A DNA stretch of 64,000 nt from Sphingomonas sp. AR_OL41 (GTDB lineage: Bacteria > Pseudomonadota > Alphaproteobacteria > Sphingomonadales > Sphingomonadaceae), in assembly GCF_029911635.1 (NCBI RefSeq), contig NZ_JARYTI010000004.1, positions 124,001-188,000 of the forward strand, given 5' to 3'. Every line of letters starts with the position of its first letter. The stretch's first letter is position 1. Below the pieces are notes generated by a model. The model searched no databases. It was not told the DNA's origin and saw only the letters and a program-made list of their open reading frames with translations. Made by a program: the position numbers and the translations under genes. Shown piece after piece: positions 1-64,000 of this stretch.

Positions 1-86
1 ACGATGTCGAGCGCCAGGCATTGAACGCCTGCGGACACCGCGTCCCACACCATCGCCCCTCTTCATCGCAATATCAGGAGAAAGTC

Positions 87-221
87 ATGCGCACGTTCAT
101 AGGCATTGCAGCCATCGTCGGCGCCCTGCTGGTCAGCGCCTGCAACACGGTCGAAGGCGTGGGCCGCGATGTCGAATCCGCGGGTCGCACCGTCGCCAAC
201 ACGGCTGACGACGCCAAATAG
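87..221 (+). CDS. Entericidin-like small lipoprotein
   Basis: A 44-residue protein with a short hydrophobic signal (residues 3-16) and a lipobox LVSAC, so Cys19 is the likely lipidated residue. The mature part is short, polar and repeats VEGVGRDVESAGRTVANTA, which is the look of entericidin EcnA/EcnB proteins. These are small envelope lipoproteins described as a toxin/antidote pair in enterobacteria; in alphaproteobacteria usually one copy is found and its role is unclear. The start at 87 is chosen over an in-frame ATG at 21 because an AGGAG lies at 76-80 and because the signal peptide begins there. It stands alone and converges on tatC. Confidence 0.8.
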   Translation: MRTFIGIAAIVGALLVSACNTVEGVGRDVESAGRTVANTADDAK

Positions 222-248
222 TCGGGTCTAAACTCTAAACGACCAAAT

Positions 249-284
249 GCCCCTCTCCCGCAACGTCGGGCAGAGGGCCTTTTC
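249..284. terminator. Hairpin terminator between the entericidin gene and tatC
   Basis: CCCTCTCCCG (251-260) pairs with CGGG and AGAGGG (267-277) around a CAACGT loop. A run of T residues follows at 279-283. It lies between two convergent genes, so it could serve both, though the T-run favours the plus-strand transcript. Confidence 0.6.
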
Positions 285-1061
285 TTATGTCTCGACCGCG
301 GCGTCGGACGTCTTGGCGCGCTTGCGCTCGGTGAACCAGATCGCGATCAACGACAGTTCGTAAAGGCCGACCAGCGGCACCGCGAGCATGAACATCGATC
401 CGGCATCGGGCGGAGCGAGCACCAGCGCGATGGCGAAGCAACCGATGATCGCATAACGCCGCGCGCCGACCAGTTGCTTGCGCGTGACGATCCCGGCGCG
501 TTCGAGCAGCATCAGCAGCACCGGCAGCAGGAAGGCGATGCCGAAGCCGAACAGGAACTGCATCGTGAAAGACAGGTAATTGTCGACCGACGGCAGCGCC
601 TCTCGTTCCACGCCGCCGACATTGCCCTGATAGCCGAGCAGGAAGTGAAGCGCCGCCGGAATGGCCATGAAATAGGCCAGCGACGCCCCCAGCGCGAACA
701 GCACCGGCGTTGCCAACAGGAAGGGCAGCAGCGCCTTCTTTTCCTTGCGATAGAGGCCGGGCGCGACAAATTGCCAGAGCTGATTGGCGATCACCGGGAA
801 GGCGATCATCATGCCGGCGAAGAACGCTACCTTGAGCTGGACGAAGAACGCCTCGAACAGCTGGGTGTAGATCAGCTTGCTCTGCCCCGCCTTGACCAGC
901 GGATGGACCAGCACGCCGAAGATCGGCTCGGCGAAATAGAGGCAGATGCAGAAAGCGATGACCATTGCCGCGAGGCTCCACAGCAACCGGCGGCGAAGCT
1001 CGATCAGATGGTCCATCAACGGGGCACGGCTGTCCTCCAGCTCGTCGACCGGGGCGTTCAC
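285..1061 (-). CDS. tatC: Sec-independent protein translocase TatC
   Basis: TatC is the polytopic inner-membrane receptor that, with TatB, recognises twin-arginine signal peptides of folded proteins. The 258-residue product has the family's N-terminal MDHLIELRRRL signature (residues 16-26) followed by about six hydrophobic segments. It includes the conserved AFPVIANQLWQFVAPGLYRKEK loop region and the PVLLMLLERAGIV segment. The GTG start at 1061 overlaps the tatB stop in a GTGA, which argues for translational coupling. An internal ATG at Met16 is the only other sensible start. It is the last gene of a minus-strand tatA-tatB-tatC run. The DUF1501 protein at 11.7-12.8 kb is a likely client. Confidence 0.97.
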   Translation of the reverse strand: MNAPVDELEDSRAPLMDHLIELRRRLLWSLAAMVIAFCICLYFAEPIFGVLVHPLVKAGQSKLIYTQLFEAFFVQLKVAFFAGMMIAFPVIANQLWQFVAPGLYRKEKKALLPFLLATPVLFALGASLAYFMAIPAALHFLLGYQGNVGGVEREALPSVDNYLSFTMQFLFGFGIAFLLPVLLMLLERAGIVTRKQLVGARRYAIIGCFAIALVLAPPDAGSMFMLAVPLVGLYELSLIAIWFTERKRAKTSDAAVET

Positions 1062-1513
1062 GACGACGCCTCGGGCTTGGGTACCGGCGGTTTGCGCGTC
1101 CGCGGCTTTTTCACCACGGCTTCTGGCGCCGGGACCGCGGGCGCCGCCTGGATAACGCCAGTGTCGTCCACCATCGGTGCGACGACCGGCGGTTCGACCG
1201 TCACCACCGGGGCTTCGCCTCCCTCGGCCGTCCAGTCATGCTCGCCGGGCGAATCGAGCGCCAGCATCGCAGGCGTCGGCGGATGCTCGCGCATGATGCG
1301 CTCATTCTCCTCCGCCCAGCGCTTTTCCATCTCGTTCAGTTCGGATTCGCGGATGATATTGTCGAAGCCGGCACGAAACTGCCGCGCCGCGCCGCGCGCG
1401 CGCCCCACCCAATAGCCCGCGACGCGCATCGCCTTGGGCAGATCCTTGGGCGGAATCACGATGATCGCAACCGCGCCGAGCAGCAGCAGTTCGGTAGGAG
1501 CTATGTCGAACAT
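1058..1513 (-). CDS. tatB: Sec-independent protein translocase subunit TatB
   Basis: A 151-residue single-span protein. The N-terminus MFDIAPTELLLLGAVAIIVI is the TatB membrane helix, followed by the PPKDLPKAMR amphipathic helix and a long acidic/proline-rich cytosolic tail. TatB hands substrate from TatC to the TatA pore. The length and the FDIAPTELL start distinguish it from TatA. ATG start; the stop overlaps the tatC GTG by 4 bp, and tatA lies 26 bp upstream. Confidence 0.95.
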   Translation of the reverse strand: MFDIAPTELLLLGAVAIIVIPPKDLPKAMRVAGYWVGRARGAARQFRAGFDNIIRESELNEMEKRWAEENERIMREHPPTPAMLALDSPGEHDWTAEGGEAPVVTVEPPVVAPMVDDTGVIQAAPAVPAPEAVVKKPRTRKPPVPKPEASS

Positions 1514-1539
1514 CTAACGCCCGTCGATAAAGGTAAGCG

Positions 1540-1776
1540 TCAAATCTCGCTGTCGCGGACGCGATTTCCGTCGCGATCGACCACCGGGTCTACCACCGGC
1601 TTTGCATCGATGCGGCTCGGCGGCCGAGACGCCTCGTCCTCTTCCGCCATGCCCTTCTTGAACTGCTTGATGCCCTTGGCAACGTCGCCCATCATGTTCG
1701 AGAAGCGGCCGCCTCCCAAGACGAGTATCGCGAGCACCGCGAAAATCAGCCAATGAATCGGGCTTCCGAAACCCAT
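1540..1776 (-). CDS. tatA: Sec-independent protein translocase subunit TatA
   Basis: A 78-residue protein with one N-terminal membrane helix (HWLIFAVLAILVLGGGRF) followed by the amphipathic GDVAKGIKQFKKGM helix, the standard TatA signature including the conserved FG-like hinge region. TatA oligomerises to form the translocation path. The ATG at 1776 is preferred to the GTG at 1779 because an AAGGAG sits 7 nt upstream of the ATG. First gene of the tatABC run, 29 bp downstream of scpB. Confidence 0.95.
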   Translation of the reverse strand: MGFGSPIHWLIFAVLAILVLGGGRFSNMMGDVAKGIKQFKKGMAEEDEASRPPSRIDAKPVVDPVVDRDGNRVRDSEI

Positions 1777-1805
1777 CACAAATCTCCTTGAGGAATAAGA
1801 CCTAT

Positions 1806-2408
1806 CTAAGCCTCTTCGTCGCCGTTTTCCACCTCGACGTCGTCATCATCCAACATTCCGGCATGTTCCATCGCCAGGTCGATCGGATCGAGCAGCCCGG
1901 CGGCGCGCAAATCGTCGATGCCGGGCAGGTCGCGGCGGCTTGCCAGCCCGAAATGTAGCAGGAATTCGGGCGTCGTGGCATAGAGCAACGGCCGCCCCGG
2001 CACCTCGCGGCGGCCGGCCGGGCGGATCCACCCCGCCTCCATCAACACATCGAGCGTCCCCTTGGAAATCTGCACGCCGCGGATCGCCTCGATCTCGGCG
2101 CGCGTCGCCGGCTCATGATAGGCGATGATCGCCAGCGTCTCGATTCCCGCGCGGCTCAGCTTGCGCGCCTCGTCGCGGTCGCGGCGCAGCAGATGCGCCA
2201 TGTCGGCCGCGGTCTGGAATTGCCAGCGCTCGCCGCGCCGCACCAGCTCGATGCCGCGCCCGGCATAGTCTGCGGCGAGCTCTTCGAGCACAGCGCGCAC
2301 CCCGGTCGCGCCGTTGAGATGCGTGGCGATGGCATCGACGGTCAGCGGCTCGGTCGCGGCGAACAGCACCGCCTCGACTGCCCGGGTCAGTTCATCGGCG
2401 CGCTTCAT
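1806..2408 (-). CDS. scpB: SMC-Scp complex subunit ScpB
   Basis: A 200-residue protein with two winged-helix domains. Recognisable stretches are LTRAVEAVLFAATEPLTVDAI at the N-terminus and LAIIAYHEPATRAEIEAIRGV in the middle, the latter being the most conserved ScpB motif, followed by GRPLLYATTPEFLLHFGL. ScpB bridges the SMC-kleisin complex that condenses and segregates chromosomes. The acidic C-terminal tail (DDDDVEVENGDEEA) is variable in the family. The start overlaps the scpA stop by 4 bp, so ScpA and ScpB are probably made together. Confidence 0.95.
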   Translation of the reverse strand: MKRADELTRAVEAVLFAATEPLTVDAIATHLNGATGVRAVLEELAADYAGRGIELVRRGERWQFQTAADMAHLLRRDRDEARKLSRAGIETLAIIAYHEPATRAEIEAIRGVQISKGTLDVLMEAGWIRPAGRREVPGRPLLYATTPEFLLHFGLASRRDLPGIDDLRAAGLLDPIDLAMEHAGMLDDDDVEVENGDEEA

Positions 2409-3151
2409 GCCGCCGCCCCTGCGTCGGGCGCCTTGAGGTAGAGCGGCGCGAAGGGCGATTTCTGCCGCAGCTCGACCCTGCCCTGCCGCGCCAGTTCGAG
2501 CGCCGCGACGAAGCTGGAGGCCAGCGCCGACTTGCGAAAGATGCCGACCGCGCCTTCCGGCAGGAAACTCTCGATCGTGCTCCACGCGATATTTGTGCCG
2601 ACCAGCCGCGAGACGCGGTTAAGCGCTTCGTCGAGCGTCATCACCGGACGGTTGGCGACGATGTGCATAACAGGACGGCTGCGCGCGCTGATCCGGCCAT
2701 AGGCGGCGATCAAATCATAGATCTCGGCCTGCCACACCGCTTTGCGCACCACGCGCAACCCCTCGGGCGCGCCGCGCAGGAACACGTCGCGGCCGAGCCG
2801 GTCACGCGCGATCAGCCGCGCGCCCGCCTCGCGCATCGCATTGAGCCGCTCGAGCCGCAGCTGCAGCCGCAGCGCCAGTTCCTCGGGGCTCGGCTCGATC
2901 TCGGGGTCGCGCGGCAGCAAGAGGCCCGATTTGAGATAGGCTAGCCACGCCGCCATCACGAGATAATCCGCCGCCAGTTCGAGCTGCAGCGTCTTGGCCT
3001 CTTCGACGAAGGTCAGATATTGATCGACCAGCGCGAGGATCGAGATTTGCTTGAGATCGACCTTCTGATTGCGGGCGAGCGCCAGCAACAGGTCGAGCGG
3101 GCCTTCCCAGCCGTCGAGCTCGAGCGTCAGCGTTGCGGGTTCGGCGTCCAT
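2405..3151 (-). CDS. scpA: Segregation and condensation protein A (kleisin)
   Basis: A 248-residue kleisin that links the two SMC heads. The conserved start LELDGWEGPLDLLLALAR and the following DLKQISILALVDQYL helix are diagnostic, as is the later LVMAAWLAYLKSGLLLP stretch. The ATG at 3151 is the only start that keeps the N-terminal SMC-binding helix. It is followed directly by scpB with ATGA overlap and preceded by nagZ 39 bp away, matching the usual alphaproteobacterial order. Confidence 0.96.
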   Translation of the reverse strand: MDAEPATLTLELDGWEGPLDLLLALARNQKVDLKQISILALVDQYLTFVEEAKTLQLELAADYLVMAAWLAYLKSGLLLPRDPEIEPSPEELALRLQLRLERLNAMREAGARLIARDRLGRDVFLRGAPEGLRVVRKAVWQAEIYDLIAAYGRISARSRPVMHIVANRPVMTLDEALNRVSRLVGTNIAWSTIESFLPEGAVGIFRKSALASSFVAALELARQGRVELRQKSPFAPLYLKAPDAGAAA

Positions 3152-3190
3152 CGCGGCGACGCTACACGATCGGCCCGACAGCGCGAAACA

Positions 3191-4198
3191 TCACGCGAGT
3201 GACAGCAACGCGTCGCGTTTGGCGATCAGCTCGGCCATGTCGCCCTCCGGCGCCCTGCCCGCCACCGTCGCCATCGCGCGATCGAGCCGGGTGCGCGACA
3301 GCGCCGAAATATCGTCGAGCCGCGCGACGATGTCGTGCATCTCGTCCATCCGGCCCCAGCAATCGAGCACGACGTCGCAACCCGCGGCGATCGCGCCGGC
3401 TGCCTTGTCGCCGGCGGTACCGCTCAGCGCCTTCATGTCGATATCGTCGGTCATCAACAGCCCATCGAAGCCGATCGCACCACGGATCACCCGGTCGATC
3501 ACGATCGACGACAATGTTGCGGGCTGTGCCGGGTCCCAGGCGTCGAACACGATGTGCGAGGTCATCCCCATCGGCGCGTCCTTCAGCGCGCGGAACGGGT
3601 GGAGGTCGATCTCCAGTTCCTCCGCCGTCGCCGTCACGGTCGGCAGATGATGATGCGTATCGACCTGTGCGCGGCCATGGCCGGGCATATGCTTGACCAC
3701 ACCGACCACCCCGGCGCGCGCCAGTCCCTCGACGATCGCGCGGCCCATCGCCGCGACACGCAGCGGCTCGCGACCCAGCGCGCGGATCGAGATCGCCTCG
3801 GTCGTGTCGGGCTGCACGACGTCGAGCAGCGGCATGCAATCGACATTGATCCCCACCTCGGCGAGCATCAGCCCGATCGCCTCCGCATTGACCCGCACAG
3901 CTTCGATCGCCGAGATCGGCGCCTTGTCGTACAGCGCATCGAACACCGGGCCGGCGGGAAATTCGGGCCATTCGGGCGCCTTCATCCGCGCGACGCGCCC
4001 ACCCTCCTGGTCGATCAGGATCGGCACGTCGTCGCGCCCCGACAAGGCGCGCAGCGCATCGGTAAGGGCGCGCATTTGCGCGCGGTCGGCGACGTTCCGG
4101 CCGAACAGGATATAGCCGAGCGGGTCGGCTTCGATGAAGAAGGCGCGCTCGTCGGCGGTCAGCGCCAGGCCGCTCAGGCCGAAGATGACGGGTTTCAT
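3191..4198 (-). CDS. nagZ: Beta-N-acetylhexosaminidase NagZ (GH3)
   Basis: A 335-residue cytosolic glycoside hydrolase family 3 enzyme that removes N-acetylglucosamine from anhydromuropeptides during peptidoglycan recycling. The family motif is present: KHMPGHG at 169-175 followed by the catalytic D..H loop (VDTHHHLP, 179-186), and the nucleophile aspartate in LMTDDIDM at about 251-252. The substrate-binding IDQEGGRV lies at 62-69. No signal peptide is seen, as expected for NagZ. It sits between the SPOR gene and scpA in a run of same-strand genes. Confidence 0.96.
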   Translation of the reverse strand: MKPVIFGLSGLALTADERAFFIEADPLGYILFGRNVADRAQMRALTDALRALSGRDDVPILIDQEGGRVARMKAPEWPEFPAGPVFDALYDKAPISAIEAVRVNAEAIGLMLAEVGINVDCMPLLDVVQPDTTEAISIRALGREPLRVAAMGRAIVEGLARAGVVGVVKHMPGHGRAQVDTHHHLPTVTATAEELEIDLHPFRALKDAPMGMTSHIVFDAWDPAQPATLSSIVIDRVIRGAIGFDGLLMTDDIDMKALSGTAGDKAAGAIAAGCDVVLDCWGRMDEMHDIVARLDDISALSRTRLDRAMATVAGRAPEGDMAELIAKRDALLSLA

Positions 4199-4282
4199 GT
4201 CGTCCGGTTAATCGATCGCTGCGCATTAGGACAGAGCGGCACGGGCAAAAATGCCCGCGCCGCCATGACGTCAGTCACGCGG

Positions 4283-5014
4283 TCAGTCGCGTGCGACGAA
4301 GCAATCCTCGCCGGCGACCTTCATCTTGCCGCACAATTCGCTTGCCTGGCCGGTGCTGCCGGCATTGACCCGCAGGCGATAGACGGTGCGGCCATTGACC
4401 TCGGCCTTCTGCACCGACTTGCCGAGCGCGCCGATATAGCTGAAGCGCTTGGCCTTCTTGGCCCAGGCCGTATTGGCCTCGGCCTCGCTCGGGAAGGAGC
4501 CGAGCTGGATCAACCCGCTCGCGGCACCCGCATCGGCAGCGGGCGCGGCTTTGGCGGGCGCGGGCGCGCCGAGCTTGCCGCCCGATGCGGGAACCGGCGC
4601 GACGGTTTTGGCAGCGCCACCCGCCGCGGGATTGGTCGGCGTCACCTTGGTGCCCGTAACGGGCGCCTCGGGCATCGCGGCAAGATTGATCGACGCATTG
4701 CCCGTCCCCGAGCCGTCGCTGGTCGCGATCGCGGTATCGCCCTCGCCGGTGACGTTCATCCCACCGGGCTCGTCGGGCTTGACCTTGTAGTCGCCCTCCT
4801 GCGCCGCGATCAGCGCGCCATTGCCGTCGGTCACCCGGTGACTCTTGAACCAGTAGAAGCCGAAGATTGCCGCGGCGATTACCGCCAGCCCGATCACGAC
4901 GAGCAGGATCACCCGGCCGATCGACGGGCCGTCACTATAATCCTCATCGACGGTTTCGAGCCACGGAAGCCGATCCTCGTCGCGCACTTCATAGTCGCCG
5001 CCTGACGTGGCCAT
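4283..5014 (-). CDS. SPOR-domain membrane protein
   Basis: A 243-residue bitopic protein: an acidic cytosolic N-terminus (about 1-40), one membrane helix (VILLVVIGLAVIAAAIFGFYWF), a proline/alanine-rich linker, and a C-terminal SPOR domain starting at GLIQLGSFPSEAEANTAW. SPOR domains bind peptidoglycan strands stripped of stem peptides, which accumulate at the septum, so a role in cell division or septal remodelling is likely. The ATG at 5014 shares one base with the argS stop, which fixes the start. FtsN-like by architecture, but the linker is too variable to claim that it is FtsN. Confidence 0.85.
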   Translation of the reverse strand: MATSGGDYEVRDEDRLPWLETVDEDYSDGPSIGRVILLVVIGLAVIAAAIFGFYWFKSHRVTDGNGALIAAQEGDYKVKPDEPGGMNVTGEGDTAIATSDGSGTGNASINLAAMPEAPVTGTKVTPTNPAAGGAAKTVAPVPASGGKLGAPAPAKAAPAADAGAASGLIQLGSFPSEAEANTAWAKKAKRFSYIGALGKSVQKAEVNGRTVYRLRVNAGSTGQASELCGKMKVAGEDCFVARD

Positions 5015-6741
5015 CAATTCATCTCCTCGACCGCCTGTACCCCCATGATGGACAGGCCGTTGCGCACGATCTGCCCTATAGCATCGGCGAGGAAAAGGCG
5101 TGCACAAGTGATCGTGGCATCGCCCTCGATCACGAAACGACGCTCCGGCTGGTCGTTGCCGAGATTATACAAGGCGTGAAATTCGGCCGCGAGATCGTTG
5201 AGATAAAAGGCGATACGGTGCGGTTCACGCGCCGTCGCAGAAGTCTCGACGATGCGCGGGAACTGCGCCGCGAGTTTGACCAGTTCCAGCTCGCGGGTAT
5301 CAAGTTGGGACAGGTCGACCGACGAGCAGTGTATTCCCGCATCCTGCGCCTTTCGGTTCAGGCGCTTGATCCGGGCATGTGCGTACTGGACGTAGAAAAC
5401 CGGGTTGTCGCGCGAGAATTCCACCACTTTGGCGAAGTCGAAGTCCATCTGCGCGTCCGACTTGCGCGTCAGCATGGTGAAGCGCACGACATCCTTGCCG
5501 ACTTCACGCACAACATCAGCAAGCGTGACGAAGTTGCCGGCCCGCTTGGACATCTTGATCGGCTCGCCGGCCCGCAACAGCCGCACCATCTGCACCAGCT
5601 TGACGTCGAAGCGCGTCTTGCCGCCGGTCAGCGCCTGCACCGCCGCGACGATGCGCTTCACCGTGCCAGCATGGTCGGCACCCCAGATGTCGATCAGCGC
5701 ATCGGCGGTCTGCGCCTTCTGCCAGTGATAAGCGAGGTCGGCGCCGAAATAGGTCCACTGACCGTTCGACTTTTTGATCGGCCGGTCCTGGTCGTCGCCG
5801 AACTGCGACGAGCGGAACAGCGGCAGCATCACCGGCTCCCAATCCTCGGGCGTCTCGCCCTTGGGGGCTTCGAGCATGCCGTCATAGATCAGCCCGCGCG
5901 CGCGCAGTTCCTTCTCGGCAGCTTCGGGCTTGCCCGCCGCCTGCAATTCGGCCTCCGACGAGAACAGGTCGTGATGGATGCCGAGCAGCGCGAGATCGGC
6001 CTTGATCAGAACCAGCATCGCCGCGACCGCCGCCTTGCGGAACAGCACGAGCCATTCGCTCTCCGGCGCGCCGACATATGTGTCGCCGAATTCCTGCGCC
6101 AGCGCCTGGCCGAGCGGCACCAAATAATCGCCCGGATAAAGACCCTCGGGGATCTCGCCGATATCCTCGCCCAGCGCCTCGCGGTAGCGCAGGTGCGCCG
6201 AGCGCGCGAGCGTATCGACCTGCCCGCCGGCATCGTTGACATAATATTCGCGGATCACCTTGTGCCCGGCGAATTCGAGCAGCGCGGCCAGCGCGTCGCC
6301 GACCACCGCACCGCGGCAATGCCCCATATGCATCGGCCCCGTCGGATTGGCCGAGACATATTCGATATTGACCGTAATGCCCGCGCCGATCGTCGAGCGG
6401 CCATAATCGGCACCCTCGTCATGGATCGCCGACAGTTCGGCGCGCCAGGTATCCTCGGTCAGCGTCATGTTGATGAAGCCTGGCCCGGCGATCGTCACCG
6501 CCGCGACCTCCTCGATCTCGCGCAGTTGCGCGGCGATCTTCTCGGCCAGCGCGCGCGGGTTGGTCGCGGCGGGCTTGGCCAGCACCATCGCGGCGTTGGT
6601 CGCCAGGTCGCCATGGCTCGGGTCGCGCGGCGGCTCGACGGTCACGGCAGTGCGATCGAGCCCGGCCGGCAGGTCGCCGGCGGCAACAAGGGCATCGAGC
6701 GCCGCATCGAGATGCGCGGCGAAGCGTGAATACAGCGTCAT
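5014..6741 (-). CDS. argS: Arginine--tRNA ligase
   Basis: A class I aminoacyl-tRNA synthetase of 575 residues. The HIGH motif is the variant HMGH at 138-141 in NPTGPMHMGH, the KMSK motif is intact (IKMSKRAGNF), and the C-terminal DALR-type anticodon-binding domain with YVQYAHARI is complete. The N-terminal ArgRS-specific domain covers about the first 85 residues. An in-frame TTG at 6759 would add six residues, but the ATG at 6741 is the more ordinary choice; no strong ribosome-binding site decides it. First gene of the minus-strand run down to tatC. Confidence 0.95.
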   Translation of the reverse strand: MTLYSRFAAHLDAALDALVAAGDLPAGLDRTAVTVEPPRDPSHGDLATNAAMVLAKPAATNPRALAEKIAAQLREIEEVAAVTIAGPGFINMTLTEDTWRAELSAIHDEGADYGRSTIGAGITVNIEYVSANPTGPMHMGHCRGAVVGDALAALLEFAGHKVIREYYVNDAGGQVDTLARSAHLRYREALGEDIGEIPEGLYPGDYLVPLGQALAQEFGDTYVGAPESEWLVLFRKAAVAAMLVLIKADLALLGIHHDLFSSEAELQAAGKPEAAEKELRARGLIYDGMLEAPKGETPEDWEPVMLPLFRSSQFGDDQDRPIKKSNGQWTYFGADLAYHWQKAQTADALIDIWGADHAGTVKRIVAAVQALTGGKTRFDVKLVQMVRLLRAGEPIKMSKRAGNFVTLADVVREVGKDVVRFTMLTRKSDAQMDFDFAKVVEFSRDNPVFYVQYAHARIKRLNRKAQDAGIHCSSVDLSQLDTRELELVKLAAQFPRIVETSATAREPHRIAFYLNDLAAEFHALYNLGNDQPERRFVIEGDATITCARLFLADAIGQIVRNGLSIMGVQAVEEMN

Positions 6742-6824
6742 GAAAAATCCGGTCGTCAAGAGCGAGCGCGCGCCTTAGCGGATCGCCCTGCGCAACTCAA
6801 ATGCGCCCCGGGACCCGCCGCGAT

Positions 6825-8711
6825 TTACCCCAGCCCGCGTCGCAGCACCCGCCCGAGCCGCGCCGAAAAGGCGCGCGGATCGACCGGCAGTTCACCATCG
6901 GCGATCCGCGCCTCGTCGAACAACAGATGCGCGGCGTCCTGGCGAAGCTCGGTCTCGCCCTCGCCGACTTCGCTCAGCCCGGCGATCAAGGCGTGGCGCG
7001 GATTGATCTCGAGCACCGGCTTCGAGGCGATGTCGAGCCGACCGGCGCCGGCCAGCAGCTTCTCCATCTGGCGATCCATGCCATGTTCCGGCGCGACGAG
7101 GCAGGCGGCGCTTTCGGTCAAGCGGTCGGAGGCACGGACGTCGGACACCGCATCCCCCAGCGTCGTCTTGACGAAGGCGATGAAGCCGTTGACCGCGTCG
7201 CTCGCCTCTGCCGTCGGCTGCTCGCCTTCGGGCAACGGGATCAGCCGCAGATCGGCCAGCCCTTGCGTCACCGATTTGAACGGCTTGCCGCCATGGTCGA
7301 TCCCCGCCCCAACCCAGAAGGCGTCGACCTGGTCGGCCAGCAGCAGCACCTCGATGCCGCGCGCGCGGAACCCTTCGAGCTGCGGCGAGGAGGCCAGCCG
7401 GTCGAGATCGTCGCCGGTCGCATAATAGATCGCGGTCTGGTTCTCTTTCAGATCCGCGACATAGTCCTTGAGCGAACGCCACGCGCCGTTCGAGCTCGTG
7501 GTCTTGAAGCGGGCGAGGCCGAGCAGCGTCTCGCGCCGGCCATAATCCTCGTAGAGCCCTTCCTTGAGCACCGCGCCAAAATTGTCCCAAATTTTGGAAT
7601 AACGCTCACCGTCGCTCGCCGACAACTTGTCGAGTTCGCCCAACACCCGGTTGGTCACGCCCTTCTGGATCGCGGCAAGCACCGGGCTGTCCTGGATCAT
7701 CTCGCGCGAGACGTTGAGCGGCAAGTCGTTCGAATCGACCAGTCCGCGCACGAAGCGCAGATAACGCGGCAGGATCTGCGCCTCGTCGGTGATGAACACA
7801 CGCCGGACGTAGAGCTTCATCCGCCCCGCACGATCGGGATCGAACAGGTCGAACGGCCGACTTTCCGGCACGAAGGCGAGCACGGCATAGTCGTGCAGCC
7901 CCTCGGCGCGATAGTGCAGCGTCAGCGCCGGCGCGTCGAACTGGCCGGCGACGGTGCGGTAGAAATCGGCATATTCCTCGCTGCTGATCTCGGCCTTGGG
8001 TCTCGTCCACAGCGCAGCACCGTCGGCAATCTGCTTCGGCTCGGCATCGGGGCTGTCCTTTAGGAAGATCGCCACCGGCACATGGCCGGATTGCGCCTTG
8101 ATCGTCCGCTCGATCGTGCCGCTCTCGGTATAGGCGGTCGCATCTTCCTTGAGGTGCAGCACGACGCGCGTCCCGCGCGCCGGCGCCTCGGCGACATCGG
8201 TCGCGCGGATCGTGTAGGTGCCGAGGCCGTCCGACGACCACAGGGCGGCGGCATCGCTGCCGGCCCGACGCGACGTCACCTCGACCTGGTCGGCGACCAT
8301 GAACGCCGAATAGAAGCCGACGCCGAACTGGCCGATCAGGAAACTCTCGCCACCCTCATTGGCGCCGGCGATGCGGTCCATGAACGCCTTGGTGCCCGAG
8401 CGCGCGATCGTGCCGAGCGCCTCGCCCAGTTCGGCCTCGCTCATGCCGATGCCATTGTCCTCGACCGTCAGCCGGCGCGCCTCGGCGTCGAGCGTCACGG
8501 TAATCCGCGCCGCGCCGTCATCGCCGAACAGCTCGGGCGCGCTGATCGCCTCGTAGCGCAATTTCTCGCACGCATCGGCCGCGTTGGAGACGAGTTCGCG
8601 GAGGAAGACGTCCTTGTCCGAATAGACCGAGTGCACCATCAGGTGCAGCAGCTTGGCAACGTCGGCCTCGAAGGAACGGGTCTCGGGGATGGCTTCGGAC
8701 ATCGTCGTCAT
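6825..8711 (-). CDS. htpG: Molecular chaperone HtpG (Hsp90)
   Basis: A 628-residue bacterial Hsp90. The GHKL ATPase motifs are visible: LRELVSNAADACEK (N-box), DNGIGM, and the lid GQFGVGFYS, followed by the middle domain with SREMIQDSPVL and a dimerisation domain. It refolds and remodels client proteins in the cytosol using ATP. ATG codons at 8711 and 8702 are both possible starts. The upstream region carries a sigma32-like promoter (8748-8776), so heat-shock control is likely. It is a single gene between argS and divergent phaB. Confidence 0.96.
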   Translation of the reverse strand: MTTMSEAIPETRSFEADVAKLLHLMVHSVYSDKDVFLRELVSNAADACEKLRYEAISAPELFGDDGAARITVTLDAEARRLTVEDNGIGMSEAELGEALGTIARSGTKAFMDRIAGANEGGESFLIGQFGVGFYSAFMVADQVEVTSRRAGSDAAALWSSDGLGTYTIRATDVAEAPARGTRVVLHLKEDATAYTESGTIERTIKAQSGHVPVAIFLKDSPDAEPKQIADGAALWTRPKAEISSEEYADFYRTVAGQFDAPALTLHYRAEGLHDYAVLAFVPESRPFDLFDPDRAGRMKLYVRRVFITDEAQILPRYLRFVRGLVDSNDLPLNVSREMIQDSPVLAAIQKGVTNRVLGELDKLSASDGERYSKIWDNFGAVLKEGLYEDYGRRETLLGLARFKTTSSNGAWRSLKDYVADLKENQTAIYYATGDDLDRLASSPQLEGFRARGIEVLLLADQVDAFWVGAGIDHGGKPFKSVTQGLADLRLIPLPEGEQPTAEASDAVNGFIAFVKTTLGDAVSDVRASDRLTESAACLVAPEHGMDRQMEKLLAGAGRLDIASKPVLEINPRHALIAGLSEVGEGETELRQDAAHLLFDEARIADGELPVDPRAFSARLGRVLRRGLG

Positions 8712-8747
8712 GGCGGTATCGGGCTCTCCAAAGATGATCGGCCGGTC

Positions 8748-8776
8748 AGATGGCCGCCCGATCCCATGCTTTCAAG
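8748..8776 (-). promoter_or_regulatory. Putative sigma32 heat-shock promoter of htpG
   Basis: Read on the minus strand, CTTGAA (8776-8771) and GCCATCT (8754-8748) are separated by 16 bp. This fits CTTGAA-N13-17-CCCATNT with one mismatch in the -10 box. It lies about 37 bp upstream of the first htpG start codon, the expected distance. Confidence 0.5.
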
Positions 8777-8982
8777 GTCGCGCTATGGATTGCGCAAGAG
8801 AGGGCGACAAGCGACGATGTAACGGCCCGCGCGGCCCGGATACGTAGCTTCACCAATCCCGCCGCGCGGTTGCGCGCCGCTAGACAGCGGGCCGCGAAAT
8901 AGCCAGTCAGTGCTGGAGAAGGAAACCACCACCGTCTGTTCTGCACCATGGTCTGAACGCTTCATCTGCCCGGAGAATGACA

Positions 8983-9720
8983 ATGGCTACTCCTGCTCCC
9001 CGCCGCGTCGCCCTGGTAACCGGCGGCACGACCGGCATCGGTGCCGCGATCTGCCGCGCCTTCGATCGGGCCGGCTATGCCGTCGCCGCCACCTACACGC
9101 ATGACAGCGCGCGCGCCGCCGCCTTCACTGCGGAAACCGGCATCCCGACGTTCCAATGGTCGGTCGCCGACGAAGCGGCCTGCATCGAGGGGACGGCACA
9201 GGTCGTCGCGGCGCTCGGCCCGATCGACATTCTCGTCAACAATGCCGGCATCACGCGCGATGCGGGCTTCGCCAGGATGCAATCCGAACAATGGCGCGAG
9301 GTGATCGACGTCAACCTCACCAGCTGCTTCAACATGACGCATACCGTGTTCGCCGCCATGCGCGCGCGCAAATGGGGACGGATCGTCAACATCAGCTCGA
9401 TCAACGGCCAGGCGGGCCAGTTCGGCCAGGCCAATTATTCGGCCGCCAAGGCCGGCATGCTGGGCTTCACCAAGGCGCTCGCGCTCGAGGGCGCACGCGA
9501 CGGGGTGACGGTCAACGCCGTCGCGCCTGGCTATACCGAGACCGACATGGTCCGCGCGGTGCCCGCCGATGTCCTCGCCAAGATTGTGGCGCGCATCCCC
9601 GTCGGGCGGCTCGCCCAGCCGGACGAGATCGCGCGCTGCGTCGCCTTTCTCTGCGCGGAAGAGTCGGGATATATCACCGGCGCGACGCTGACGGTGAATG
9701 GCGGGCAATATATGGCCTGA
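8983..9720 (+). CDS. phaB: Acetoacetyl-CoA reductase (SDR family)
   Basis: A 245-residue short-chain dehydrogenase that probably reduces acetoacetyl-CoA to (R)-3-hydroxybutyryl-CoA, the PHB monomer, with NADPH. The cofactor motif TGGTTGIG is at 13-20, NNAG at 86-89, and the catalytic Ser-Tyr-Lys are Ser138/139, Tyr152 and Lys156. The stretch NISSINGQAGQFGQANYSAAK is typical of PhaB rather than FabG. The ATG at 8983 is chosen over 8977 because GGAG (8972-8975) is 7 nt from the former and only 1 nt from the latter. Convergent with phaC; the pairing supports the PHB assignment. FabG-like activity cannot be excluded. Confidence 0.88.
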   Translation: MATPAPRRVALVTGGTTGIGAAICRAFDRAGYAVAATYTHDSARAAAFTAETGIPTFQWSVADEAACIEGTAQVVAALGPIDILVNNAGITRDAGFARMQSEQWREVIDVNLTSCFNMTHTVFAAMRARKWGRIVNISSINGQAGQFGQANYSAAKAGMLGFTKALALEGARDGVTVNAVAPGYTETDMVRAVPADVLAKIVARIPVGRLAQPDEIARCVAFLCAEESGYITGATLTVNGGQYMA

Positions 9721-9738
9721 CACCGCGCCCGCGGACCT

Positions 9739-11562
9739 TCAGGCTGCGTGGACGTAGCTGCCCGGCGCCGGCAGGAGCGGCGGAAAGCCCTTGTCGGGCG
9801 CCCCCATCGGCGGCGGGGCCACCAGCGCGCCAGAGCGGCCGGCAAGCCATGCCGCCCATTCGGGCCACCACGAGCCCTCATGGAGAACGGCCTCGCGCTC
9901 CCAGCTTGCCGGATCGAGATAGGCACCCCCTTCCGGGCGCGTCAGCACGCGATAATGGCGATGCGGATGCCCCGGTGGCGAGACGATCCCGGCATTGTGG
10001 CCACCCGAGGTGAGCACGAAGGTCACCTCGCTTTCGGTCAGCATGTGAAGCTTGTGCACCGACTGCCATGGCGCGACATGATCAGTCTCGGTGCCGAGCG
10101 CGAAGATCGGCAAATGCAGGTCCGACAGGCTGACGGGTCGCCCGTCGACCGGAAAGCGCCCCTCGGCCAGATCGTCATTGAGGAACAGCCGCCGCAGATA
10201 CTCGCTGTGCATCGCATAGGGCATGCGCGTGCCATCGGCATTCCATGCCATCAGATCATTCATCGCCGGGCGCTCGCCCATCAGATATTCGCCGATCAAT
10301 CGCGACCAGATCAGGTCGTTAGAGCGCAGCAGTTCGAACGTGCCGGCCATCTGCCGGCTGTCGAGATAGCCTTGCGTCCACATCATCTCGTCGAGAAATT
10401 CGAGCTGCGACGGGTCGATGAACAGCCCCAGTTCGCCGGGCTCGCTAAACTCGGTCTGCGCGGCGAACAGGCTGAGGCTGGCAAGCCGGTCATCGCCATC
10501 GCGCGCCATCGCCGCCGCCGCGATCGCCAGCAATGTCCCACCGAGGCAATAGCCCACGCCGTGCATCCGCTCCGCGCCGGTAATCGCCTGCACCGCGTCG
10601 AGCGCCGCCATCGGCCCGAGCCGGCGATAGTCATTCATGTCCTTGTCGCGCAGCGATCCGTCCGGATTGCGCCACGATATCATGAAGACGGTATGCCCCT
10701 GTTCGACCAGCCATTTGACCAGCGAATTGGCAGGCGACAGGTCGAGGATGTAATATTTCATGATCCAGGCAGGCACGATCAGCACGGGTTCCACGTGCAC
10801 CGTGTCCGTGGTTGGCGCATATTGGATCAGCTCGATCAGCTCGTTGCGGAACACCACCTGCCCCGGGGTCACCGCCACCTGCTCGCCGGGCACGAACGCC
10901 TCGGCTCCGACCGGCGGGCTATGCCGCAGTGCCCGCTCCAGATCTTCGCGCAGCAGTCGGGCGCCCTCGACGAGGCAGGCGCCGCCGGTCTCGATGATAC
11001 GTCGCTGCAGCACCGGGTTGGTCAGCGGCGAATTGGACGGCGCGACCATGTCGAGCAGCTGGCGCCCGACGAAATTGACCACCCGCTCATGATGCGGCGT
11101 CATGCCCGGCACGTCGCGGGTCGCGGCATCCCACCATTGCTGGGCAAGCAGAAAAGTCTGTTGCCAGTAGGCATAGGGCAGGTCGCGCCAGGCGGGATCG
11201 TCCCAGCGATGGTCCTGCGGCAGCGGCGCGATGACCGGCGCGACCGGTGCGCCGGGCGGGTTGCCCGCGGCGAAATGCGCCAACCGCATTTCCTTGCGCC
11301 CCGCCTTGAGCGCAAGATGCGCGAGCTTGCCCGGCGCGAGCGCGAGATGGCTCATCCAGTCGAAATAGGCCGAGGCCAGCGCTGCCGGCGATATCCCGCG
11401 CGTCCATTGCGCCACCATCGAGACGGTCAGGCGATTGGCCAGCGCGGCGACTTCCGCGAAGGGATCGGGGGTTTCGGAGGCCACCGAGGCCGGTGCGGTC
11501 ACCGACGGATTACCCGGTGCAGCGCCGGTGTCCTTGCGAAGCGGTGCGGCTTTGCCCGGCAT
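9739..11562 (-). CDS. phaC: Class I poly(3-hydroxyalkanoate) synthase
   Basis: A 607-residue alpha/beta-hydrolase-type polymerase that joins 3-hydroxyacyl-CoA units into PHA at the granule surface. The lipase-like box is GYCLGG at 337-342 with Cys339 as the nucleophile. The family marker SNSPLTNPVL lies at 176-185, WIMKYYILDL at 266-275, and the C-terminal TSGGHNAGIVSPPG holds the catalytic histidine. The length suits class I (single subunit). The N-terminal 35 residues are low-complexity. It converges on phaB with an 18-bp gap. No phaA, phasin or phaR is seen nearby. Confidence 0.96.
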   Translation of the reverse strand: MPGKAAPLRKDTGAAPGNPSVTAPASVASETPDPFAEVAALANRLTVSMVAQWTRGISPAALASAYFDWMSHLALAPGKLAHLALKAGRKEMRLAHFAAGNPPGAPVAPVIAPLPQDHRWDDPAWRDLPYAYWQQTFLLAQQWWDAATRDVPGMTPHHERVVNFVGRQLLDMVAPSNSPLTNPVLQRRIIETGGACLVEGARLLREDLERALRHSPPVGAEAFVPGEQVAVTPGQVVFRNELIELIQYAPTTDTVHVEPVLIVPAWIMKYYILDLSPANSLVKWLVEQGHTVFMISWRNPDGSLRDKDMNDYRRLGPMAALDAVQAITGAERMHGVGYCLGGTLLAIAAAAMARDGDDRLASLSLFAAQTEFSEPGELGLFIDPSQLEFLDEMMWTQGYLDSRQMAGTFELLRSNDLIWSRLIGEYLMGERPAMNDLMAWNADGTRMPYAMHSEYLRRLFLNDDLAEGRFPVDGRPVSLSDLHLPIFALGTETDHVAPWQSVHKLHMLTESEVTFVLTSGGHNAGIVSPPGHPHRHYRVLTRPEGGAYLDPASWEREAVLHEGSWWPEWAAWLAGRSGALVAPPPMGAPDKGFPPLLPAPGSYVHAA

Positions 11563-11666
11563 ATCGTTCGGCGCCTTCGATCGTTGGGATGTCGCGGCCT
11601 AACAAGCCGCTCCATGCCCGGGAATACGTGTTGCTCCGAAGGTACGCAGGCCCAGACTCTCCTCCG

Positions 11667-12818
11667 CTACACAAGCCCACTCACCGTGGGCGTACCCTTG
11701 CTGTCGGGGAACAGCTTCGCCATCGCGCGCGCCGGATCGAGGCCGAAATGCGCCGCCGTGGCGCCGCCGATGAACGCGTCGAGCTGCGTCGTCGGCTTGA
11801 GATCGCGCCCTTCGAACAGCGCGGCCTGGCCGAGGCCCGGCCAGTCGGCCAGCACGCGCCCTCCGCGCACCCCTCCACCAAGCAACATCGTCGCGCTGCC
11901 CGTGCCGTGATCCGTCCCCCCAGTACCGTTGACCGCCACCGTGCGGCCGAACTCGGTCGCGACCAGCACCATCGTGTCGCTCCACAGCGGCCCAAGCCCG
12001 GCCTTGAGCGCGCCGACCAGCGTATCGAGGTTGCGCAGCTGCGCGGCGAGCCGCCCACGCTGGCCGGCATGGGTATCCCAGCCGCCGGTCTCGATCATCG
12101 CGATACGCGCGCCGTCCGCCGGCACGAGCAGCTTCGCCGCCAGCGCGCCGGTCGCGGCGGCATTCTGCTGGTTGCCCGCCGCCATGTCGCTCGCCAGCGC
12201 CTTGGTGCCCAGCGCCTCGCTCCACAGCGCATGCAACTGGCTGTCGCCCTGATAGAGCATGGTGACGCGCTGGAGCAGGTCGTCGGTCGCCTGCGGCAGC
12301 GATGATGGCGCATAGGACGACACCTCGGCCGGCCCGCGCAGCGCCATCGGCACGGTGGCCGACACGGCGATCGCCTTCGCCTTGCTCGGCGGCAACAAGC
12401 TGAGCATCCGGTTCAGCCAGCCATCCTTGACCTGATAGGCGCCGAGCCCGCCGGTCTCGAGCACATTCTGCCCGTCGAAATGCGAACGATCACGATAGGG
12501 TGACGCTACCGCATGCGCGAACAGCGCCTGTCGGTCGCGATACAGCCCGCCGATAGTCGCGAGCGCCGGATGGATTGCGAACATCGAGTCGAGCCTCGTC
12601 GCGCTGGCGAAGTCGGCGGCTAGGTCGCCGCGCTGCCCGACGAAAGCAGGATCGCCGACCGGAGCGATCGTCCCGAGGCCATCGGCCGCACCGCGCTGGA
12701 TGATGAACACGAAACGTTTGTCGGTCTCGGCCTTGGCGAAGGCGATACCGGGGGCGAGCAGAGCGGCAAGACCGCCGATGCTGGCGGCGCCGACGAAGTG
12801 GCGACGATCGAGAACCAT
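11667..12818 (-). CDS. DUF1501 family protein with Tat signal
   Basis: A 383-residue protein beginning MVLDRRHFVGAASIGG, a twin-arginine motif followed by a hydrophobic stretch and an Ala-X-Ala cleavage site near residue 28 (GIAFAKA). The rest matches DUF1501 (a sulfatase/alkaline phosphatase-like fold by family knowledge), with METGGWDTHAG and TDHGTGSATMLLGGG as the recognisable blocks whose Asp and His residues could bind metal. Substrate is unknown. It follows the DUF1800 gene with only 3 nt between, and the two families are commonly co-encoded. It should be exported by the TatABC system encoded at the start of this window. Confidence 0.88.
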   Translation of the reverse strand: MVLDRRHFVGAASIGGLAALLAPGIAFAKAETDKRFVFIIQRGAADGLGTIAPVGDPAFVGQRGDLAADFASATRLDSMFAIHPALATIGGLYRDRQALFAHAVASPYRDRSHFDGQNVLETGGLGAYQVKDGWLNRMLSLLPPSKAKAIAVSATVPMALRGPAEVSSYAPSSLPQATDDLLQRVTMLYQGDSQLHALWSEALGTKALASDMAAGNQQNAAATGALAAKLLVPADGARIAMIETGGWDTHAGQRGRLAAQLRNLDTLVGALKAGLGPLWSDTMVLVATEFGRTVAVNGTGGTDHGTGSATMLLGGGVRGGRVLADWPGLGQAALFEGRDLKPTTQLDAFIGGATAAHFGLDPARAMAKLFPDSKGTPTVSGLV

Positions 12819-12821
12819 GGT

Positions 12822-14333
12822 CTATCTCCGCATGAATTCGGGGGCGACGAGCAGCAGCGCAAGACCCTGGCCGGGACTCTCGGCATTGGCCAGTGCCTGG
12901 CTGGTGGCGGACGACAGCGCCGCGGGGAATAGCTTGGGCGCCAGCACACGCGCGTCGATAATACCATTGGCGCGGCTCGCGAAGCGTTCCGATGCCTCGA
13001 CCCGGCGCATGATCGCGTCGGGCCCGGCCCAGCTCGCTGCGATGTCGTCATAGCCGGCGGGCGAGCCGGGCTTCCAGGTCGGCTGTCCGAGCTGGTTGAG
13101 CAACCCGGTCACGACCAAAGGCTGGACCGTCTTCACGCCCAACGCGCGCATCGACGACACCGTCCATTCCCAGGGCGTCTTGAACTTGGCGGGTTGCGGC
13201 GCCCATGCCTCGGGCGCTTCGACCAGCACGCGGTACAGGCTCGGCAGGTCGCCGCCCGTCTTGAGAAAGCTCGCCTGCAGCCGCTCGACCAGCGCCGGCG
13301 GCGGCGTGTCGCCGGCGAAGTGGCGGGCGAGCTTCGTCGCGATATGCGCCGCCGTGGCGGGGTGGCGCGCGAGGTCGTCGAGCACGGCCTGCGCCTGCCG
13401 GACGCCCGGCTGATCATAGCGCTTGCCCATGATCGAGCGCGCGCCGGGCTCGTGCAAGGGCCCGGCAAAGACGAACGCACCCGCCGGGCCATCTGTGCCG
13501 GTAAAGCGCGCTCCCGGCGCGCGGCCGAGACCCGACACCGTCCAGCCGGTCATTGCGCGGGCGAATTCGGTGACGTCGGCCTGGCTGTAGCCGGTGCGCA
13601 CGCCGAGCGTGTGCAACTCCATGATCTCGCGGGCCAAATTCTCGTTGAGACCGACCTTGCGCTTGCCGCGCGCAGCGACGCGTGTGCCGATCATGCTGTT
13701 GGGCCCGACCGATTGCGCCTGGTCGAGATAGAGCAGCATCGCCGGGTGGCGCTCGACCGCGCCAAGCATGTCGCCGAAGGTGCCGAGCACATGCGGCCGG
13801 ATCGCCTCGAATTCCAGCGTGCCCGACAGGCCGACGACGGTCAGCTTGTCGGCCGACACCGCGAAGTGATTGGCCCAGAAATGCACCAGTCGCTCGACGA
13901 ATGGTGCCGGCGTAACAAGTGCCGTGCTCATCCGCGCGCCGACCGCGGCGGCATAATCGTCTCGCCCCTGACGGCGGGCGAATTGCCGCGCCTGCGCGAT
14001 GGGATCGTCCCTGCGCGCCGGCATCTCCGGTGCCGGGGTTGCCGTCATGCCTTGCGTCATCTGCTGCGACGCCGGCGACTCAGTCATCGCGGGCCCGGGC
14101 GCAGCCTTCCGTGCCGGGCCAAATTGCTGGCGCAGCTGACGCTGTTCCTCGAGATATTGTGCCAGTTCCTGCGACACCGCGCGGCTGTCGGGGGCCGCGG
14201 CGATCGCCGTCGGTCGCGGGTCGAAGCGCGCGAACTGATCGAGCAACCACGCCGACGGGTTGTCGGGCGCTGGCTCGTCGGGCCGGGCGCCGAGCCCGAA
14301 GCGGTTCATCGCGATGCTGGTCTGCGCCATCAT
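12822..14333 (-). CDS. DUF1800 family protein
   Basis: A protein of about 503 residues of the DUF1800 family, often found beside DUF1501. Conserved blocks include AMNRFGLGARPDE at the N-terminus, LVHFWANHFAVS and ENLAREIMELHTLGV in the middle, and the TKLARHFAGDTPP region. Function is unknown; no signal peptide is obvious, in contrast to its partner. Two adjacent ATG codons (14333 and 14330) lie just downstream of a GGAG, with spacings of 3 and 6 nt, so 14330 may be the one used. It forms a two-gene operon with the DUF1501 gene. Confidence 0.85.
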   Translation of the reverse strand: MMAQTSIAMNRFGLGARPDEPAPDNPSAWLLDQFARFDPRPTAIAAAPDSRAVSQELAQYLEEQRQLRQQFGPARKAAPGPAMTESPASQQMTQGMTATPAPEMPARRDDPIAQARQFARRQGRDDYAAAVGARMSTALVTPAPFVERLVHFWANHFAVSADKLTVVGLSGTLEFEAIRPHVLGTFGDMLGAVERHPAMLLYLDQAQSVGPNSMIGTRVAARGKRKVGLNENLAREIMELHTLGVRTGYSQADVTEFARAMTGWTVSGLGRAPGARFTGTDGPAGAFVFAGPLHEPGARSIMGKRYDQPGVRQAQAVLDDLARHPATAAHIATKLARHFAGDTPPPALVERLQASFLKTGGDLPSLYRVLVEAPEAWAPQPAKFKTPWEWTVSSMRALGVKTVQPLVVTGLLNQLGQPTWKPGSPAGYDDIAASWAGPDAIMRRVEASERFASRANGIIDARVLAPKLFPAALSSATSQALANAESPGQGLALLLVAPEFMRR

Positions 14334-14524
14334 GCTCTCCGGATAAATTTCATGGCGGCCACTCTCCACCCCAAGTGTCGCTAGATTATGCCGGTCCAAC
14401 GCTTGGGCGTTCGTTTCGTGCAACTGGTCGCGCAATCTTTACGCTTGGGACTTTGCTGCACTGCAATATGTTCGGCGACGGCGAGGATGCTGGATCTGGC
14501 TTTCGACACACGAAAGGAAAGATC

Positions 14525-14824
14525 ATGAACAAGACCCTCTTCGCGACCGCTGCGCTGCTCCTCGTCACCGCCGCGCCCGCTTTCGCCGACGAAAAGCCCG
14601 CCGAAATGAGCTTTCAGCGCGATGGCGACACTTATGTCTACACCAGGGCGGAACTGCCCGGCCGCGTCGTGCTCGCCGGCCGTCGCCTGCCGGCGGGCGA
14701 CAGCTTCGAACTGACAGTGCGTGGCGCCCAGGTGACCGGCACCGTCGGCGACCGGTCGGTCTCGTTCAAGATGCCGCGCGCGCGGACCAGGGCCGGCTCG
14801 ACCACGGTCGTCGCCGCGCGCTGA
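14525..14824 (+). CDS. Small periplasmic protein of unknown function
   Basis: A 99-residue protein with a clear signal peptide (MNKTLFATAALLLVTAAPAF, cleavage after Ala-Phe-Ala at about 21) and a short, beta-rich, basic mature domain ending in MPRARTRAGSTTVVAAR. The ATG at 14525 follows AAGGAAA by 4 nt. I do not recognise the family. It is transcribed alone, divergently from the DUF1800 gene and convergently to the dGTPase gene. Confidence 0.75.
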   Translation: MNKTLFATAALLLVTAAPAFADEKPAEMSFQRDGDTYVYTRAELPGRVVLAGRRLPAGDSFELTVRGAQVTGTVGDRSVSFKMPRARTRAGSTTVVAAR

Positions 14825-14834
14825 TTCTGCCGCA

Positions 14835-14868
14835 GAACACCGCCCGCGCCCTCGGTCGGGCGGTGTTC
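14835..14868. terminator. Convergent-gene hairpin
   Basis: GAACACCGCCCG (14835-14846) and CGGGCGGTGTTC (14857-14868) form a perfect 12-bp stem around a 10-nt loop, between the stops of two convergent genes. There is no good T-run on either side, so termination is inferred from position and stem strength. Confidence 0.5.
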
Positions 14869-14904
14869 CGGCACCCCCCGTACCCCTGACAAAAGTCCGC
14901 CCGT

Positions 14905-16071
14905 TCAGAAGCCCTCGGGCAGGTCGATCGGACCGACGGTTTCGCGGTAACGCGCGATCGCGTAGCGATCGGTCATCCCGGCGATGAAATCAGCGATGTG
15001 GCGGCTGTGTGCCGGCTCGCCCGTCGGCAGTCGCTCCGACCAGGTGCCGGGCATGGCCGCGGGGTCGGCGCGATAGGCCGCGAAAAGCCCCGACACCACG
15101 GTCGACGCCGAATCCGCCGCTGCGAGCTGGCGCGGATGGTGATAGAGATTGGCGTACATGAAGCGCTTCAGCGCGCGCTCGGCGTCGCGCATCGCGGGCG
15201 AGAAACCGACAAGGCAGCGCCCGGCGGCGCGCACGTCATCGGCCGTCTCGACGCCGGCCGCGGCAATGCGCGTCCGCGTCTCGGCGATGAGATCATTGAC
15301 CATCGCGCCGATCTGGCCACGGATCAGTTCGCCGATCAGCCGGTCCGGGGCGACATCAGGAAAGCGGCGCTGCGCCGTCGCCCAACCCTCGGCGACGACC
15401 GGTACCGCGAGGATCTGATCAAGCGTCAGCAGGCCGGCACGGAGCCCATCGTCGATATCGTGATTGTCATAGGCGATGTCGTCGGCAAGCGCCGCGACCT
15501 GCGCCTCGAGGCTCGGCCACTGGCCCAGCTCGAGCGCGAAGGCTGCATCGGCCTCGGCCAGCGCCCAGGCGGGATCGTGGATCGGCCCATTATGCTTGGC
15601 CAGCCCTTCCAGCGTCTCCCAGCTCAGGTTGAGCCCCGACCAGCGCGGATAGGGGCTGTCGATCACCATCAGCGCGCGCAGCGTATTGCCATTGTGATCG
15701 AACCCGCCCTGCCCGGCCAACGCCGCCTGCAGCGCATCCTCGCCGGCATGGCCGAAGGGCGGATGGCCGATATCGTGCGCCAGCGCGAGCGCCTCGGTCA
15801 GGTCTTCGTTGAGACCGAGCGCACGGGCGATCGTCCTTGCGATCTGCGCCACCTCGAGGCTGTGCGTCAGCCGGACGCGAAAATGGTCGCCGTCGGGCGC
15901 GACGAAGACCTGCGTCTTGTGGCGCAGCCGTCGAAAGCTGATCGAATGGATGATGCGGTCGCGGTCGCGCTGGAACGCGTCGCGCGGGCCGCGCGCGGCG
16001 CCCCCTTCCTCGGCATGGAGCCGCCCACGGCTGGCGTCGGGATGCGCGGCCCAAGGGGCGAGCGCGGTCAT
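14905..16071 (-). CDS. dgt: dGTP triphosphohydrolase-like HD protein
   Basis: A 388-residue HD-domain hydrolase of the Dgt type-2 group, which cleaves dNTPs to nucleoside and triphosphate. The conserved N-terminal [23 protein letters not shown] and the metal ligands H ([13 protein letters not shown]) and HD ([18 protein letters not shown]) are intact, with a later [10 protein letters not shown] aspartate motif. The start overlaps the stop of the TPR-SPOR gene by 4 bp. Substrate preference within dNTPs cannot be told from sequence. Confidence 0.92.
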
Positions 16072-18131
16072 TTGGTCGGCAGCTTGGTGATCTTCTGCCC
16101 CGCTTCGCTGGTAAAGGCGAAGGCTTGCACCCCGGATTTGGCGAGAAGATTGACGAAGGCGCGTGCCTCGTCATCGGTCTTGAAGGGCCCGGCAAGTACA
16201 CGGTGCGTCGCGCGGAGCGGCGTCGTCCAGCCCTGCTTGCCCTTGAACGCCGCGGGGGCGCGGCCCTTCATCGTGTTCCATGCGAGCACCAACGCCGCGT
16301 CGTTCGCGCCGCCCGCGACCTGCACCCAGATCCGCGCCGGCTCCAGCAGCTTGGGGTCGTTGCGCTTCTTCTCGTCGGCAGCCTTCTTTGCCGCTGCAGC
16401 CGCTTTCTTTGCAGCCTCGGCGGCCTTCGTACCCGGCTTGACGGCCGGGGCGACGACGGCGCCCGGCTTTTCGGGTGGCGTGGCAACCGGGCGCGCGGGC
16501 TTCGCCGCAGGTACCGGCACCGGCGCCGGCGTGCGCTCGCTGTCCGGGACCTTGATCCCCGAGATGATCGCGGCAAGGATCGAATCCTCGCTGCGCACCG
16601 GCGCCGGCTTAGGCGCGGGTCGTGCAACGACGGGCTCCGGCGTCGTTGGCACCGACTGCACCGTCGCAACGGGGGCGGGCACCGGCGATGGGGGTTCGGG
16701 CGCCACAGCCGGCGTCGATGGCGGCACCGGCCGCGTTGTCACCGGCTGCGTCGTCACCGGTGGCGCGGGTACAATCGCCGCACTCGCCACCGCGGGCCGG
16801 CCGGGCACCACGGGGAGTTCGTCGTCGCCCGACGAATTCTGCGCCACCACGACCGGCGACGATGGCGCCGCCTTCGTTGTGGGAACGCGCGTATCGTTCT
16901 CGGCGGGAACGGTCGCGGGCGGGCCAGCGATCGATGGAAGAACCGAAGTGGGCGGCGTCGACACGGTCGGCTTTGCGGGTGTCGGGGCCGCCGCCGGTGG
17001 GCGGGCGACGCTGGCGGCACTGAACGACACCGGCGGACGCGGCGGTGGGTTGGACGCGACCGATGTCGTCGGCAGTGGCTGGACGATCGCACGGCCAAAG
17101 CCCGGCTGCGGCGGCAAGGTCGATGCCGCTGGTGCAAGCGGCTCATCATCGAGGGCGCTGGACGCGACATAGGCCGGTGGTGGCGGCAGCGGCGGCGGCG
17201 TAGGTGCTGCGGCGACCTGGACCGGCGCGTCCTTGCGCTTGCGCGACTTGCGGCGTTCGTCGCGGTTGTTCACCGGCGACGCGGGTGGGGAAACAACAGC
17301 TGCGACGGCGCGCGGCGCATAAGGATCGGGGCCGAGCGCAGCGAGCGGCGGGATCAGGCGCACATCCGCCACGCGCTCGCGCGTCGGGCGGATCTCGCCG
17401 AAATGCACCGCAAAGGCGCGGTCGGCCGCCGGCAACGATGGCAAGCGATCGAAGAAGGGCTGCAGGCCCTGCGCCATGCCGGGCGGCAACATGCTGGTCG
17501 CGATCTGGGTCGCGCCGGTCTGGTCGCCGCTCATTGCGAGGATAAACGCGCGCGAACGCCATGCGCCGCGGTCGCTGCGGCGGAGCAGCGGTTCGAGCAC
17601 CGCAAAGGCCTCGTCGCGCTTTCCGGAAATGCCGAGCGACAGCGCGTAGCGACGGACGGTCTCGTCGGAGGATGCCGCGCGCAATGCGGCGCGATATTCG
17701 CGCTGCGCACGGTCCTGCTCGCCGATCAGATCATAGGCGAGACCACGATCGGCGGCGAAGGCACGTCCATCGGCGCCGAGCGCCTCGGCTTCGGCGAAGC
17801 GACGCAGCGCCTCGCCCGGTCGCTCCTCGCCGACCAGAAGGCTGCCCAGCCCCGCCTTGATCCGCGCGTTGCGCGGGTCGATCCGTTCGGCGCGCGCGAA
17901 GAAACCGGCGGCGGCGCTATTGTCTTCGAGGCGCAGCGCAAGCTCACCGGCGCGGATCAACGCGGCAAGGTTCTGCGGATCGGCGGCAAGCTGACGCATC
18001 TGGGCGGCCAGCTCGTCGGCGTCGCCCGGCGGCGCCGGCACCATCATCGTCTGCGCGAAAACAGGCAATGGCGCGTGAAGCAGCGCGGTGCCGGCCAGCA
18101 GCAGGGCCGAAAGGCGAAGACCACGCATCAT
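16068..18131 (-). CDS. TPR and SPOR domain exported protein
   Basis: A protein of about 687 residues with a signal peptide ([20 protein letters not shown]), then TPR-like repeats over roughly residues 35-200 (for example [22 protein letters not shown] and [20 protein letters not shown]), then a very long proline/threonine-rich low-complexity linker (about 250-560), and a C-terminal SPOR domain ([18 protein letters not shown] to the end). Exported SPOR proteins bind septal glycan. It lies downstream of ftsZ on the same strand, 140 bp away, and overlaps dgt by 4 bp. ATG codons at 18131 and 18128 follow AGGGG. Its place beside the division cluster suggests a septal role; this is inference. Confidence 0.82.
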
Positions 18132-18270
18132 TTCGCCCCTAGACCCCAGCCACGCCCGACGGGCAATGGCCGCCGTGCCACAAGCGCGATGGAACGACAT
18201 CGCCCGGCGACGAAACGGCGCACCACGTCGTGATTATATCCCGGCCGGCGCCGGTCAGCATCGCCGTCGA

Positions 18271-19773
18271 TTACTGATTATTCTGCCGATGAAGGAAACG
18301 CGGAATATCGAGCGGGTCCTTGTCGCTCGGCTCCTCTTCCTTGGCAGCGCCGCGCGTCACGCTCGACATGCGCTCGAACAGCGTGCCGCCCAGCTTGACG
18401 CGTGGGGCAGGTTCCGCGGCCGGTTCGGTGGCAGCGGGCACGGCCGGGGCGACCGGCGCGGTGGCTTCCGCGGGCGTTCCGGGGCTCAGCCAACGACGCC
18501 GCTGGGGCACTTCGGGGACATGCTCGTCTGCCGTTTCGGTCTCGTCGCCGAACACGCGCGGCGCCACCGGCGCCTCTGCATCCGGGGTCGGATCGGTGAC
18601 TTCGGCGCTGGTGTCGAGCACCAGCTCGTCATCGGCGCCGTGCGACGGATCGGCATCGACCGGCGGGGACGCTTCAGCAACCGGCTCCGGCGCTGCTTCG
18701 GGCTCAGGCGCAACAAAAGTCGCGACCGGCGCTGGCTCCTCGGTCTTGCGCGGCGCAGAGAAGCTGAAGGCGCGGGTCGCGGCCGGCGCCGGGGCGGACG
18801 CGCCGCGCGCATCGGCCTCTATGCCGGTGGCGACCACCGACACGCGGATCTTGCCTTCGAGATCGGGGTTGAACGCCGAACCCCAGATGATGTTGGCGTC
18901 CTCGTCGACCAATTCGCGGATATGGTTCGCGGCCTCGTCGACCTCGAGCAGGCGCATGTCGTCGCCGCCGGTGATCGACACGATCACGCCCTTGGCACCC
19001 TTCATGCTGACGCCGTCGAGCAGCGGGTTGGCGATCGCCTTCGACGCCGCCTCGATCGCGCGATTGTCGCCCGACGCTTCGCCGGTGCCCATCATTGCCT
19101 TGCCCATTTCCTGCATCACCGAGCGGACGTCGGCGAAGTCGAGGTTGATCAGGCCAGGCATGACCATCAGGTCGGTGATGCCGCGCACGCCCTGCTGCAG
19201 CACCTCGTCCGCCATCAGGAACGCTTCCTTGAAGGTGGTGTTGGCATTGGCGACGAGGAACAGGTTCTGGTTCGGAATGACGATCAGCGTGTCGACATAT
19301 TTCTGCAGTTCCTCGATGCCCGCGTCGGCCGCCTTGGCGCGACGATTGCCCTCGAAGGCGAACGGCTTGGTCACGACGCCGACGGTCAGGATACCCATGT
19401 CACGCGCCGCCTTGGCGATGACCGGGGCAGCGCCGGTGCCCGTGCCGCCACCCATGCCGGCGGCGATGAAGCACATATGCGCGCCTTCGAGCATCTTGGT
19501 GACCGACTCGATGGTCTCCTCGGCGGCAGCACGCCCGATCTCGGGTCGCGACCCCGCGCCGAGCCCCTGCGTGATCTTCACGCCGAGCTGGATGCGATGT
19601 TGCGCGGTCGACTGCTTGAGCGCCTGCGAGTCCGTATTGGCGACGAGAAAATCGACGCCCGCCACTTCGGCGCGCATCATGTTCGCGATCGCGTTGCCGC
19701 CTGCACCGCCGACGCCGATCACCGCGATACGCGGGGTCAACTCGTCAACTTCGGGAGCAAGAAATTCTACCAT
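18271..19773 (-). CDS. ftsZ: Cell division GTPase FtsZ
   Basis: The tubulin-like GTPase that forms the cytokinetic ring, 500 residues. The tubulin signature [14 protein letters not shown] is present, along with [13 protein letters not shown] at the N-terminus. The globular part ends near residue 315, followed by a long proline/alanine/acidic linker and the C-terminal peptide [10 protein letters not shown] that binds FtsA. The roughly 165-residue linker is long compared with gamma-proteobacterial FtsZ but ordinary for alphaproteobacteria. It is separated from ftsA by 111 bp, which may hold its own promoter. Confidence 0.98.
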
Positions 19774-19884
19774 CGCCCAGTCTCCGTCGCGTCCCGAACC
19801 GCAGGACGCTTAATGATGTGTTGCCGTTCTGCACTATCGCCAGCAGCGACTCCAGCGCGAACCGCCAAATCTTGTCTCATTTCT

Positions 19885-21147
19885 TCAATAATTCGCCCGC
19901 GCCGCCGCCAGCAGGCGCCGGAAAATCGCAAAACCGCGCGGCCGATGGACGACTTGACCCACCGATGGGAGCGCGCGGAGGTCGATCGGATCGGCGGCCG
20001 CGTAGAAAGCGAGCCCCGCGAGCGTCGCAAAACCAGGGCCGGAATGCGCTTCGGGCAATCCGGTCAGCCCGCGCGGGCGGCCGATCCGCACCGAGCGTCC
20101 GAGCGCCTGCTGCATATAGTCCGCGATCCCCTTCAGCTCGGCGCCGCCCCCGGTCAGCACCACCTGGCGCCCGACCGGCCCTTCGAACTTAAGTTCGACC
20201 AGCGCCTTCTGCACTTCGCCCATGAGGTGCTCGAGCCGCTGGCGGATCACCGCGATCAGCTGCGCCTTGGTGATGCGCGTGCCTTCGCTGGCATCATCCT
20301 CGGCCGAGATCGGCGCGACGTCGATCATCTCGTGATTGTCGCGTGGGGAAGCATTGGCCGAGCCATGGAAGCACTTCATGCGCTCGGCCTGCGCGCGGCG
20401 CGTACCGAAGGCCGAGGCGATGTCGTCGGTGATGTCGGCCGAGCCGAACGGGATCGAGGTCAGCCCGACGAGCATGCCGCCGGCGAACAGCGAGACATTG
20501 GTGATCCCCGCGCCGAGTTCGACCAGCGCAACGCCGAGTTCGCGCTCCTCCTCCGACAGGCAGGCCATGCCGGTCGCGACCGGCGAGGCGATGATCGCCT
20601 TCACCTCGAGATGGGCATTGGCCACGCACAGGCCGAGATTGCGCACCGGCGAGCCGTCGGCGGCGACGACATGGATGTGTACGCCGAGCCGGTCGGCATG
20701 CAGCCCGAGCGGCTTCTTGACCCCGGTCAGGCCGTCGAGCGTGTAGAGCGCGGGCTGGGCGTGCAGCACCATGCGCCCGGCGGGATCGATCGACTCTCGA
20801 CCGGCCTGGAGCAACGCATCGATATCGCCCTGCTCGACGCGGTGGCCGCCGAGCTCGAACTCGACCTCGGCAACGTCGGAGACGAGGCCGCCGGCCGAAA
20901 AGCTGACCCAGACATTCTCGATATTGGTGCCCGCAATGCGCTCGGCCTGCTCGACCGCCTCGCGCACCGCCGCCTCGGTGGCGTCGGCGTCGGCGATATA
21001 GCCGCGCTTGACGCCGCGACTTTCGCGCTGGCCGGTGCCGAGCACGATCAGTTCGCCGCCATCACCCTTTTGCGCGATCATCGCCGAGACCTTCGACGAC
21101 CCGATATCGAGTGCCGTGATCAGACCTTCCGGTGCCTGCTTCGCCAT
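19885..21147 (-). CDS. ftsA: Cell division protein FtsA
   Basis: An actin-like ATPase of 420 residues that tethers FtsZ to the membrane. ATPase blocks LITALDIGSSKVSAMI (9-24), the VELGAGITNVSLFAGG phosphate-2 motif and VVLTGGGAELKGI are intact, and the SHS2/1C domain lies between. The C-terminus FAIFRRLLAAARANY is an amphipathic membrane-targeting helix. The start at 21147 is fixed by the N-terminal ATPase strand and follows ftsQ by 5 nt. A long frame continues upstream but is antisense-free shadow within ftsQ. Confidence 0.97.
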   Translation of the reverse strand: MAKQAPEGLITALDIGSSKVSAMIAQKGDGGELIVLGTGQRESRGVKRGYIADADATEAAVREAVEQAERIAGTNIENVWVSFSAGGLVSDVAEVEFELGGHRVEQGDIDALLQAGRESIDPAGRMVLHAQPALYTLDGLTGVKKPLGLHADRLGVHIHVVAADGSPVRNLGLCVANAHLEVKAIIASPVATGMACLSEEERELGVALVELGAGITNVSLFAGGMLVGLTSIPFGSADITDDIASAFGTRRAQAERMKCFHGSANASPRDNHEMIDVAPISAEDDASEGTRITKAQLIAVIRQRLEHLMGEVQKALVELKFEGPVGRQVVLTGGGAELKGIADYMQQALGRSVRIGRPRGLTGLPEAHSGPGFATLAGLAFYAAADPIDLRALPSVGQVVHRPRGFAIFRRLLAAARANY

Positions 21148-21152
21148 ACGCT

Positions 21153-22091
21153 TTACCCTTGCCCTGTCGTGCCGCTTGGTTTCGTCTGATTGTCCGATTC
21201 CGGCGCGTGGCCGGTATCGGGGATGCTGATGTTGCGATCGGCGATCTCGCCGGGTTTGCGCGCGACGAACTTGTCCGGGTCGCGCATGTCGAAACGAACG
21301 AAACCCTTGCCGAGCAGCGGATGCGTGCCGTCGGCCTGCGCGAACTTGACCAAAGCCGCCGCGGCATCCTGCGCGCCCTCGGGCAGCAGCAAGGTCTCGC
21401 CGCTGTCGAAGGTGAGGTTCCAGCGGCGATTGCCGACCCAGGTCGCCGCCTTGATCTGCGGTTTCAATGCCGGCGCGACATCGAGCAGGCGCAGATAGGC
21501 GGCCTCCTGCATGTTGGCGCCCGGGCCGATCAGCAACGGCAGGTCGGGCATCGCATCGGCCGAAATCGGCTCGAGCGTCACGCCATTGTCGGCAATCAGC
21601 GCGAGTTTGTTGTTCATCTGCCAGATCGCGCTCGGCTTGCGCTCGACGATGTGGATCAGCAGCGTGTCGGGCAAGCGCCGCGAAACGTGCGCGTCCTGGA
21701 TCCAGCCCTGCCGCGCGAGCAGTTTCTCGCGCACCTTTTCGAGATCGATCAGCGGCATCGCACGCGAGCGCTGGTCGAGCGCATCGGCATAGACCATCAT
21801 CGCATCGGTACGGCTGACGCCGGTAATCTGGATCTGCTCGACGCGGAAACCCGCGCGGCCGATGCCCTCGGCAATTGCGGTGCCGACCGCACCAGGGATG
21901 CCGACGAGACTGGCGCCCACCAGTGCCGCGACCAGAATCACCGCGAAGATCGACCAGGTGACGATGCGGTGCAGCGCCTGCTCGCTGATCGGCAGCACCG
22001 CGACCAGCCGGTCGGCGAACGACACGGTCGGTGGCTTGCGGCGCGGTGGCACCGGGCGGCGCGCCGGCGCGCGCTTGATCGTGCGGCTCAT
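21153..22091 (-). CDS. ftsQ: Cell division protein FtsQ
   Basis: A 312-residue bitopic protein with a basic, proline-rich cytosolic tail (1-30), a membrane helix (IVTWSIFAVILVAALVGASLV) and a periplasmic POTRA domain (FRVEQIQITGVSRTDAMMVY) followed by the FtsQ beta domain. FtsQ links early and late divisome parts. The C-terminal 30 residues are polar and probably disordered. Its ATG overlaps the ddl stop by 4 bp. Length is typical for alphaproteobacteria. Confidence 0.93.
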   Translation of the reverse strand: MSRTIKRAPARRPVPPRRKPPTVSFADRLVAVLPISEQALHRIVTWSIFAVILVAALVGASLVGIPGAVGTAIAEGIGRAGFRVEQIQITGVSRTDAMMVYADALDQRSRAMPLIDLEKVREKLLARQGWIQDAHVSRRLPDTLLIHIVERKPSAIWQMNNKLALIADNGVTLEPISADAMPDLPLLIGPGANMQEAAYLRLLDVAPALKPQIKAATWVGNRRWNLTFDSGETLLLPEGAQDAAAALVKFAQADGTHPLLGKGFVRFDMRDPDKFVARKPGEIADRNISIPDTGHAPESDNQTKPSGTTGQG

Positions 22092-23026
22092 CGTCCCTCC
22101 CCTTCCGCCATTGCTGCATCGACGATCGCCTGCACCAAAGCAGGATAGCTCATCCCGAGATGCCGTGCCTGTTCGGGCACCAGGCTGAGCGGGGTCATGC
22201 CCGGTTGCGTGTTGACCTCGAGCAGGAACAGGCCATCGACGCCGCGCTCGTCATCCCAGCGGAAGTCGGCGCGCGACGCGCCCTTGCAGCCGAGCAGCAG
22301 GTGCGCCTCGAGCGCGATCGCGGTGCACGCCGCGGCGATCTCGTCGGGGACCTCGGCCGGGAAAATATGCTCGGTCAGGCCGTCGGTATATTTGGCGTCG
22401 TAATCGTAGAAGCCGCTTTTGGGTTTCAACTCGGTCACGCCGAGCGCACGGTCGCCGAGCACGGCGGTGGTCAGTTCGCGCCCGCGGATGAACGGCTCGG
22501 CGAGCAACTCGTCGAACTCCTGCCACGGGCCCGCCACGTCGCGCCCGATCGGGTTGCCGTAATTGCCGTCAGCGGTGACGATCGCCACGCCGACCGACGA
22601 ACCCTCGTTGACCGGCTTGAGGACATAGGGGCGCTGGAGCGGATCGGCCGCAAAGATATCGGCGGTCTTGACGATACGGCCGCCGGGCATGGGGATGCCG
22701 TGCGGCACCAGCGCCTGCTTGGTCAGCACCTTGTCGATCGCGATGACCGAGGTGACCATGCCGCTATGCGTGTAGCGCAGGCCCATCAAGTCGAGCATGC
22801 CCTGCACCGAACCGTCCTCGCCGGGCGTGCCGTGCAGCGCGTTGAACACCAGATCGGGCTTCACCGCCGCAAGCCGCACCGCAATGTCGCGATCCATGTC
22901 GAGACGCGTCACGTGGTGCCCGAGCGATTCCAAAGCGTCGGCGATGCCGGCGCCCGACATCAGCGAGACCTCGCGCTCGGCCGACCAGCCGCCCATCAGG
23001 ACGACGATGTGAAGGGGTTCGCTCAT
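22088..23026 (-). CDS. ddl: D-alanine--D-alanine ligase
   Basis: An ATP-grasp ligase of 312 residues that makes the D-Ala-D-Ala dipeptide for the stem peptide. N-terminal VVLMGGWSAEREVSLMSG, HGTPGEDGSVQGMLD, and the C-terminal EVNTQPGMTPLSLVPEQA metal-binding block are all intact. The start at 23026 overlaps the murB stop by 4 bp. DdlB-type by its dcw location. Confidence 0.97.
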   Translation of the reverse strand: MSEPLHIVVLMGGWSAEREVSLMSGAGIADALESLGHHVTRLDMDRDIAVRLAAVKPDLVFNALHGTPGEDGSVQGMLDLMGLRYTHSGMVTSVIAIDKVLTKQALVPHGIPMPGGRIVKTADIFAADPLQRPYVLKPVNEGSSVGVAIVTADGNYGNPIGRDVAGPWQEFDELLAEPFIRGRELTTAVLGDRALGVTELKPKSGFYDYDAKYTDGLTEHIFPAEVPDEIAAACTAIALEAHLLLGCKGASRADFRWDDERGVDGLFLLEVNTQPGMTPLSLVPEQARHLGMSYPALVQAIVDAAMAEGEGR

Positions 23027-23931
23027 ATCTCGCCCACCCGCTGGATTTCCCATTCCAGCGTCACGCCCGAATGCGCCAGAACCTTGGCCCGCACTTCCTC
23101 GCCCAGCGCCTCGATCTCCGCGCTCGTCGCGCTGCCGAGGTTGAGCAGGAAATTGCAGTGTTTCTCGCTGACCTGCGCGTCGCCGTTGCGCAGTCCGCGG
23201 CAGCCGGCGGCATCGATCAACGCCCAGGCCTTGTGCCCCGGCGGATTCTTGAAGGTCGATCCGCCGGTGCGCGAGCGCAGCGGCTGCGACGCCTCGCGCT
23301 CGGCGGCGATGCGGTCCATCTCTGCCTGGATTCCATCGGGAGCTTCGGGATGGCCGCGAAAGGTCGCGCTGACGACGATCGCGCCTTCCGGCAGATTGCT
23401 GTGCCGATAGGTATAGCCCAGGGCATCGAGTGGCAGGGTTTTCCGCTCGCCGGAGCGCAAGACCACGTCGCACTCGATCAGGATATCCTTGGTTTCGCGA
23501 CCATAGGCGCCGCCGTTCATGCGCACGAAGCCGCCGACGGTGCCGGGGATCGAACGAAGAAAGGCCACCCCGCCGATCCCGGCATCGCGCGCCTTTGACG
23601 AAACGAGGATGCCTGAGGCACCGCCGCCGCAACGCAGCGTCGTCGCGTCGAGCTGCTCGACGGTCGCAAAGGCCTTGCCCAGCCGGATGACGACACCGGG
23701 AAAGCCGCCGTCACGGACGATCATGTTCGAGCCGAGACCCAGCCCCATCACCGGAATCGCCGGATCGAGATCGGCCAGGAAATCGCTTAGATCGGCGGCA
23801 TCGGCGGGCTCGAACAACCATTCAGCCGCCCCGCCGCTCTTGAACCATACCAGCGGCGACAGCGGGGCAGCCGCCGTCAGCCGCCCGCGCACGGCCGGCG
23901 TCTGTGGCGTCAAGGCGGCATTAACCATCAT
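23023..23931 (-). CDS. murB: UDP-N-acetylenolpyruvoylglucosamine reductase MurB
   Basis: A flavoenzyme of about 302 residues that reduces the enolpyruvyl group to give UDP-MurNAc. FAD-binding blocks [18 protein letters not shown] and [20 protein letters not shown] are seen, with [20 protein letters not shown] carrying the active-site region and [10 protein letters not shown] the substrate serine. It is the short (type II-like) MurB. Two in-frame ATG codons (23931, 23928) overlap the murC stop; 23931 gives the usual ATGA coupling. Confidence 0.96.
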
Positions 23932-25331
23932 TGCACCGCCTCGATCGCATCCGCGAGGCCGGCTGCCCATTTGGTAATGTCCCCGGCGCCGAGGCAAACG
24001 ACCATGTCGCCGGGCTGGATCGTGCCGGCGAGCACGGTCGCAAGCGCGGCCGCATCGGCGACGGTCGCGGCGGAGCGATGGCCACGCCGCTTGAGCCCCT
24101 CGACCAGCGCTGCCGCGTCAACGCCTTCGACGGGTGCTTCGCCGGCGGCATAGACCGGTGTCACGAACACCATATCGGCGTCGTTGAACGCGGCCTGGAA
24201 GTCTTCCATCAGATTGCCGAGCCGCGAATAGCGATGTGGCTGGACCACCGCGATGACGCGGTGCTCGACGCCCTCGCGCGCCGCCGCGAGCACGGCGCGG
24301 ATCTCGACCGGGTGGTGGCCGTAATCGTCGATGATCGTCACGCCGCGCGTCTCGCCGACCTTGGTGAAGCGCCGCTTGACCCCGCCGAACTTGGCGAAGC
24401 CCTGCTGGATCGTCGCGTCGTCGATGCCGAGTTCGAGCGCGACGCCGATTGCGGCGAGCGCGTTCTGGACATTGTGCCGGCCGGGCATCGGCATTTCGAT
24501 GCCCTCGATCGAGCGGGTCGAGCCGTCGCGGCTGCGCACGATCGTCTCGAAGCGATTGCCGCCGGGAAAGGGCGTGACGTTGACACCGCGCACATCGGCC
24601 TGTGCCGAGAAGCCATAGGTCACGACGCGTCGGTCGCGGACGCGCGGGATGATGCCCTGCACCTCGGGATGGTCGAGGCACAGCAGCGCCGCGCCGTAAA
24701 AGGGCACGTTCTCGACGAACTCGACGAACGCATCCTTGACCGCGTCGAACGAGCCATAATGGTCGAGATGCTCGGGATCGATATTGGTGACGACGGCGAT
24801 CGTGCCGTCGAGCCGCAGAAAGCTGCCGTCGCTCTCATCGGCCTCGACCACCATCCAGTCGCTCGCGCCGAGCCGTGCGTTGGAGCCGTAGCTGTTGATG
24901 ATGCCGCCATTGATCACCGTCGGGTCGACCCCGCCGGCATCGAGCAGCGCCGCGATCATCGAGGTGGTGGTGGTCTTGCCGTGCGTGCCGGCGACGGCGA
25001 CGGTCGATTTCAGCCGCATCAGCTCGGCGAGCATCTCGGCGCGACGCACCACCGGGATGCGGCGCTCGAGCGCGGCATCGACCTCGGGGTTGCTGCGCTT
25101 GATCGCGGTCGAGGTGACGACCACCGCGGCGTCGCCGAGATTGGCGGCGTCATGGCCGATATGCACGGCGATGCCCTTGGCGCGCAGGCCCTGGATGACA
25201 TAACCCTCGGCGACGTCGGAGCCCTGCACCTTGTAGCCGAGATTGTGCATCACCTCGGCAATGCCCGACATGCCGATTCCGCCGATGCCGACGAAATGGA
25301 TCGTGCCGATATCGGTTGCGACGCCCCTCAT
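23928..25331 (-). CDS. murC: UDP-N-acetylmuramate--L-alanine ligase MurC
   Basis: The first Mur ligase, 467 residues, adding L-Ala to UDP-MurNAc. The N-terminal Rossmann glycine motif is [18 protein letters not shown], the ATP loop is [13 protein letters not shown], and the central-domain [10 protein letters not shown] and C-terminal [10 protein letters not shown] motifs are present. The start overlaps the murG stop by 4 bp. Confidence 0.97.
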
Positions 25332-26488
25332 GCGAAAGCCAATCCATCCTTGGGTTTGGTGGGTTGGGCGAGCCCGATCGGCATATCGCCGCCAGTTTCG
25401 GCCAGGCTCTCGACCAGATCGGCAAGGTCGCGCGCCGCATCGGGCCGGCCGCAGCTGCGCGCGCGGGCGGCCGCATTCTGCAGCGCCGAGGGATCGAGGC
25501 CGAGGCGCTGCATCTGCTTGGCCAGCTCGACCGGCGTGAAATTGGGCTGGTCGATCGTGCGCGCGCCGCCCGCCGCGGTCATCTCGCGGGCATTGACGGT
25601 CTGATGGTCGTCGGTCGCGCTGGGCAGCGGCACGAGGATGGCGGGGCGGCCGGCGCAGGTCAGTTCGGCCAGCGTCGAGGCGCCGGCACGGGCGATGACG
25701 AGATGCGCCCAGCCGAGATGCTCGGGCAGGTCGGGCAGATAGGTGGCGAGATCGGCCGCGATCGACAGCTCGGCATATTTGGCGCGGGCGGCGTCGATAT
25801 CCTCGATCCGCGCCTGGTGCGTCACCTGCAGCCGGCGGCGGAAATTGACCGGCAACAGCGACAGGCCGTCGGGCACGACCTGGCTCAGCACGCTCGCGCC
25901 CTGGCTGCCGCCGGTGACGAGCACGCGGAAGATGCCGTCTTCCTCGAGCAGCGGATAGGGCTTGTCGCGCAGCGCGATGATCGAATCGCGCACCGGATTG
26001 CCGACCAGATGGGTCTTGCCGCGATAGCTGTCCTTGAGGCGCTCGACCTCGGCATAGGAGGTGGCGATCGCGCTGACGCGCCCGGCGACCAGCCGGTTGA
26101 CGCGACCGAGCACGGCGTTCTGCTCATGGATCGCGGTGGGGATCTTGTGGTGAAAGGCGGCAAGCAAGGTCGGCAGCGCGGGATAGCCGCCAAAGCCGAC
26201 CACCGCAGCGGGACGGAAATGCTGCAACAGCTCGATCGCCATCGCGCGGCCACGCAGCATCGCCCGCGCCGCCCTGACCCAGCCGACCGGACCGCCGGCA
26301 AGGCGGCCGGCGGGGAGGATGTGAGTCTGCACGCCGTCGAACAAGCCGGGGAAGCGCACGCCGCGTTCGTCGCTGACCAGCGCGACGCGGTGGCCGCGGC
26401 GCGAAAGTTCGGCGGCCAGTGCGGCGGCCGGGACCATATGGCCGCCGGTGCCGCCGGCCGCGAGTACGAAATGGTGAATCTTGCTCAT
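25328..26488 (-). CDS. murG: UDP-N-acetylglucosamine--lipid I transferase MurG
   Basis: A GT28 glycosyltransferase of 386 residues that converts lipid I to lipid II on the cytosolic membrane face. The glycine-rich N-terminal loop [12 protein letters not shown], the [15 protein letters not shown] membrane-proximal patch, [12 protein letters not shown], and the UDP-GlcNAc site VTGGSQGA and [12 protein letters not shown]-like [12 protein letters not shown] are seen. The start at 26488 overlaps ftsW by 4 bp. Confidence 0.96.
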
Positions 26489-27702
26489 TCGCCGCTCCAA
26501 CGCGCAATATAAGGGCTGCGCGTAACGAACGGATTGCGCCGCGTGAAGGCCAGCAGCAACCCCATCCCAATCGACAGCGCGATCATCGACGACCCGCCAT
26601 AGCTGATGAAGGGCAGGGTCATGCCCTTGGATGGCGCGAGGCCGGTATTGACCGACATGCTGATCAACGACTGCACGCCGAACTGGGTGGCGAGCCCGGC
26701 GGCGGCGAACAGGCGAAATTCGTCGCGCTCGTCGAGCAGCTTGACGAACACGCGCACGACAATGGCGAGAAACAGCATGGCGATGATCATGCAGGCGACC
26801 AGGCCGAATTCCTCGCCGATCACCGAGAAGATATAGTCGGTATGCCCTTCCGGAAGGCGAAATTTCATCGTTCCGCCGCCGGGGCCGGTGCCGCGCCACC
26901 CGCCGGCGGTGATCGTGTCGTGCGCCGCGTTGGTCTGGAAATGATCCGAGCCGCCCTCGCCTTCGGCCGAAGGAAACAGAAAGGCGTCGATCCGCGCGCG
27001 GGCGGTGCCATAGAAGAAATAGGCGGCAAGGATACCCGCAGGGGCGAGCGCGATCAGCCCGGCCATGACCTTGGGTGGGGTGCCGGCAATCATCAGCAGC
27101 GCAAACCACACAGCGGCGAACACGATTGTCTGGCCGAAATCGGGCTGCATCATCAGCAACAGCCCGACCAGCGCGGTCATCGCGCCGGTGATCACGGTGA
27201 CCGGCAATGCCTCGTCGCGCACCTTCATCGACAGCAGCCACGCGCAGGTGACGATGAAGCAGGGTTTGAGGAATTCGGACGGCTGGACCAGCGACACGCC
27301 GAAATTGAGCCAGCGCGTCGCGCCGTTCTTCTCGACGCCGAGGAACGGCACGGCGATCAGCATCGCGAGACAGATGACGGTGCCGATGATCGCCATGCGG
27401 CGCGCGGCGACGACCGACAGCATTGAAACGACCAGCATCACCGGCAACGACACGCAGACCCACAGGATCTGCCACTGCAGGTAGAAAAGCGGCGGAATGT
27501 GGCGATGCTCGTCGGAATAGCGCGCGGCCGCCGAGGGCGAGGCCGAGCCGACCGCAACCAGCCCAACCCCCATCAGCAGCAAGGTCAGCAACAGCACGAC
27601 ACGGTCGATATCCCAGAACCACATGCCGAGCGGTGAGCGATCGGTCCGACCGCCCTGGCGCATGCGTTTCCACAGCGTCAGCTCGGAACCGGCGTCGCTC
27701 AT
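26485..27702 (-). CDS. ftsW: Peptidoglycan polymerase FtsW (SEDS)
   Basis: A 405-residue SEDS glycosyltransferase with about ten membrane helices that polymerises lipid II at the septum with FtsI. Characteristic blocks are LNFGVSLVQPSEFLKP, GHTDYIFSVIGEEFG (with the catalytic-aspartate region) and LPFISYGGSSMIALSIGMGLLL. It lies between murD and murG with 4-bp overlaps at both ends. FtsW rather than RodA is supported by its place in the dcw cluster. Confidence 0.96.
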   Translation of the reverse strand: MSDAGSELTLWKRMRQGGRTDRSPLGMWFWDIDRVVLLLTLLLMGVGLVAVGSASPSAAARYSDEHRHIPPLFYLQWQILWVCVSLPVMLVVSMLSVVAARRMAIIGTVICLAMLIAVPFLGVEKNGATRWLNFGVSLVQPSEFLKPCFIVTCAWLLSMKVRDEALPVTVITGAMTALVGLLLMMQPDFGQTIVFAAVWFALLMIAGTPPKVMAGLIALAPAGILAAYFFYGTARARIDAFLFPSAEGEGGSDHFQTNAAHDTITAGGWRGTGPGGGTMKFRLPEGHTDYIFSVIGEEFGLVACMIIAMLFLAIVVRVFVKLLDERDEFRLFAAAGLATQFGVQSLISMSVNTGLAPSKGMTLPFISYGGSSMIALSIGMGLLLAFTRRNPFVTRSPYIARWSGE

Positions 27703-28996
27703 GTCAGCGCCTCGGCCAGCGCGCGAAACTGGTTGCCGCGATCCTCATAGTCGCGGAACTGGTCGAACGAGGCGCAGGCCGGCGAGAGCAGGACGGTGTC
27801 GCCCGCCACCGCCTGGGCGGCGGCGCTGCGCAAGGCATGCGCCAGATCGCCGCTCTGCTCGACCGGCATGTGCGGGGCGAGCAAGGCGGCGAAGCGCGCG
27901 CCGGCCTCGCCGATCGTATAGGCACGCGCGACGCGGCCGAAATGCGGTGCGCAGGCGTCGAGATCGTCGGTTTTGGCCTGGCCGCCGACAATCCAGTGGA
28001 TGCGGGCAAAGGCGGCGAGCGCCGGCGCGGTCGATTCGGGATTGGTCGCCTTGGAATCGTCGACATAGGCCACGCCGCGCAGCGCGCGGACCCGCTCCAT
28101 GCGGTGCGGCAGCCCGCGAAAACTGGCTAGCCCGCGATCGATCTCCGCTTCCGATACGCCCAGCACCTGGCACGCGGCAATCGCCGCCAGCGCATTCTGG
28201 GCATTGTGCGGGCCCTGCAGCGACGGCCAGCGCGACTGGTCCATGCACACGCCCGGCGCGATCTTGGTAAGGTGCTCGCCGCGCGCCGACAGGCCGCGCG
28301 CGATCGCCGCCGAGGCCGCGTCGCCGATGCCGATGATCGCTTCATGCCCGGCCGACTGCATCGCGAACAGCCGTGCCTTGGACGCGGCGTAACCGGCGAA
28401 ATCATCATAGCGATCGAGATGGTCAGGGGTGATGTTGAGCAGCACCGCGACATCGCAATCGAGGCTGAAGGTCAGGTCGATTTGATAGCTCGACAGTTCG
28501 AGCACATAGACGCCCCCGGCCGGCAGCGGATCCTGGCCGAGGATCGGCAGGCCGATATTGCCGCCCATCCGTGCCGGCACCCCGGCAGTTTCGAGGATGT
28601 GATGGATCAGCGCGGTGGTGGTCGACTTGCCATTGGTGCCGGTGATGCCGACGACCTTGTGCGCCGGCAGCGCGGCACGGGCCTGGGCGAAGAGTTCGAT
28701 GTCCCCGATGATCGGGACGCCCGCTGCACGGGCTTTCGCTGCCACCGGGTGGCGGTTGAGCGGCACGCCGGGGGAAACGACGAGGCCGTCGAAGCCGGCG
28801 AGGTCGATCGTTTCGGGATCGGCAAAAACGAGTTCCTCCCCGGCACGGGGAGGAACTGGGCGCGCTTCGCCTCATCGCTATCCCACGCAACAACCTCCGC
28901 CCCACCGGCGAGCAGCGCACGCACGGAGGCGGCGCCGGAACGTGCAAGCCCCAACACCGCGTAGCGTTTGCCGCGCCAGAGGGGCGAGACGATCAC
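27699..28996 (-). CDS. murD: UDP-N-acetylmuramoylalanine--D-glutamate ligase MurD, with an apparent 1-nt frameshift
   Basis: The second Mur ligase, adding D-Glu. Reading starts with GTG at 28996 (overlapping mraY by 4 bp) and gives a normal N-terminus, [18 protein letters not shown] and [14 protein letters not shown]. Then the frame is lost at a perfect palindrome (28832-28856). The rest of MurD continues in another frame from about 28842 with [20 protein letters not shown], the ATP loop [16 protein letters not shown], and a normal C-terminus to 27699. One extra G in the GGGG run of the palindrome would restore a single 433-residue protein. MurD is essential, so a sequence error in this hairpin or recoding is more likely than a true null. 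The in-frame C-terminal open frame alone starts at 28766 and lacks the UDP-binding domain. Confidence 0.85.
28832..28856. repeat. Perfect palindrome inside murD
   Basis: Arms GTTCCTCCCCG (28832-28842) and CGGGGAGGAAC (28846-28856) flank GCA. Positions 28833-28853 are identical over 21 nt to 62365-62385 in the hisH-hisA repeat. The murD reading frame changes here. Confidence 0.85.
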
Positions 28997-30063
28997 CGCA
29001 GCTTCAGCGTCGACAGGCCGGCCAGCGCGAGCACCAGAGCGATGATCCAGAAACGGATCACGACGGTCGGTTCGCTCCAGCCGATCTGCTCGAAATGATG
29101 GTGGATCGGCGCCATGCGGAACACGCGCTTGCCGGTGCGCTTGTAGAAGAACACTTGGATGATCACCGACAGCGCCTCGATCACGAACAGCCCGCCGATG
29201 ATGCCGAGCACGATCTCATGGTGCGCGGTGACGGCGATCGCGCCGAGCGCGCCGCCGAGCGCGAGGCTGCCGGTATCGCCCATGAAAACCGCCGCCGGCG
29301 GCGCGTTGAACCACAGAAAGGCAAGTCCCGCCCCGATCATCGCGCCGCAAAAAATCGCCAGCTCGCCCGCGCCGGGGACGTGCGGGATGCCGAGATAGGA
29401 CGCGAACTTGGCGTTGCCGACGAGATAGACGATGATCATGAACGCCACCGAGGCGATGATCACCGGCATCGTCGCGAGACCGTCGAGCCCGTCGGTCAGG
29501 TTCACGGCATTGCCGAACGCGACGATCGTGAACGCCGCGAAGACGATGTAGAAATAGCCAATGTCGAAATAATAACCGCTGACGAACGGCAGATAAAGAT
29601 GCGTGCCGTTCTCGCTGCTGATGATCCACGCCGCGATGCCGGCGATGAGGAATTCGCCGATCAGCCGCAGCCGACCCGACACGCCCTTGGTGCTGGCCTT
29701 TTTCACCTTGTCATAGTCGTCGAGAAAACCGATCGCGCCGAAGCCGAAGGTGACGAACATGCACGCCCAGACATAGGGATTGTCGAGGTTCATCCACAGC
29801 AGCACCGCCAGCGCCAGGCTGGTCAGGATCATCAGCCCGCCCATCGTCGGCGTGCCGCGCTTGGCGAGGTGCGATTGCGGGCCGTCGGCGCGGATCGGCT
29901 GGCCCTTGCCCTGGCGGACGCGCAACCAGCCGATGAAGCGCGGGCCGATGATCAGGCCGATGAACAGCGCCGTGGCGATCGCGCCGCCGATGCGAAACGA
30001 CTGGTAGCGAAACAGGTTGAGCAGGCCGTGAAAGCCGAGCAGCTGAGCGATGAAATACAGCAT
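28993..30063 (-). CDS. mraY: Phospho-N-acetylmuramoyl-pentapeptide transferase MraY
   Basis: A ten-helix membrane enzyme of 356 residues that makes lipid I from UDP-MurNAc-pentapeptide and undecaprenyl phosphate. The family signatures [13 protein letters not shown] near residue 70, [13 protein letters not shown] (Mg-binding aspartates) and the C-terminal [13 protein letters not shown] are intact. Its ATG shares one base with the murF stop, and its stop overlaps the murD GTG. Confidence 0.97.
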
Positions 30064-31436
30064 TAAGCTTTCCCGCCTTGCAGACCCGCGACCACCGCCG
30101 CGAGCCCGACTCCGTTTGAACCCTTGATGAGGACCGCGTCCCCCGGCGCGAGCGTCGCGCGCAGCGACGCGAGCGCACTCGCGGCATCGGGCACATGGAC
30201 GAATTCGAGGGCGCCCTCAAGCGCGCTGGCGAGCGGCGCCATCGCTTCACCGACGAGAATGACCCGTTCGACGCCCGAGGCCAGAATCGGTTCGGCCAGC
30301 GCGGCATGATAAGCCGGCCCGGCCGCGCCGAGCTCGCGCATTTCGCCGAGCACGGCGAGCTTGCGCGAGGCCTTTTCGGCGGCGAGCACCGCGAGCGTCG
30401 CGCGCATCGACGATGGGTTGGCGTTATAGCTCTCGTCGATCACCAGCGCCTCGCCGTCGCCGAGCGGCACCGCGAAGCGCGCGCCACGACCGGCCAACCC
30501 GCCCAGTTCGGCCAGCGCCAGCCCGGCCAGCGCGAGATCGCCGCCGACGGCATCGACCGCCGCCAGCACCGCCAGCGCGTTGGAGACCCAGTGCGCGCCG
30601 GGATGGCTGATCGTGAAGCTCAGTTCCCGTGCACCGACCCGCGCGGTGACGAAGGTGCCGCCACTCGGCTGGCGCATCGTCTCGATCGCACGGACATCGG
30701 CGTCAGCGCCCGAGCCGAAGGTAACGATGCGCGCGGCGTAAGGCGTCGCGGCGGCGATCAGCCGGTCGCGGTGCGGGCTGTCGAACGGCACGATCGCGGT
30801 GCCGCCCGGCTCGAGCCCGGCGAAGATCTCGCCCTTGGCATCGGCAATCGCGCTCTCGTCGCGGAAGAAGGCGGTGTGCGCCGGGGCGATGGCGGTGACG
30901 ATCGCGACGTGCGGCCGGACCAGCGCGGTGAGTTGCGTCAACTCGCCGGCATGGTTCATGCCCATTTCGAGCACGGCGAAGCGGCTATCCGCCGGCATGC
31001 GCGCCAGGCTGAGCGGTACGCCGGTATGGTTGTTGTAGCTCTTGACCGAGCGATGCGTGGCGCCCGGCGCGCTGCGATCGAGCGCGGCGAACAGCGCCTC
31101 CTTGGTCCCGGTCTTGCCGACCGACCCGGTGACGCCGACGATCCGCGCCGCGGTGCGTGCACGGGCGGCGCGGGCAAGATCCTCCAGCGCCACTATCGTG
31201 TCGGGGACGAGGACATGCGGATGCGGCGTCGCGCTGCTGACGATCGCCCCGGCCGCGCCGCGATCGAATGCGCCGTCGAGGAAGCGGTGGCCATCGGTCG
31301 CCTCGCCCTTGAGCGCGACGAACAGGTCGCCGGGACCGACCTCACGCGAGTCGAAGGTGACGCCCTCGACCGTGAAGTCGGCGGACGCACGGCCGCCGGT
31401 GGCGGCGGCGATGTCGGCGGCAGTCCAGAGGCTCAC
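30063..31436 (-). CDS. murF: UDP-N-acetylmuramoyl-tripeptide--D-alanyl-D-alanine ligase MurF
   Basis: The Mur ligase that adds D-Ala-D-Ala, 457 residues. It begins [15 protein letters not shown]; the ATP loop is [14 protein letters not shown], and the [13 protein letters not shown] block near the C-terminal domain is typical of MurF. The start is a GTG at 31436, preceded 4 nt away by GGGAGGGG. That Shine-Dalgarno lies in the right arm of a palindromic repeat (31441-31462). Unlike its neighbours it does not overlap the upstream gene: a 124-bp repeat-filled gap separates it from murE. Confidence 0.95.
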
Positions 31437-31440
31437 TTTT

Positions 31441-31541
31441 CCCCTCCCGACTGCGGGAGGGGTTGGGGGCGGGCGTGAGCGTGAAGCAGGCCGAGCCTGG
31501 GGCGACGCCCCTCCCCTGGCCCCTCCCGCAAGTGGGAGGGG
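31441..31541. repeat. Pair of palindromic repeats between murE and murF
   Basis: Two stem-loops: CCCCTCCCG/CGGGAGGGG at 31441-31462 and CCCCTCCC/GGGAGGGG at 31520-31541, separated by a GC-rich spacer. They resemble the CTCCCC..GGGGAG cores in murD and between hisH and hisA. The first lies 4 nt from the murF start and contains its Shine-Dalgarno. Confidence 0.75.
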
Positions 31542-31560
31542 GACTGGTTCATCGCCTCGC

Positions 31561-32976
31561 TCACGCCGCCATCTCGCGCGCGACGCTAACGTCATCGAAC
31601 GGCAGCACGAGATCGCCGACGATCTGCCCCTGCTCATGGCCCTTGCCGGCGACCAGCACGATATCGTCGGCGCCTGCCGCAGCGATGGCGTGGCCGATCG
31701 CGGCGCGTCGATCGCCGATTTCGGTGGCACCGGGGGCGCCTTCGAGGATCATGGCGCGGATCGTGGCGGGATCTTCGCTGCGCGGATTGTCATCGGTGAC
31801 AATCGCGACATCGGCGCGCGCGGCGGCGATCTTGCCCATTTCGGCGCGCTTGCCCTGGTCGCGGTCGCCGCCCGCGCCGAACACGACGATCAGACGGCCA
31901 CCGGCATGTGGCTTGAGCGCGGCGATCGCCGCCTCGAGCGCGTCGGGTGTGTGAGCGTAGTCGACATAGACCGGCGCGCCGCTGCGCGCGATCACCGCCC
32001 GTTCGAGCCGGCCGCGCACCGGCTGGAGGCGCGCCAGCGCGGCGAGCGTTGCGGCGACGTCGCCGCCGGTCGCGATCACCAGCCCGGCGGCGGTCAGCGC
32101 ATTGGCGACCTGATAGGCGCCGATCAGCGGCAGGTTGACCTTGTGCGTCGTGCCGGCAGCTTCGATCACCAGACCCTGGCCGAGCAAGGTTGGATCGCGC
32201 GACACCAGCCGCAGCGTGTCGCCATGCTCGCCGACGGTGATAAGCCGGTTGCCGCGCTCGCGCGCCAGATCCACGACGCGCGCCGACACCTCGTCATCGG
32301 CCCACACCACCGCCGTGCCGTCGGGCGCCAGCACCTCGGAGAACAGCCGCAGCTTGGCGGTGAAATAGGCAGCCATATCGCCGTGATAATCGAGATGATC
32401 GCGGCTGAGATTGGTGAAGGCGGCGGCGGAAACGCGCAGCCCCTCGGTGCGATATTGCGACAGGCCGTGGCTCGACGCCTCGAACGCGACGTGCGTCACG
32501 CCCTCGCGCGCCAGCCCGGCGACGTTGGAGAGGAAGGTCACGACATCGGGCGTGGTCAGCCCGGTGGTGACGCGGTCGTCGCCGGTGGTCACGCCGAGCG
32601 TGCCGATCGAGGCGGCGTGATAGCCGGCCATGCGCCACAATTGCCGCGTCATCTCGACGGTCGAGGTCTTGCCGTTGGTGCCGGTCACCGCGACCGCGAC
32701 CGCCGGGAAGGGTGCGAAGAACGACGCCGCGAGCCGCGCGAAACGCTCACGCGGGTGAGCGTCGGCGATATGCACCGCGCCGACCACCTGCGCCTGCGGC
32801 CGCGCGACGACGGCGATCGCGCCGGCCGCGATCGCTGCGGGAATGAAATCCTCGCCGTTGACGCGCGTGCCCTCAAAGGCGCCGAACACCGTGCCCGGCG
32901 CCACCTTGCGGTGGTCGATCGCGAAGCCGGTGATGGTCGCGTGCTCGGACCCGCCGGTCAACGCGGAGAGCTTCAT
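31561..32976 (-). CDS. murE: UDP-MurNAc-tripeptide synthetase MurE (meso-DAP type)
   Basis: Adds the third stem residue; 471 residues. ATP loop VTGTNGKTSTVEM, EASSHGLSQYRTEGL, FTNLSRDHLDYHGDM with the carbamylated-lysine region KLRLF, and the specificity motif DDNPRSEDP, which marks meso-diaminopimelate rather than lysine. The ATG at 32976 overlaps the ftsI stop by 4 bp. Confidence 0.96.
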   Translation of the reverse strand: MKLSALTGGSEHATITGFAIDHRKVAPGTVFGAFEGTRVNGEDFIPAAIAAGAIAVVARPQAQVVGAVHIADAHPRERFARLAASFFAPFPAVAVAVTGTNGKTSTVEMTRQLWRMAGYHAASIGTLGVTTGDDRVTTGLTTPDVVTFLSNVAGLAREGVTHVAFEASSHGLSQYRTEGLRVSAAAFTNLSRDHLDYHGDMAAYFTAKLRLFSEVLAPDGTAVVWADDEVSARVVDLARERGNRLITVGEHGDTLRLVSRDPTLLGQGLVIEAAGTTHKVNLPLIGAYQVANALTAAGLVIATGGDVAATLAALARLQPVRGRLERAVIARSGAPVYVDYAHTPDALEAAIAALKPHAGGRLIVVFGAGGDRDQGKRAEMGKIAAARADVAIVTDDNPRSEDPATIRAMILEGAPGATEIGDRRAAIGHAIAAAGADDIVLVAGKGHEQGQIVGDLVLPFDDVSVAREMAA

Positions 32977-34715
32977 TCCTTGCTCGCCATATTCTTGTCT
33001 TTCGCGACGCCCGGCGCCTGCCACAGCATCGGCAGCAACTCGGACACGTCCACGTCGCGCTTGTCGTCGGGCAACACCCCAAGCATCGCGCCGGTCCGCG
33101 CGATGACGCGGTTGACGACCGGCGCCGCGGTCCATGCGGCCGTCGTCAGGCCAAAGGATTCGGCATTGCCGATCGGCGAATCGAGCATCGCGACGACAAC
33201 GTAGCGCGGATGATCCATCGGGAAAGCCCCGGCGAAGGTCGAGACATTGGCTTTCTTCGAATAGCCGCCGACCCCGGCAACCTCTGCCGTGCCGGTCTTG
33301 CCGCCGACGCGGTAGCCCGGCACATCGGCCTTGCGCCCGGTGCCCTTAAGCACGACGAGACGCAACAGCTGGCGTATCCGCGCGCTGGTCGCCTCGGTGA
33401 TCACGCGCCGCCCGGCCGGGGCCGCGCCTGGCGCGACCTTGAGCAGGGTCGTCGGACGCCAGACGCCGCCATTGACCAAAGTCGCATAGGCATTGGCGAG
33501 CTGCAGCGGCGTCACGGCGATGCCATGGCCATAGGCGGTCGTCATCACCGTGGTGCGCGCCCAGAAGCTTGGCCAAAGCGGCCGCGCCTTTTCCTTGAGT
33601 TCGATCTCCGGCTTGGTATCGAAGCCAAGCGCCCGGAACATGCCGGACAGCCGCGCCTGACCGAGCTCGTCGGCGATCCGCGCGGTGGCGATGTTGGATG
33701 AATAGACCAGCGTTTCCGGGATATTGAGCCAGCGGCGCTGCTCGTCGCCGCGATCGTCATGTATGGTGAAGCGGCCGATCTGTAACGGCACCGTCGCGTC
33801 GAAGCGGCGCGCCATCGAGGTCACGACGCCATCGTTGATCGCCGCCGCCATGGTGATCGGCTTGAAAGTCGAACCCAGTTCATAGACCGATTGCGTGACG
33901 TTGTTGCGCAGCGCCTCCGAACTGGTGCCCTTCAGCTTGTTGGGATTGTAGACCGGCAACGAGACCATCGCGATGACCTCGCCGGTATCGACATCCAGCA
34001 CGACACCCGTCGCCGCCTTGGCCTTGAAGTCGACCATCGCGCGGCCGAGTTCGCTCTCGACCGCTGCCTGCACGCGGCTGTCGACCGACAGCGCCAGCGC
34101 GGCACCGCGCACGGGATGGCTCAATTCCTTCTCGAACGCGCGCTCCATGCCGGCGCGTCCGATGACATTAGGATCGCTGTCGGTCGGCGCGACGTAACCG
34201 AGCACATGCGCCGCCAGCGTCGACTGGGGATAGAGCCGCTCGGCCTCCTGCGCAAAGACGATCGCCGGCTCGCCGATGACATGGACACGGTTGACCGTCG
34301 CCGGCGAGGCATGGCGATCGAGATAGGTAAACGGCACGTCGCGCGTCAGCTGGGCGTAATAATAATCCTCGCTCTGCCCCGGCATCGCTTCGGCGAGCTG
34401 GCGCGCGATCTCGTGACGGTCGCCGATCACCTCGTGCGGATGGATGCCGATCGTCCAGGCCGCGATCGTGCGCGCGAGTGGCGACCCGTTGCGATCGACG
34501 ATGTCGCCACGCTGCATCAGCCCGCCGGACAAGGTCGCGGCGTTGGCCGGCGTGCCGAGCAGACCGAGCATCGCGATTCGCGCCGTCACCAGCAGGAAGC
34601 CGGCGCCGATCAGCAGCATCAGCATCATCAACCGCACATGCGCGACGGCGACCAGCGCCTGGCGCTGGCCGCCCATGCGGCGTTGCGGCTGGGGCAGCGC
34701 GATCATCGCGGTCAC
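32973..34715 (-). CDS. ftsI: Septal peptidoglycan transpeptidase FtsI (PBP3)
   Basis: A class B penicillin-binding protein of 580 residues: short cytosolic tail, one membrane helix (VRLMMLMLLIGAGFLLVTARI), a PBP dimer domain and the transpeptidase domain. Catalytic motifs are intact: STFK (ELGSTFKPI), SSN (LVYSSNIA) and KTG (GGKTGTAEV). It cross-links septal glycan made by FtsW. The GTG at 34715 forms a GTGA with the ftsL stop; an in-frame ATG at 34706 is an alternative. Confidence 0.96.
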   Translation of the reverse strand: MTAMIALPQPQRRMGGQRQALVAVAHVRLMMLMLLIGAGFLLVTARIAMLGLLGTPANAATLSGGLMQRGDIVDRNGSPLARTIAAWTIGIHPHEVIGDRHEIARQLAEAMPGQSEDYYYAQLTRDVPFTYLDRHASPATVNRVHVIGEPAIVFAQEAERLYPQSTLAAHVLGYVAPTDSDPNVIGRAGMERAFEKELSHPVRGAALALSVDSRVQAAVESELGRAMVDFKAKAATGVVLDVDTGEVIAMVSLPVYNPNKLKGTSSEALRNNVTQSVYELGSTFKPITMAAAINDGVVTSMARRFDATVPLQIGRFTIHDDRGDEQRRWLNIPETLVYSSNIATARIADELGQARLSGMFRALGFDTKPEIELKEKARPLWPSFWARTTVMTTAYGHGIAVTPLQLANAYATLVNGGVWRPTTLLKVAPGAAPAGRRVITEATSARIRQLLRLVVLKGTGRKADVPGYRVGGKTGTAEVAGVGGYSKKANVSTFAGAFPMDHPRYVVVAMLDSPIGNAESFGLTTAAWTAAPVVNRVIARTGAMLGVLPDDKRDVDVSELLPMLWQAPGVAKDKNMASKE

Positions 34716-35305
34716 CGGGCGGCGCCTCCGGTCTCGGTGCGGGCGCTGCTCATCAGGTCGCCGATGGTCGAGTCGCTGAGCAACTTGCGATCGAGCAGCG
34801 CCACCGCCTGCGCCTTGCTCCGCTGGACCGCGGCGGTGCGCACCTCGCCGACCGGTCCGGCGAGGATCGGTTCAGGTGTTGCGGCGCGCGGCAGGATCCG
34901 CACCGTCGGCGTCACCGCCTGGACGGTGGCGAGCCCGGTCGGCCGCGACGGCACGACCAGCGACGCCATCTGCGTCGTCGGCTGACCGGCGCCGGCCGGG
35001 AGCGGCTGCTGCTGGCGCAGGTCGAGGCTGGCGAGTGCCGCCTCGTCGCTGACATACTGGCCCGAAACCGGCGCGGTGAGGCGCAGCGTGTCGCCGTTCC
35101 ACTGCTCGAGCTGGGCCAGGTTGGCGCGGGTGTCGAACTCGGTTTCCAGCGCGCGGATGTCGCGGTGCGCGGCGGCAATCAGCGCCGTCGTCTTGTCGAG
35201 TTTCTTGCGCTCGGCCGCGACCTGCAACGGCACCAGCAGGAAACCGAGCGCGACCGCGACACTCGCGGCGAACCAGCCAAGACTCTTCCACGCATAAGCA
35301 AGCAT
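34712..35305 (-). CDS. ftsL: Cell division protein FtsL-like
   Basis: A bitopic protein of 197 residues: short N-terminus, a membrane helix (SLGWFAASVAVALGFLLVPLQV) and a heptad-like coiled-coil segment (ERKKLDKTTALIAAAHRDIRALETEF) ending in a WNGDTLRLTAPVSGQY block. This is the expected FtsL plan. About 100 extra residues, rich in proline, alanine and threonine, follow the coiled coil, making it longer than the usual 100-130. Assignment depends largely on position between rsmH and ftsI. The ATG at 35305 or the GTG at 35308 may be used. Confidence 0.78.
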   Translation of the reverse strand: MLAYAWKSLGWFAASVAVALGFLLVPLQVAAERKKLDKTTALIAAAHRDIRALETEFDTRANLAQLEQWNGDTLRLTAPVSGQYVSDEAALASLDLRQQQPLPAGAGQPTTQMASLVVPSRPTGLATVQAVTPTVRILPRAATPEPILAGPVGEVRTAAVQRSKAQAVALLDRKLLSDSTIGDLMSSARTETGGAAR

Positions 35306-36261
35306 CACATCGCTCCCTCAAAAACCCATGCCGGCGCCGCGGTGCGCCGCGCCGTCCGCAACGTCGCCGACCGCGCCCGCGGGTTGCGCGCGACCTCGGC
35401 GTCGCCGGCGCGCACCGCCTTGCCCACCTGTTCGAAACTCGGCGCGGCGAGCGCCACGACATCGGGCAGATGCCGCGAGCCCGCCGGCGTCCCGCCACTG
35501 CGCTCGCGCAGGAAGCGCTTGACCATCCGGTCTTCCAGTGAGTGGAAGGTCACAATGGCAAGGCGACCACCCGGCGCGAGAATGCGCTCGGCGGCGGCGA
35601 GACCATCGGCCAGTTCGCCAAGCTCGCGGTTCACATGAATGCGGATTGCCTGGAAGGCGCGCGTTGCCGGGTCCTTCTTGTCGTGCGGCTTGTAGCCCAG
35701 CGCCTTGCGGATGACGCGCGCCAGCTCGCCGGTCCGCGTGATCGGCCGCGCCGCGACGATCGCCCGCGCGACGCGGCGCGAACGATGCTCCTCGCCATAT
35801 TCGTACAGCACGTCGGCGATCACGCTTTCATCGGCGTGATTGACGAAGTCCGCGGCGCTCTCGCCCTCCTGGCTCATGCGCATGTCGAGCGGACCGTCCG
35901 ACTGGAACGAAAAGCCGCGCTCGGCCTGGTCGAGCTGCATCGACGACACGCCGATATCCATCGTCACGCCATCGACCGGCAGCGCGTCGCGCGCGGCGAG
36001 CTCGCTCTCCATTGCCGAGAAGGGCGTCGGCACCAGCGTCAGCGCGCCATCGCTTTCCGCAACCAACGCCTGGCCGGCAGCGATCGCGTCGGGGTCGCGA
36101 TCGAAAGCGAATACGCAGGCGCCAAGGGAGAGCAGCGCCCGCGTATAGCCCCCGGCGCCGAAGGTCGCATCGACATGGCGCTCGCCGGGGCAGATGGCGA
36201 GCGCATCGACGACTTCATCGAGCAAAACGGGGATATGCGGTTGGGTGACGGGATCGGTCAC
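35305..36261 (-). CDS. rsmH: 16S rRNA (cytosine1402-N4)-methyltransferase RsmH
   Basis: A 318-residue SAM-dependent methyltransferase that modifies C1402 in the 16S decoding centre. [14 protein letters not shown] at the N-terminus, the SAM loop [33 protein letters not shown] and [15 protein letters not shown] near the C-terminus are all diagnostic. The GTG at 36261 overlaps the mraZ stop (GTGA), which fixes the start. Confidence 0.97.
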
Positions 36262-36794
36262 AGCACGATCCCCTTTTCTTCGAGCAGATATTCGAGGTTG
36301 TCGCGCATCGTGCCCGACGGCTGGGCGGCAAGCAGCGTTGCGGGGTCCCAGATCTCGAAATGGTCCCACTGGCCATAGAAATAGGCGTATTTGCCGATCC
36401 CGGCCTTCTTCTTGTGGAAGCCGTGCATGATGAAACGACCACTGGGGTCGAACGGCAGGTCCTCGCCATTGGCGACGCGGCGCTTGTAGCCGTAATCGAT
36501 CTCGCCATTGGTGTCGGCATGCGCGGCGTCCCGGGCATTGGCCCGCGCGTTGAGCTCGATTCCCCAGGGGAGGTCATAGCCGACCAGGCAGTCGCCCTGC
36601 GGGTGCACCGCGATGGTGACGCGCATGTCGCCCTCGGGCGAATTGGCGATGATGGTGTTGCGGAGCGAGGCAGGGATGGCAACGCGGAGCTTGTCATCGA
36701 CAAGCTGCAACGCCGCTCCCTTGTAAATGCCCCTTGTCACTGCGCCGATCCCAATGGTCGCGGACACAACGAACCTGCCCCGAAAAGCGACCAT
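36258..36794 (-). CDS. mraZ: Division/cell wall cluster transcriptional regulator MraZ
   Basis: A DNA-binding protein of up to 178 residues made of two AbrB-like (SpoVT) half-domains: [15 protein letters not shown] in the first and [14 protein letters not shown] in the second. MraZ represses its own promoter and so the dcw operon in species studied. It is longer than the usual 140-160; an in-frame GTG at Val10 following GGGGCAGG may be the true start. First gene of the cluster, with a 285-bp upstream region holding a repeat array that may be its operator. Confidence 0.88.
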
Positions 36795-36872
36795 CGCCGC
36801 CTTCGAGCGCTGCTTTCACGCAGGCACGTTGAGTCTGCCCCTCAATATTGATGGGCGTAGCGCGGGAGGGTC

Positions 36873-36908
36873 AGGGACACAAGGGGATTAGCGGGGATTT
36901 TAGGGGTT
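36873..36908 (-). promoter_or_regulatory. Candidate MraZ-binding repeat array
   Basis: On the plus strand GGGGAT (36883-36888), GGGGAT (36893-36898) and GGGGTT (36903-36908) recur at an exact 10-bp spacing, with a weaker AGGGAC at 36873. MraZ operators are arrays of G-rich direct repeats at 10-bp spacing. This lies about 80-115 bp upstream of mraZ. The G-rich strand is the non-coding strand here, which is the main doubt. Confidence 0.45.
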
Positions 36909-37079
36909 AGTTTACTATTAGCCTCTATTTCGGGCGGTTTTTGGGATCAGTATTTATACGTGTTCCCAGTCTGTTCGGCTTGTTGAAGGGCGAATCCCGC
37001 GCAAACCCGGGCGAATCCACGATCGTCCCGTGATTTCCCCAAGAATCCCCATGTTCGATTCTCTATGCTCGCGCGCGGA

Positions 37080-37379
37080 TCAGCGCGGCGGGTGCGGTGG
37101 CCGTCCGGCGCTGCCATTGTCGATTGGCGCGCTCGGCGCGACGCCCATATCGGCCAGCGGCTCGCTGGTCGCGGCGGCACCCGGCGCCGCCTGGTTGCCC
37201 GCGACGAGATTGGCGACGACATCGGGGCGCACTCCGCCGGCGACCGCAACCGGCCGATCGCGGTTCGCGGTGCTGTACACCGCGGCGGCGAATAAGATGA
37301 GCAGCAACACCGCAGCGAGGCCGATCATACCGACCTTGACGCGTTGCGACGTCTGGCCCTGGTCCTGTTCGATTATCAT
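37080..37379 (-). CDS. Small single-span membrane protein
   Basis: A 99-residue protein starting MIIEQDQGQTSQRVKVGM, with one membrane helix (IGLAAVLLLILFAAAVYS) and a proline/alanine/glycine-rich periplasmic tail. The family is not recognised. An in-frame ATG at 37406 would add nine residues; neither start has a good ribosome-binding site. It is on the same strand as mraZ, 285 bp upstream, downstream of the cysteine synthase gene. Confidence 0.6.
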   Translation of the reverse strand: MIIEQDQGQTSQRVKVGMIGLAAVLLLILFAAAVYSTANRDRPVAVAGGVRPDVVANLVAGNQAAPGAAATSEPLADMGVAPSAPIDNGSAGRPPHPPR

Positions 37380-37442
37380 CGTCACTGTGGCAGAAATGTA
37401 ACGCATACCGATCGTCTTGTCGATGGCACGTCTCGGCGCGTG

Positions 37443-38435
37443 CTAATCACGCATGAGCCATGGTGGGACGGTAAGGTTTTTTTGCTCAAGCCATGCCCGA
37501 TTGTACAGCGTCGACAGGTAACGAAAGCCGGTATCGCACAGGATCGTCGCGACGCGCGCGCCGGGGCCGATCTGCCGCGCGAGGCGGATCGCACCGGCAA
37601 CGTTGATGCCCGACGAGAGCCCGAGGCACAGTCCTTCTTCCGCAAGAAGTCGGCGGACCCATTCGAGCCCCTCTTCGTCGGAGATGCGGAACTGCGTATC
37701 GATCGGCGCGCCCTCGAGATTGGCGGTGATGCGCCCTTGCCCGATCCCTTCCGCAACAGAACTGCCCTCCGCCTTGAGCTCGCCACAAGCATAATAGGCA
37801 TAAAGTGCTGCGCCGTGCGGATCGCTGAGCGCAATCGTGATCTTCTCGTCTTTGGCCTTGAGCCCGAGACCGACGCCCGCCAGCGTCCCGCCGGTGCCGA
37901 CCGCGCAGGTGAAACCGTCGACCCGGCCATCGAGCTGGGTCCAGATTTCCTCCGCGGTACCGACGATATGGGCGCGGCGATTGGCGATATTATCGAACTG
38001 GTTGGCCCAGATCGCGCCCGGGGTTTCCTCGGCGATACGGCGCGAGGTGTGGACGAAATGCGCCGGGTTCGAATAGGGCGCCGCCGGCACCAGCACGAGC
38101 TCGGCACCGAGCGCGCGTAACGTGTCCATCTTCTCGCGGCTCTGCGTCTCGGGCATGACGATGATCGTCTTGTAGCCCTTGGCATTGCCGACCAGCGCGA
38201 GGCCGATGCCGGTATTGCCCGCCGTCCCCTCGACGATCGTGCCGCCGGGCGCGAGCTGGCCGCGCGCCTCGGCATCCTCGACGATGAACAGGGCGGCGCG
38301 GTCCTTGACCGAGGCGCCGGGGTTGGCGAACTCGCACTTGCCGTAGATCTCGGCGCCGGCCGCCTCGCTTGGCCCCTTGAGCAGCACCAGCGGCGTGTTG
38401 CCAATCAATCCGAGACTGTTGTGAATCGTCGTCAT
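37443..38435 (-). CDS. cysK: Cysteine synthase A
   Basis: A PLP enzyme of 330 residues of the O-acetylserine sulfhydrylase family. GLIGNTPLVLLKGP and NPGASVKDRAALF carry the PLP lysine at about Lys44; VEGTAGNTGIGLALVG is the substrate-binding TSGNT-like loop (here TAGNT), CAVGTGGTLAGVG binds the phosphate, and LSSGINVAGA holds the serine near the pyridine nitrogen. The start at 38435 is chosen from homology; upstream in-frame residues do not look coding. Because of the TAGNT variant and the neighbouring residues, a cysteine-metabolism paralogue cannot be wholly excluded. Confidence 0.85.
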   Translation of the reverse strand: MTTIHNSLGLIGNTPLVLLKGPSEAAGAEIYGKCEFANPGASVKDRAALFIVEDAEARGQLAPGGTIVEGTAGNTGIGLALVGNAKGYKTIIVMPETQSREKMDTLRALGAELVLVPAAPYSNPAHFVHTSRRIAEETPGAIWANQFDNIANRRAHIVGTAEEIWTQLDGRVDGFTCAVGTGGTLAGVGLGLKAKDEKITIALSDPHGAALYAYYACGELKAEGSSVAEGIGQGRITANLEGAPIDTQFRISDEEGLEWVRRLLAEEGLCLGLSSGINVAGAIRLARQIGPGARVATILCDTGFRYLSTLYNRAWLEQKNLTVPPWLMRD

Positions 38436-38513
38436 CGCGGTGACATGGCCCGCAGCACCCGCCGGAGCAAGCAACCGCTGCTGCACCTCGCCCAAGCAGG
38501 CATTGCCACGCGA

Positions 38514-38756
38514 TCAGTCCTGCGTGGTGATATTGGACACCATGTTGGAAAGGTCGCTGGGCGCGGCGCCGTTTTCCGGCCCGGTGGCAGCCGTTTCGTT
38601 GGCGACAGGCGTCGGTGTCTGATTCGGCATCGCCGCGACGATATTGGCGATCGCGGTGGTACGAATCGTTTCCTCGCTGTTGGCGCTCGCCGTCTGCTGG
38701 CTCGAACAACCGGTTGCCGCGAGCACGATTCCCAGACCCATCACCAAGCGCTTCAT
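38514..38756 (-). CDS. Small lipoprotein of unknown function
   Basis: An 80-residue protein with a lipoprotein signal (MKRLVMGLGIVLAATGCSS), Cys17 being the lipidated residue, then a polar, Thr/Ala/Asn-rich tail. The ATG at 38756 lies 7 nt from GGGGAG; an ATG at 38762 is too close to that site. No family recognised. It is 78 bp upstream of the cysteine synthase start. Confidence 0.7.
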   Translation of the reverse strand: MKRLVMGLGIVLAATGCSSQQTASANSEETIRTTAIANIVAAMPNQTPTPVANETAATGPENGAAPSDLSNMVSNITTQD

Positions 38757-38922
38757 TCTCATTCTCCCCACCATCCCGCTCGTGCGGGTCGCGCGCCGCC
38801 ATCGCGCCAAGCGAGCGATAAACGACGGCGAAAGGATGCGATAGCCGCAAAGCCGCGCCGCGCGTCGATCCGCACCGTCTGCTGATCGCGGCTGGAAAGC
38901 GCCAGGCGCGCCCCGGCCACGC

Positions 38923-39927
38923 TCATCGCCACAGCGGATTCTCGACCCATGCCGGCGAATACATATTGGCATATTGCGCCATGCGCGGCCGGTCGGCGCG
39001 GTTGGCGCTGGCACCGTGCGGCAGATCGTAGCGCCAGATGACAAGGTCGCCCGCCCCCGCCGGCACCGTGATCGCCTCCGCGCTCAGATCGACCATGCGC
39101 GGATCGGCATCGCCGAGCGCGTCGAGCCACGCCGCGATGCGGCGATGGAAACCCGGCACGAGTTGCAGCGCGCCCTGATCAGCCGCAGTGTCGGTCATGT
39201 AGAGAATGCCCTGCGTGCCGAACGGAATCGGCTGCACGACACTGACATCCCAGTGCAGATGCGGACCCGGGAACCGCTTGCCCGGAATCTCGGGCGGGTT
39301 GAAGCTCAGACGGTCGGTGCTCGACCACAGGTCGCTGCTGCCCCATAATTGCGCGAACGCCTTGTGCACCCGCGCCGAGCGCCGCACCACCTCCTGCGCG
39401 GGGTGCTGGAAATGCTGGATCATGATGCCGTTGGTGCGCGGCCCGTACCAGGTCGCGGGATCGTCGGGCCGCGCATCGATCGTCCGCCACAGCAATGCCT
39501 CGAGATCGGCCGCCTGATCGCGGGTCAGCGCGCTGCGCAGCACGACATAGCCATGCTCGTCCCAATGCGCGAGATCGCGCGCATCGAGCACCGGCGCCAT
39601 CGCGTCGATCGCCGCAAGCCGGTGGCGCGTCGCCTCGGGGACCGGCGCGCCGTCGAACCAGGCATTGTAGCGATCGATCAGATCGCCATCGGGTTCGCCG
39701 ACCGTCTCGAAAACCCAGGCCTCGAACGCCGGATAGTCCGGCCGCGCCGCCATCAGATAGGTGCAGGTCTGTTCGATCCCGAGACCCAGCGCATCGAGCA
39801 GCATCCGGTCGGCCATCGCGCTTGGCGGCTTGTGCTGCGCCCGCCCGGTCCGCCGCGCCCAATAATCCTCGATACCGCGAACATGCGCGAGCGACGAACG
39901 TGACGGGTGCGGAGCAAGGCTGGCCAT
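38923..39927 (-). CDS. Phytanoyl-CoA dioxygenase (PhyH) family protein
   Basis: A 334-residue Fe(II)/2-oxoglutarate-dependent dioxygenase. The metal triad is visible: HLHWD (the HxD pair, about residues 228-232) and the distal histidine in YDLPHGASANRADRPRMAQY, with the downstream Arg for 2-oxoglutarate. AHWDEHGYVVLRSALT begins the catalytic fold. The first 110 residues are an N-terminal extension. Substrate unknown. It is divergent from the Y-family polymerase gene and shares a 74-bp intergenic region holding the SOS box. Confidence 0.8.
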   Translation of the reverse strand: MASLAPHPSRSSLAHVRGIEDYWARRTGRAQHKPPSAMADRMLLDALGLGIEQTCTYLMAARPDYPAFEAWVFETVGEPDGDLIDRYNAWFDGAPVPEATRHRLAAIDAMAPVLDARDLAHWDEHGYVVLRSALTRDQAADLEALLWRTIDARPDDPATWYGPRTNGIMIQHFQHPAQEVVRRSARVHKAFAQLWGSSDLWSSTDRLSFNPPEIPGKRFPGPHLHWDVSVVQPIPFGTQGILYMTDTAADQGALQLVPGFHRRIAAWLDALGDADPRMVDLSAEAITVPAGAGDLVIWRYDLPHGASANRADRPRMAQYANMYSPAWVENPLWR

Positions 39928-39981
39928 GCGCCCTTTTCGAACGGAAGGCGGCCGCTCGTCAACCGCCTAGACCATCGCGTT

Positions 39982-39996
39982 GTTCGTGTTATGTTC
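39982..39996 (+). promoter_or_regulatory. LexA (SOS) box, GTTC-N7-GTTC
   Basis: GTTC at 39982-39985 and at 39993-39996 with exactly 7 nt between match the alphaproteobacterial LexA site. It is 5 bp upstream of the polymerase start codon, where repressor would block initiation. Confidence 0.75.
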
Positions 39997-40001
39997 TAAC
40001 A

Positions 40002-41300
40002 ATGTGCGACTCGCCGCCCCTGCCGCCTCGGCCGCTGCGCTGGCTATTCCTCGATCTCAACAGCTATTTCGCCAGCGTCGAACAGCAGCTCGACCCGGCA
40101 CTGCGCGGCAGGCCGGTGGTCGTCGCACCGGTCGACAGCGACACCACGGTGGCGATCGCCGCCTCTGTCGAGGCGAAGCGCTACGGCATCGGCACCGGCA
40201 CGCCCGTTTGGGAGGCGCGCCGCCGGTGCCGCGACCTGATCGTAACCCCCGCGCGGCATGAGCGTTATGTCGAATTCCACGATGCGATCGTCGCCGAGAT
40301 CTGGACGCACATCCCGGTAACGCGGGTTTGCTCGATCGACGAGGTGGCGTGCCGGCTGCTCGACAACGAGAATGGTCGCGATGCGGCAATCGCGCTCGCG
40401 CGCCGCATCAAGGCCGGGATTCGCGCCCATGTCGGCGACTGCCTCACCTCATCGGTCGGCATCGCGCCCAACCGGCTGCTCGCCAAGCTTGCCTCCGACA
40501 TGCAGAAACCGGACGGGCTGCTCGTGCTCGATGCCGAGCAGCTGCCGCAACGGCTGTACGACCTCAACTTGCGCGACATTGCCGGGATCGGCGCGAAGAT
40601 GGAGCGGCGGCTGGCACGCGACGGGGTCAACGACATCCGCCAGCTGTGCGAACGCCGACCGCGCGACGCCGGCACCGCCTGGGGCGGCACCGATGGCGAT
40701 CGGCTGTGGTATCTGCTCCACGGCGTCGATCTGCCCGAAAAGCCGACGCAGAGTCGTACGATCGGGCACAGCCATGTCCTCTCGCCCGGCAAGCGCGGCG
40801 TCGAGGCGGTGCGGCTGACCGCACGTCGCCTCGCCTTCAAGGCGGCGAGCCGGTTGCGACGCAAGGCCTATCGCTGCCGCCTGCTGATCCTCCATGCCCG
40901 CTTCGAGGACGACAAGTCGGGCTGGCGCGCCGCGCTGCGGCTGCCCGTCATGCAGGACAGCTTCGCCATCCTCGCCGCGCTCGACCGCCTGTTCCCGCGC
41001 CTCGTAGCGGCGGGTCGCGCGCGGCCGGGCGATTTCCAGATCCGCATGATCGGGGTGACGCTGGCCGAGATCGAGCCCGTCGCCGCCGAACAGCAATCGC
41101 TGTTCGCGCTGCTCGATCCCGACGACCCGCTGGCGCGCGAAACGCGCACGCTGGCGCTCAGTCGCGCGATGGATCGCATCAACCGGCGCTTCGGCCGCCA
41201 CGCCGTCAGCCTCGGCCCGCTCCATGGCGGGCGAATCGATCGTGTCGGCACGAAGATTGCGTTCGGGCGCATCCCCGAGCTCGATGAATTTCACGAATGA
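40002..41300 (+). CDS. Y-family DNA polymerase (DinB-like)
   Basis: A 432-residue translesion polymerase. Catalytic metal ligands are in FLDLNSYFASVEQQ (Asp18) and VCSIDEVACRL (Asp113, Glu114); RPVVVAPVDSDTTVAIAASVEAKRYGI forms the fingers, SVGIAPNRLLAKLASDMQKP the palm, and DIAGIGAKMERRL a helix-hairpin-helix. The little-finger domain runs to the end. It uses Leu-Asn where DinB usually has Met-Asp-Ala-Phe, and carries no obvious beta-clamp motif at the C-terminus, so it is a divergent relative of Pol IV rather than a plain dinB. The SOS box just upstream predicts LexA control. There is no clear ribosome-binding site, so it may be leaderless. Confidence 0.88.
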   Translation: MCDSPPLPPRPLRWLFLDLNSYFASVEQQLDPALRGRPVVVAPVDSDTTVAIAASVEAKRYGIGTGTPVWEARRRCRDLIVTPARHERYVEFHDAIVAEIWTHIPVTRVCSIDEVACRLLDNENGRDAAIALARRIKAGIRAHVGDCLTSSVGIAPNRLLAKLASDMQKPDGLLVLDAEQLPQRLYDLNLRDIAGIGAKMERRLARDGVNDIRQLCERRPRDAGTAWGGTDGDRLWYLLHGVDLPEKPTQSRTIGHSHVLSPGKRGVEAVRLTARRLAFKAASRLRRKAYRCRLLILHARFEDDKSGWRAALRLPVMQDSFAILAALDRLFPRLVAAGRARPGDFQIRMIGVTLAEIEPVAAEQQSLFALLDPDDPLARETRTLALSRAMDRINRRFGRHAVSLGPLHGGRIDRVGTKIAFGRIPELDEFHE

Positions 41301-41310
41301 GGGCAGCAGC

Positions 41311-41406
41311 ATGAAGTTTCTGCTGCATCGCAGCGCTATGCGATGGTATGTGGAGACTACGGTCTTGACGGACGATGCTGCGTGCGCGAAGCAAATCGAA
41401 CCATGA
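41311..41406 (+). CDS. Possible 31-residue leader ORF
   Basis: ATG at 41311 after GAGGGCAG opens a 31-codon frame (MKFLLHRSAMRWYVETTVL...) whose TGA overlaps the next gene's ATG as ATGA (41403-41406). The coupling is suggestive, but the peptide matches nothing known and codon use is not clearly coding. Listed as a candidate only. Confidence 0.2.
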   Translation: MKFLLHRSAMRWYVETTVLTDDAACAKQIEP

Positions 41407-41780
41407 AGAACCGTCTCCTCCCCGCCGCCGCCGTCGCGCTGCTCGCGCTGTCGGCCTGTAAGCAAAAAACCGAAGTCGTGTCTGCGACCGCGCCGGATCC
41501 GCAAGCCGAAGCACTGGCCAATCGGCCCAAGGTCGAACTGCCGCCGGCGATCACCGCGACGCGGACCTTCCGTTGCAAGGACCAGAGCCTCGCCACGGTC
41601 GATTTCTATGCCGGCAACAAGCAGGTCACGGTCAAGGTCGGCGATGCCACCATCCCGGTCAAGCTGACCGCCGAGAGCGATGGCGCGCCGTTCAAGGCCG
41701 ATGGCTTCGTGCTCACCGGCACCCCGGCCGCGATCACGCTGACCTCGCCGGGCAAGCCCGAGCAAGCCTGCAAGGCCTGA
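41403..41780 (+). CDS. Lipoprotein, possibly MliC-like
   Basis: A 125-residue protein with a lipoprotein signal (MKNRLLPAAAVALLALSAC, Cys19). The mature part contains ATRTFRCKDQSLATVDFY, then a compact beta-rich stretch ending CKA. A cysteine after TFR, another near the C-terminus and alternating beta strands are reminiscent of membrane-bound lysozyme inhibitors of c-type lysozyme, but the match is by eye and weak. A strong terminator follows. Confidence 0.6.
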   Translation: MKNRLLPAAAVALLALSACKQKTEVVSATAPDPQAEALANRPKVELPPAITATRTFRCKDQSLATVDFYAGNKQVTVKVGDATIPVKLTAESDGAPFKADGFVLTGTPAAITLTSPGKPEQACKA

Positions 41781-41828
41781 TCCCGCTTCCCCGTCATTGC
41801 CCGGGCAATGGCGACCACCCCAATACAC

Positions 41829-41858
41829 GGGCCGGCGGCGCAATCCGCCGGCCCTTTT
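41829..41858 (+). terminator. Intrinsic terminator
   Basis: GGGCCGGCGG (41829-41838) pairs perfectly with CCGCCGGCCC (41845-41854) around CGCAAT, followed by TTTT. It ends the lipoprotein transcript before the parA-like gene. Confidence 0.85.
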
Positions 41859-41928
41859 CGCGTCTGCGCGCTTGCCTCGCCCGCGCCGCTTGGGCACGAT
41901 GCGCCGACCTGCTAGCGGAGCCGCGTCC

Positions 41929-42639
41929 TTGTCGACCATCGCGATCTACAGCCTCAAGGGCGGCGTCGGCAAAACCACGCTGACCGTCAATCTCGCCTGG
42001 GCCTCGGCGACGCTGTCGGCGCGGCGCACGTTGCTGTGGGATCTCGATCCGCAGGCCGCGAGCACCTTCATGCTGTCCGACGGCCGCGCGCGCGAGCCGG
42101 CACAGGCGATCTTCTCCAAGGATGTCGAGCCGACCAAGCTGATCCGCCCGACCGCGATCGACCGGCTCGACCTGATCGGCGCCGACATGTCGCTGCGCGG
42201 GCTCGACCTGCTGTTTCACGAGCTCGACAAGAAGAAGCGACTGCAGAAACTGATCGAGACGATCCACAAGGGCTATGACCGCGTCCTGCTCGATTGCCCG
42301 CCCGGGCTGACCGAGACCAGCGACCAGGTGATGCGCGCCGCCGATCTCGTCGTGGTGCCGGTCATCCCTTCCCCGCTCAGCGAACGCGCCTTTGCCGAGG
42401 TCGCCAAGCATCTCGGCAAGAAGCAGTTGCTGCCGGTCCATTCGATGGTCGATCGCCGCCGCAAGCTCCACGCCGAGGCCTTGGCGCGTCACCCCGATTG
42501 GCCGGTCATCCCGATGGCCAGCGTGGTCGAGACGATGGCGGCACGCCGCGCGCCGGTCGGCGCCTTCGCCGCTAAATCGGTCGGCGCGAGGGCCTTTGCC
42601 GATTTGTGGCAGGTGATCGAGAAACGCCTGGCGCAATGA
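41929..42639 (+). CDS. ParA family ATPase, orphan
   Basis: A deviant Walker ATPase of 236 residues. IYSLKGGVGKTTLTVNLAW holds the deviant Walker A lysines (10-17), LLWDLDPQAAS the Walker A' aspartate, and VLLDCPPGL Walker B. The TTG at 41929 is preferred: AGCGGAG lies 8 nt upstream, while the in-frame ATG at 41899 has no ribosome-binding site. No parB or centromere-like repeat is nearby, so it is unlikely to be the chromosomal partitioning ParA. Orphan ParA-like proteins position other cargo; its cargo is unknown. Confidence 0.85.
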   Translation: MSTIAIYSLKGGVGKTTLTVNLAWASATLSARRTLLWDLDPQAASTFMLSDGRAREPAQAIFSKDVEPTKLIRPTAIDRLDLIGADMSLRGLDLLFHELDKKKRLQKLIETIHKGYDRVLLDCPPGLTETSDQVMRAADLVVVPVIPSPLSERAFAEVAKHLGKKQLLPVHSMVDRRRKLHAEALARHPDWPVIPMASVVETMAARRAPVGAFAAKSVGARAFADLWQVIEKRLAQ

Positions 42640-42683
42640 CCGACGCTACGGCTTGTCGTCGCATCGTGGACAGCTGAAATCCG

Positions 42684-43445
42684 GTGGCCAGAGTTCGGCA
42701 CGACATCCTCGATCCGCAACTCCTGCTCGGCGCCTATGCCGTCGGGGTGTTCCCGATGGCCGATGGGCGCGATGCCGACAGCGTCTATTGGGTCGAACCC
42801 AAGACGCGCGCGATCCTGCCGCTCGACGGCTTCCATCTGTCGCATTCGCTGCGCAAGACGATTGCCGCCGATCGCTTCCGCGTGACCGCCGACACCGCGT
42901 TCGAGCGCATCATCGCGCTGTGCGCCGAGGCGGTCGAGGGCCGCCCCGACACCTGGATCAATCCGCAAATCGAACAGGCCTTTGTCACCCTGCACCGCCG
43001 CGGCTTCGCGCATTCGGTCGAGATATGGGACGGTGATCGGCTCGCCGGCGGACTTTACGGCCTCGCGCTGGGCCGGGCCTTCTTCGGTGAGAGCATGGTC
43101 AGCCGCGCGCGCGACGCATCGAAGGTCGCGATCGCCTGGCTCGTCGCGCGCCTGCGCGTCGGCGGATTCACCCTGCTCGACTGCCAGTTCATGACCGGGC
43201 ATCTCGCCTCGCTCGGCGCGGTCGAAATTCCGCGTGCGACCTATCTCGGGCTGCTCGGCGGCGCGCTCGACGGCGTCGTCGGCACCGCGGCGGGCGTGAC
43301 GTCGGGGGGCGCGAGCTCGGGAGACTTCTTCGCGCTCGACCGACTCGGCGTCGCGGCGCCCGATCCGGAAAGACCATTGGCGCTGACCGAGCCCGGCCCG
43401 CCTTCGGGGAAGGTCATCGCGCAGCTCTTGACCCACACATCGTAG
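42684..43445 (+). CDS. aat: Leucyl/phenylalanyl-tRNA--protein transferase
   Basis: Attaches Leu or Phe to N-terminal Arg/Lys residues, marking proteins for ClpS-ClpAP degradation by the N-end rule. The 253-residue product has QLLLGAYAVGVFPMADGR, YWVEPKTRAILPLDGFHLSHSLRKT, GLYGLALGRAFFGESMVSRARDASK and LLDCQFMTGHLASLGAVEIPRATYLGLL, all diagnostic. It begins with GTG. Its last 205 bp overlap the convergent DUF2155 gene in antisense. The normal end of the fold is around FFALDRL, so the final 30-40 residues are an extension. Confidence 0.94.
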   Translation: MARVRHDILDPQLLLGAYAVGVFPMADGRDADSVYWVEPKTRAILPLDGFHLSHSLRKTIAADRFRVTADTAFERIIALCAEAVEGRPDTWINPQIEQAFVTLHRRGFAHSVEIWDGDRLAGGLYGLALGRAFFGESMVSRARDASKVAIAWLVARLRVGGFTLLDCQFMTGHLASLGAVEIPRATYLGLLGGALDGVVGTAAGVTSGGASSGDFFALDRLGVAAPDPERPLALTEPGPPSGKVIAQLLTHTS

Positions 43446-43915
43446 ATCGGGTGCTGGACGACGTTGAGCGTTGGCCGCTCCTTGTAGAGCCAGCCCGAGA
43501 AGAAGCGGCGCCAGCTCTTGTCGAATTGCTGCACGTCGACCTGGACGAAGGCGCCGGTATAATGCTCCTGCTCCCATGGCGCAGTCTGTTCGCATGCCGC
43601 GAGCCGGACGATCACATCGCCGACCCGCGCCGCATTGCCCGGCTTCAGCGTGATCTCGCGCGCCACGCCGTTGCGCTTGTTGAGCAGGCCCAGCACCGCG
43701 ACCCGCTGCGCCATCGGCGTCGCGCCATAAGAGGGATCGGCGCCGCTCGGCAGGTCGACCGTCGTCACGTCCGACGGCGCGCTGTCCTCGTCGAGCGCGG
43801 TACGCTGCGTCGGCTTGGCATTGGGGTCGGTCGCCGGCTTCTTCTCGCCGCAGCCCGCCGTGGCGAGCAGCGCGAGCGCCGCCACCGCCAGCGTCCAGCG
43901 GCGCGAATCACTCAC
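43241..43915 (-). CDS. DUF2155 domain lipoprotein
   Basis: A 224-residue exported protein: lipoprotein-type signal (WTLAVAALALLATAGCGEK) and a DUF2155 domain from about residue 80 (VAVLGLLNKRNGVAREITL to IYDVWVKSC), with ACEQTAPWEQEHYTGAFVQVD as its best block. DUF2155 is an alphaproteobacterial family of unknown function usually found by aat and the NDUFA12 gene, as here. A GTG at 43915 overlaps the NDUFA12 stop in GTGA. The serine/proline-rich last 50 residues are encoded antisense to aat. Confidence 0.85.
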   Translation of the reverse strand: MSDSRRWTLAVAALALLATAGCGEKKPATDPNAKPTQRTALDEDSAPSDVTTVDLPSGADPSYGATPMAQRVAVLGLLNKRNGVAREITLKPGNAARVGDVIVRLAACEQTAPWEQEHYTGAFVQVDVQQFDKSWRRFFSGWLYKERPTLNVVQHPIYDVWVKSCAMTFPEGGPGSVSANGLSGSGAATPSRSSAKKSPELAPPDVTPAAVPTTPSSAPPSSPR

Positions 43916-44304
43916 GCGTCGGGCGTCCACGCTTCATAATCGCCGGTCGCGGCGGCGCGGTGGCCGCCCTTTTCCATCGCGCCGGGCGGGCGATAGGCGA
44001 GCGCGGTGCCGGTCAGATTGGGGATGGCCGGCTTCTGCCAGGTGCGCGGCGCGGGCAAGGCGCGGTCGGGCAGGTCGTCGACCTGATGGTGCAGCCAGCT
44101 GAACCATTCCGGCGCGACCCGGCTCGCATCGTTGGCGCCGTTGTAGATCACCCAGCGACGCGGGTTGCCATTGGTATCGCGCCCGCCCTGATAATAGACA
44201 TTGCCGAGCGAATCCTCGCCGACCCGGCGCTTGCCGCGCAGCCCGACCATGGTTCCCCAGCTGGCGCCGTTCCACCAGGTGAACGGATTGAGATTGATAC
44301 CCAT
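43912..44304 (-). CDS. NADH:ubiquinone oxidoreductase accessory subunit, NDUFA12 family
   Basis: A 130-residue homologue of the mitochondrial complex I B17.2/NDUFA12 subunit, a supernumerary subunit that alphaproteobacteria share with mitochondria. Conserved features include FTWWNGASWGT, VGEDSLGNVYYQ, RRWVIYNGANDASRVAPEWFSWLHH and the C-terminal YEAWTPDA. It binds the peripheral arm in the cytosol; the nuo operon itself is not in the window. Coupled to the DUF2155 gene by GTGA. Confidence 0.92.
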   Translation of the reverse strand: MGINLNPFTWWNGASWGTMVGLRGKRRVGEDSLGNVYYQGGRDTNGNPRRWVIYNGANDASRVAPEWFSWLHHQVDDLPDRALPAPRTWQKPAIPNLTGTALAYRPPGAMEKGGHRAAATGDYEAWTPDA

Positions 44305-44399
44305 GCCGCGCGCTTAAGACCTGTCCCGACGAACCGCAATGGCCGTTGCAACAGTGAGGCCGGCACACCGCTCTACCAGTACCCTCGGCACCGACGCGA

Positions 44400-45236
44400 T
44401 CATTGCGCCGCCGACCCGCCGGCACAGGCCGTAAGTGCCGCCGCCTCGGCCGATGCCACCCGCGTCGTGCCGGCCGCGATCTGGTATAATTGCGGCCAGC
44501 GTTTGCCCGTCACGAACAGCCGGTGCTGCCCCGCATCCCAGGCGATGCCGTTCGCCACGTCGTCGTTGCCGCGCTCCTTCGGCCCGAGACTGCTCAGGTC
44601 GAGAAAACTCAGCACCGCCCCGCTCTTGGGGTCGATCCGGGCAATGAGGTTGGTCTGCCAGATATTGGCGTAGATCTGCCCATCGACCCATTCGAGTTCG
44701 TTGAGTTTGGCCACGGGGCAGCCATGCGCGGTCACCTTCAAGGTCGACACCGTCGCCAGCGAATCGGGATCGAGGAACCGCAACACCGCGCTGCCGTCGC
44801 TCATGATGATGAAGCGATCATTGTGCGTCGCGCCCCAGCCCTCACCGGTGTAGCTGAAATCGCCGATCGGCGAGAAATCGCCGCGCCCGTAGATGAACCC
44901 CTTCTGGTCCTTCCACGTCAGTTCGTAGATCTTGTCCTTCCACGGCACGATGCCCTCGCCGAAATAGGGGGCGGGCAAATCCATGCTCCTGGTTACGCGA
45001 CCGGTCTTGAGCTCGACCTGCCGCAGGCCGGACTGGCCAACCTCACCGGTGCTCTCGTAAAGCGCGCCATCCTGAAAGAACAAACCTTCGGTGAAGGCCG
45101 ACTGGTCGTGCGGATAGGTCGCCGCGATCGCCACGCCATAGACCGGCAGCTTCCCGTCGTCGGACGGCTTCCACAACATCCACCCGGCCACGGCGAGCAG
45201 GGCCAGTAGCGCGAGCGCGGCAATCACCTTCTTCAT
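44400..45236 (-). CDS. Glutaminyl-peptide cyclotransferase
   Basis: A 278-residue exported enzyme of the plant/bacterial beta-propeller glutaminyl cyclase type, which forms pyroglutamate at N-terminal glutamine. N-terminal signal or anchor (VIAALALLALLAVAGWML), then TYPHDQSAFTEGLFFQDGALYESTG, the FGEGIVPWKDKIYELTWKDQKGF blade, and LNELEWVDGQIYANIWQTN with the catalytic acidic residues. The ATG at 45236 is 9 nt from GAGGA. Confidence 0.9.
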   Translation of the reverse strand: MKKVIAALALLALLAVAGWMLWKPSDDGKLPVYGVAIAATYPHDQSAFTEGLFFQDGALYESTGEVGQSGLRQVELKTGRVTRSMDLPAPYFGEGIVPWKDKIYELTWKDQKGFIYGRGDFSPIGDFSYTGEGWGATHNDRFIIMSDGSAVLRFLDPDSLATVSTLKVTAHGCPVAKLNELEWVDGQIYANIWQTNLIARIDPKSGAVLSFLDLSSLGPKERGNDDVANGIAWDAGQHRLFVTGKRWPQLYQIAAGTTRVASAEAAALTACAGGSAAQ

Positions 45237-45337
45237 GCGCGTCAGTTCCTCAGCCGTGCGCCGGACCGATCCCGACGTCGCCCGGGCACCCATGCAATGC
45301 GCCGCGCGTCACCGCAATCGTCGTCAGTCGGCAGTCG

Positions 45338-45922
45338 TCAGTCGTCCGCCTCGACCGCCACGGCGAGCGGGCCCTTGCGACCTTCGACGATCCGCGCCTG
45401 CAGCGGCTGGTCGGGTTCGACCTCGCCAAGGCCGGCACGGCGCAGCGTTTCCATATGGACGAAGACGTCCGCCGAGTCGGCATCGCGGACCAGAAAACCA
45501 TAACCCTTGAGGCGGTTGAACCACTTCACCGTCACCGGTTCGAACGGCCCGGCCGAATCGACCAGCGCGGCGGGGTCGATCCGGTCGCCGGCGCGCGCGC
45601 GCACCGGCTGCTCGACGACATTGCCGAGATCGATCGACAGTATCTCGCTCGCCTGCAGGCCGCGATCGCGCCGCACCGCGCGACATTCGATGCGCGCGCC
45701 CTCGGGCAGGCTGCGCCGGCCATGTGCCTGAAGCACCGAGAAATGAACGAGCACGTCACCCAGGCCGGGCTGATCGGCGACGAGGAAACCGAAGCCGCGC
45801 GTCACGTCGAACCATTTGAGCGAACCCGACAGCAACAGGCCGGCCTCATCGACCGGCGCATCGCGCTCGTCCTCACTCCACTGCGGCCCTGCCCGTGGCG
45901 CGGCCTGCGGTTCGTTACGCAT
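45338..45922 (-). CDS. Protein with two cold-shock domains
   Basis: A 194-residue protein carrying two CspA-type domains: first GSLKWFDVTRGFGFLVADQP with VLVHFSVLQ (about 30-95), second VTVKWFNRLKGYGFLVRD with VFVHMETL (about 125-190). The paired RNP1 (K-G-F/Y-G-F) and RNP2 (VFVH) motifs that bind single-stranded nucleic acid are intact in both. Such doubled proteins are common in alphaproteobacteria and act as RNA chaperones or regulators. The start at 45922 follows a GGGGG stretch. Confidence 0.85.
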   Translation of the reverse strand: MRNEPQAAPRAGPQWSEDERDAPVDEAGLLLSGSLKWFDVTRGFGFLVADQPGLGDVLVHFSVLQAHGRRSLPEGARIECRAVRRDRGLQASEILSIDLGNVVEQPVRARAGDRIDPAALVDSAGPFEPVTVKWFNRLKGYGFLVRDADSADVFVHMETLRRAGLGEVEPDQPLQARIVEGRKGPLAVAVEADD

Positions 45923-45983
45923 ATGACATGCCCCCGGGGCGGGCGTGTAACACGGATCGCGACGCGCGCAAAAGCCACTCGCG

Positions 45984-46544
45984 TCACGTTTCGAGCAAAG
46001 ATTCCACCGCGTCGCCCGGCGCCATCGCAACGATCTTGCGCGCCAGCGCGAAATCATGCCCGGCGCGCACCATCGCGCCGAGCTGCTTCTCGCGCAGCGG
46101 GCGATCGGCCGGGGACGTGGCGAACGGGCCGATGCGCTTGCGCCGCGCGAACGTCAGCGCGGCGTCGCTCGCCTGCTCGGCGATGGCCGGCGCGAGCGCC
46201 TCGGCATCGGCCTCGTCGAGCCCCGCCTGGCGCAGCGCGCCATCGACGCGCCGACGCCCCAGCCCGCGCCGCGCCATGGCGCGCGCCCGTGCCTCGCCAA
46301 AGGCACGGTCGTCGATATAGCCGAGCTCGGCCAATCGCGTCGCTATCGCTGCCGGGTCGGCGGCAGGCCCGTCCCAGCCGCGCTCGCGGATTTTGCGGCG
46401 CAAATAGTCGCCGAGCCGCACCCGCGTGGTCGAAAATCGCTCGACATAATGAAGCGCCAATCGCTCAAGCGCAGCCTGATCCAGCGGCACCACTGGCCGC
46501 CTGGCGCGTTCAGCGCGGCGAGAAGGCACTTCGTCCTGCGACAT
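45984..46544 (-). CDS. recX: Recombination regulator RecX
   Basis: A 186-residue helical-repeat protein that limits RecA filament growth. It shows the RecX plan of short three-helix repeats: ALHYVERFSTTRVRLGDYLRRKI, LAELGYIDDRAFGEARARAMARRGLGRRRV and ASDAALTFARRKRIGPF. The ATG at 46544 is used because earlier in-frame codons (GTG at 46613) add a non-conserved extension. recA is not in the window. It is divergent from the acyl-AMP ligase gene. Confidence 0.82.
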   Translation of the reverse strand: MSQDEVPSRRAERARRPVVPLDQAALERLALHYVERFSTTRVRLGDYLRRKIRERGWDGPAADPAAIATRLAELGYIDDRAFGEARARAMARRGLGRRRVDGALRQAGLDEADAEALAPAIAEQASDAALTFARRKRIGPFATSPADRPLREKQLGAMVRAGHDFALARKIVAMAPGDAVESLLET

Positions 46545-46612
46545 TGCGCCATCATTGTGCCACAGTCGGAACGGATTTTGAACGCTTGGCGGCTTCAGGG
46601 GTGCACGCTTCA

Positions 46613-46640
46613 CAAAAAGCGGCCCCCGCGGGGAGCCGCG
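46613..46640 (-). terminator. Minus-strand terminator upstream of recX
   Basis: Read on the minus strand, GCGGC (46639-46635) and GCCGC (46623-46619) enclose a GC-rich CCCC..GGGG inner stem, followed by TTTTT (46618-46614). It faces toward recX but lies upstream of it, with no minus-strand gene behind it. Confidence 0.55.
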
Positions 46641-46660
46641 GGCAAGGGCGCTACTATATT

Positions 46661-48430
46661 ATGGCAATCGACGTTGCGCATTCCGGAGAAATACTGGCCG
46701 AGCGGCCCGTTCTTCTCCCGACGCCGACCGAAGATGCGTTGCCGCGCCGTCTGGCGGACTTCGCGACGCTCGGCGAGGCACTCGATTATGCCGCGCAGGG
46801 CGAGCGCGGGCTGAACTTCCACGATCCGCGCGGCGCGCTGGCGCGACCCTATCCCTATCGCGAGCTGCGTGAGGACGCGCTGGCGATGGCGCGGCGACTG
46901 ATCGCGGCCGGGGTCAAGCCCGAGGATCGCATCGCGCTGATCGCGGAGACCAGCCCCGATTTCGCCGCGCTGTTCTTCGGCGTTATCTATGCCGGCGGCT
47001 GGCCGGTCCCGCTGCCGCTGCCGACCTCGTTCGGCGGCCGCGATTCCTATATCGAGCAATTGCGCGTCCAGCTTGCCAGCTGCGACCCGACCATGCTGAT
47101 CTACCCGCCCGAGCTGGCGCAGATGGCCGGCGACGCCGCGCATCTCGTCGGTATCGAGGGCATCGACTGGTCCGAATTCGCCGAGCGCGCCGCGCCCGAG
47201 GCGAGCTTGCCCACGGCGGATGGTTCGGCAATCGCCTATCTGCAATATTCGAGCGGCTCGACGCGCTTCCCGCACGGCGTCGCGATCACCCATCATGCGC
47301 TGCTCAACAATCTCGCCTCGCACAGCCACAATATGGAAGTGTGCGGCACTGATCGCTGCGTGTCGTGGCTCCCCTGGTATCACGACATGGGGCTGGTCGG
47401 CTGCTTCCTGTCGCCCGTCGCCAATCAGGTGTCGGCCGATTACCTCAAGACCGAGGATTTTGCGCGGCGCCCGCTCGCCTGGCTCGATCTGATCAGCCGC
47501 AACAAGGGCACGACGCTCTCCTACTCGCCGACCTTCGGCTACGACATCTGCTCGCGTCGCATCGGCACGCTGAGCCATGTTGCCGATCGCTTTGACCTGT
47601 CGCGCTGGCGCGTCGCAGGCAATGGCGCCGACATGATCCGCCCCGACGTGATGCAGCATTTCGTCGATGCCTTTGCCGATGCCGGGTTCAAGGCATCGGC
47701 GTTCCTGCCCAGCTACGGCCTGGCCGAGGCGACGCTGGCGGTGTCGATCATGCCGCCGGGCGAGGGCATCCGCGTCGAACTGGTCGAGGAAACCCAGCTG
47801 TCGGGCGTCGCGCACGGTCAGGATCGGCCGCAGCGCTATCGCGCGATCGTCAATTGCGGCAAGCCGGCGCGCGACATGCGCGTCGAAATCCGCGAGGAAG
47901 ACGGCACGCCGCTGCCCGAACGCGCGATCGGCAAGGTGTGGTGCACCGGCCCGTCGCTGATGGTCGGCTATTTCCGCGACCCCGAAGCGACCGCGGCGTG
48001 CATGAAGGACGGCTGGCTCGACACCGGCGACATGGGTTATCTCAGCGATGGCTATGTCTATATCGTCGGCCGCGCCAAGGACATGATCATCATCAACGGC
48101 CGCAATCACTGGCCGCAGGACATCGAATGGGCGGTCGAGCAGCTACCCGGCTTCAAGGCCGGCGACATCGCCGCCTTCGCCATCACCACCCCCGGCGGCG
48201 AGGAAACCCCTGCGGTGCTGGTGCAATGCCGCAGTTCGGACGAGGCCGAGCGCGTCCGCCTGCGCGACGAGATCCGCGAACGCGTGCGCTCGGTGACCGG
48301 CATGAACTGCGTCGTCGAACTGATCCCGCCGCGCACGCTGCCGCGCACCAGCTCGGGCAAACTGAGCCGCGCCAAGGCCCGCAACCTCTATCTCAGCGGT
48401 GATATCAAGCCCTACGATCTGGCGGCCTGA
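46661..48430 (+). CDS. Fatty acyl-AMP ligase (FAAL-like)
   Basis: A 589-residue adenylate-forming enzyme. The ATP-binding loop is YLQYSSGSTRFPHGVAITHH, followed by SWLPWYHDMGLVGCFL, the A5 motif PSYGLAEATLAVS, the A7 motif GWLDTGDMGYL and a C-terminal lysine in RTSSGKLSRAKAR. LPWYHDMGL and the ARRPLAWLDLISRNKGT stretch are typical of FAAL rather than acyl-CoA synthetase. It would activate a fatty acid as acyl-adenylate for transfer to a carrier protein. No carrier or synthase gene is adjacent, so its pathway is unknown. Confidence 0.88.
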   Translation: MAIDVAHSGEILAERPVLLPTPTEDALPRRLADFATLGEALDYAAQGERGLNFHDPRGALARPYPYRELREDALAMARRLIAAGVKPEDRIALIAETSPDFAALFFGVIYAGGWPVPLPLPTSFGGRDSYIEQLRVQLASCDPTMLIYPPELAQMAGDAAHLVGIEGIDWSEFAERAAPEASLPTADGSAIAYLQYSSGSTRFPHGVAITHHALLNNLASHSHNMEVCGTDRCVSWLPWYHDMGLVGCFLSPVANQVSADYLKTEDFARRPLAWLDLISRNKGTTLSYSPTFGYDICSRRIGTLSHVADRFDLSRWRVAGNGADMIRPDVMQHFVDAFADAGFKASAFLPSYGLAEATLAVSIMPPGEGIRVELVEETQLSGVAHGQDRPQRYRAIVNCGKPARDMRVEIREEDGTPLPERAIGKVWCTGPSLMVGYFRDPEATAACMKDGWLDTGDMGYLSDGYVYIVGRAKDMIIINGRNHWPQDIEWAVEQLPGFKAGDIAAFAITTPGGEETPAVLVQCRSSDEAERVRLRDEIRERVRSVTGMNCVVELIPPRTLPRTSSGKLSRAKARNLYLSGDIKPYDLAA

Positions 48431-48459
48431 ACGGCTTTCGCTTTTCTTCGCGACCCCAT

Positions 48460-48500
48460 TCTCCTTCCCCGGCGAAGGCCGGGGCCCAGTTGGGGGACGC
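48460..48500. repeat. REP-like palindrome
   Basis: CCCCGGC..GAAG..GCCGGGG (around 48468-48486) followed by CCCAGTTGGG. The same core recurs at 52418-52445 and, inverted, at 52497-52515. It lies downstream of the acyl-AMP ligase gene. Confidence 0.7.
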
Positions 48501-48525
48501 TGCTTGGGAAGGCCCACCTGTCATT

Positions 48526-48609
48526 ATTTCGGGGACACAATACTAAATTCAGGCGAGCGCTAGCGTGCCGCGGCCGATCGCGAAGAATTTAATATTGTGT
48601 CCCCGAAAT
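48526..48609. repeat. 84-bp inverted repeat, MITE or REP element
   Basis: Arms 48526-48550 and 48585-48609 match at 24 of 25 positions and read ATTTCGGGGACACAATA inwards. GGGGACACAAT-type ends are typical of short elements mobilised by REP-associated (IS200-like) transposases. No transposase gene is present here. Confidence 0.7.
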
Positions 48610-48738
48610 GGTGAGCGCGGCACCACCATTGCTCGGTGCACGGCCGCCGATTGGCCTTCGCGGCGACGGAGGGTTGGCGCGAACCTCGATGCATAACCCC
48701 TTTGCGCCCTCCCCTCGCCCCCCCTATAGCCCGCCGCC

Positions 48739-49668
48739 ATGGAGCGGCTTGACGGCGGCTCGGCGCTGCCCCCGCACCTTGCCGGTGGTATCGTCGCGCT
48801 GGGCAATTTCGATGGATTCCACCTCGGACACCAGGCGGTGGTCGGCCGCGCCATCGCGGCCGCGCGCGCCGCCGGACGACCGGCGATCGTCGCGACCTTC
48901 GATCCGCATCCGATGCGCCTGTTCCGCCCCGACGCCCCGCCCTTCCGTCTCACCACGCTCGACCAGCGCGAACGACTGTTCGGCGCGGCCGGCGCCGACG
49001 CCATGCTGGTGTTCCATTTCGACGCCGCGCTCGCCGCGCTGACCGCCGAGCAATTCGTCGACCAGCGGCTGGTCGCCACGGCGCGCATCGGCGGCGTCGT
49101 CACCGGCGAGGATTTCACCTTCGGCAAGGCCAAGGGCGGCAATGTCGCGCTGCTCGCCGAGCTCGGTCGCCGGCACGGCTTTGGCGTCGAGACCGTTGGC
49201 CCGGTGTCGCTCGACGGCCGCACCGTGTCGTCGAGCCGGATCCGCGACATGCTCGTCGCCGGCCAGCCGCGCGACGCCGCGCGGCTGCTCACCCGCCCCT
49301 GGGCGATCGAGGGTGTGGTGACACACGGCGCCAAGCTCGGCCGCACGATCGGCTACCCGACCGCCAATATCGATCTCGGCAGTTATCTGCGGCCGGCCTA
49401 CGGCATCTACGCTGTGCGGGGTCGGTTGCCCGACGGGCGCGTGCTCGACGGTGCTGCCAATCTCGGCATCCGCCCGAGCTTCGAACCGCCCAAGGAACTG
49501 CTCGAGCCCTATTTCTTCGACTTTTCGGGCGACCTTTATGGCCAGCGCATCGAGGTCGAACTGATCGACTATCTCCGCCCCGAGGCGAAGTTCGACACGC
49601 TCGCCGCGCTGACCGCGCAAATGGAAGCAGATTGCGCGCGGGCGCGGGCGTTGCTCGCTCGCGCCTGA
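48739..49668 (+). CDS. ribF: Bifunctional riboflavin kinase/FAD synthetase
   Basis: A 309-residue enzyme making FMN then FAD. The N-terminal nucleotidyltransferase has IVALGNFDGFHLGHQ and, later, VSSSRIRDML; the C-terminal flavokinase has GRTIGYPTANIDL and GAANLGIRPSFEPPKELLEPY. The ATG at 48739 gives the usual short lead to the first motif. It is flanked by repeat-bearing and gene-poor DNA. Confidence 0.95.
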   Translation: MERLDGGSALPPHLAGGIVALGNFDGFHLGHQAVVGRAIAAARAAGRPAIVATFDPHPMRLFRPDAPPFRLTTLDQRERLFGAAGADAMLVFHFDAALAALTAEQFVDQRLVATARIGGVVTGEDFTFGKAKGGNVALLAELGRRHGFGVETVGPVSLDGRTVSSSRIRDMLVAGQPRDAARLLTRPWAIEGVVTHGAKLGRTIGYPTANIDLGSYLRPAYGIYAVRGRLPDGRVLDGAANLGIRPSFEPPKELLEPYFFDFSGDLYGQRIEVELIDYLRPEAKFDTLAALTAQMEADCARARALLARA

Positions 49669-49700
49669 TCGCGCGCGTCCGATCGACGGACCCCGAACGC

Positions 49701-49732
49701 AAAATGGGGGCCGGCATTGCTGCCGACCCCCT
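49701..49732 (-). terminator. Orphan minus-strand terminator
   Basis: GGGGG.CGGCA (49706-49716) pairs with TGCCG.CCCCC (49721-49731) around TTGC, with one mismatch. On the minus strand it is followed by ATTTT; on the plus strand there is no T-run. No recognised minus-strand gene lies upstream. Confidence 0.6.
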
Positions 49733-50220
49733 GTCGCCGGACTTCGACCCGCTCATCCGTCTTCCGAAGAAGACGAACCGCGCCGTCTGGTTTCGGCGGC
49801 CCGCTCCACCTCGTGCCGCGAACGGCGACGAAGCTTCGCGTTTCGGTCACCGGGGCCGGGCGCGATACCCTTGCGGGCCTCAGCGCCACAGCCTCGGCGG
49901 CCAGCTTGGCGTTCCGGACCGAAGTCCTTTCCGCCTCGCCTTGGCCCTTACCTGTCGAACCGCCTTCCGCCCGGTGATGAGCGATGCGCATCCGGCCCTC
50001 ATGGCCAACGCCCTTCCTCGATCGCGGGGACGTGGAGGGACGTTTCGGTCCGCCGCTCCTGCCGCCGCGACGCCGACGCTTGCGCGTCCGCACATCCCGG
50101 CCATCAGTTACCTGCGGGCCTCCCGAAAAAGCGCGCCGAACCTTGCGATCCTCGTCTCTTCTTCGGCATAAGCTTTTGATCTCTCTTCGGTTTCCCGCTT
50201 CGTCGTCATCCGCTTACAGT
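49733..50220 (-). other. Gene-poor region with stable hairpins; possible non-coding RNA
   Basis: Between the orphan terminator and 50.2 kb no frame looks like a conserved protein. On the minus strand there are two C(UUCG)G tetraloop hairpins: CGTCTTC-TTCG-GAAGACG (49759-49776) and GGAC-TTCG-GTCC (49916-49927). An RNA on the minus strand ending at the terminator is possible. It lacks the RNase P, tmRNA, SRP RNA and 6S signatures I know. Confidence 0.3.
50108..50209 (-). CDS. Possible 33-residue protein
   Basis: ATG at 50209 opens a 33-codon frame on the minus strand, highly charged (MTTKRETEERSKAYAEEETR then IARFGALFREARR). The composition looks more protein-like than anything else in this gap, but there is no strong ribosome-binding site and no recognised family. 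Candidate only. Confidence 0.25.
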   Translation of the reverse strand: MTTKRETEERSKAYAEEETRIARFGALFREARR

Positions 50221-50275
50221 CATGATGGTGTCATCGAATCCGAGTCGCGCCAATACGAAACCACCTCACAGAGCC

Positions 50276-50293
50276 TGTGGATAATGTGGATAT
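50276..50293 (-). promoter_or_regulatory. Tandem DnaA-box-like sites
   Basis: TGTGGATAA (50276-50284) is a perfect consensus DnaA box, directly followed by TGTGGATAT (50285-50293), one mismatch. Two GANTC methylation sites lie 30-40 bp upstream (GAATC 50236-50240, GAGTC 50242-50246), and an AT-richer stretch follows near 50340-50390. Confidence 0.5.
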
Positions 50294-50425
50294 CGTGGAG
50301 CGATTGGTGCGCTGCGGCGCGCGCAGAGACGTGACATGAACGCAACGTTTTTTGAGGTTCATGCAACAATTGCTAAACCTCCCGCGTTCGGCACTTCACT
50401 GAATTAGAGGCAAGGGAGACTATCT

Positions 50426-50728
50426 ATGCGTAAGCTCATCATGGCGCTCAGCGCCGTATCGCTGGTCATTCCGGCAATGGCGATCCCGACCGCAGCCGAG
50501 GCCAAGCGGCACTATTATAATGGCCATACCTACAAGCGCACCAAGGTTTGCCGTCACTCGAGCGGCACGACGGGTCTCGTCGCCGGCGGCGTCGGCGGCG
50601 CGCTGGTCGGCAACTCGGTCTTCGGCCATGGCGCGCTCGGCACGATCGCCGGCGGTGTCGGCGGCGCCTTTGCCGGTCGCGCGATCGATCGCACGATCAC
50701 CGCCAAGAAGCGTTGCTATTATCGCTGA
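50426..50728 (+). CDS. Exported glycine-zipper protein
   Basis: A 100-residue protein with a signal peptide (MRKLIMALSAVSLVIPAMAI, cleavage near AEA-KR at 26) and a glycine-zipper hairpin (TTGLVAGGVGGALVGNSVFG and LGTIAGGVGGAFAGRAI). These doublets form membrane-inserting helices of the 2TM glycine-zipper type found in outer-membrane-associated proteins. Two cysteines (KVCRH, KRCYYR) could form a disulfide. The ATG follows AAGGGAG. Single-gene unit with its own terminator. Confidence 0.75.
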   Translation: MRKLIMALSAVSLVIPAMAIPTAAEAKRHYYNGHTYKRTKVCRHSSGTTGLVAGGVGGALVGNSVFGHGALGTIAGGVGGAFAGRAIDRTITAKKRCYYR

Positions 50729-50754
50729 GCCGATCGGTACGCGAAGCAGACAGG

Positions 50755-50782
50755 AAGGGCGCGGCTCACCCCGCGCCCTTTT
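50755..50782 (+). terminator. Intrinsic terminator
   Basis: AAGGGCGCGG (50755-50764) and CCGCGCCCTT (50771-50780) form a perfect 10-bp stem, followed by TT. It ends the glycine-zipper gene transcript, just before the osmC start. Confidence 0.75.
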
Positions 50783-50803
50783 GCCATGAAAGGGACAATC
50801 GAC

Positions 50804-51232
50804 ATGACGACACGCAGCGGCTCAGCCCGTTATGACGGGTTTGGCAAGGACGGCCAGGGCCAGGTCTCGACCCAGTCGGGCGTCCTGACTAACCAGCGCT
50901 ACGGCTTCGGCAGCCGCTTCGAGGACGGCCCGGGCACCAACCCGGAAGAACTTATCGCCGCCGCGCACGCCAGTTGCTTCACCATGGCGCTGAGCTTTGC
51001 GCTCGCCAGGGCAGGATTCAGCGATGGCGTGCTGGAAACGACCGCCAGGGTCACACTCGACAAGGATGGCGACGGCTTCACCATCACCCGCTCGGATCTC
51101 GATCTAAGCGCGACGGTCGCCGGAATCGATCCGGCCGAGTTCGAGCGGATCGCGGCGGATGCCAAGGCCTATTGCCCGGTATCGAAATTGCTCAAGGCGG
51201 AGATCACGCTGACGCACCGCCTCAACGGCTAG
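50804..51232 (+). CDS. osmC: OsmC family peroxiredoxin
   Basis: A 142-residue OsmC/Ohr-type protein that reduces organic peroxides. The two redox cysteines are in AAHASCFTMALS and AKAYCPVSKLLKAEI; GTNPEELIAAAHASC is the OsmC signature. The spacing and the TNPEELIA motif suggest OsmC rather than Ohr. The ATG at 50804 is preferred to 50786 because AGGGA at 50791-50795 is 8 nt upstream of it. Confidence 0.92.
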   Translation: MTTRSGSARYDGFGKDGQGQVSTQSGVLTNQRYGFGSRFEDGPGTNPEELIAAAHASCFTMALSFALARAGFSDGVLETTARVTLDKDGDGFTITRSDLDLSATVAGIDPAEFERIAADAKAYCPVSKLLKAEITLTHRLNG

Positions 51233-51250
51233 GCACGGCCGGCCGGTCGA

Positions 51251-51469
51251 TCAGATCAGGCCGTGGCCGATGATCAGCCTGATCGTGCAGAACACGACCA
51301 GCAGCAGATTGAGGTTGCGGCCCGATTTGTGCGACGAGATTGCACCGATCGCCGCACCGATGAGCGCCATCGGGATCAGCAGCCAGTTGAGCGCGCCCAG
51401 CAACGGGATGAACCCGATCAGCGCGAAGACCAGGACGATGACACCGAGCAGGAGCGAGATGATGTTCAT
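51251..51469 (-). CDS. Small membrane protein
   Basis: A 72-residue, very hydrophobic protein with two membrane helices (IISLLLGVIVLVFALIGFI and LLIPMALIGAAIGAI) and a short basic loop (SSHKSGRN) before a third hydrophobic stretch. No family recognised. In-frame ATG codons at 51490 and 51469 are both possible. Convergent with osmC. Confidence 0.6.
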   Translation of the reverse strand: MNIISLLLGVIVLVFALIGFIPLLGALNWLLIPMALIGAAIGAISSHKSGRNLNLLLVVFCTIRLIIGHGLI

Positions 51470-51588
51470 GCTTAACAAGATGGCGTGCATCGGACGCCCG
51501 CGCAAGGTGTTTTAGCTATATACCACACAACCAAAGCTTCTTTAACCGGATCGGGTGCATGGGTATCCGTCGTATCTGGAGCGTTTGA

Positions 51589-52368
51589 ATGGTTCGCACT
51601 CGGTTTCCGGGCCTCATGGTCCTCGCTTTGCCGCTGGCGCTGTTCGCCTGCGGTCCGCGCGACAAGGACAGCCGCAACCTTGATTCGCTCGACAACGAGC
51701 TGATCGAGGCGGGCAACGCCAACAGCCATGACCCCGCGATGATGAGCGCGCTGCAGGACCAGATCATGGTCGACCCGTCGCTCGCCCATAAGGCCAATGA
51801 CGACGCCGTGCGTCCGCCGGCCCAGCCGCTGTCGGGTGCGGTGCCGCCGGAGAACATTGCTGCCACGCCGTCAGGGACCGCGGCCACGACCGGCCAGGCG
51901 ACCAGCGTCGCGGTCAAACCGACCCCCGCGCCCAAGGGCGCCAGCTGCCCGCAATGCGACGCCGCCAAGGCGTCGCTGACGCTCGGCGCGCTCGCCTCGC
52001 GGCAGCACGACCGCCGCACCGCCGCCTGCGCCGGCGCGCTGCGCTATTCCGCCGGCTGGGCCGACCGCCTGCCCGCCGACCTGCCGCTCTACCCCGATGC
52101 CCGCGTTGCCGAGGCCGCCGGTGCGGACGGCAAGGCCTGCGCGTTGCGCGCGGTGAGCTTCTCGACCGGCGCGTCGCTGCAACAGGTGATGGACTGGTAT
52201 TATACCCGCGCCAGCGATGCCGGCTTCTCGGCCGAGCAACAGACCGACGGCAGCCAGCATGTGCTCGGCGGCACCCGCGACCGCGACGGCGGCGCCTTCG
52301 CGCTGTTCCTGACCAGCCGCCGCGACGGCGGCACCGATGTCGATCTCATCGCCAATAATGGGCGCTAG
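51589..52368 (+). CDS. Lipoprotein of unknown function
   Basis: A 259-residue protein with a lipoprotein signal (FPGLMVLALPLALFACG, Cys21), a disordered Pro/Ala/Thr-rich middle, a CPQC pair at about 120-123 and a C-terminal globular domain (about 160-255) starting WADRLPADLPLYPDARV. The CxxC could be redox-active or bind metal. The C-terminal domain resembles small surface-associated folds without a name I can give. Confidence 0.65.
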   Translation: MVRTRFPGLMVLALPLALFACGPRDKDSRNLDSLDNELIEAGNANSHDPAMMSALQDQIMVDPSLAHKANDDAVRPPAQPLSGAVPPENIAATPSGTAATTGQATSVAVKPTPAPKGASCPQCDAAKASLTLGALASRQHDRRTAACAGALRYSAGWADRLPADLPLYPDARVAEAAGADGKACALRAVSFSTGASLQQVMDWYYTRASDAGFSAEQQTDGSQHVLGGTRDRDGGAFALFLTSRRDGGTDVDLIANNGR

Positions 52369-52409
52369 ATAGAGCATTCCGTACGTAACCTGAGCCATAT
52401 CGCCGCACC

Positions 52410-52520
52410 TCCCCCCTTCCCCGGCGAAGGCCGGGGCCCAGCTGGGATAGCGGATATGATGGGCGGCAACGCCCGTCGCTGCGTTCCCCGACTGGACCCC
52501 GGCCTTCGCCGGGCAAGGCA
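52410..52520. repeat. Paired REP-like palindromes in inverted orientation
   Basis: CCCCGGCGAAGGCCGGGGCC (52420-52439) and, about 55 bp on, CCCCGGCCTTCGCCGGG (52497-52513), the reverse complement. This BIME-like pair lies between the lipoprotein gene and the convergent WYL regulator gene and fills most of the 200-bp gap. Confidence 0.75.
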
Positions 52521-52570
52521 GGATGATAGTGCAGCTACGCGTATCGCGGTCGGATCTCACCCACACCGTT

Positions 52571-53275
52571 CTAACGCTCCGGCTCCCGACCATGTTTGAT
52601 CGCCATATGGCGGTCCCACCGCACGCGCAGTTCGCCGGGTCGACAACCATGGCGCTCGTCGAGAAATTCGGCGTCCGCCACGCGATCGGTGCGGAAGTGG
52701 CGAAAGTCCTGTCGTAGCTCGCACCACGCCGCGAGCATGCGCACCGTGTCGAAATAACCGACCACGACGGGCCAGATCGTCCGCGCACTCACCGCGCCGC
52801 GCTCGTCGCGATAGCCGATGCGGATCTTGCGCCCGGTGTGAATCCACGACCGCGTCCGCGCGATATCGATACCGTCCGCCGCGACGCTACCCGGCCGCGT
52901 CCCGATCGCCGGTTGGGCGAAATATGGCCGAAGATGCTGGGGCACCACGTTGGTGATCTTGGCAATGAGATCGCGCGCCGCGCTCGCCAGCACGGGGTCA
53001 CCGCGACCGGCGACCCATTGCGCCCCGAGCACCGCCGCCTCGATCTCGTCGGCGGTCAGCATCAGCGGCGGCATGTCGAAATGGCCGTCCAGCACATAAC
53101 CCAAGCCCGCCTCGCCGCGGATCGGCACGCGCTGACCGATCAGGTCGGCAATATCGCGATACACCGTGCGCTTCGAAACCTCGAGTTCGCGCGCCACCAC
53201 ATCCGCCGTGATCGGTCGCGACGAGCGCCGCAGTATCTGGATGATCTGAAAGAGTCGGTCGGCCCGGCGCATCAT
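52571..53275 (-). CDS. HTH/WYL-domain transcriptional regulator
   Basis: A 234-residue regulator: N-terminal winged helix (RADRLFQIIQILRRSSRPIT then RELEVSKRTVYRDIADLI) and a WYL ligand-binding domain from about residue 135 (IHTGRKIRIGYRDERGAVSARTIWPVVV), where IGYRD and WPVVVGYF correspond to the WYL core. YafY-like proteins sense small ligands or nucleic acids. It is divergent from the GST gene (100 bp), which it may control. Confidence 0.9.
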   Translation of the reverse strand: MMRRADRLFQIIQILRRSSRPITADVVARELEVSKRTVYRDIADLIGQRVPIRGEAGLGYVLDGHFDMPPLMLTADEIEAAVLGAQWVAGRGDPVLASAARDLIAKITNVVPQHLRPYFAQPAIGTRPGSVAADGIDIARTRSWIHTGRKIRIGYRDERGAVSARTIWPVVVGYFDTVRMLAAWCELRQDFRHFRTDRVADAEFLDERHGCRPGELRVRWDRHMAIKHGREPER

Positions 53276-53375
53276 GTCCTCGCTGCTGACATCATGCTGT
53301 CAGCAGGCCCTCCCTACAAGCGCTCATGTCGCGCGGCACCAATCGGGTTGCCGGCGCCGTCGCAGGAGATTCCGA

Positions 53376-53987
53376 ATGATTACATTGTACCATGCGCCCC
53401 AGTCGCGTTCCTCGCGGATAATCTGGCTGCTCGAGGAACTCGGCGCGCCCTACCGCATCGAACAGGTATCGATCTTCAGGCCGATGACCGGTGCCGGTGC
53501 GCCCGACCCCTCCAATCCCCACCCCGACAAGCAGGTACCGGCGATCATGCAGGGCGACGAGGTCGTCGCCGAATCCGTCGCTATCCTTCTTTACCTGACC
53601 GACGCGTTTCCCGCGGCCGGTCTCGGCCCGATCGCCGTCGAGCCCGGCCGCGGCGCCTATCTCACCTGGATCGCCTGGTACGCCGCGAGCATGGAGCCGG
53701 CGATGTTCGCCGCCATGGGCAACGAGCTGGGCGCCGCGCCGCTCAAGCAACGTAGCTACGACGCCGTCGTCCGCCGCCTCGAAAGCGCCCTCGCCCACGG
53801 TCCCTATATGATGGGCGACACATTCTCAGGGGTCGACCTGCTGGTCGCCAGTGCGATCAATTTCGCGCGGCGCGCCTTCCCCGAGAGTGCGACGCTCGAC
53901 GCCTATGTCGCACGCTGTACGAACCGCCCGGCGGCGGTGCGCGCCGCCGCCCTCGACGATGCGACCGGACTGCAGCGCGCTGCCTGA
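53376..53987 (+). CDS. Glutathione S-transferase family protein
   Basis: A 203-residue GST: thioredoxin-like N-terminal domain (ITLYHAPQSRSSRIIWLLEE, with Ser/Arg in the catalytic region, and KQVPAIMQGDEVVAESVAILLYL with the cis-Pro and the ES glutathione-binding pair) and an alpha-helical C-terminal domain. Class and substrate cannot be told. The ATG follows GGAG by 8 nt. Confidence 0.88.
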   Translation: MITLYHAPQSRSSRIIWLLEELGAPYRIEQVSIFRPMTGAGAPDPSNPHPDKQVPAIMQGDEVVAESVAILLYLTDAFPAAGLGPIAVEPGRGAYLTWIAWYAASMEPAMFAAMGNELGAAPLKQRSYDAVVRRLESALAHGPYMMGDTFSGVDLLVASAINFARRAFPESATLDAYVARCTNRPAAVRAAALDDATGLQRAA

Positions 53988-53995
53988 TCCCCGGT

Positions 53996-54036
53996 GGATT
54001 CCCCCTTCCCCGGCGACCGACCGGGGAAGGGAATCC
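53996..54036. repeat. GC-rich hairpin
   Basis: GGATTCCCCCTTCCCCGG and CCGGGGAAGGGAATCC flank CGACCGA, a near-perfect 17-bp stem. It lies between the GST gene and crcB and may be another repeat or a terminator without a T-run. Confidence 0.6.
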
Positions 54037-54078
54037 GCCGTGGGGTGACGGGAGAGGCCATCCGCGCTAACGGGGGCC

Positions 54079-54456
54079 ATGTTTTCCCTGTTTCTCGTGA
54101 TGCTCGGCGGCGCCCTCGGCTCCGGCGCGCGATATCTTACCGGCGTCGCCATGCTGCGGCTGTGCGGCCCGAACTTTCCCTTCGGCACGCTGACGGTCAA
54201 TCTCGTCGGCGGGCTGGCCATGGGTCTGCTCGTCGGCACCCTCGCCCGCCTGTCGGTGCCGGGCGAGAACTGGCGCTTGCTGCTCGCGGTCGGCGTGCTT
54301 GGCGGCTACACGACCTTTTCGAGCTTCTCGCTCGACGTGGCCAACATGCTCCAGCGCGGTGACCTGGCGACGGCACTGGGTTATGTGCTCTTGTCGGTAG
54401 TTGGCGCGATCGGCGCGCTGTTCCTCGGCCTCCTACTGACACGGGTGGCGGCATGA
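54079..54456 (+). CDS. crcB: Fluoride efflux channel CrcB (Fluc)
   Basis: A 125-residue protein with four membrane helices and the Fluc signature GGYTTFSSFSLD near residue 78, plus GGALGSGARYL near the N-terminus. It exports fluoride as a dimer. The stop overlaps the pseudouridine synthase start by 4 bp. No fluoride riboswitch was recognised in the 90 bp upstream. Confidence 0.94.
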   Translation: MFSLFLVMLGGALGSGARYLTGVAMLRLCGPNFPFGTLTVNLVGGLAMGLLVGTLARLSVPGENWRLLLAVGVLGGYTTFSSFSLDVANMLQRGDLATALGYVLLSVVGAIGALFLGLLLTRVAA

Positions 54457-55598
54457 GCGACAAGATGAGCGAGACCGACGTCCGCCAGTTCAACGTCGGT
54501 TATGACGATGAGGGCATCCGGCTCGACCGCTGGTTCAAGCGGCATTTGCCCGACACCAGTTTCACCACTGTCGCCAAATGGGCGCGTACCGGCCAGCTGC
54601 GCGTCGATGGCGCGCGCGCGACGCCAGGCGACCGCATCGCCGCCGGTCAGATCATCCGCGTGCCGCCGGCCGAGCCGGTGCGCGTCGATGCCGTGACCGG
54701 CGCGCCGACGGGCCCGAAGAAGCGCGAGCGCGAACCGCTCAGCGGCGAGCAGACCGATTTCATCCGCGATCTCGTCATCCACCGCGACAAGCAGGCGATC
54801 GTCATCAACAAGCCGCCGGGTCTCGCGACGCAGGGCGGCACCAAGACCACCGAGCATGTCGACGGACTGCTCGACGGTCTGACCTTCGACGGCGAGAGCC
54901 GCCCCAAGCTGGTCCACCGGCTCGACAAGGATACCTCGGGCGTGCTGCTCGTCGCGCGCACCGCGCGCGCCGCCGGTTATTTCGCCAAGGCCTTTTCGTC
55001 GCGCAGCGCCGAGAAGATCTATTGGGCGCTGATCGTCGGCGTGCCGTCGATCGAGGACGGCATGGTCGAACTGCCGATTTCCAAGCAGCCGGGCAGCGGC
55101 GGCGAGAAGATGCATGTCGACGAGAAGGAAGGGCAAACCGCACGCACGCGCTACCGCGTGATTGAGCGCGCCGGCAACCAGACCGCCTGGGTCGAGCTCC
55201 GCCCCTTCACCGGCCGCACCCATCAGCTGCGCGTGCACATGGCGGCGATCGGCCATCCGATCGTCGGCGACGGCAAATATGGCGGTCAGGCAGCGTTCCT
55301 GACCGGCGGGATCAGCCGCAAGATGCACCTCCACGCCCGCCGACTGCGCATCGACCATCCCGACGACGCGCCGATCGACATCACCGCCGAACTGCCGACG
55401 CATTTCGCCGACAGCCTCAAGCAGCTCGGCTTCGACGAGATGCTCGGCAACACCATGCCGCTCGACAAGCCGCCGCCGCCGAGCCGCGCGGTCCTGAAGC
55501 AGCAGGCGAAGCATCACGCCAAGGGTGTCCGCAAGGCACGCCGCGGCGAACGGCGCGGACGCGGCGAGCGCGAGGCCGCGCCGAAGCCGCGCCGCTAG
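54453..55598 (+). CDS. RluA family 23S rRNA pseudouridine synthase
   Basis: A 381-residue enzyme with an S4 RNA-binding domain (about 14-75) and a catalytic domain whose motif HRLDKDTSGVLLVAR carries the catalytic aspartate. GRTHQLRVHMAAIGHPIVGD closes the site. The domain layout is that of RluC or RluD; which uridines are modified cannot be decided here. The lysine/arginine-rich last 40 residues probably bind RNA. Confidence 0.92.
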   Translation: MSDKMSETDVRQFNVGYDDEGIRLDRWFKRHLPDTSFTTVAKWARTGQLRVDGARATPGDRIAAGQIIRVPPAEPVRVDAVTGAPTGPKKREREPLSGEQTDFIRDLVIHRDKQAIVINKPPGLATQGGTKTTEHVDGLLDGLTFDGESRPKLVHRLDKDTSGVLLVARTARAAGYFAKAFSSRSAEKIYWALIVGVPSIEDGMVELPISKQPGSGGEKMHVDEKEGQTARTRYRVIERAGNQTAWVELRPFTGRTHQLRVHMAAIGHPIVGDGKYGGQAAFLTGGISRKMHLHARRLRIDHPDDAPIDITAELPTHFADSLKQLGFDEMLGNTMPLDKPPPPSRAVLKQQAKHHAKGVRKARRGERRGRGEREAAPKPRR

Positions 55599-55607
55599 GA
55601 CCGACCG

Positions 55608-56210
55608 GTGCACCCCAACCGCGCCTTCCGCTTCGACAGCGACGCCGCGATCCTCGACTGGGCGGTCGGACGCGGCTTTGCGCACATCTTCGCGACCACG
55701 CCCGAGGGCCCGATGGTCGTGCACGCACCGATCATCGCCGCCGGGCCGGGAGCGTTGCGCTTCCACGTCTCGCGCGCCAACCGCATGATGCCACATCTCG
55801 ACGGTGCGCGACTGCTGCTGAGCGTATCGGGGCCCGACGGCTACATTACGCCCGGCTGGTATGTCGACGGCGCACAGAGCGTGCCGACCTGGAATTATGT
55901 CAGTGCCGAGATCGAGGGCACCGCCACCACGATCGACGAAGAAAGCCTTGTCGCCCAACTGGATACGCTGGCCGCCGGGCACGAGCCGCGCGTCGCGCCC
56001 GAACGCCCCTGGACCCGTGACAAAATGGACGAGGCCCGCTTCCGCGCGATGCTCAAGGCGATCATCGGTTTCGAGCTGAGCGTCGAAGCGGTGCGCGGCA
56101 CGATCAAGCTCGGCCAGAACAAGAATGACGCCGACATCGCTGGCGTGATCGCCGGACTGCGCGGCAGCGGCAACCCCGATCTCGCCGCGGCGACCGAGGC
56201 GGCGCGATGA
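55608..56210 (+). CDS. FMN-binding protein, PaiB family
   Basis: A 200-residue split-barrel flavin protein resembling PaiB (FMN-binding negative transcriptional regulator). HPNRAFRFDSDAAILDWAVGRGF at the N-terminus, VVHAPI, HVSRANRMMPHLDG and the YITPGWYVDGAQSVPTWNY block are typical. The start is GTG (55608), 7 nt from AGGA. The name suggests regulation, but direct DNA binding is not evident. Confidence 0.85.
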   Translation: MHPNRAFRFDSDAAILDWAVGRGFAHIFATTPEGPMVVHAPIIAAGPGALRFHVSRANRMMPHLDGARLLLSVSGPDGYITPGWYVDGAQSVPTWNYVSAEIEGTATTIDEESLVAQLDTLAAGHEPRVAPERPWTRDKMDEARFRAMLKAIIGFELSVEAVRGTIKLGQNKNDADIAGVIAGLRGSGNPDLAAATEAAR

Positions 56211-56866
56211 ACCGCCTCGCACTGTTCGACTGCGACGGCACGCTGGTCGACAGCCAGGCCAATATCTGCGTCGCGATGGAAACCGCCTTTGCCGAGGCGG
56301 CGATCCCCGCGCCGCCGCGCGAGGCGATCCGGCGGATCGTCGGGCTCAGCCTGGTCGAAGCGGTCGGCGCGCTGCTGCCCGAGGCCGACGACGCGCTCCA
56401 CCGCCGCCTCGCCGCCGACTACAAGGCCGCGTTCTTCCGGCTCCGCGGCTCGGGCGCGATGGCTGACGAACCGCTGTTCGAGGGCATGATCGAAACGCTC
56501 GATGCCCTGACCGAAGCCGGCTGGGTGCTCGGCGTCGCGACCGGCAAGTCCGATCGCGGCCTGGCGCATGTGCTCAGCCATCACGGCATCATCACGCGCT
56601 TCGTCACGCTGCAGACCGCCGACCGCCACCCCTCCAAGCCCGACCCGGCGATGATCATGGCGGCGATGGCCGAGGCCGGCGCCGCGCCCGAGACGACGGT
56701 GATGATCGGCGACACCAGCTACGACATGCTGATGGCACGCGCCGCCGGCACGAGCGCGCTCGGCGTCGCCTGGGGCTATCACCCGGTCGAGGAACTCACC
56801 GCCGCCGGCGCGCATGCCGTCGCCCCGACCGTCGCCGAGCTTCCCCGGCACATGGAGAATTTGTGA
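56207..56866 (+). CDS. HAD family phosphatase (phosphoglycolate phosphatase-like)
   Basis: A 219-residue HAD hydrolase with a cap domain. Motif I is LFDCDGTLVDS (nucleophile Asp8, Asp10), motif II GVATGKSDRGL, motif III lysine KPDPAMIM, and motif IV MIGDTSYDMLMARAAG. By family its substrate could be phosphoglycolate or another small phosphate ester. It overlaps both neighbours by 4 bp. Confidence 0.88.
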   Translation: MNRLALFDCDGTLVDSQANICVAMETAFAEAAIPAPPREAIRRIVGLSLVEAVGALLPEADDALHRRLAADYKAAFFRLRGSGAMADEPLFEGMIETLDALTEAGWVLGVATGKSDRGLAHVLSHHGIITRFVTLQTADRHPSKPDPAMIMAAMAEAGAAPETTVMIGDTSYDMLMARAAGTSALGVAWGYHPVEELTAAGAHAVAPTVAELPRHMENL

Positions 56867-57084
56867 GCAGCCCCGACTCGACCGCCCGCAACCGCTATCT
56901 GCTCATCGCGGGAAGCCGTATCATCGGGTCGCTCGGTGCGATCCTCGGCATCATCCTGCTCGCCCGCGCGCAGGACTGGCCGACCAAGGGGCTCGGCGTC
57001 GCGATCGTGCTCGCCGCGCTCTACATGGTCGCGACCGTGCCGGCCGCGCTCGCGCATCGCTGGCGGACGCCGCCGCAGCCGTGA
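56863..57084 (+). CDS. Small membrane protein
   Basis: A 73-residue protein with two membrane helices (IIGSLGAILGIILLARA and GVAIVLAALYMVATVPAALA). The GTG start at 56863 overlaps the HAD gene stop in GTGA, and its own stop overlaps the next GTG in the same way, so it is translated with its neighbours. No family recognised. Confidence 0.7.
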   Translation: MSSPDSTARNRYLLIAGSRIIGSLGAILGIILLARAQDWPTKGLGVAIVLAALYMVATVPAALAHRWRTPPQP

Positions 57085-57761
57085 AGCGCTTCTGGAAAGA
57101 GGTCACGATCGATGCCGGGCGCGGCATCGCGCTCGACGGTCGCCCGGTGCGCACGCCGGGCAAGGTCGCGCTCGCCCTGCCCACGCCTGCGCTGGCCGAA
57201 GCGGTCGCTGACGAATGGCGCGCGGTCGAGGGCAAGATCGATCCGCGCGCGATGCCGCTGACCGGCCTCGCCAACGCCGCGATCGACCGCATCGCGCCCG
57301 ACCCGGCGACCTTCGCCACCGGCCTTGCTGGCTGGGGCGAGAGCGACCTGCTTTGTTACCGCGCCGAATCGCCAGAGCCGCTGATCGAGCGCCAGGCCGC
57401 CGCCTGGGACCCGCTGCTCGACTGGGCACGCAAGCGCTACGACGTGCATTTCGTCGTCACCGCCGGGATCATGCACAAGCATCAACCGCCCGCGACGCTC
57501 GCCCGCCTCGCCGAGGCAGTGGCCGCGCGATCGGCGTTTGAGCTCGCGCCGCTGTCGACGATCGTCACCATCTCCGGCACTTTGGTCGGCGCACTGGCGC
57601 TGCTCGAAGGCGCGACCGACGCCGCCACTTTATGGGCGGCGGCGCATGTCGACGAGGACTGGCAGGCGGAGCTATGGGGCCGCGATCCGCTGGCGCTGGC
57701 CGCCTATGAGGAACGCGAGCGCGACTATGCCGCGGCGGTGAGATTTCTGGCGTTGCTGTAA
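57081..57761 (+). CDS. ATP12 family chaperone
   Basis: A 226-residue homologue of Atp12, which protects the F1-ATPase alpha subunit before assembly, a protein shared by mitochondria and alphaproteobacteria. FWKEVTIDAGRGIALDGRPVRTPGK, WGESDLLCYRAESPEPL and LLEGATDAATLWAAAHVDEDWQ are characteristic. GTG start coupled to the upstream gene. Confidence 0.92.
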   Translation: MKRFWKEVTIDAGRGIALDGRPVRTPGKVALALPTPALAEAVADEWRAVEGKIDPRAMPLTGLANAAIDRIAPDPATFATGLAGWGESDLLCYRAESPEPLIERQAAAWDPLLDWARKRYDVHFVVTAGIMHKHQPPATLARLAEAVAARSAFELAPLSTIVTISGTLVGALALLEGATDAATLWAAAHVDEDWQAELWGRDPLALAAYEERERDYAAAVRFLALL

Positions 57762-57783
57762 CGCCACCCATTGATGCTGCTGC

Positions 57784-58434
57784 TTAGCGCAGCAACTTGC
57801 GGATGAAACCGATGATCCCGGTCTGGCGCGAGCGCTTCAGGCGCTCGGCCGCGAGAATGATCTTCACATGCTGAAAGCATTGCTCGACATCGTCGTTGAC
57901 CAGCACATAGTCATAGCCGTCCCAGTGGCTGACCTCGTTCGCCGCGCGATCCATCCGCGCGTTGATGACGTCCATCGTATCGGTCGCGCGTCGTTCGAGG
58001 CGAATGCGCAACTCGGGCATCGACGGCGGCAGGATGAAGACACGCACGACGTCGCCGCCGGCCAGCTGGTGAAGCTGCTGCGCACCCTGCCAGTCGATAT
58101 CGAACAGGATGTCGCGCCCCTCGCCGAGCGTGTGAAACACATCGGCCTTGGGCGTGCCGTAGCGATGCCCGAAGACATGGGCCCATTCGAGGAACTCGTG
58201 ATTCGCCACCATCGTGCGGAAAGTTTCGAGGTCGACGAAATGATAATCGACACCGTCGGTTTCGCCCGGGCGGATCGGCCGCGTCGTGTAAGACACTGAC
58301 ATCCCAAGCTCTGCCTCGTCGGCGAGCAGCTTGCGCGCGATCGTCGACTTGCCCGCGCCGGACGGCGAGGACAGCACGAACAGTACGCCCCGGCGCTTGA
58401 ATCCATGCGGGTCTTCGGGGGTGCTGGCGTCCAT
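57784..58434 (-). CDS. gmk: Guanylate kinase
   Basis: A 216-residue kinase converting GMP to GDP. VLSSPSGAGKSTIARKLL is the P-loop, VSYTTRPIRPGETDGVDYHF the GMP-binding region, and EWAHVFGHRYGTPKADV the lid. All key motifs are intact; the short basic C-terminal tail is common in alphaproteobacteria. Confidence 0.96.
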   Translation of the reverse strand: MDASTPEDPHGFKRRGVLFVLSSPSGAGKSTIARKLLADEAELGMSVSYTTRPIRPGETDGVDYHFVDLETFRTMVANHEFLEWAHVFGHRYGTPKADVFHTLGEGRDILFDIDWQGAQQLHQLAGGDVVRVFILPPSMPELRIRLERRATDTMDVINARMDRAANEVSHWDGYDYVLVNDDVEQCFQHVKIILAAERLKRSRQTGIIGFIRKLLR

Positions 58435-58525
58435 GCGCGCTAGTGGCGCGGGAGAGCGCCGGGCGTCAAGCTTTGCCGGCGCGCGGCGGCGCGAAAAGCC
58501 CGTCGCTGGGGGCTGCCGGGGGCGA

Positions 58526-58744
58526 TTACCTCGACGTCTTCGCCGACCCGAACGCGCGTTCCTTCAGTTCGACCGCACCGCGCAGCACCGCCCAGCCGAC
58601 CGCATAGGTCACCGCGAGCGGCAGCACGATCTTGAGCACATTCGCGCTGATCGCACCGATCACAGCGCCATCGGCGGCGCTGTCGTCGCCGCTCATCGCA
58701 TCGATCGCGCCACCGATCATCGCGCCCACCGTCGTTGCACTCAT
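58526..58744 (-). CDS. Small membrane-associated protein of unknown function
   Basis: A 72-residue protein with a glycine/alanine-rich N-terminal half and one membrane helix (VLKIVLPLAVTYAVGWAVL) followed by a basic end. ATG at 58744. No family recognised. Same strand as fumC and gmk, in the gap between them. Confidence 0.55.
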   Translation of the reverse strand: MSATTVGAMIGGAIDAMSGDDSAADGAVIGAISANVLKIVLPLAVTYAVGWAVLRGAVELKERAFGSAKTSR

Positions 58745-58800
58745 GAAATCATCTCCTCGTTCGCCCGGTGAAGCGCGCGAGGCGGGAAACGGTTCCGGCG

Positions 58801-60192
58801 CTATTTGCCGACCATCGTTTCAGGGCGCACCAGCCGATCGAAGGTTGCGGCATCGACCAGCCCGAGCGCCAGCCCGGCTTCGCGCAGCGTCAGCCCTTCG
58901 GCATGGGCGTGCTTGGCGATCTTCGCGGCATTGTCGTACCCGATCTCAGGAGCCAGCGCGGTGACCAGCATCAGCGAACGTTCGACCAACTCCTCGATCC
59001 GCGCGCGATTGGGTTCGATCCCGTCGACGCACCGCGTCGCAAAGCCCTCCATCGCCACCGCCAGCAGGTCGATCGAACGCAGCACAGCGGCGCCGATCAG
59101 CGGCTTGAAGACGTTGAGTTCAAGATGCCCCTGCATCCCGCCGACCGTGACGGCGGCGTGGTTGCCGATCACCTGCCCGGCGACCATCGTCAGCATCTCG
59201 CACTGCGTCGGGTTGACCTTGCCCGGCATGATCGAGCTGCCCGGCTCGTTGGCCGGCAGGTCGAGCTCGCCCAGCCCCGAGCGCGGCCCGCTGCCGAGCA
59301 GGCGGATGTCGTTAGCGATCTTGGTCAGCGCCACCGCCAGCGTGTTGAGCGTGCCCGACAGATGGACCAGAGGGTCGTTCGAGGCGAGCGCCTCGAAGCT
59401 GTTCTCGGCCGGAATGAAGGGCATGGCGGTTATCTCGCGCAGCGCCGCGCAAAAATCTTCGGCAAAGCCGTGCGGCGCATTGAGCCCGGTGCCGACCGCC
59501 GTGCCACCCTGCGCCAGGCGATTGGTGCCATGCTCGACCGCCGGCTCGATCCGCCGCCGGCAGCGATAAAGCTGGTTGGCATAGCCGGAGAATTCCTGGC
59601 CCAGCGTCAGCGGCGTCGCGTCCTGCAGATGCGTGCGGCCGATCTTGACGATGTCGCCCCATGCCTTCGCCTTGACGTCGAGCGCGGCGTGCAGCCGGTC
59701 GAGCGCCGGGAACAGCCGCCGCGTCACCGCGATCGACGCGGCGATGTGGATCGCGGTCGGGAAGCTGTCGTTCGACGACTGGCTCATATTGACATGGTCG
59801 TTGGGGTGCACCGGCACCTTGCCGCCGCGCGTGCCCGTCAGCACCTCATTGGCGCGGCCGGCGATCACCTCGTTGACGTTCATGTTCGACTGGGTGCCGC
59901 TGCCGGTCTGCCAGATGACCAGCGGAAACTGGTCGTCGAGCGTGCCCGCCACCACCTCGGCTGCGGCCGCTTCGATCGCGTCGGCGATGGCGGTGTCGAG
60001 CCCGTGTTCGCGGTTCACCCGCGCCGCCGCCTGCTTCACCAGCGCCAGCGCGTGGATGATCGCCAGCGGCATGCGCTCGCTTGCCGGGAAGGGGAAATTC
60101 TCGATCGAGCGCTGCGTCTGCGCGCCCCAATAGGCGCTGGCCGGGACGGCGACGGGGCCGAGCGAATCGGTTTCGGTGCGGGTTTCGGTCAC
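58801..60192 (-). CDS. fumC: Class II fumarate hydratase
   Basis: A 463-residue iron-free fumarase of the citrate cycle. [41 protein letters not shown] and the superfamily signature [15 protein letters not shown] (with the catalytic serine) are intact. The start is a GTG at 60192 with GGAG 7 nt upstream. A 80-bp inverted repeat lies between it and sspB. Confidence 0.97.
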
Positions 60193-60218
60193 TCGGTTAC
60201 TCCGTCGTCCCCACCACC

Positions 60219-60298
60219 CGTCATCCCAGCGAAAGCTGGGATCTCATGCCGCGAGCGCGCGCTCGTTGCGCGAGACCCCAGCTTTCGCTGGGGTGACG
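60219..60298. repeat. Long imperfect inverted repeat
   Basis: CGTCATCCCAGCGAAAGCTG (60219-60238) and its extended partner ending CTGGGGTGACG (to 60298) pair at 25 of 28 positions. CCCAGCGAAAGCTGGG-type palindromes are frequent intergenic repeats in sphingomonads by general knowledge. It fills the fumC-sspB gap. Confidence 0.75.
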
Positions 60299-60301
60299 AG
60301 A

Positions 60302-60784
60302 CTATTTCTTCCGCTTGAAATCCACCGAGACGACGTTCGATCCGTCCTCGACCGGGGTGATCGTCGGTCCGTCATTTTCGGCCGATTCGTGCGGCTCGGG
60401 GCCGTCGGGGCCATCCTGTGCCTGGAAGCGCAGTTCGAAATGCACCGCGGGATCCTGGAAGCCGGTGATCGCCGAATAGGGAATGGTCAGCTTCGACGGC
60501 ACCTGGTTGAAGCTCAGCCCGATCGAGAATTTCTCGTTGTCGACCACCAGATCCCAGAAACGGTTCTGCATGACGATCGTCATCTCGTCCGGAAAGCGTT
60601 CCAGCAGGCGCTTGGGGATGTCGACGCCGGGCGCCTGGGTCTTGAAGGTGATGTAGAAATGATGCTCGCCGGGGAGGCCGCCATTCTCGGCGACCGAGCC
60701 CAGCACCCGCCCGACCACGGCGCGCAACGCCTCCTGGACGATCTCGTCATAGGGAATCAGGCTGTCGGGCGCGTTGTCGGTCAT
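60302..60784 (-). CDS. sspB: ClpXP adaptor SspB
   Basis: A 160-residue adaptor of the alphaproteobacterial SspB type that brings ssrA-tagged proteins to Clp[22 protein letters not shown] forms the N-terminal helices, [31 protein letters not shown] the beta core, and the C-terminal VVSVDFKRK is the ClpX-binding tail. The ATG at 60784 is used; a GTG at 60787 is adjacent. Confidence 0.92.
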
Positions 60785-60855
60785 CACGCATCGGTAGCGC
60801 GGTCTGGCGGCGGGTCAAGATTGCGCGTCGCGCAACAGGCGCTATGGGAGCCAGC

Positions 60856-61443
60856 ATGCGCAGCGCCACCATCAGCCGCAAGACGAGCGAGACCTCGATC
60901 GACGTCACCGTCAACCTCGACGGCACGGGTGCCTATACCGTGTCGACCGGCATCGGCTTCTTCGACCATATGCTCGAACAGCTGTCGCGCCACGGGCTGA
61001 TCGACCTCGACGTGAAGACGATCGGCGACCTGCATATCGACCAGCATCACACCGTCGAGGACACCGGCATCGCGATCGGCGAGGCGGTCAAGCAGGCGCT
61101 GGGCGAGAAGCGCGGCATCCGGCGCTATGCCGAGGCGCTGTCGCCGATGGACGAGACGCTGACGCGCGTCGCGCTCGACATTTCCGGCCGCCCCTTCCTG
61201 GTGTGGAAAACCGAATTCTCGCAGAAGCGGCTCGGCGAGATGGACACCGAGATGTTCGAGCATTTCTTCCACAGTTTCGCCCAGGCCGCCGGCATCACGC
61301 TGCACGTCGAGACGCTGTACGGCCAGAACAACCATCACATCGCCGAAAGCGCCTTCAAGGGGCTCGCCCGCGCGTTGCGCATCGCGGTCGAGATCGACCC
61401 GCGCAAGGCCGATGCGATCCCCTCGACCAAGGGCACGCTGTGA
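60856..61443 (+). CDS. hisB: Imidazoleglycerol-phosphate dehydratase
   Basis: A 195-residue monofunctional HisB, the dehydratase step of histidine synthesis. The manganese-binding histidine clusters [26 protein letters not shown] and [17 protein letters not shown] are intact. The ATG at 60856 has GGGAG 5 nt upstream; the in-frame ATG at 60844 does not. First gene of a his run. Confidence 0.96.
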
Positions 61444-61757
61444 GCGGCGGCAAATTCCGCGCGCACGGCGCGCTGTGCCTGATCCTGCTCGATTATGTGA
61501 AGCCGCTCGACCAGGTCGATGCCCAGATGGCAGAACATGTCGCCTGGCTCGAGGCGGGGTTCGCGCATGGCGTGCTGATCATCGCCGGCCGGCAGGACCC
61601 GCGCGTCGGCGGGGTCATCATCGCGCGCGGCAACAAAAGCGAGAGCGAGGCACTGGCGGCGACCGACCCGTTCGTCACCAGCGGCGTCGCCACGGCGCGC
61701 GTGATCGCCTTCCATGCCAGTTTCGCGGCGGACAATATCGCCGCCCTGCTGGCATGA
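61440..61757 (+). CDS. YciI-like (YCII domain) protein
   Basis: A 105-residue ferredoxin-like-fold protein: [40 protein letters not shown] matches the YciI pattern of a central Asp and histidine pair. GTG at 61440 overlaps the hisB stop, and its stop overlaps the hisH start, so it is co-translated. The role is unknown; YciI-type proteins are proposed to be small enzymes. Confidence 0.82.
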
Positions 61758-62359
61758 CGATCGCCCTCATCGATTATGGCGCCGGCAACCTGCATTCGGT
61801 GCACAATGCGCTGAAGGCGGCCGGGTCGACCGACGTGGTCGTCACTGCCGATCCCGCTGTCGTGCTGCGCGCCGACCGCGTCGTGTTGCCGGGCGTCGGC
61901 GCCTTCGGTGCCTGCGCCTCGGCGCTGCGCGCGGTCGAGGGCATGGTCGACGCGCTCGACCGCCGCGTGCGCGGAGATGGCGTGCCGTTCCTCGGCATCT
62001 GCGTCGGCATGCAGTTGATGGCGACCCGCGGTGAGGAGCTCGGCACGCATGCCGGGCTCGGCTGGATCCCCGGCGCCGTGCGCGCGCTGGTGGCGGACCG
62101 GCCCGAGACCAAGATCCCGCATATGGGCTGGAACGACGTCGTCCCCGCGGCGGAGCACGCGCTGATCGTGCCCGGCGAGGCCTATTTCCTGCACAGCTTC
62201 GCCTTCGACGGCGAGGCGGTGATCGCCACCACCGACCATGGCGGCGCGGTGACTGCGGCAATCGGCCGCGACAACCTGATCGGCGTGCAGTTTCACCCCG
62301 AAAAGAGCCAGCGTTACGGGCTGCAATTGCTGGAGAGGTTCCTGACATGGCGACCTTAG
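61754..62359 (+). CDS. hisH: Imidazole glycerol phosphate synthase subunit HisH
   Basis: The glutaminase subunit that feeds ammonia to HisF; 201 residues. The class I amidotransferase triad is visible: Cys83 in LGICVGMQ, and His and Glu in VQFHPEKSQ. GAGNLHSVHNAL and LPGVGAFG lie upstream. It overlaps the YciI-like gene by 4 bp. Confidence 0.96.
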   Translation: MTIALIDYGAGNLHSVHNALKAAGSTDVVVTADPAVVLRADRVVLPGVGAFGACASALRAVEGMVDALDRRVRGDGVPFLGICVGMQLMATRGEELGTHAGLGWIPGAVRALVADRPETKIPHMGWNDVVPAAEHALIVPGEAYFLHSFAFDGEAVIATTDHGGAVTAAIGRDNLIGVQFHPEKSQRYGLQLLERFLTWRP

Positions 62360-62362
62360 ACG

Positions 62363-62558
62363 AATTCCTCCCCGGCACGGGGAGGGGGACCGCCGACCGC
62401 AGGTCGGTGGTGGAGGGGCTTGGAGCGCGATGCGCCAGCAGCCCGCTCCAAGCCCCTCCACCACTTCGTGGTCCCCAGCGCCGGGTCGATCTTGCTCCCA
62501 GCAAGATCTTGGATTGCCGGGGGCAATCCAACCCGGCGCTCCGTTCCGGGGAGGAATT
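62363..62558. repeat. 196-bp nested palindromic element between hisH and hisA
   Basis: Outer arms AATTCCTCCCCGG (62363-62375) and CCGGGGAGGAATT (62546-62558) are perfect. Inner arms of 21 bp, 62407-62427 and 62444-62464, are also perfect reverse complements. Further short hairpins (AATCC..GGATT-type) lie between. Positions 62365-62385 match the murD palindrome. Confidence 0.85.
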
Positions 62559-62567
62559 GAGAGAGAT

Positions 62568-63302
62568 ATGACCCTCATCGTTTTCCCCGCGATCGACCTC
62601 AAGGGCGGGCAGGTCGTGCGTCTTGCCGAGGGCGATATGGCGCGCGCCACGGTCTATGGTGACGATCCCCCCGCCCAGGCGATGCTGTTCGCGCGCGCCG
62701 GCGCGGAATATCTCCATGTCGTCGATCTCGACGGTGCCTTTGCCGGCAGCTCGGTCAATGGCGAGGCGGTCGCGGCGATCGTCGAACAGTTCCCCGGCCA
62801 CGTCCAGCTCGGCGGCGGCATCCGCAATCGCGAATCGGTCGAGCGCTGGTTCGATCTCGGCGTGTCGCGCGTCGTGATCGGCACCGCCGCGCTGGAGAAC
62901 CCCGATTTCGTCCGCGAGGTCGCGCGCGACTTCCCCGGCGGCATCGTCGTCGCGGTCGATGCGCGCGACGGCATGGTCGCGACGCGCGGCTGGGCCGACA
63001 TCTCCGACGTAACGGTGGTCGATCTCGCGCGCCGCTTCGAGGATGCCGGCGTCGCGTCGTTGCTGTTCACCGATGTCGGGCGCGATGGCATGCTCAAGGG
63101 CTGCAACATCGACGCGACGGTCGATCTCGCCCGCGCGGTCGACATTCCGGTAATCGCCTCGGGCGGCGTCGCCGGGATCGGCGAGATCCATATCCTCGCG
63201 ATCCACGCCAGCAACGGCATCGAAGGCGTGATCACCGGGCGCGCCTTGTATGACGGCCGGCTCGACCTCGCCACCGCGCTTGCCGTCGCCGCCGCGGCAT
63301 GA
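62568..63302 (+). CDS. hisA: Phosphoribosylformimino-5-aminoimidazole carboxamide ribotide isomerase
   Basis: A 244-residue (beta/alpha)8 isomerase. [14 protein letters not shown] holds the catalytic Asp10, LGGGIRN and [10 protein letters not shown] the first phosphate site, and [14 protein letters not shown] the second aspartate; VIASGGVAG and [12 protein letters not shown] close the barrel. Its leader is the repeat element, with GAGAGA 5 nt from the ATG. The stop overlaps hisF by 4 bp. Confidence 0.96.
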
Positions 63303-64000
63303 CCGTCCGCGCCCGCGTCATCCCCTGCCTCGACGTCGCCAATGGCCGCGTCGTCAAGGGCGTCAACTTCGTCGATTTGAAGGACGCGGGCGACCCGGTC
63401 GAACAGGCGCGCGCTTATGACGCGGCGGGTGCCGACGAACTTTGCTTCCTCGACATCACCGCCAGCCATGAGGCACGCGGCACGCTGCTCGACGTCGTGC
63501 GGCGCACGGCCGAGGTGTGCTTCATGCCGCTGACCGTCGGCGGCGGGGTGCGCTCGGTCGAGGATGCCCGCGCGCTGCTGCTGGCCGGTGCCGACAAGGT
63601 CGCCATCAACTCCGCCGCCGTCGCCCGACCCGAGCTGGTCGCCGAACTGGCCGATCGTTTCGGCAGCCAGTGCGTCGTCGCCTCGATCGACGCGCGCCGG
63701 TCCGACGACGGCTGGGAGGTCTTCACCCATGGCGGCCGCCGCGCCACCGGCATCGATGCGGTCGAGCATGCGCGGCGCCTCGCCGAACTCGGTGCGGGCG
63801 AACTGCTCGTCACCTCGATGGACCGCGACGGCACGCGCGACGGCTATGATCTCGTCCTGACGCGCACAATCGCCGACATGGTCGCCGTGCCGGTGGTCGC
63901 CTCGGGCGGGGTCGGCGGACTGGCCGATCTCGTCGCCGGTATCACCCAGGGCCATGCCAGCGCCGTGCTCGCTGCCTCGATCTTTCATTTCGGCGAAGCG
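63299..64000 (+). CDS. hisF: Imidazole glycerol phosphate synthase subunit HisF (partial)
   Basis: The cyclase subunit paired with HisH. The first 234 residues are present: [18 protein letters not shown] with the catalytic Asp12, [31 protein letters not shown] and [17 protein letters not shown] with the second aspartate. The window ends at SIFHFGEA, about 20 residues before the usual end. Confidence 0.96.

Follow-up and report, generated by a model that had tools for sequence, protein, structure and literature searches.

A conserved structured RNA gene with a putative DnaA- and GcrA/CcrM-controlled promoter beside ribF in Sphingomonas

The ribF gap and the parts of the RNA gene

The window, which is the whole 64-kb stretch of DNA analysed here (64,000 nucleotides), contains a gap of 757 bp at 49669-50425. 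It is bounded on one side by ribF, a plus-strand gene with Pfam matches to the FAD_syn and Flavokinase domains that ends at 49668, and on the other by a small plus-strand open reading frame that starts at 50426 and whose Gly-zipper matches in Pfam lie below cut-off. The gap had been pointed out in an earlier reading of the bare letters (the sequence-only reading); it is real, and the ribF end and the Gly-zipper start are its bounds. A scan for tRNA and tmRNA found none in the 64-kb window, and blastn of the gap against plasmids gave no match.

Read along the minus strand, the gap presents in order a DnaA-box-like repeat, a -35 element, a spacer with GANTC sites, a -10 element, a putative start, about 500 nt rich in hairpins, and a terminator. 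The promoter region, delimited by sequence motifs shared with relatives, spans 50293-50225, and covariance models, covariation and folding place a structured non-coding RNA of about 518 nt at 49701-50218; we infer that the transcript starts near 50218. Its 5' domain (50167-50218), defined by covariation with the covariance model R2, is closed by a helix, P1, formed by UGUAAGC at 50218-50212 and GCUUAUG at 50173-50167, which encloses a GAAA-tetraloop hairpin, CGGGAAACCG, at 50197-50188; R2 scores 32.4 bits on the window's own copy. A hairpin GGAC-UUCG-GUCC follows on the same strand at 49916-49927 and holds the first of the UUCG tetraloops noticed in the sequence-only reading. The conserved 3' domain (49701-49841, minus strand), which the covariance model R1 recognizes with 124 bits, comprises a hairpin at 49833-49809, a helix CGCCG/CGGCG closing a branch with a UUCG hairpin at 49774-49759, and next to it the terminator.

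This intrinsic terminator, GGGGGUCGGCAGCAAUGCCGGCCCCC, lies on the minus strand at 49706-49731 with a T-rich tail to 49701, and was identified by consensus scan, conservation and covariation. It has 11 pairs, 9 of them G-C, a loop of 4 and then ATTTT. A minus-strand terminator had been claimed for this place by the sequence-only reading, and it is indeed present at 49731-49706 and kept in relatives. A single consensus terminator weighs little, because shuffled sequences hold as many (2 were found in a 3-kb region against a shuffle mean of 2.0), and the weight comes from its conservation.

Two further features of the neighbourhood were observed. An imperfect palindrome, CATGAACGCAACGTTTTTTGAGGTTCATG, at 50336-50367 precedes the Gly-zipper gene and may serve this plus-strand gene as a promoter or regulatory site; by blastn this stretch alone (query 667-700) matches eight other genomes of the genus (G013, G001, G008, G017, G014, G005, G020, G021). 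A strict pattern for the palindrome matched 0 of 241 loci, and the pattern was over-strict, hence uninformative. A hydrophobic 84-aa open reading frame on the minus strand at 51251-51505 has a weak, below-cut-off match to DUF1269, and a relative of it is found upstream of the RNA gene in locus L085.

Conservation, base pairing and coding potential

Comparison of the gap by blastn with the host genome and 40 relatives gave two conserved blocks, corresponding to the two ends of the predicted transcript, in four genomes (G019, G004, G012, G011), and at E 0.01 some match, mostly short, in 22 of the 41 genomes. The sequence-only reading had made its proposal depend on sequence conservation in relatives, and both homologues and covariation were found.

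Across the family, P1 (of the UGUAAGC/GCUUACA type) closes a short, interrupted stem capped by a GAAA tetraloop and is followed by a hairpin GGU-G-CC-loop-GG-AA-ACC, whose loop alternates between UUCG and GCAA among homologues. The 3' domain is built of a hairpin, a branch closed by a helix of five pairs, and the terminator; the loop of its hairpin alternates between UUCG, CUUG, CUCG and GCAA. The middle region is variable, the bodies without terminator measuring 243-769 nt in 95 non-redundant homologues; it varies too much for a whole-molecule consensus fold, and the structure models cover the 5' and 3' domains. A short form of about 270 nt, with the 5' start and the terminator kept, was observed in L153, L160 and L171 (S. 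trueperi, S. pituitosa and a MAG) and offers a handy minimal version for structural work. As these comparisons show, the conserved unit is composed of promoter, 5' domain, a middle of variable length, 3' domain and terminator.

Base pairing in both domains was evaluated against 500 shuffles. The R1 alignment is made of 51 chosen loci, 19 of which are R1's own seeds. Standard pairs fill 96.0% of its 1281 cells (shuffles average 86.4%), two-sided changes occur in 17 of 26 pairs and in 120 cells (shuffle averages 10.6 and 28.2), and sliding the partners by 1-3 columns lowers pairing to 32-50%. Six of the 11 terminator pairs show two-sided changes in this alignment, and one of them takes G-C, A-U and C-G among homologues. 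R2 gave 62 matches (60 distinct) across 67 loci, 5 loci being without a match; 93.6% of its 1003 cells are paired, compared with 84.4% when shuffled and 25-45% when slid, and 15 of 17 pairs show two-sided changes. For neither model did any of the 500 shuffles reach the observed values on any measure. The alignments were fitted to the R1 and R2 models and are consequently biased towards structure, and, the species being related, significance measured against the shuffles is too high. Both biases bear less on the slid controls and on the number of different pair types.

The alignments also indicate the strand, because G-U pairs become A-C on the opposite strand: 1230 of the 1281 R1 cells pair as minus-strand RNA, as against 1118 as the other strand. 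The folding energy of the 518 nt is -262.4 kcal/mol for the minus strand (z -4.36) and -223.1 kcal/mol for the plus strand (z -2.51). The two minus-strand UUCG loops of the sequence-only reading are there, as CTTCGG at 49924 and 49769. These hexamers in the window alone are not decisive, since the plus strand of the gap also carries two (50161, 50185) and the window many (totals of 28 and 31). In the 95 non-redundant homologues, CTTCGG occurs 170 times against a dinucleotide-shuffle expectation of 16.3, or 10 times as often, and the strand opposite the RNA has 68; by the same comparison with shuffles CGCAAG occurs 156 times (28.9 expected) and GGAAAC 127 times (25.5 expected). The most over-represented words in the homologues are largely tetraloops.

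A protein-coding reading, in which the minus strand carries a small-protein gene or a frameshifted remnant, finds its basis in a charged 33-codon frame at 50209-50108 and a 174-codon frame, both of which exist on that strand. The shorter frame had been singled out in the sequence-only reading, and it fails in the relatives. Among 13 pairwise alignments (11 distinct genomes, two met twice and one copy cut short), 2 retain the ATG; the frame is disrupted in 12 by indels of 1, 2 or 4 nt, and the remaining one has a 30-nt gap and no ATG. A Pfam scan of the two minus-strand frames of the gap matched no family, and the changes follow base pairs. We regard this reading as next to untenable, and what keeps the unit conserved is its base pairing and tetraloop hairpins rather than any reading frame. 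The least credible explanation of all, which we consider refuted, is chance: GC-rich DNA yields many hairpins, the terminator-like sites are no more frequent than in shuffles, and the gap could be GC-rich intergenic filler with a spurious terminator; against this, sequence, architecture and covariation are kept across dozens of species. Of the proposal of an unannotated RNA or small protein made by the sequence-only reading, then, the RNA half stands on conservation, covariation, strand-specific G-U pairs and folding energy, and the small-protein half falls. Comparative sequence evidence indicates that the minus strand of the gap almost certainly holds a conserved structured RNA gene.

Promoter, distribution and genomic setting

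The putative promoter was overlooked both by the sequence-only reading and by a sigma-70 consensus promoter scan, which found no site in the region; its -10 is poor by the E. coli consensus. It begins on the minus strand with a tandem DnaA-box-like repeat, ATATCCACA-TTATCCACAG, at 50275-50293, present in the same arrangement in relatives. Within it, the exact consensus DnaA box TTATCCACA at 50284-50276 has its centre some 62 bp upstream of the inferred start. A -35-like TTGGCG follows at 50248-50253 (relatives mostly have TTGGC or TTTGC), and 17 bp after it a -10-like CACCAT at 50225-50230, where TGACA-N-CATC is conserved in the genus. Between the two lie two GANTC sites, GACTC at 50246-50242, inside CGACTCG, and GATTC at 50240-50236, all on the minus strand.

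In 36 loci matched by R1 (L065-L100), TTATCMACA is exact in 32 and has at most one mismatch in 35. The GANTC site starts 37-39 bases past the start of the box in 27 of the 36 and 47-48 bases past that point in 5. Four loci (L070, L074, L079 and L093) depart from both spacings, and in L074 and L079 a GATTC is retained six bases farther along. The R1 seeds had been obtained through a promoter pattern or blastn, so that this conservation is partly selected by the search patterns. Fourteen of the 36 loci came by routes other than the genus promoter pattern, being 9 genomes that were searched with it without a match and 5 outside that search, and among these the box is exact in 13 and GANTC is at the usual place in 9 and one turn further in 1. 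Over 110 exact matches the gap between box and CGACTC is 25-28 bp in 96, 17 bp in 3, 36-37 bp in 4 and of other lengths in 7, in a count that allowed 14-40 bp, treats related species that are not independent and still includes six chance-like matches; 6 of the 7 matches with odd gaps are without the other features. Steps of 9-10 bp correspond to about one turn of DNA, which suits an activator bound to a single face of the DNA, and by motif comparison the DnaA box keeps a conserved helical phase to the promoter. An activator centred near -62 occupies the classical class I position.

CGACTCG contains GANTC, the CcrM site, and its reverse complement, CGAGTCG, fits YGAKTCG. CGA[AC]TCG occurs in 57 of 73 promoters, a set gathered by patterns that already required GACTC or GAATC, and the CGAATCG variant of L068, L072 and L095 also fits YGAKTCG. 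Two partial matches to the GcrA family over cut-off were found in the host genome on separate contigs, covering positions 1-66 and 90-152 of the model. YGAKTCG is the extended motif reported for methylated promoters activated by GcrA (PMC7987155). In Caulobacter, DnaA, GcrA and CcrM motifs are reported to be often combined in cell-cycle promoters (PMC4287350), and a survey of ncRNA promoters describes some with DnaA and CcrM sites (PMC5988900). In two loci of other genera (L101, L111), inverted DnaA boxes, TTATCCAC...GTGGATAA, were observed ahead of the same CGACTC promoter, and the box layout thus varies between genera. From these motifs, it seems somewhat more probable than the contrary that DnaA and GcrA/CcrM drive the promoter of the RNA gene.

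The genus promoter pattern, GCGACTCG-N7-TGACA-N-CATC with at most one mismatch, is found in 39 of 121 genomes of the genus, at one place each except for one genome with two, and the reversed control gave 1; another promoter pattern matched 37 of the 121. The DnaA repeat is upstream in nearly all of the 30 places displayed. The same terminator, with up to 4 mismatches, follows at about 410-840 bases in 35 of 40 places with the promoter pattern. The five places without it are L039, L058 and L060, which resemble chance matches, L027, and L044; the first four were excluded from the model alignments, and L044 later gave an R1 match at 78.5 bits. R1, a 3'-domain model free of the promoter, scores at least 44 bits in 51 of the 121 genomes (counted by hand) and less in 70. 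At E 0.01 or better it matches 99 of the 121, the weak matches being mostly unverified, and these weak matches may be other terminators; in G054 and G093 a weak R1 match lies about 490 bases past the start of a whole-promoter match. In many genomes of the genus the RNA gene appears to have been lost or to have diverged strongly.

Over the order, R1 at E 0.01 matches 58 of 147 genomes, weakly outside the genus (about 28-43 bits). Among 13 loci with weak matches outside the genus (L101-L113), seven (L102, L103, L106, L108, L109, L111, L113) have a DnaA-type box, with one mismatch in L109, and then CGACTC; L101 has a one-mismatch box, an inverted box and CGACTC; and five (L104, L105, L107, L110, L112) are without a promoter of box plus GANTC. 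Of 196 genomes searched in the order, 18, spread over 5 genera, carry the whole-promoter pattern once each (control zero), and one of these matches (G038) resembles chance. A class-wide search found the promoter in the host genome alone among 289, a set with few sphingomonads (4 of the 289 belong to the host's family). Among named genomes the whole-promoter pattern occurs in 108 stretches. The 80 listed comprise 72 with names of the Sphingomonadales type, with which we count Hephaestia, Stakelama, Sandarakinorhabdus and Polymorphobacter, 4 with unspecific names and 4 from elsewhere; listed carriers include Sphingomonas koreensis, trueperi, mali, pruni and cavernae, Hephaestia, Sphingosinicella, Sandarakinorhabdus, Stakelama and Sphingobium boeckii. 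Environmental type strains with the gene include Sphingomonas trueperi DSM 7225 (short form) and Hephaestia caeni DSM 25527. The six chance-like matches, in which the gap is unusual and the downstream features are missing (L143, L151, L154, L163, L168, L205), come from Polymorphobacter glacialis, a Proteobacteria MAG, Thalassobaculum, a Lachnospiraceae MAG, Insolitispirillum and Terasakiella. The sequence comparisons suggest an RNA gene that is usually single-copy where found, across many Sphingomonas and other Sphingomonadales.

Departures from a single match were also observed. Weak extra R1 matches are common to many genomes; that of the host (G000, contig C1, 3381-3444, 34.5 bits) is probably a similar terminator hairpin elsewhere. 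S. cavernae (L176) and Sphingomonas sp. LaA6.9 carry a tandem duplication of the whole unit, about 440 bp apart, with duplicates at about 6222-7000 in L152 and from 6915-7406 onward in L176. Each tandem copy has its own DnaA-box promoter and terminator, and the two copies differ strongly in sequence.

In Sphingomonas the RNA gene usually stands back to back with Gly-zipper/OsmC genes or beside a DUF985 cupin gene, and beyond the terminator lie ribF (on the opposite strand, as in the window), a TRIC-type gene, OsmC or others. For 9 of 44 loci compared, all from other genera, none of six reference proteins matched, and the neighbours in further species include a UvrD helicase, a thiolase, a low-affinity iron permease, ThrRS, a GGDEF-EAL protein, an APS-kinase/GTPase (CysN/C-like) and a CHRD protein. 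The RNA has its own promoter and intrinsic terminator, conserved together, as in a stand-alone gene, and since the neighbours change between genera it most likely acts in trans. The opposite case, that of a leader whose terminator would be a regulated attenuator and whose RNA would be a cis element of the gene downstream, could draw on six loci (L089, L025, L094, L042, L049, L056) in which a TRIC-type gene of the same orientation lies beyond the terminator. In the window, however, ribF faces the opposite way, other genomes have different genes there, the iron permease and ThrRS among them, and no conserved anti-terminator was seen in the alignments; we hold a leader to be very improbable.

An even smaller probability attaches to the idea that the conserved DnaA boxes, often in tandem, are a DNA-level binding or replication site, such as a titration site or a secondary origin, with the RNA incidental. 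There are one or two boxes only and hemE is not nearby, and compensatory base pairs that favour one strand require an RNA, so that this idea is largely refuted by covariation. The gene hemE is a marker of the alphaproteobacterial origin. It lies at 0.10-0.38 of the chromosome from the RNA gene in 12 single-contig genomes (18 were searched; distances by hand arithmetic, assuming circularity), and an element of the replication origin was rejected on this distance. In Caulobacter, hemE adjoins the replication origin (PMC8959179).

Relation to known RNAs and proposed role

The 4227 models of Rfam 15 gave no match at gathering threshold in the window or in 20 homologous loci, and a relaxed search of 49600-50450 returned only asX1 at 19.8 bits (cut-off 70) and NLPC-P60 at 19 bits (cut-off 53.7). 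RNase P RNA (RF00010) is similarly structured and single-copy, with about 370-400 nt, and was rejected: the host's single match, of 310.3 bits, is elsewhere (G000:C188:34174-34542). We take the OLE, ROOL and GOLLD families to be included in Rfam. A search of excerpts from the open-licence literature, PMC8632094 and PMC11109978 among them, found no sphingomonad RNA of this kind described. Together with the absence of an Rfam match, this makes it likely that the RNA family is new.

Several described RNAs bear a resemblance to it. OLE, ROOL and GOLLD are likewise large and highly structured bacterial RNAs; OLE (about 600 nt) acts in a ribonucleoprotein, and all three are reported to form homo-oligomers (PMC12286853, PMC9723947), but the gap RNA has no Rfam match and belongs to another lineage with another promoter. 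The raiA motif, or ModT, is a widely conserved structured ncRNA reported for Bacillota (PMC11706538), and again the gap RNA is without an Rfam match. CcnA of Caulobacter crescentus is closer in being alphaproteobacterial and linked to cell-cycle control through the CtrA/GcrA circuit; as described, it has 182 nt and lies inside the origin beside hemE, with CtrA boxes (PMC8959179), whereas the gap RNA, set apart by description, has roughly 260-790 nt, lies far from hemE and has a promoter with DnaA box and GANTC. EcpR1 of Sinorhizobium is an alphaproteobacterial ncRNA that touches replication and cell-cycle regulation; compared through Rfam and its description, it is a stress-induced trans-sRNA (PMC4414408), unlike the large, structured gap RNA with its replication-type promoter motifs.

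From its sequence and conservation, we think it likely that the locus encodes a large, stand-alone, structured and trans-acting ncRNA with a promoter controlled by DnaA and GcrA/CcrM. RNA polymerase with sigma-70 would transcribe the minus strand from about 50218 to 49701, with assistance from DnaA bound to a single face of the DNA some 62 bp upstream, and GcrA would read the CcrM-type GANTC site in the promoter spacer, so that expression of the RNA would track replication initiation. The RNA itself might act, at lower confidence, as a folded protein-binding RNA or scaffold, a role suggested by the conservation of helices and tetraloops and by the lack of a long unpaired seed when judged by eye. 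Our judgement is evenly divided on whether it works mainly as a folded protein-binding RNA, and the full proposal, in which DnaA and GcrA at a CcrM-methylated promoter would switch on a large RNA whose folded form, instead of a protein or a small antisense RNA, carries the replication-start signal, is put forward tentatively, as somewhat less probable than not.

The main rival is a long base-pairing sRNA, whose loops would pair with mRNAs, perhaps with Hfq, and whose stable hairpins would be only protective. Base-pairing sRNAs commonly end in an intrinsic terminator with a T tail, which counts in its favour, as do the cell-cycle sRNAs of this sort, CcnA in Caulobacter (PMC8959179) and EcpR1 in Sinorhizobium (PMC4414408). 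Roughly 260-790 nt is long for the class, however, many conserved positions are paired or in tetraloops, and the alignments show by eye no long invariant single-stranded seed; we consider an sRNA unlikely, with a chance well above that of the other rivals. As to protein partners, a CsrA sponge was considered for the frequent GGA-type motifs and dropped, GGAAAC reading as a GAAA tetraloop closed by G-C, and no ProQ-family match was found in the host genome.

Few large structured bacterial RNAs are known, and several have turned out to have unexpected jobs. The RNA gene is small and stands alone, which makes its function directly testable by deletion and reporters. A comparison of 2010 places the Sphingomonadales in a separate cell-cycle cluster (PMC2877005). 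If the preferred reading of a folded RNA under DnaA and GcrA/CcrM control is true, this would presumably, judging by the literature searched, be the first large RNA of the ornate type wired directly into a bacterial cell-cycle circuit, and it would offer a way to study how replication is tied to other cellular processes in sphingomonads.
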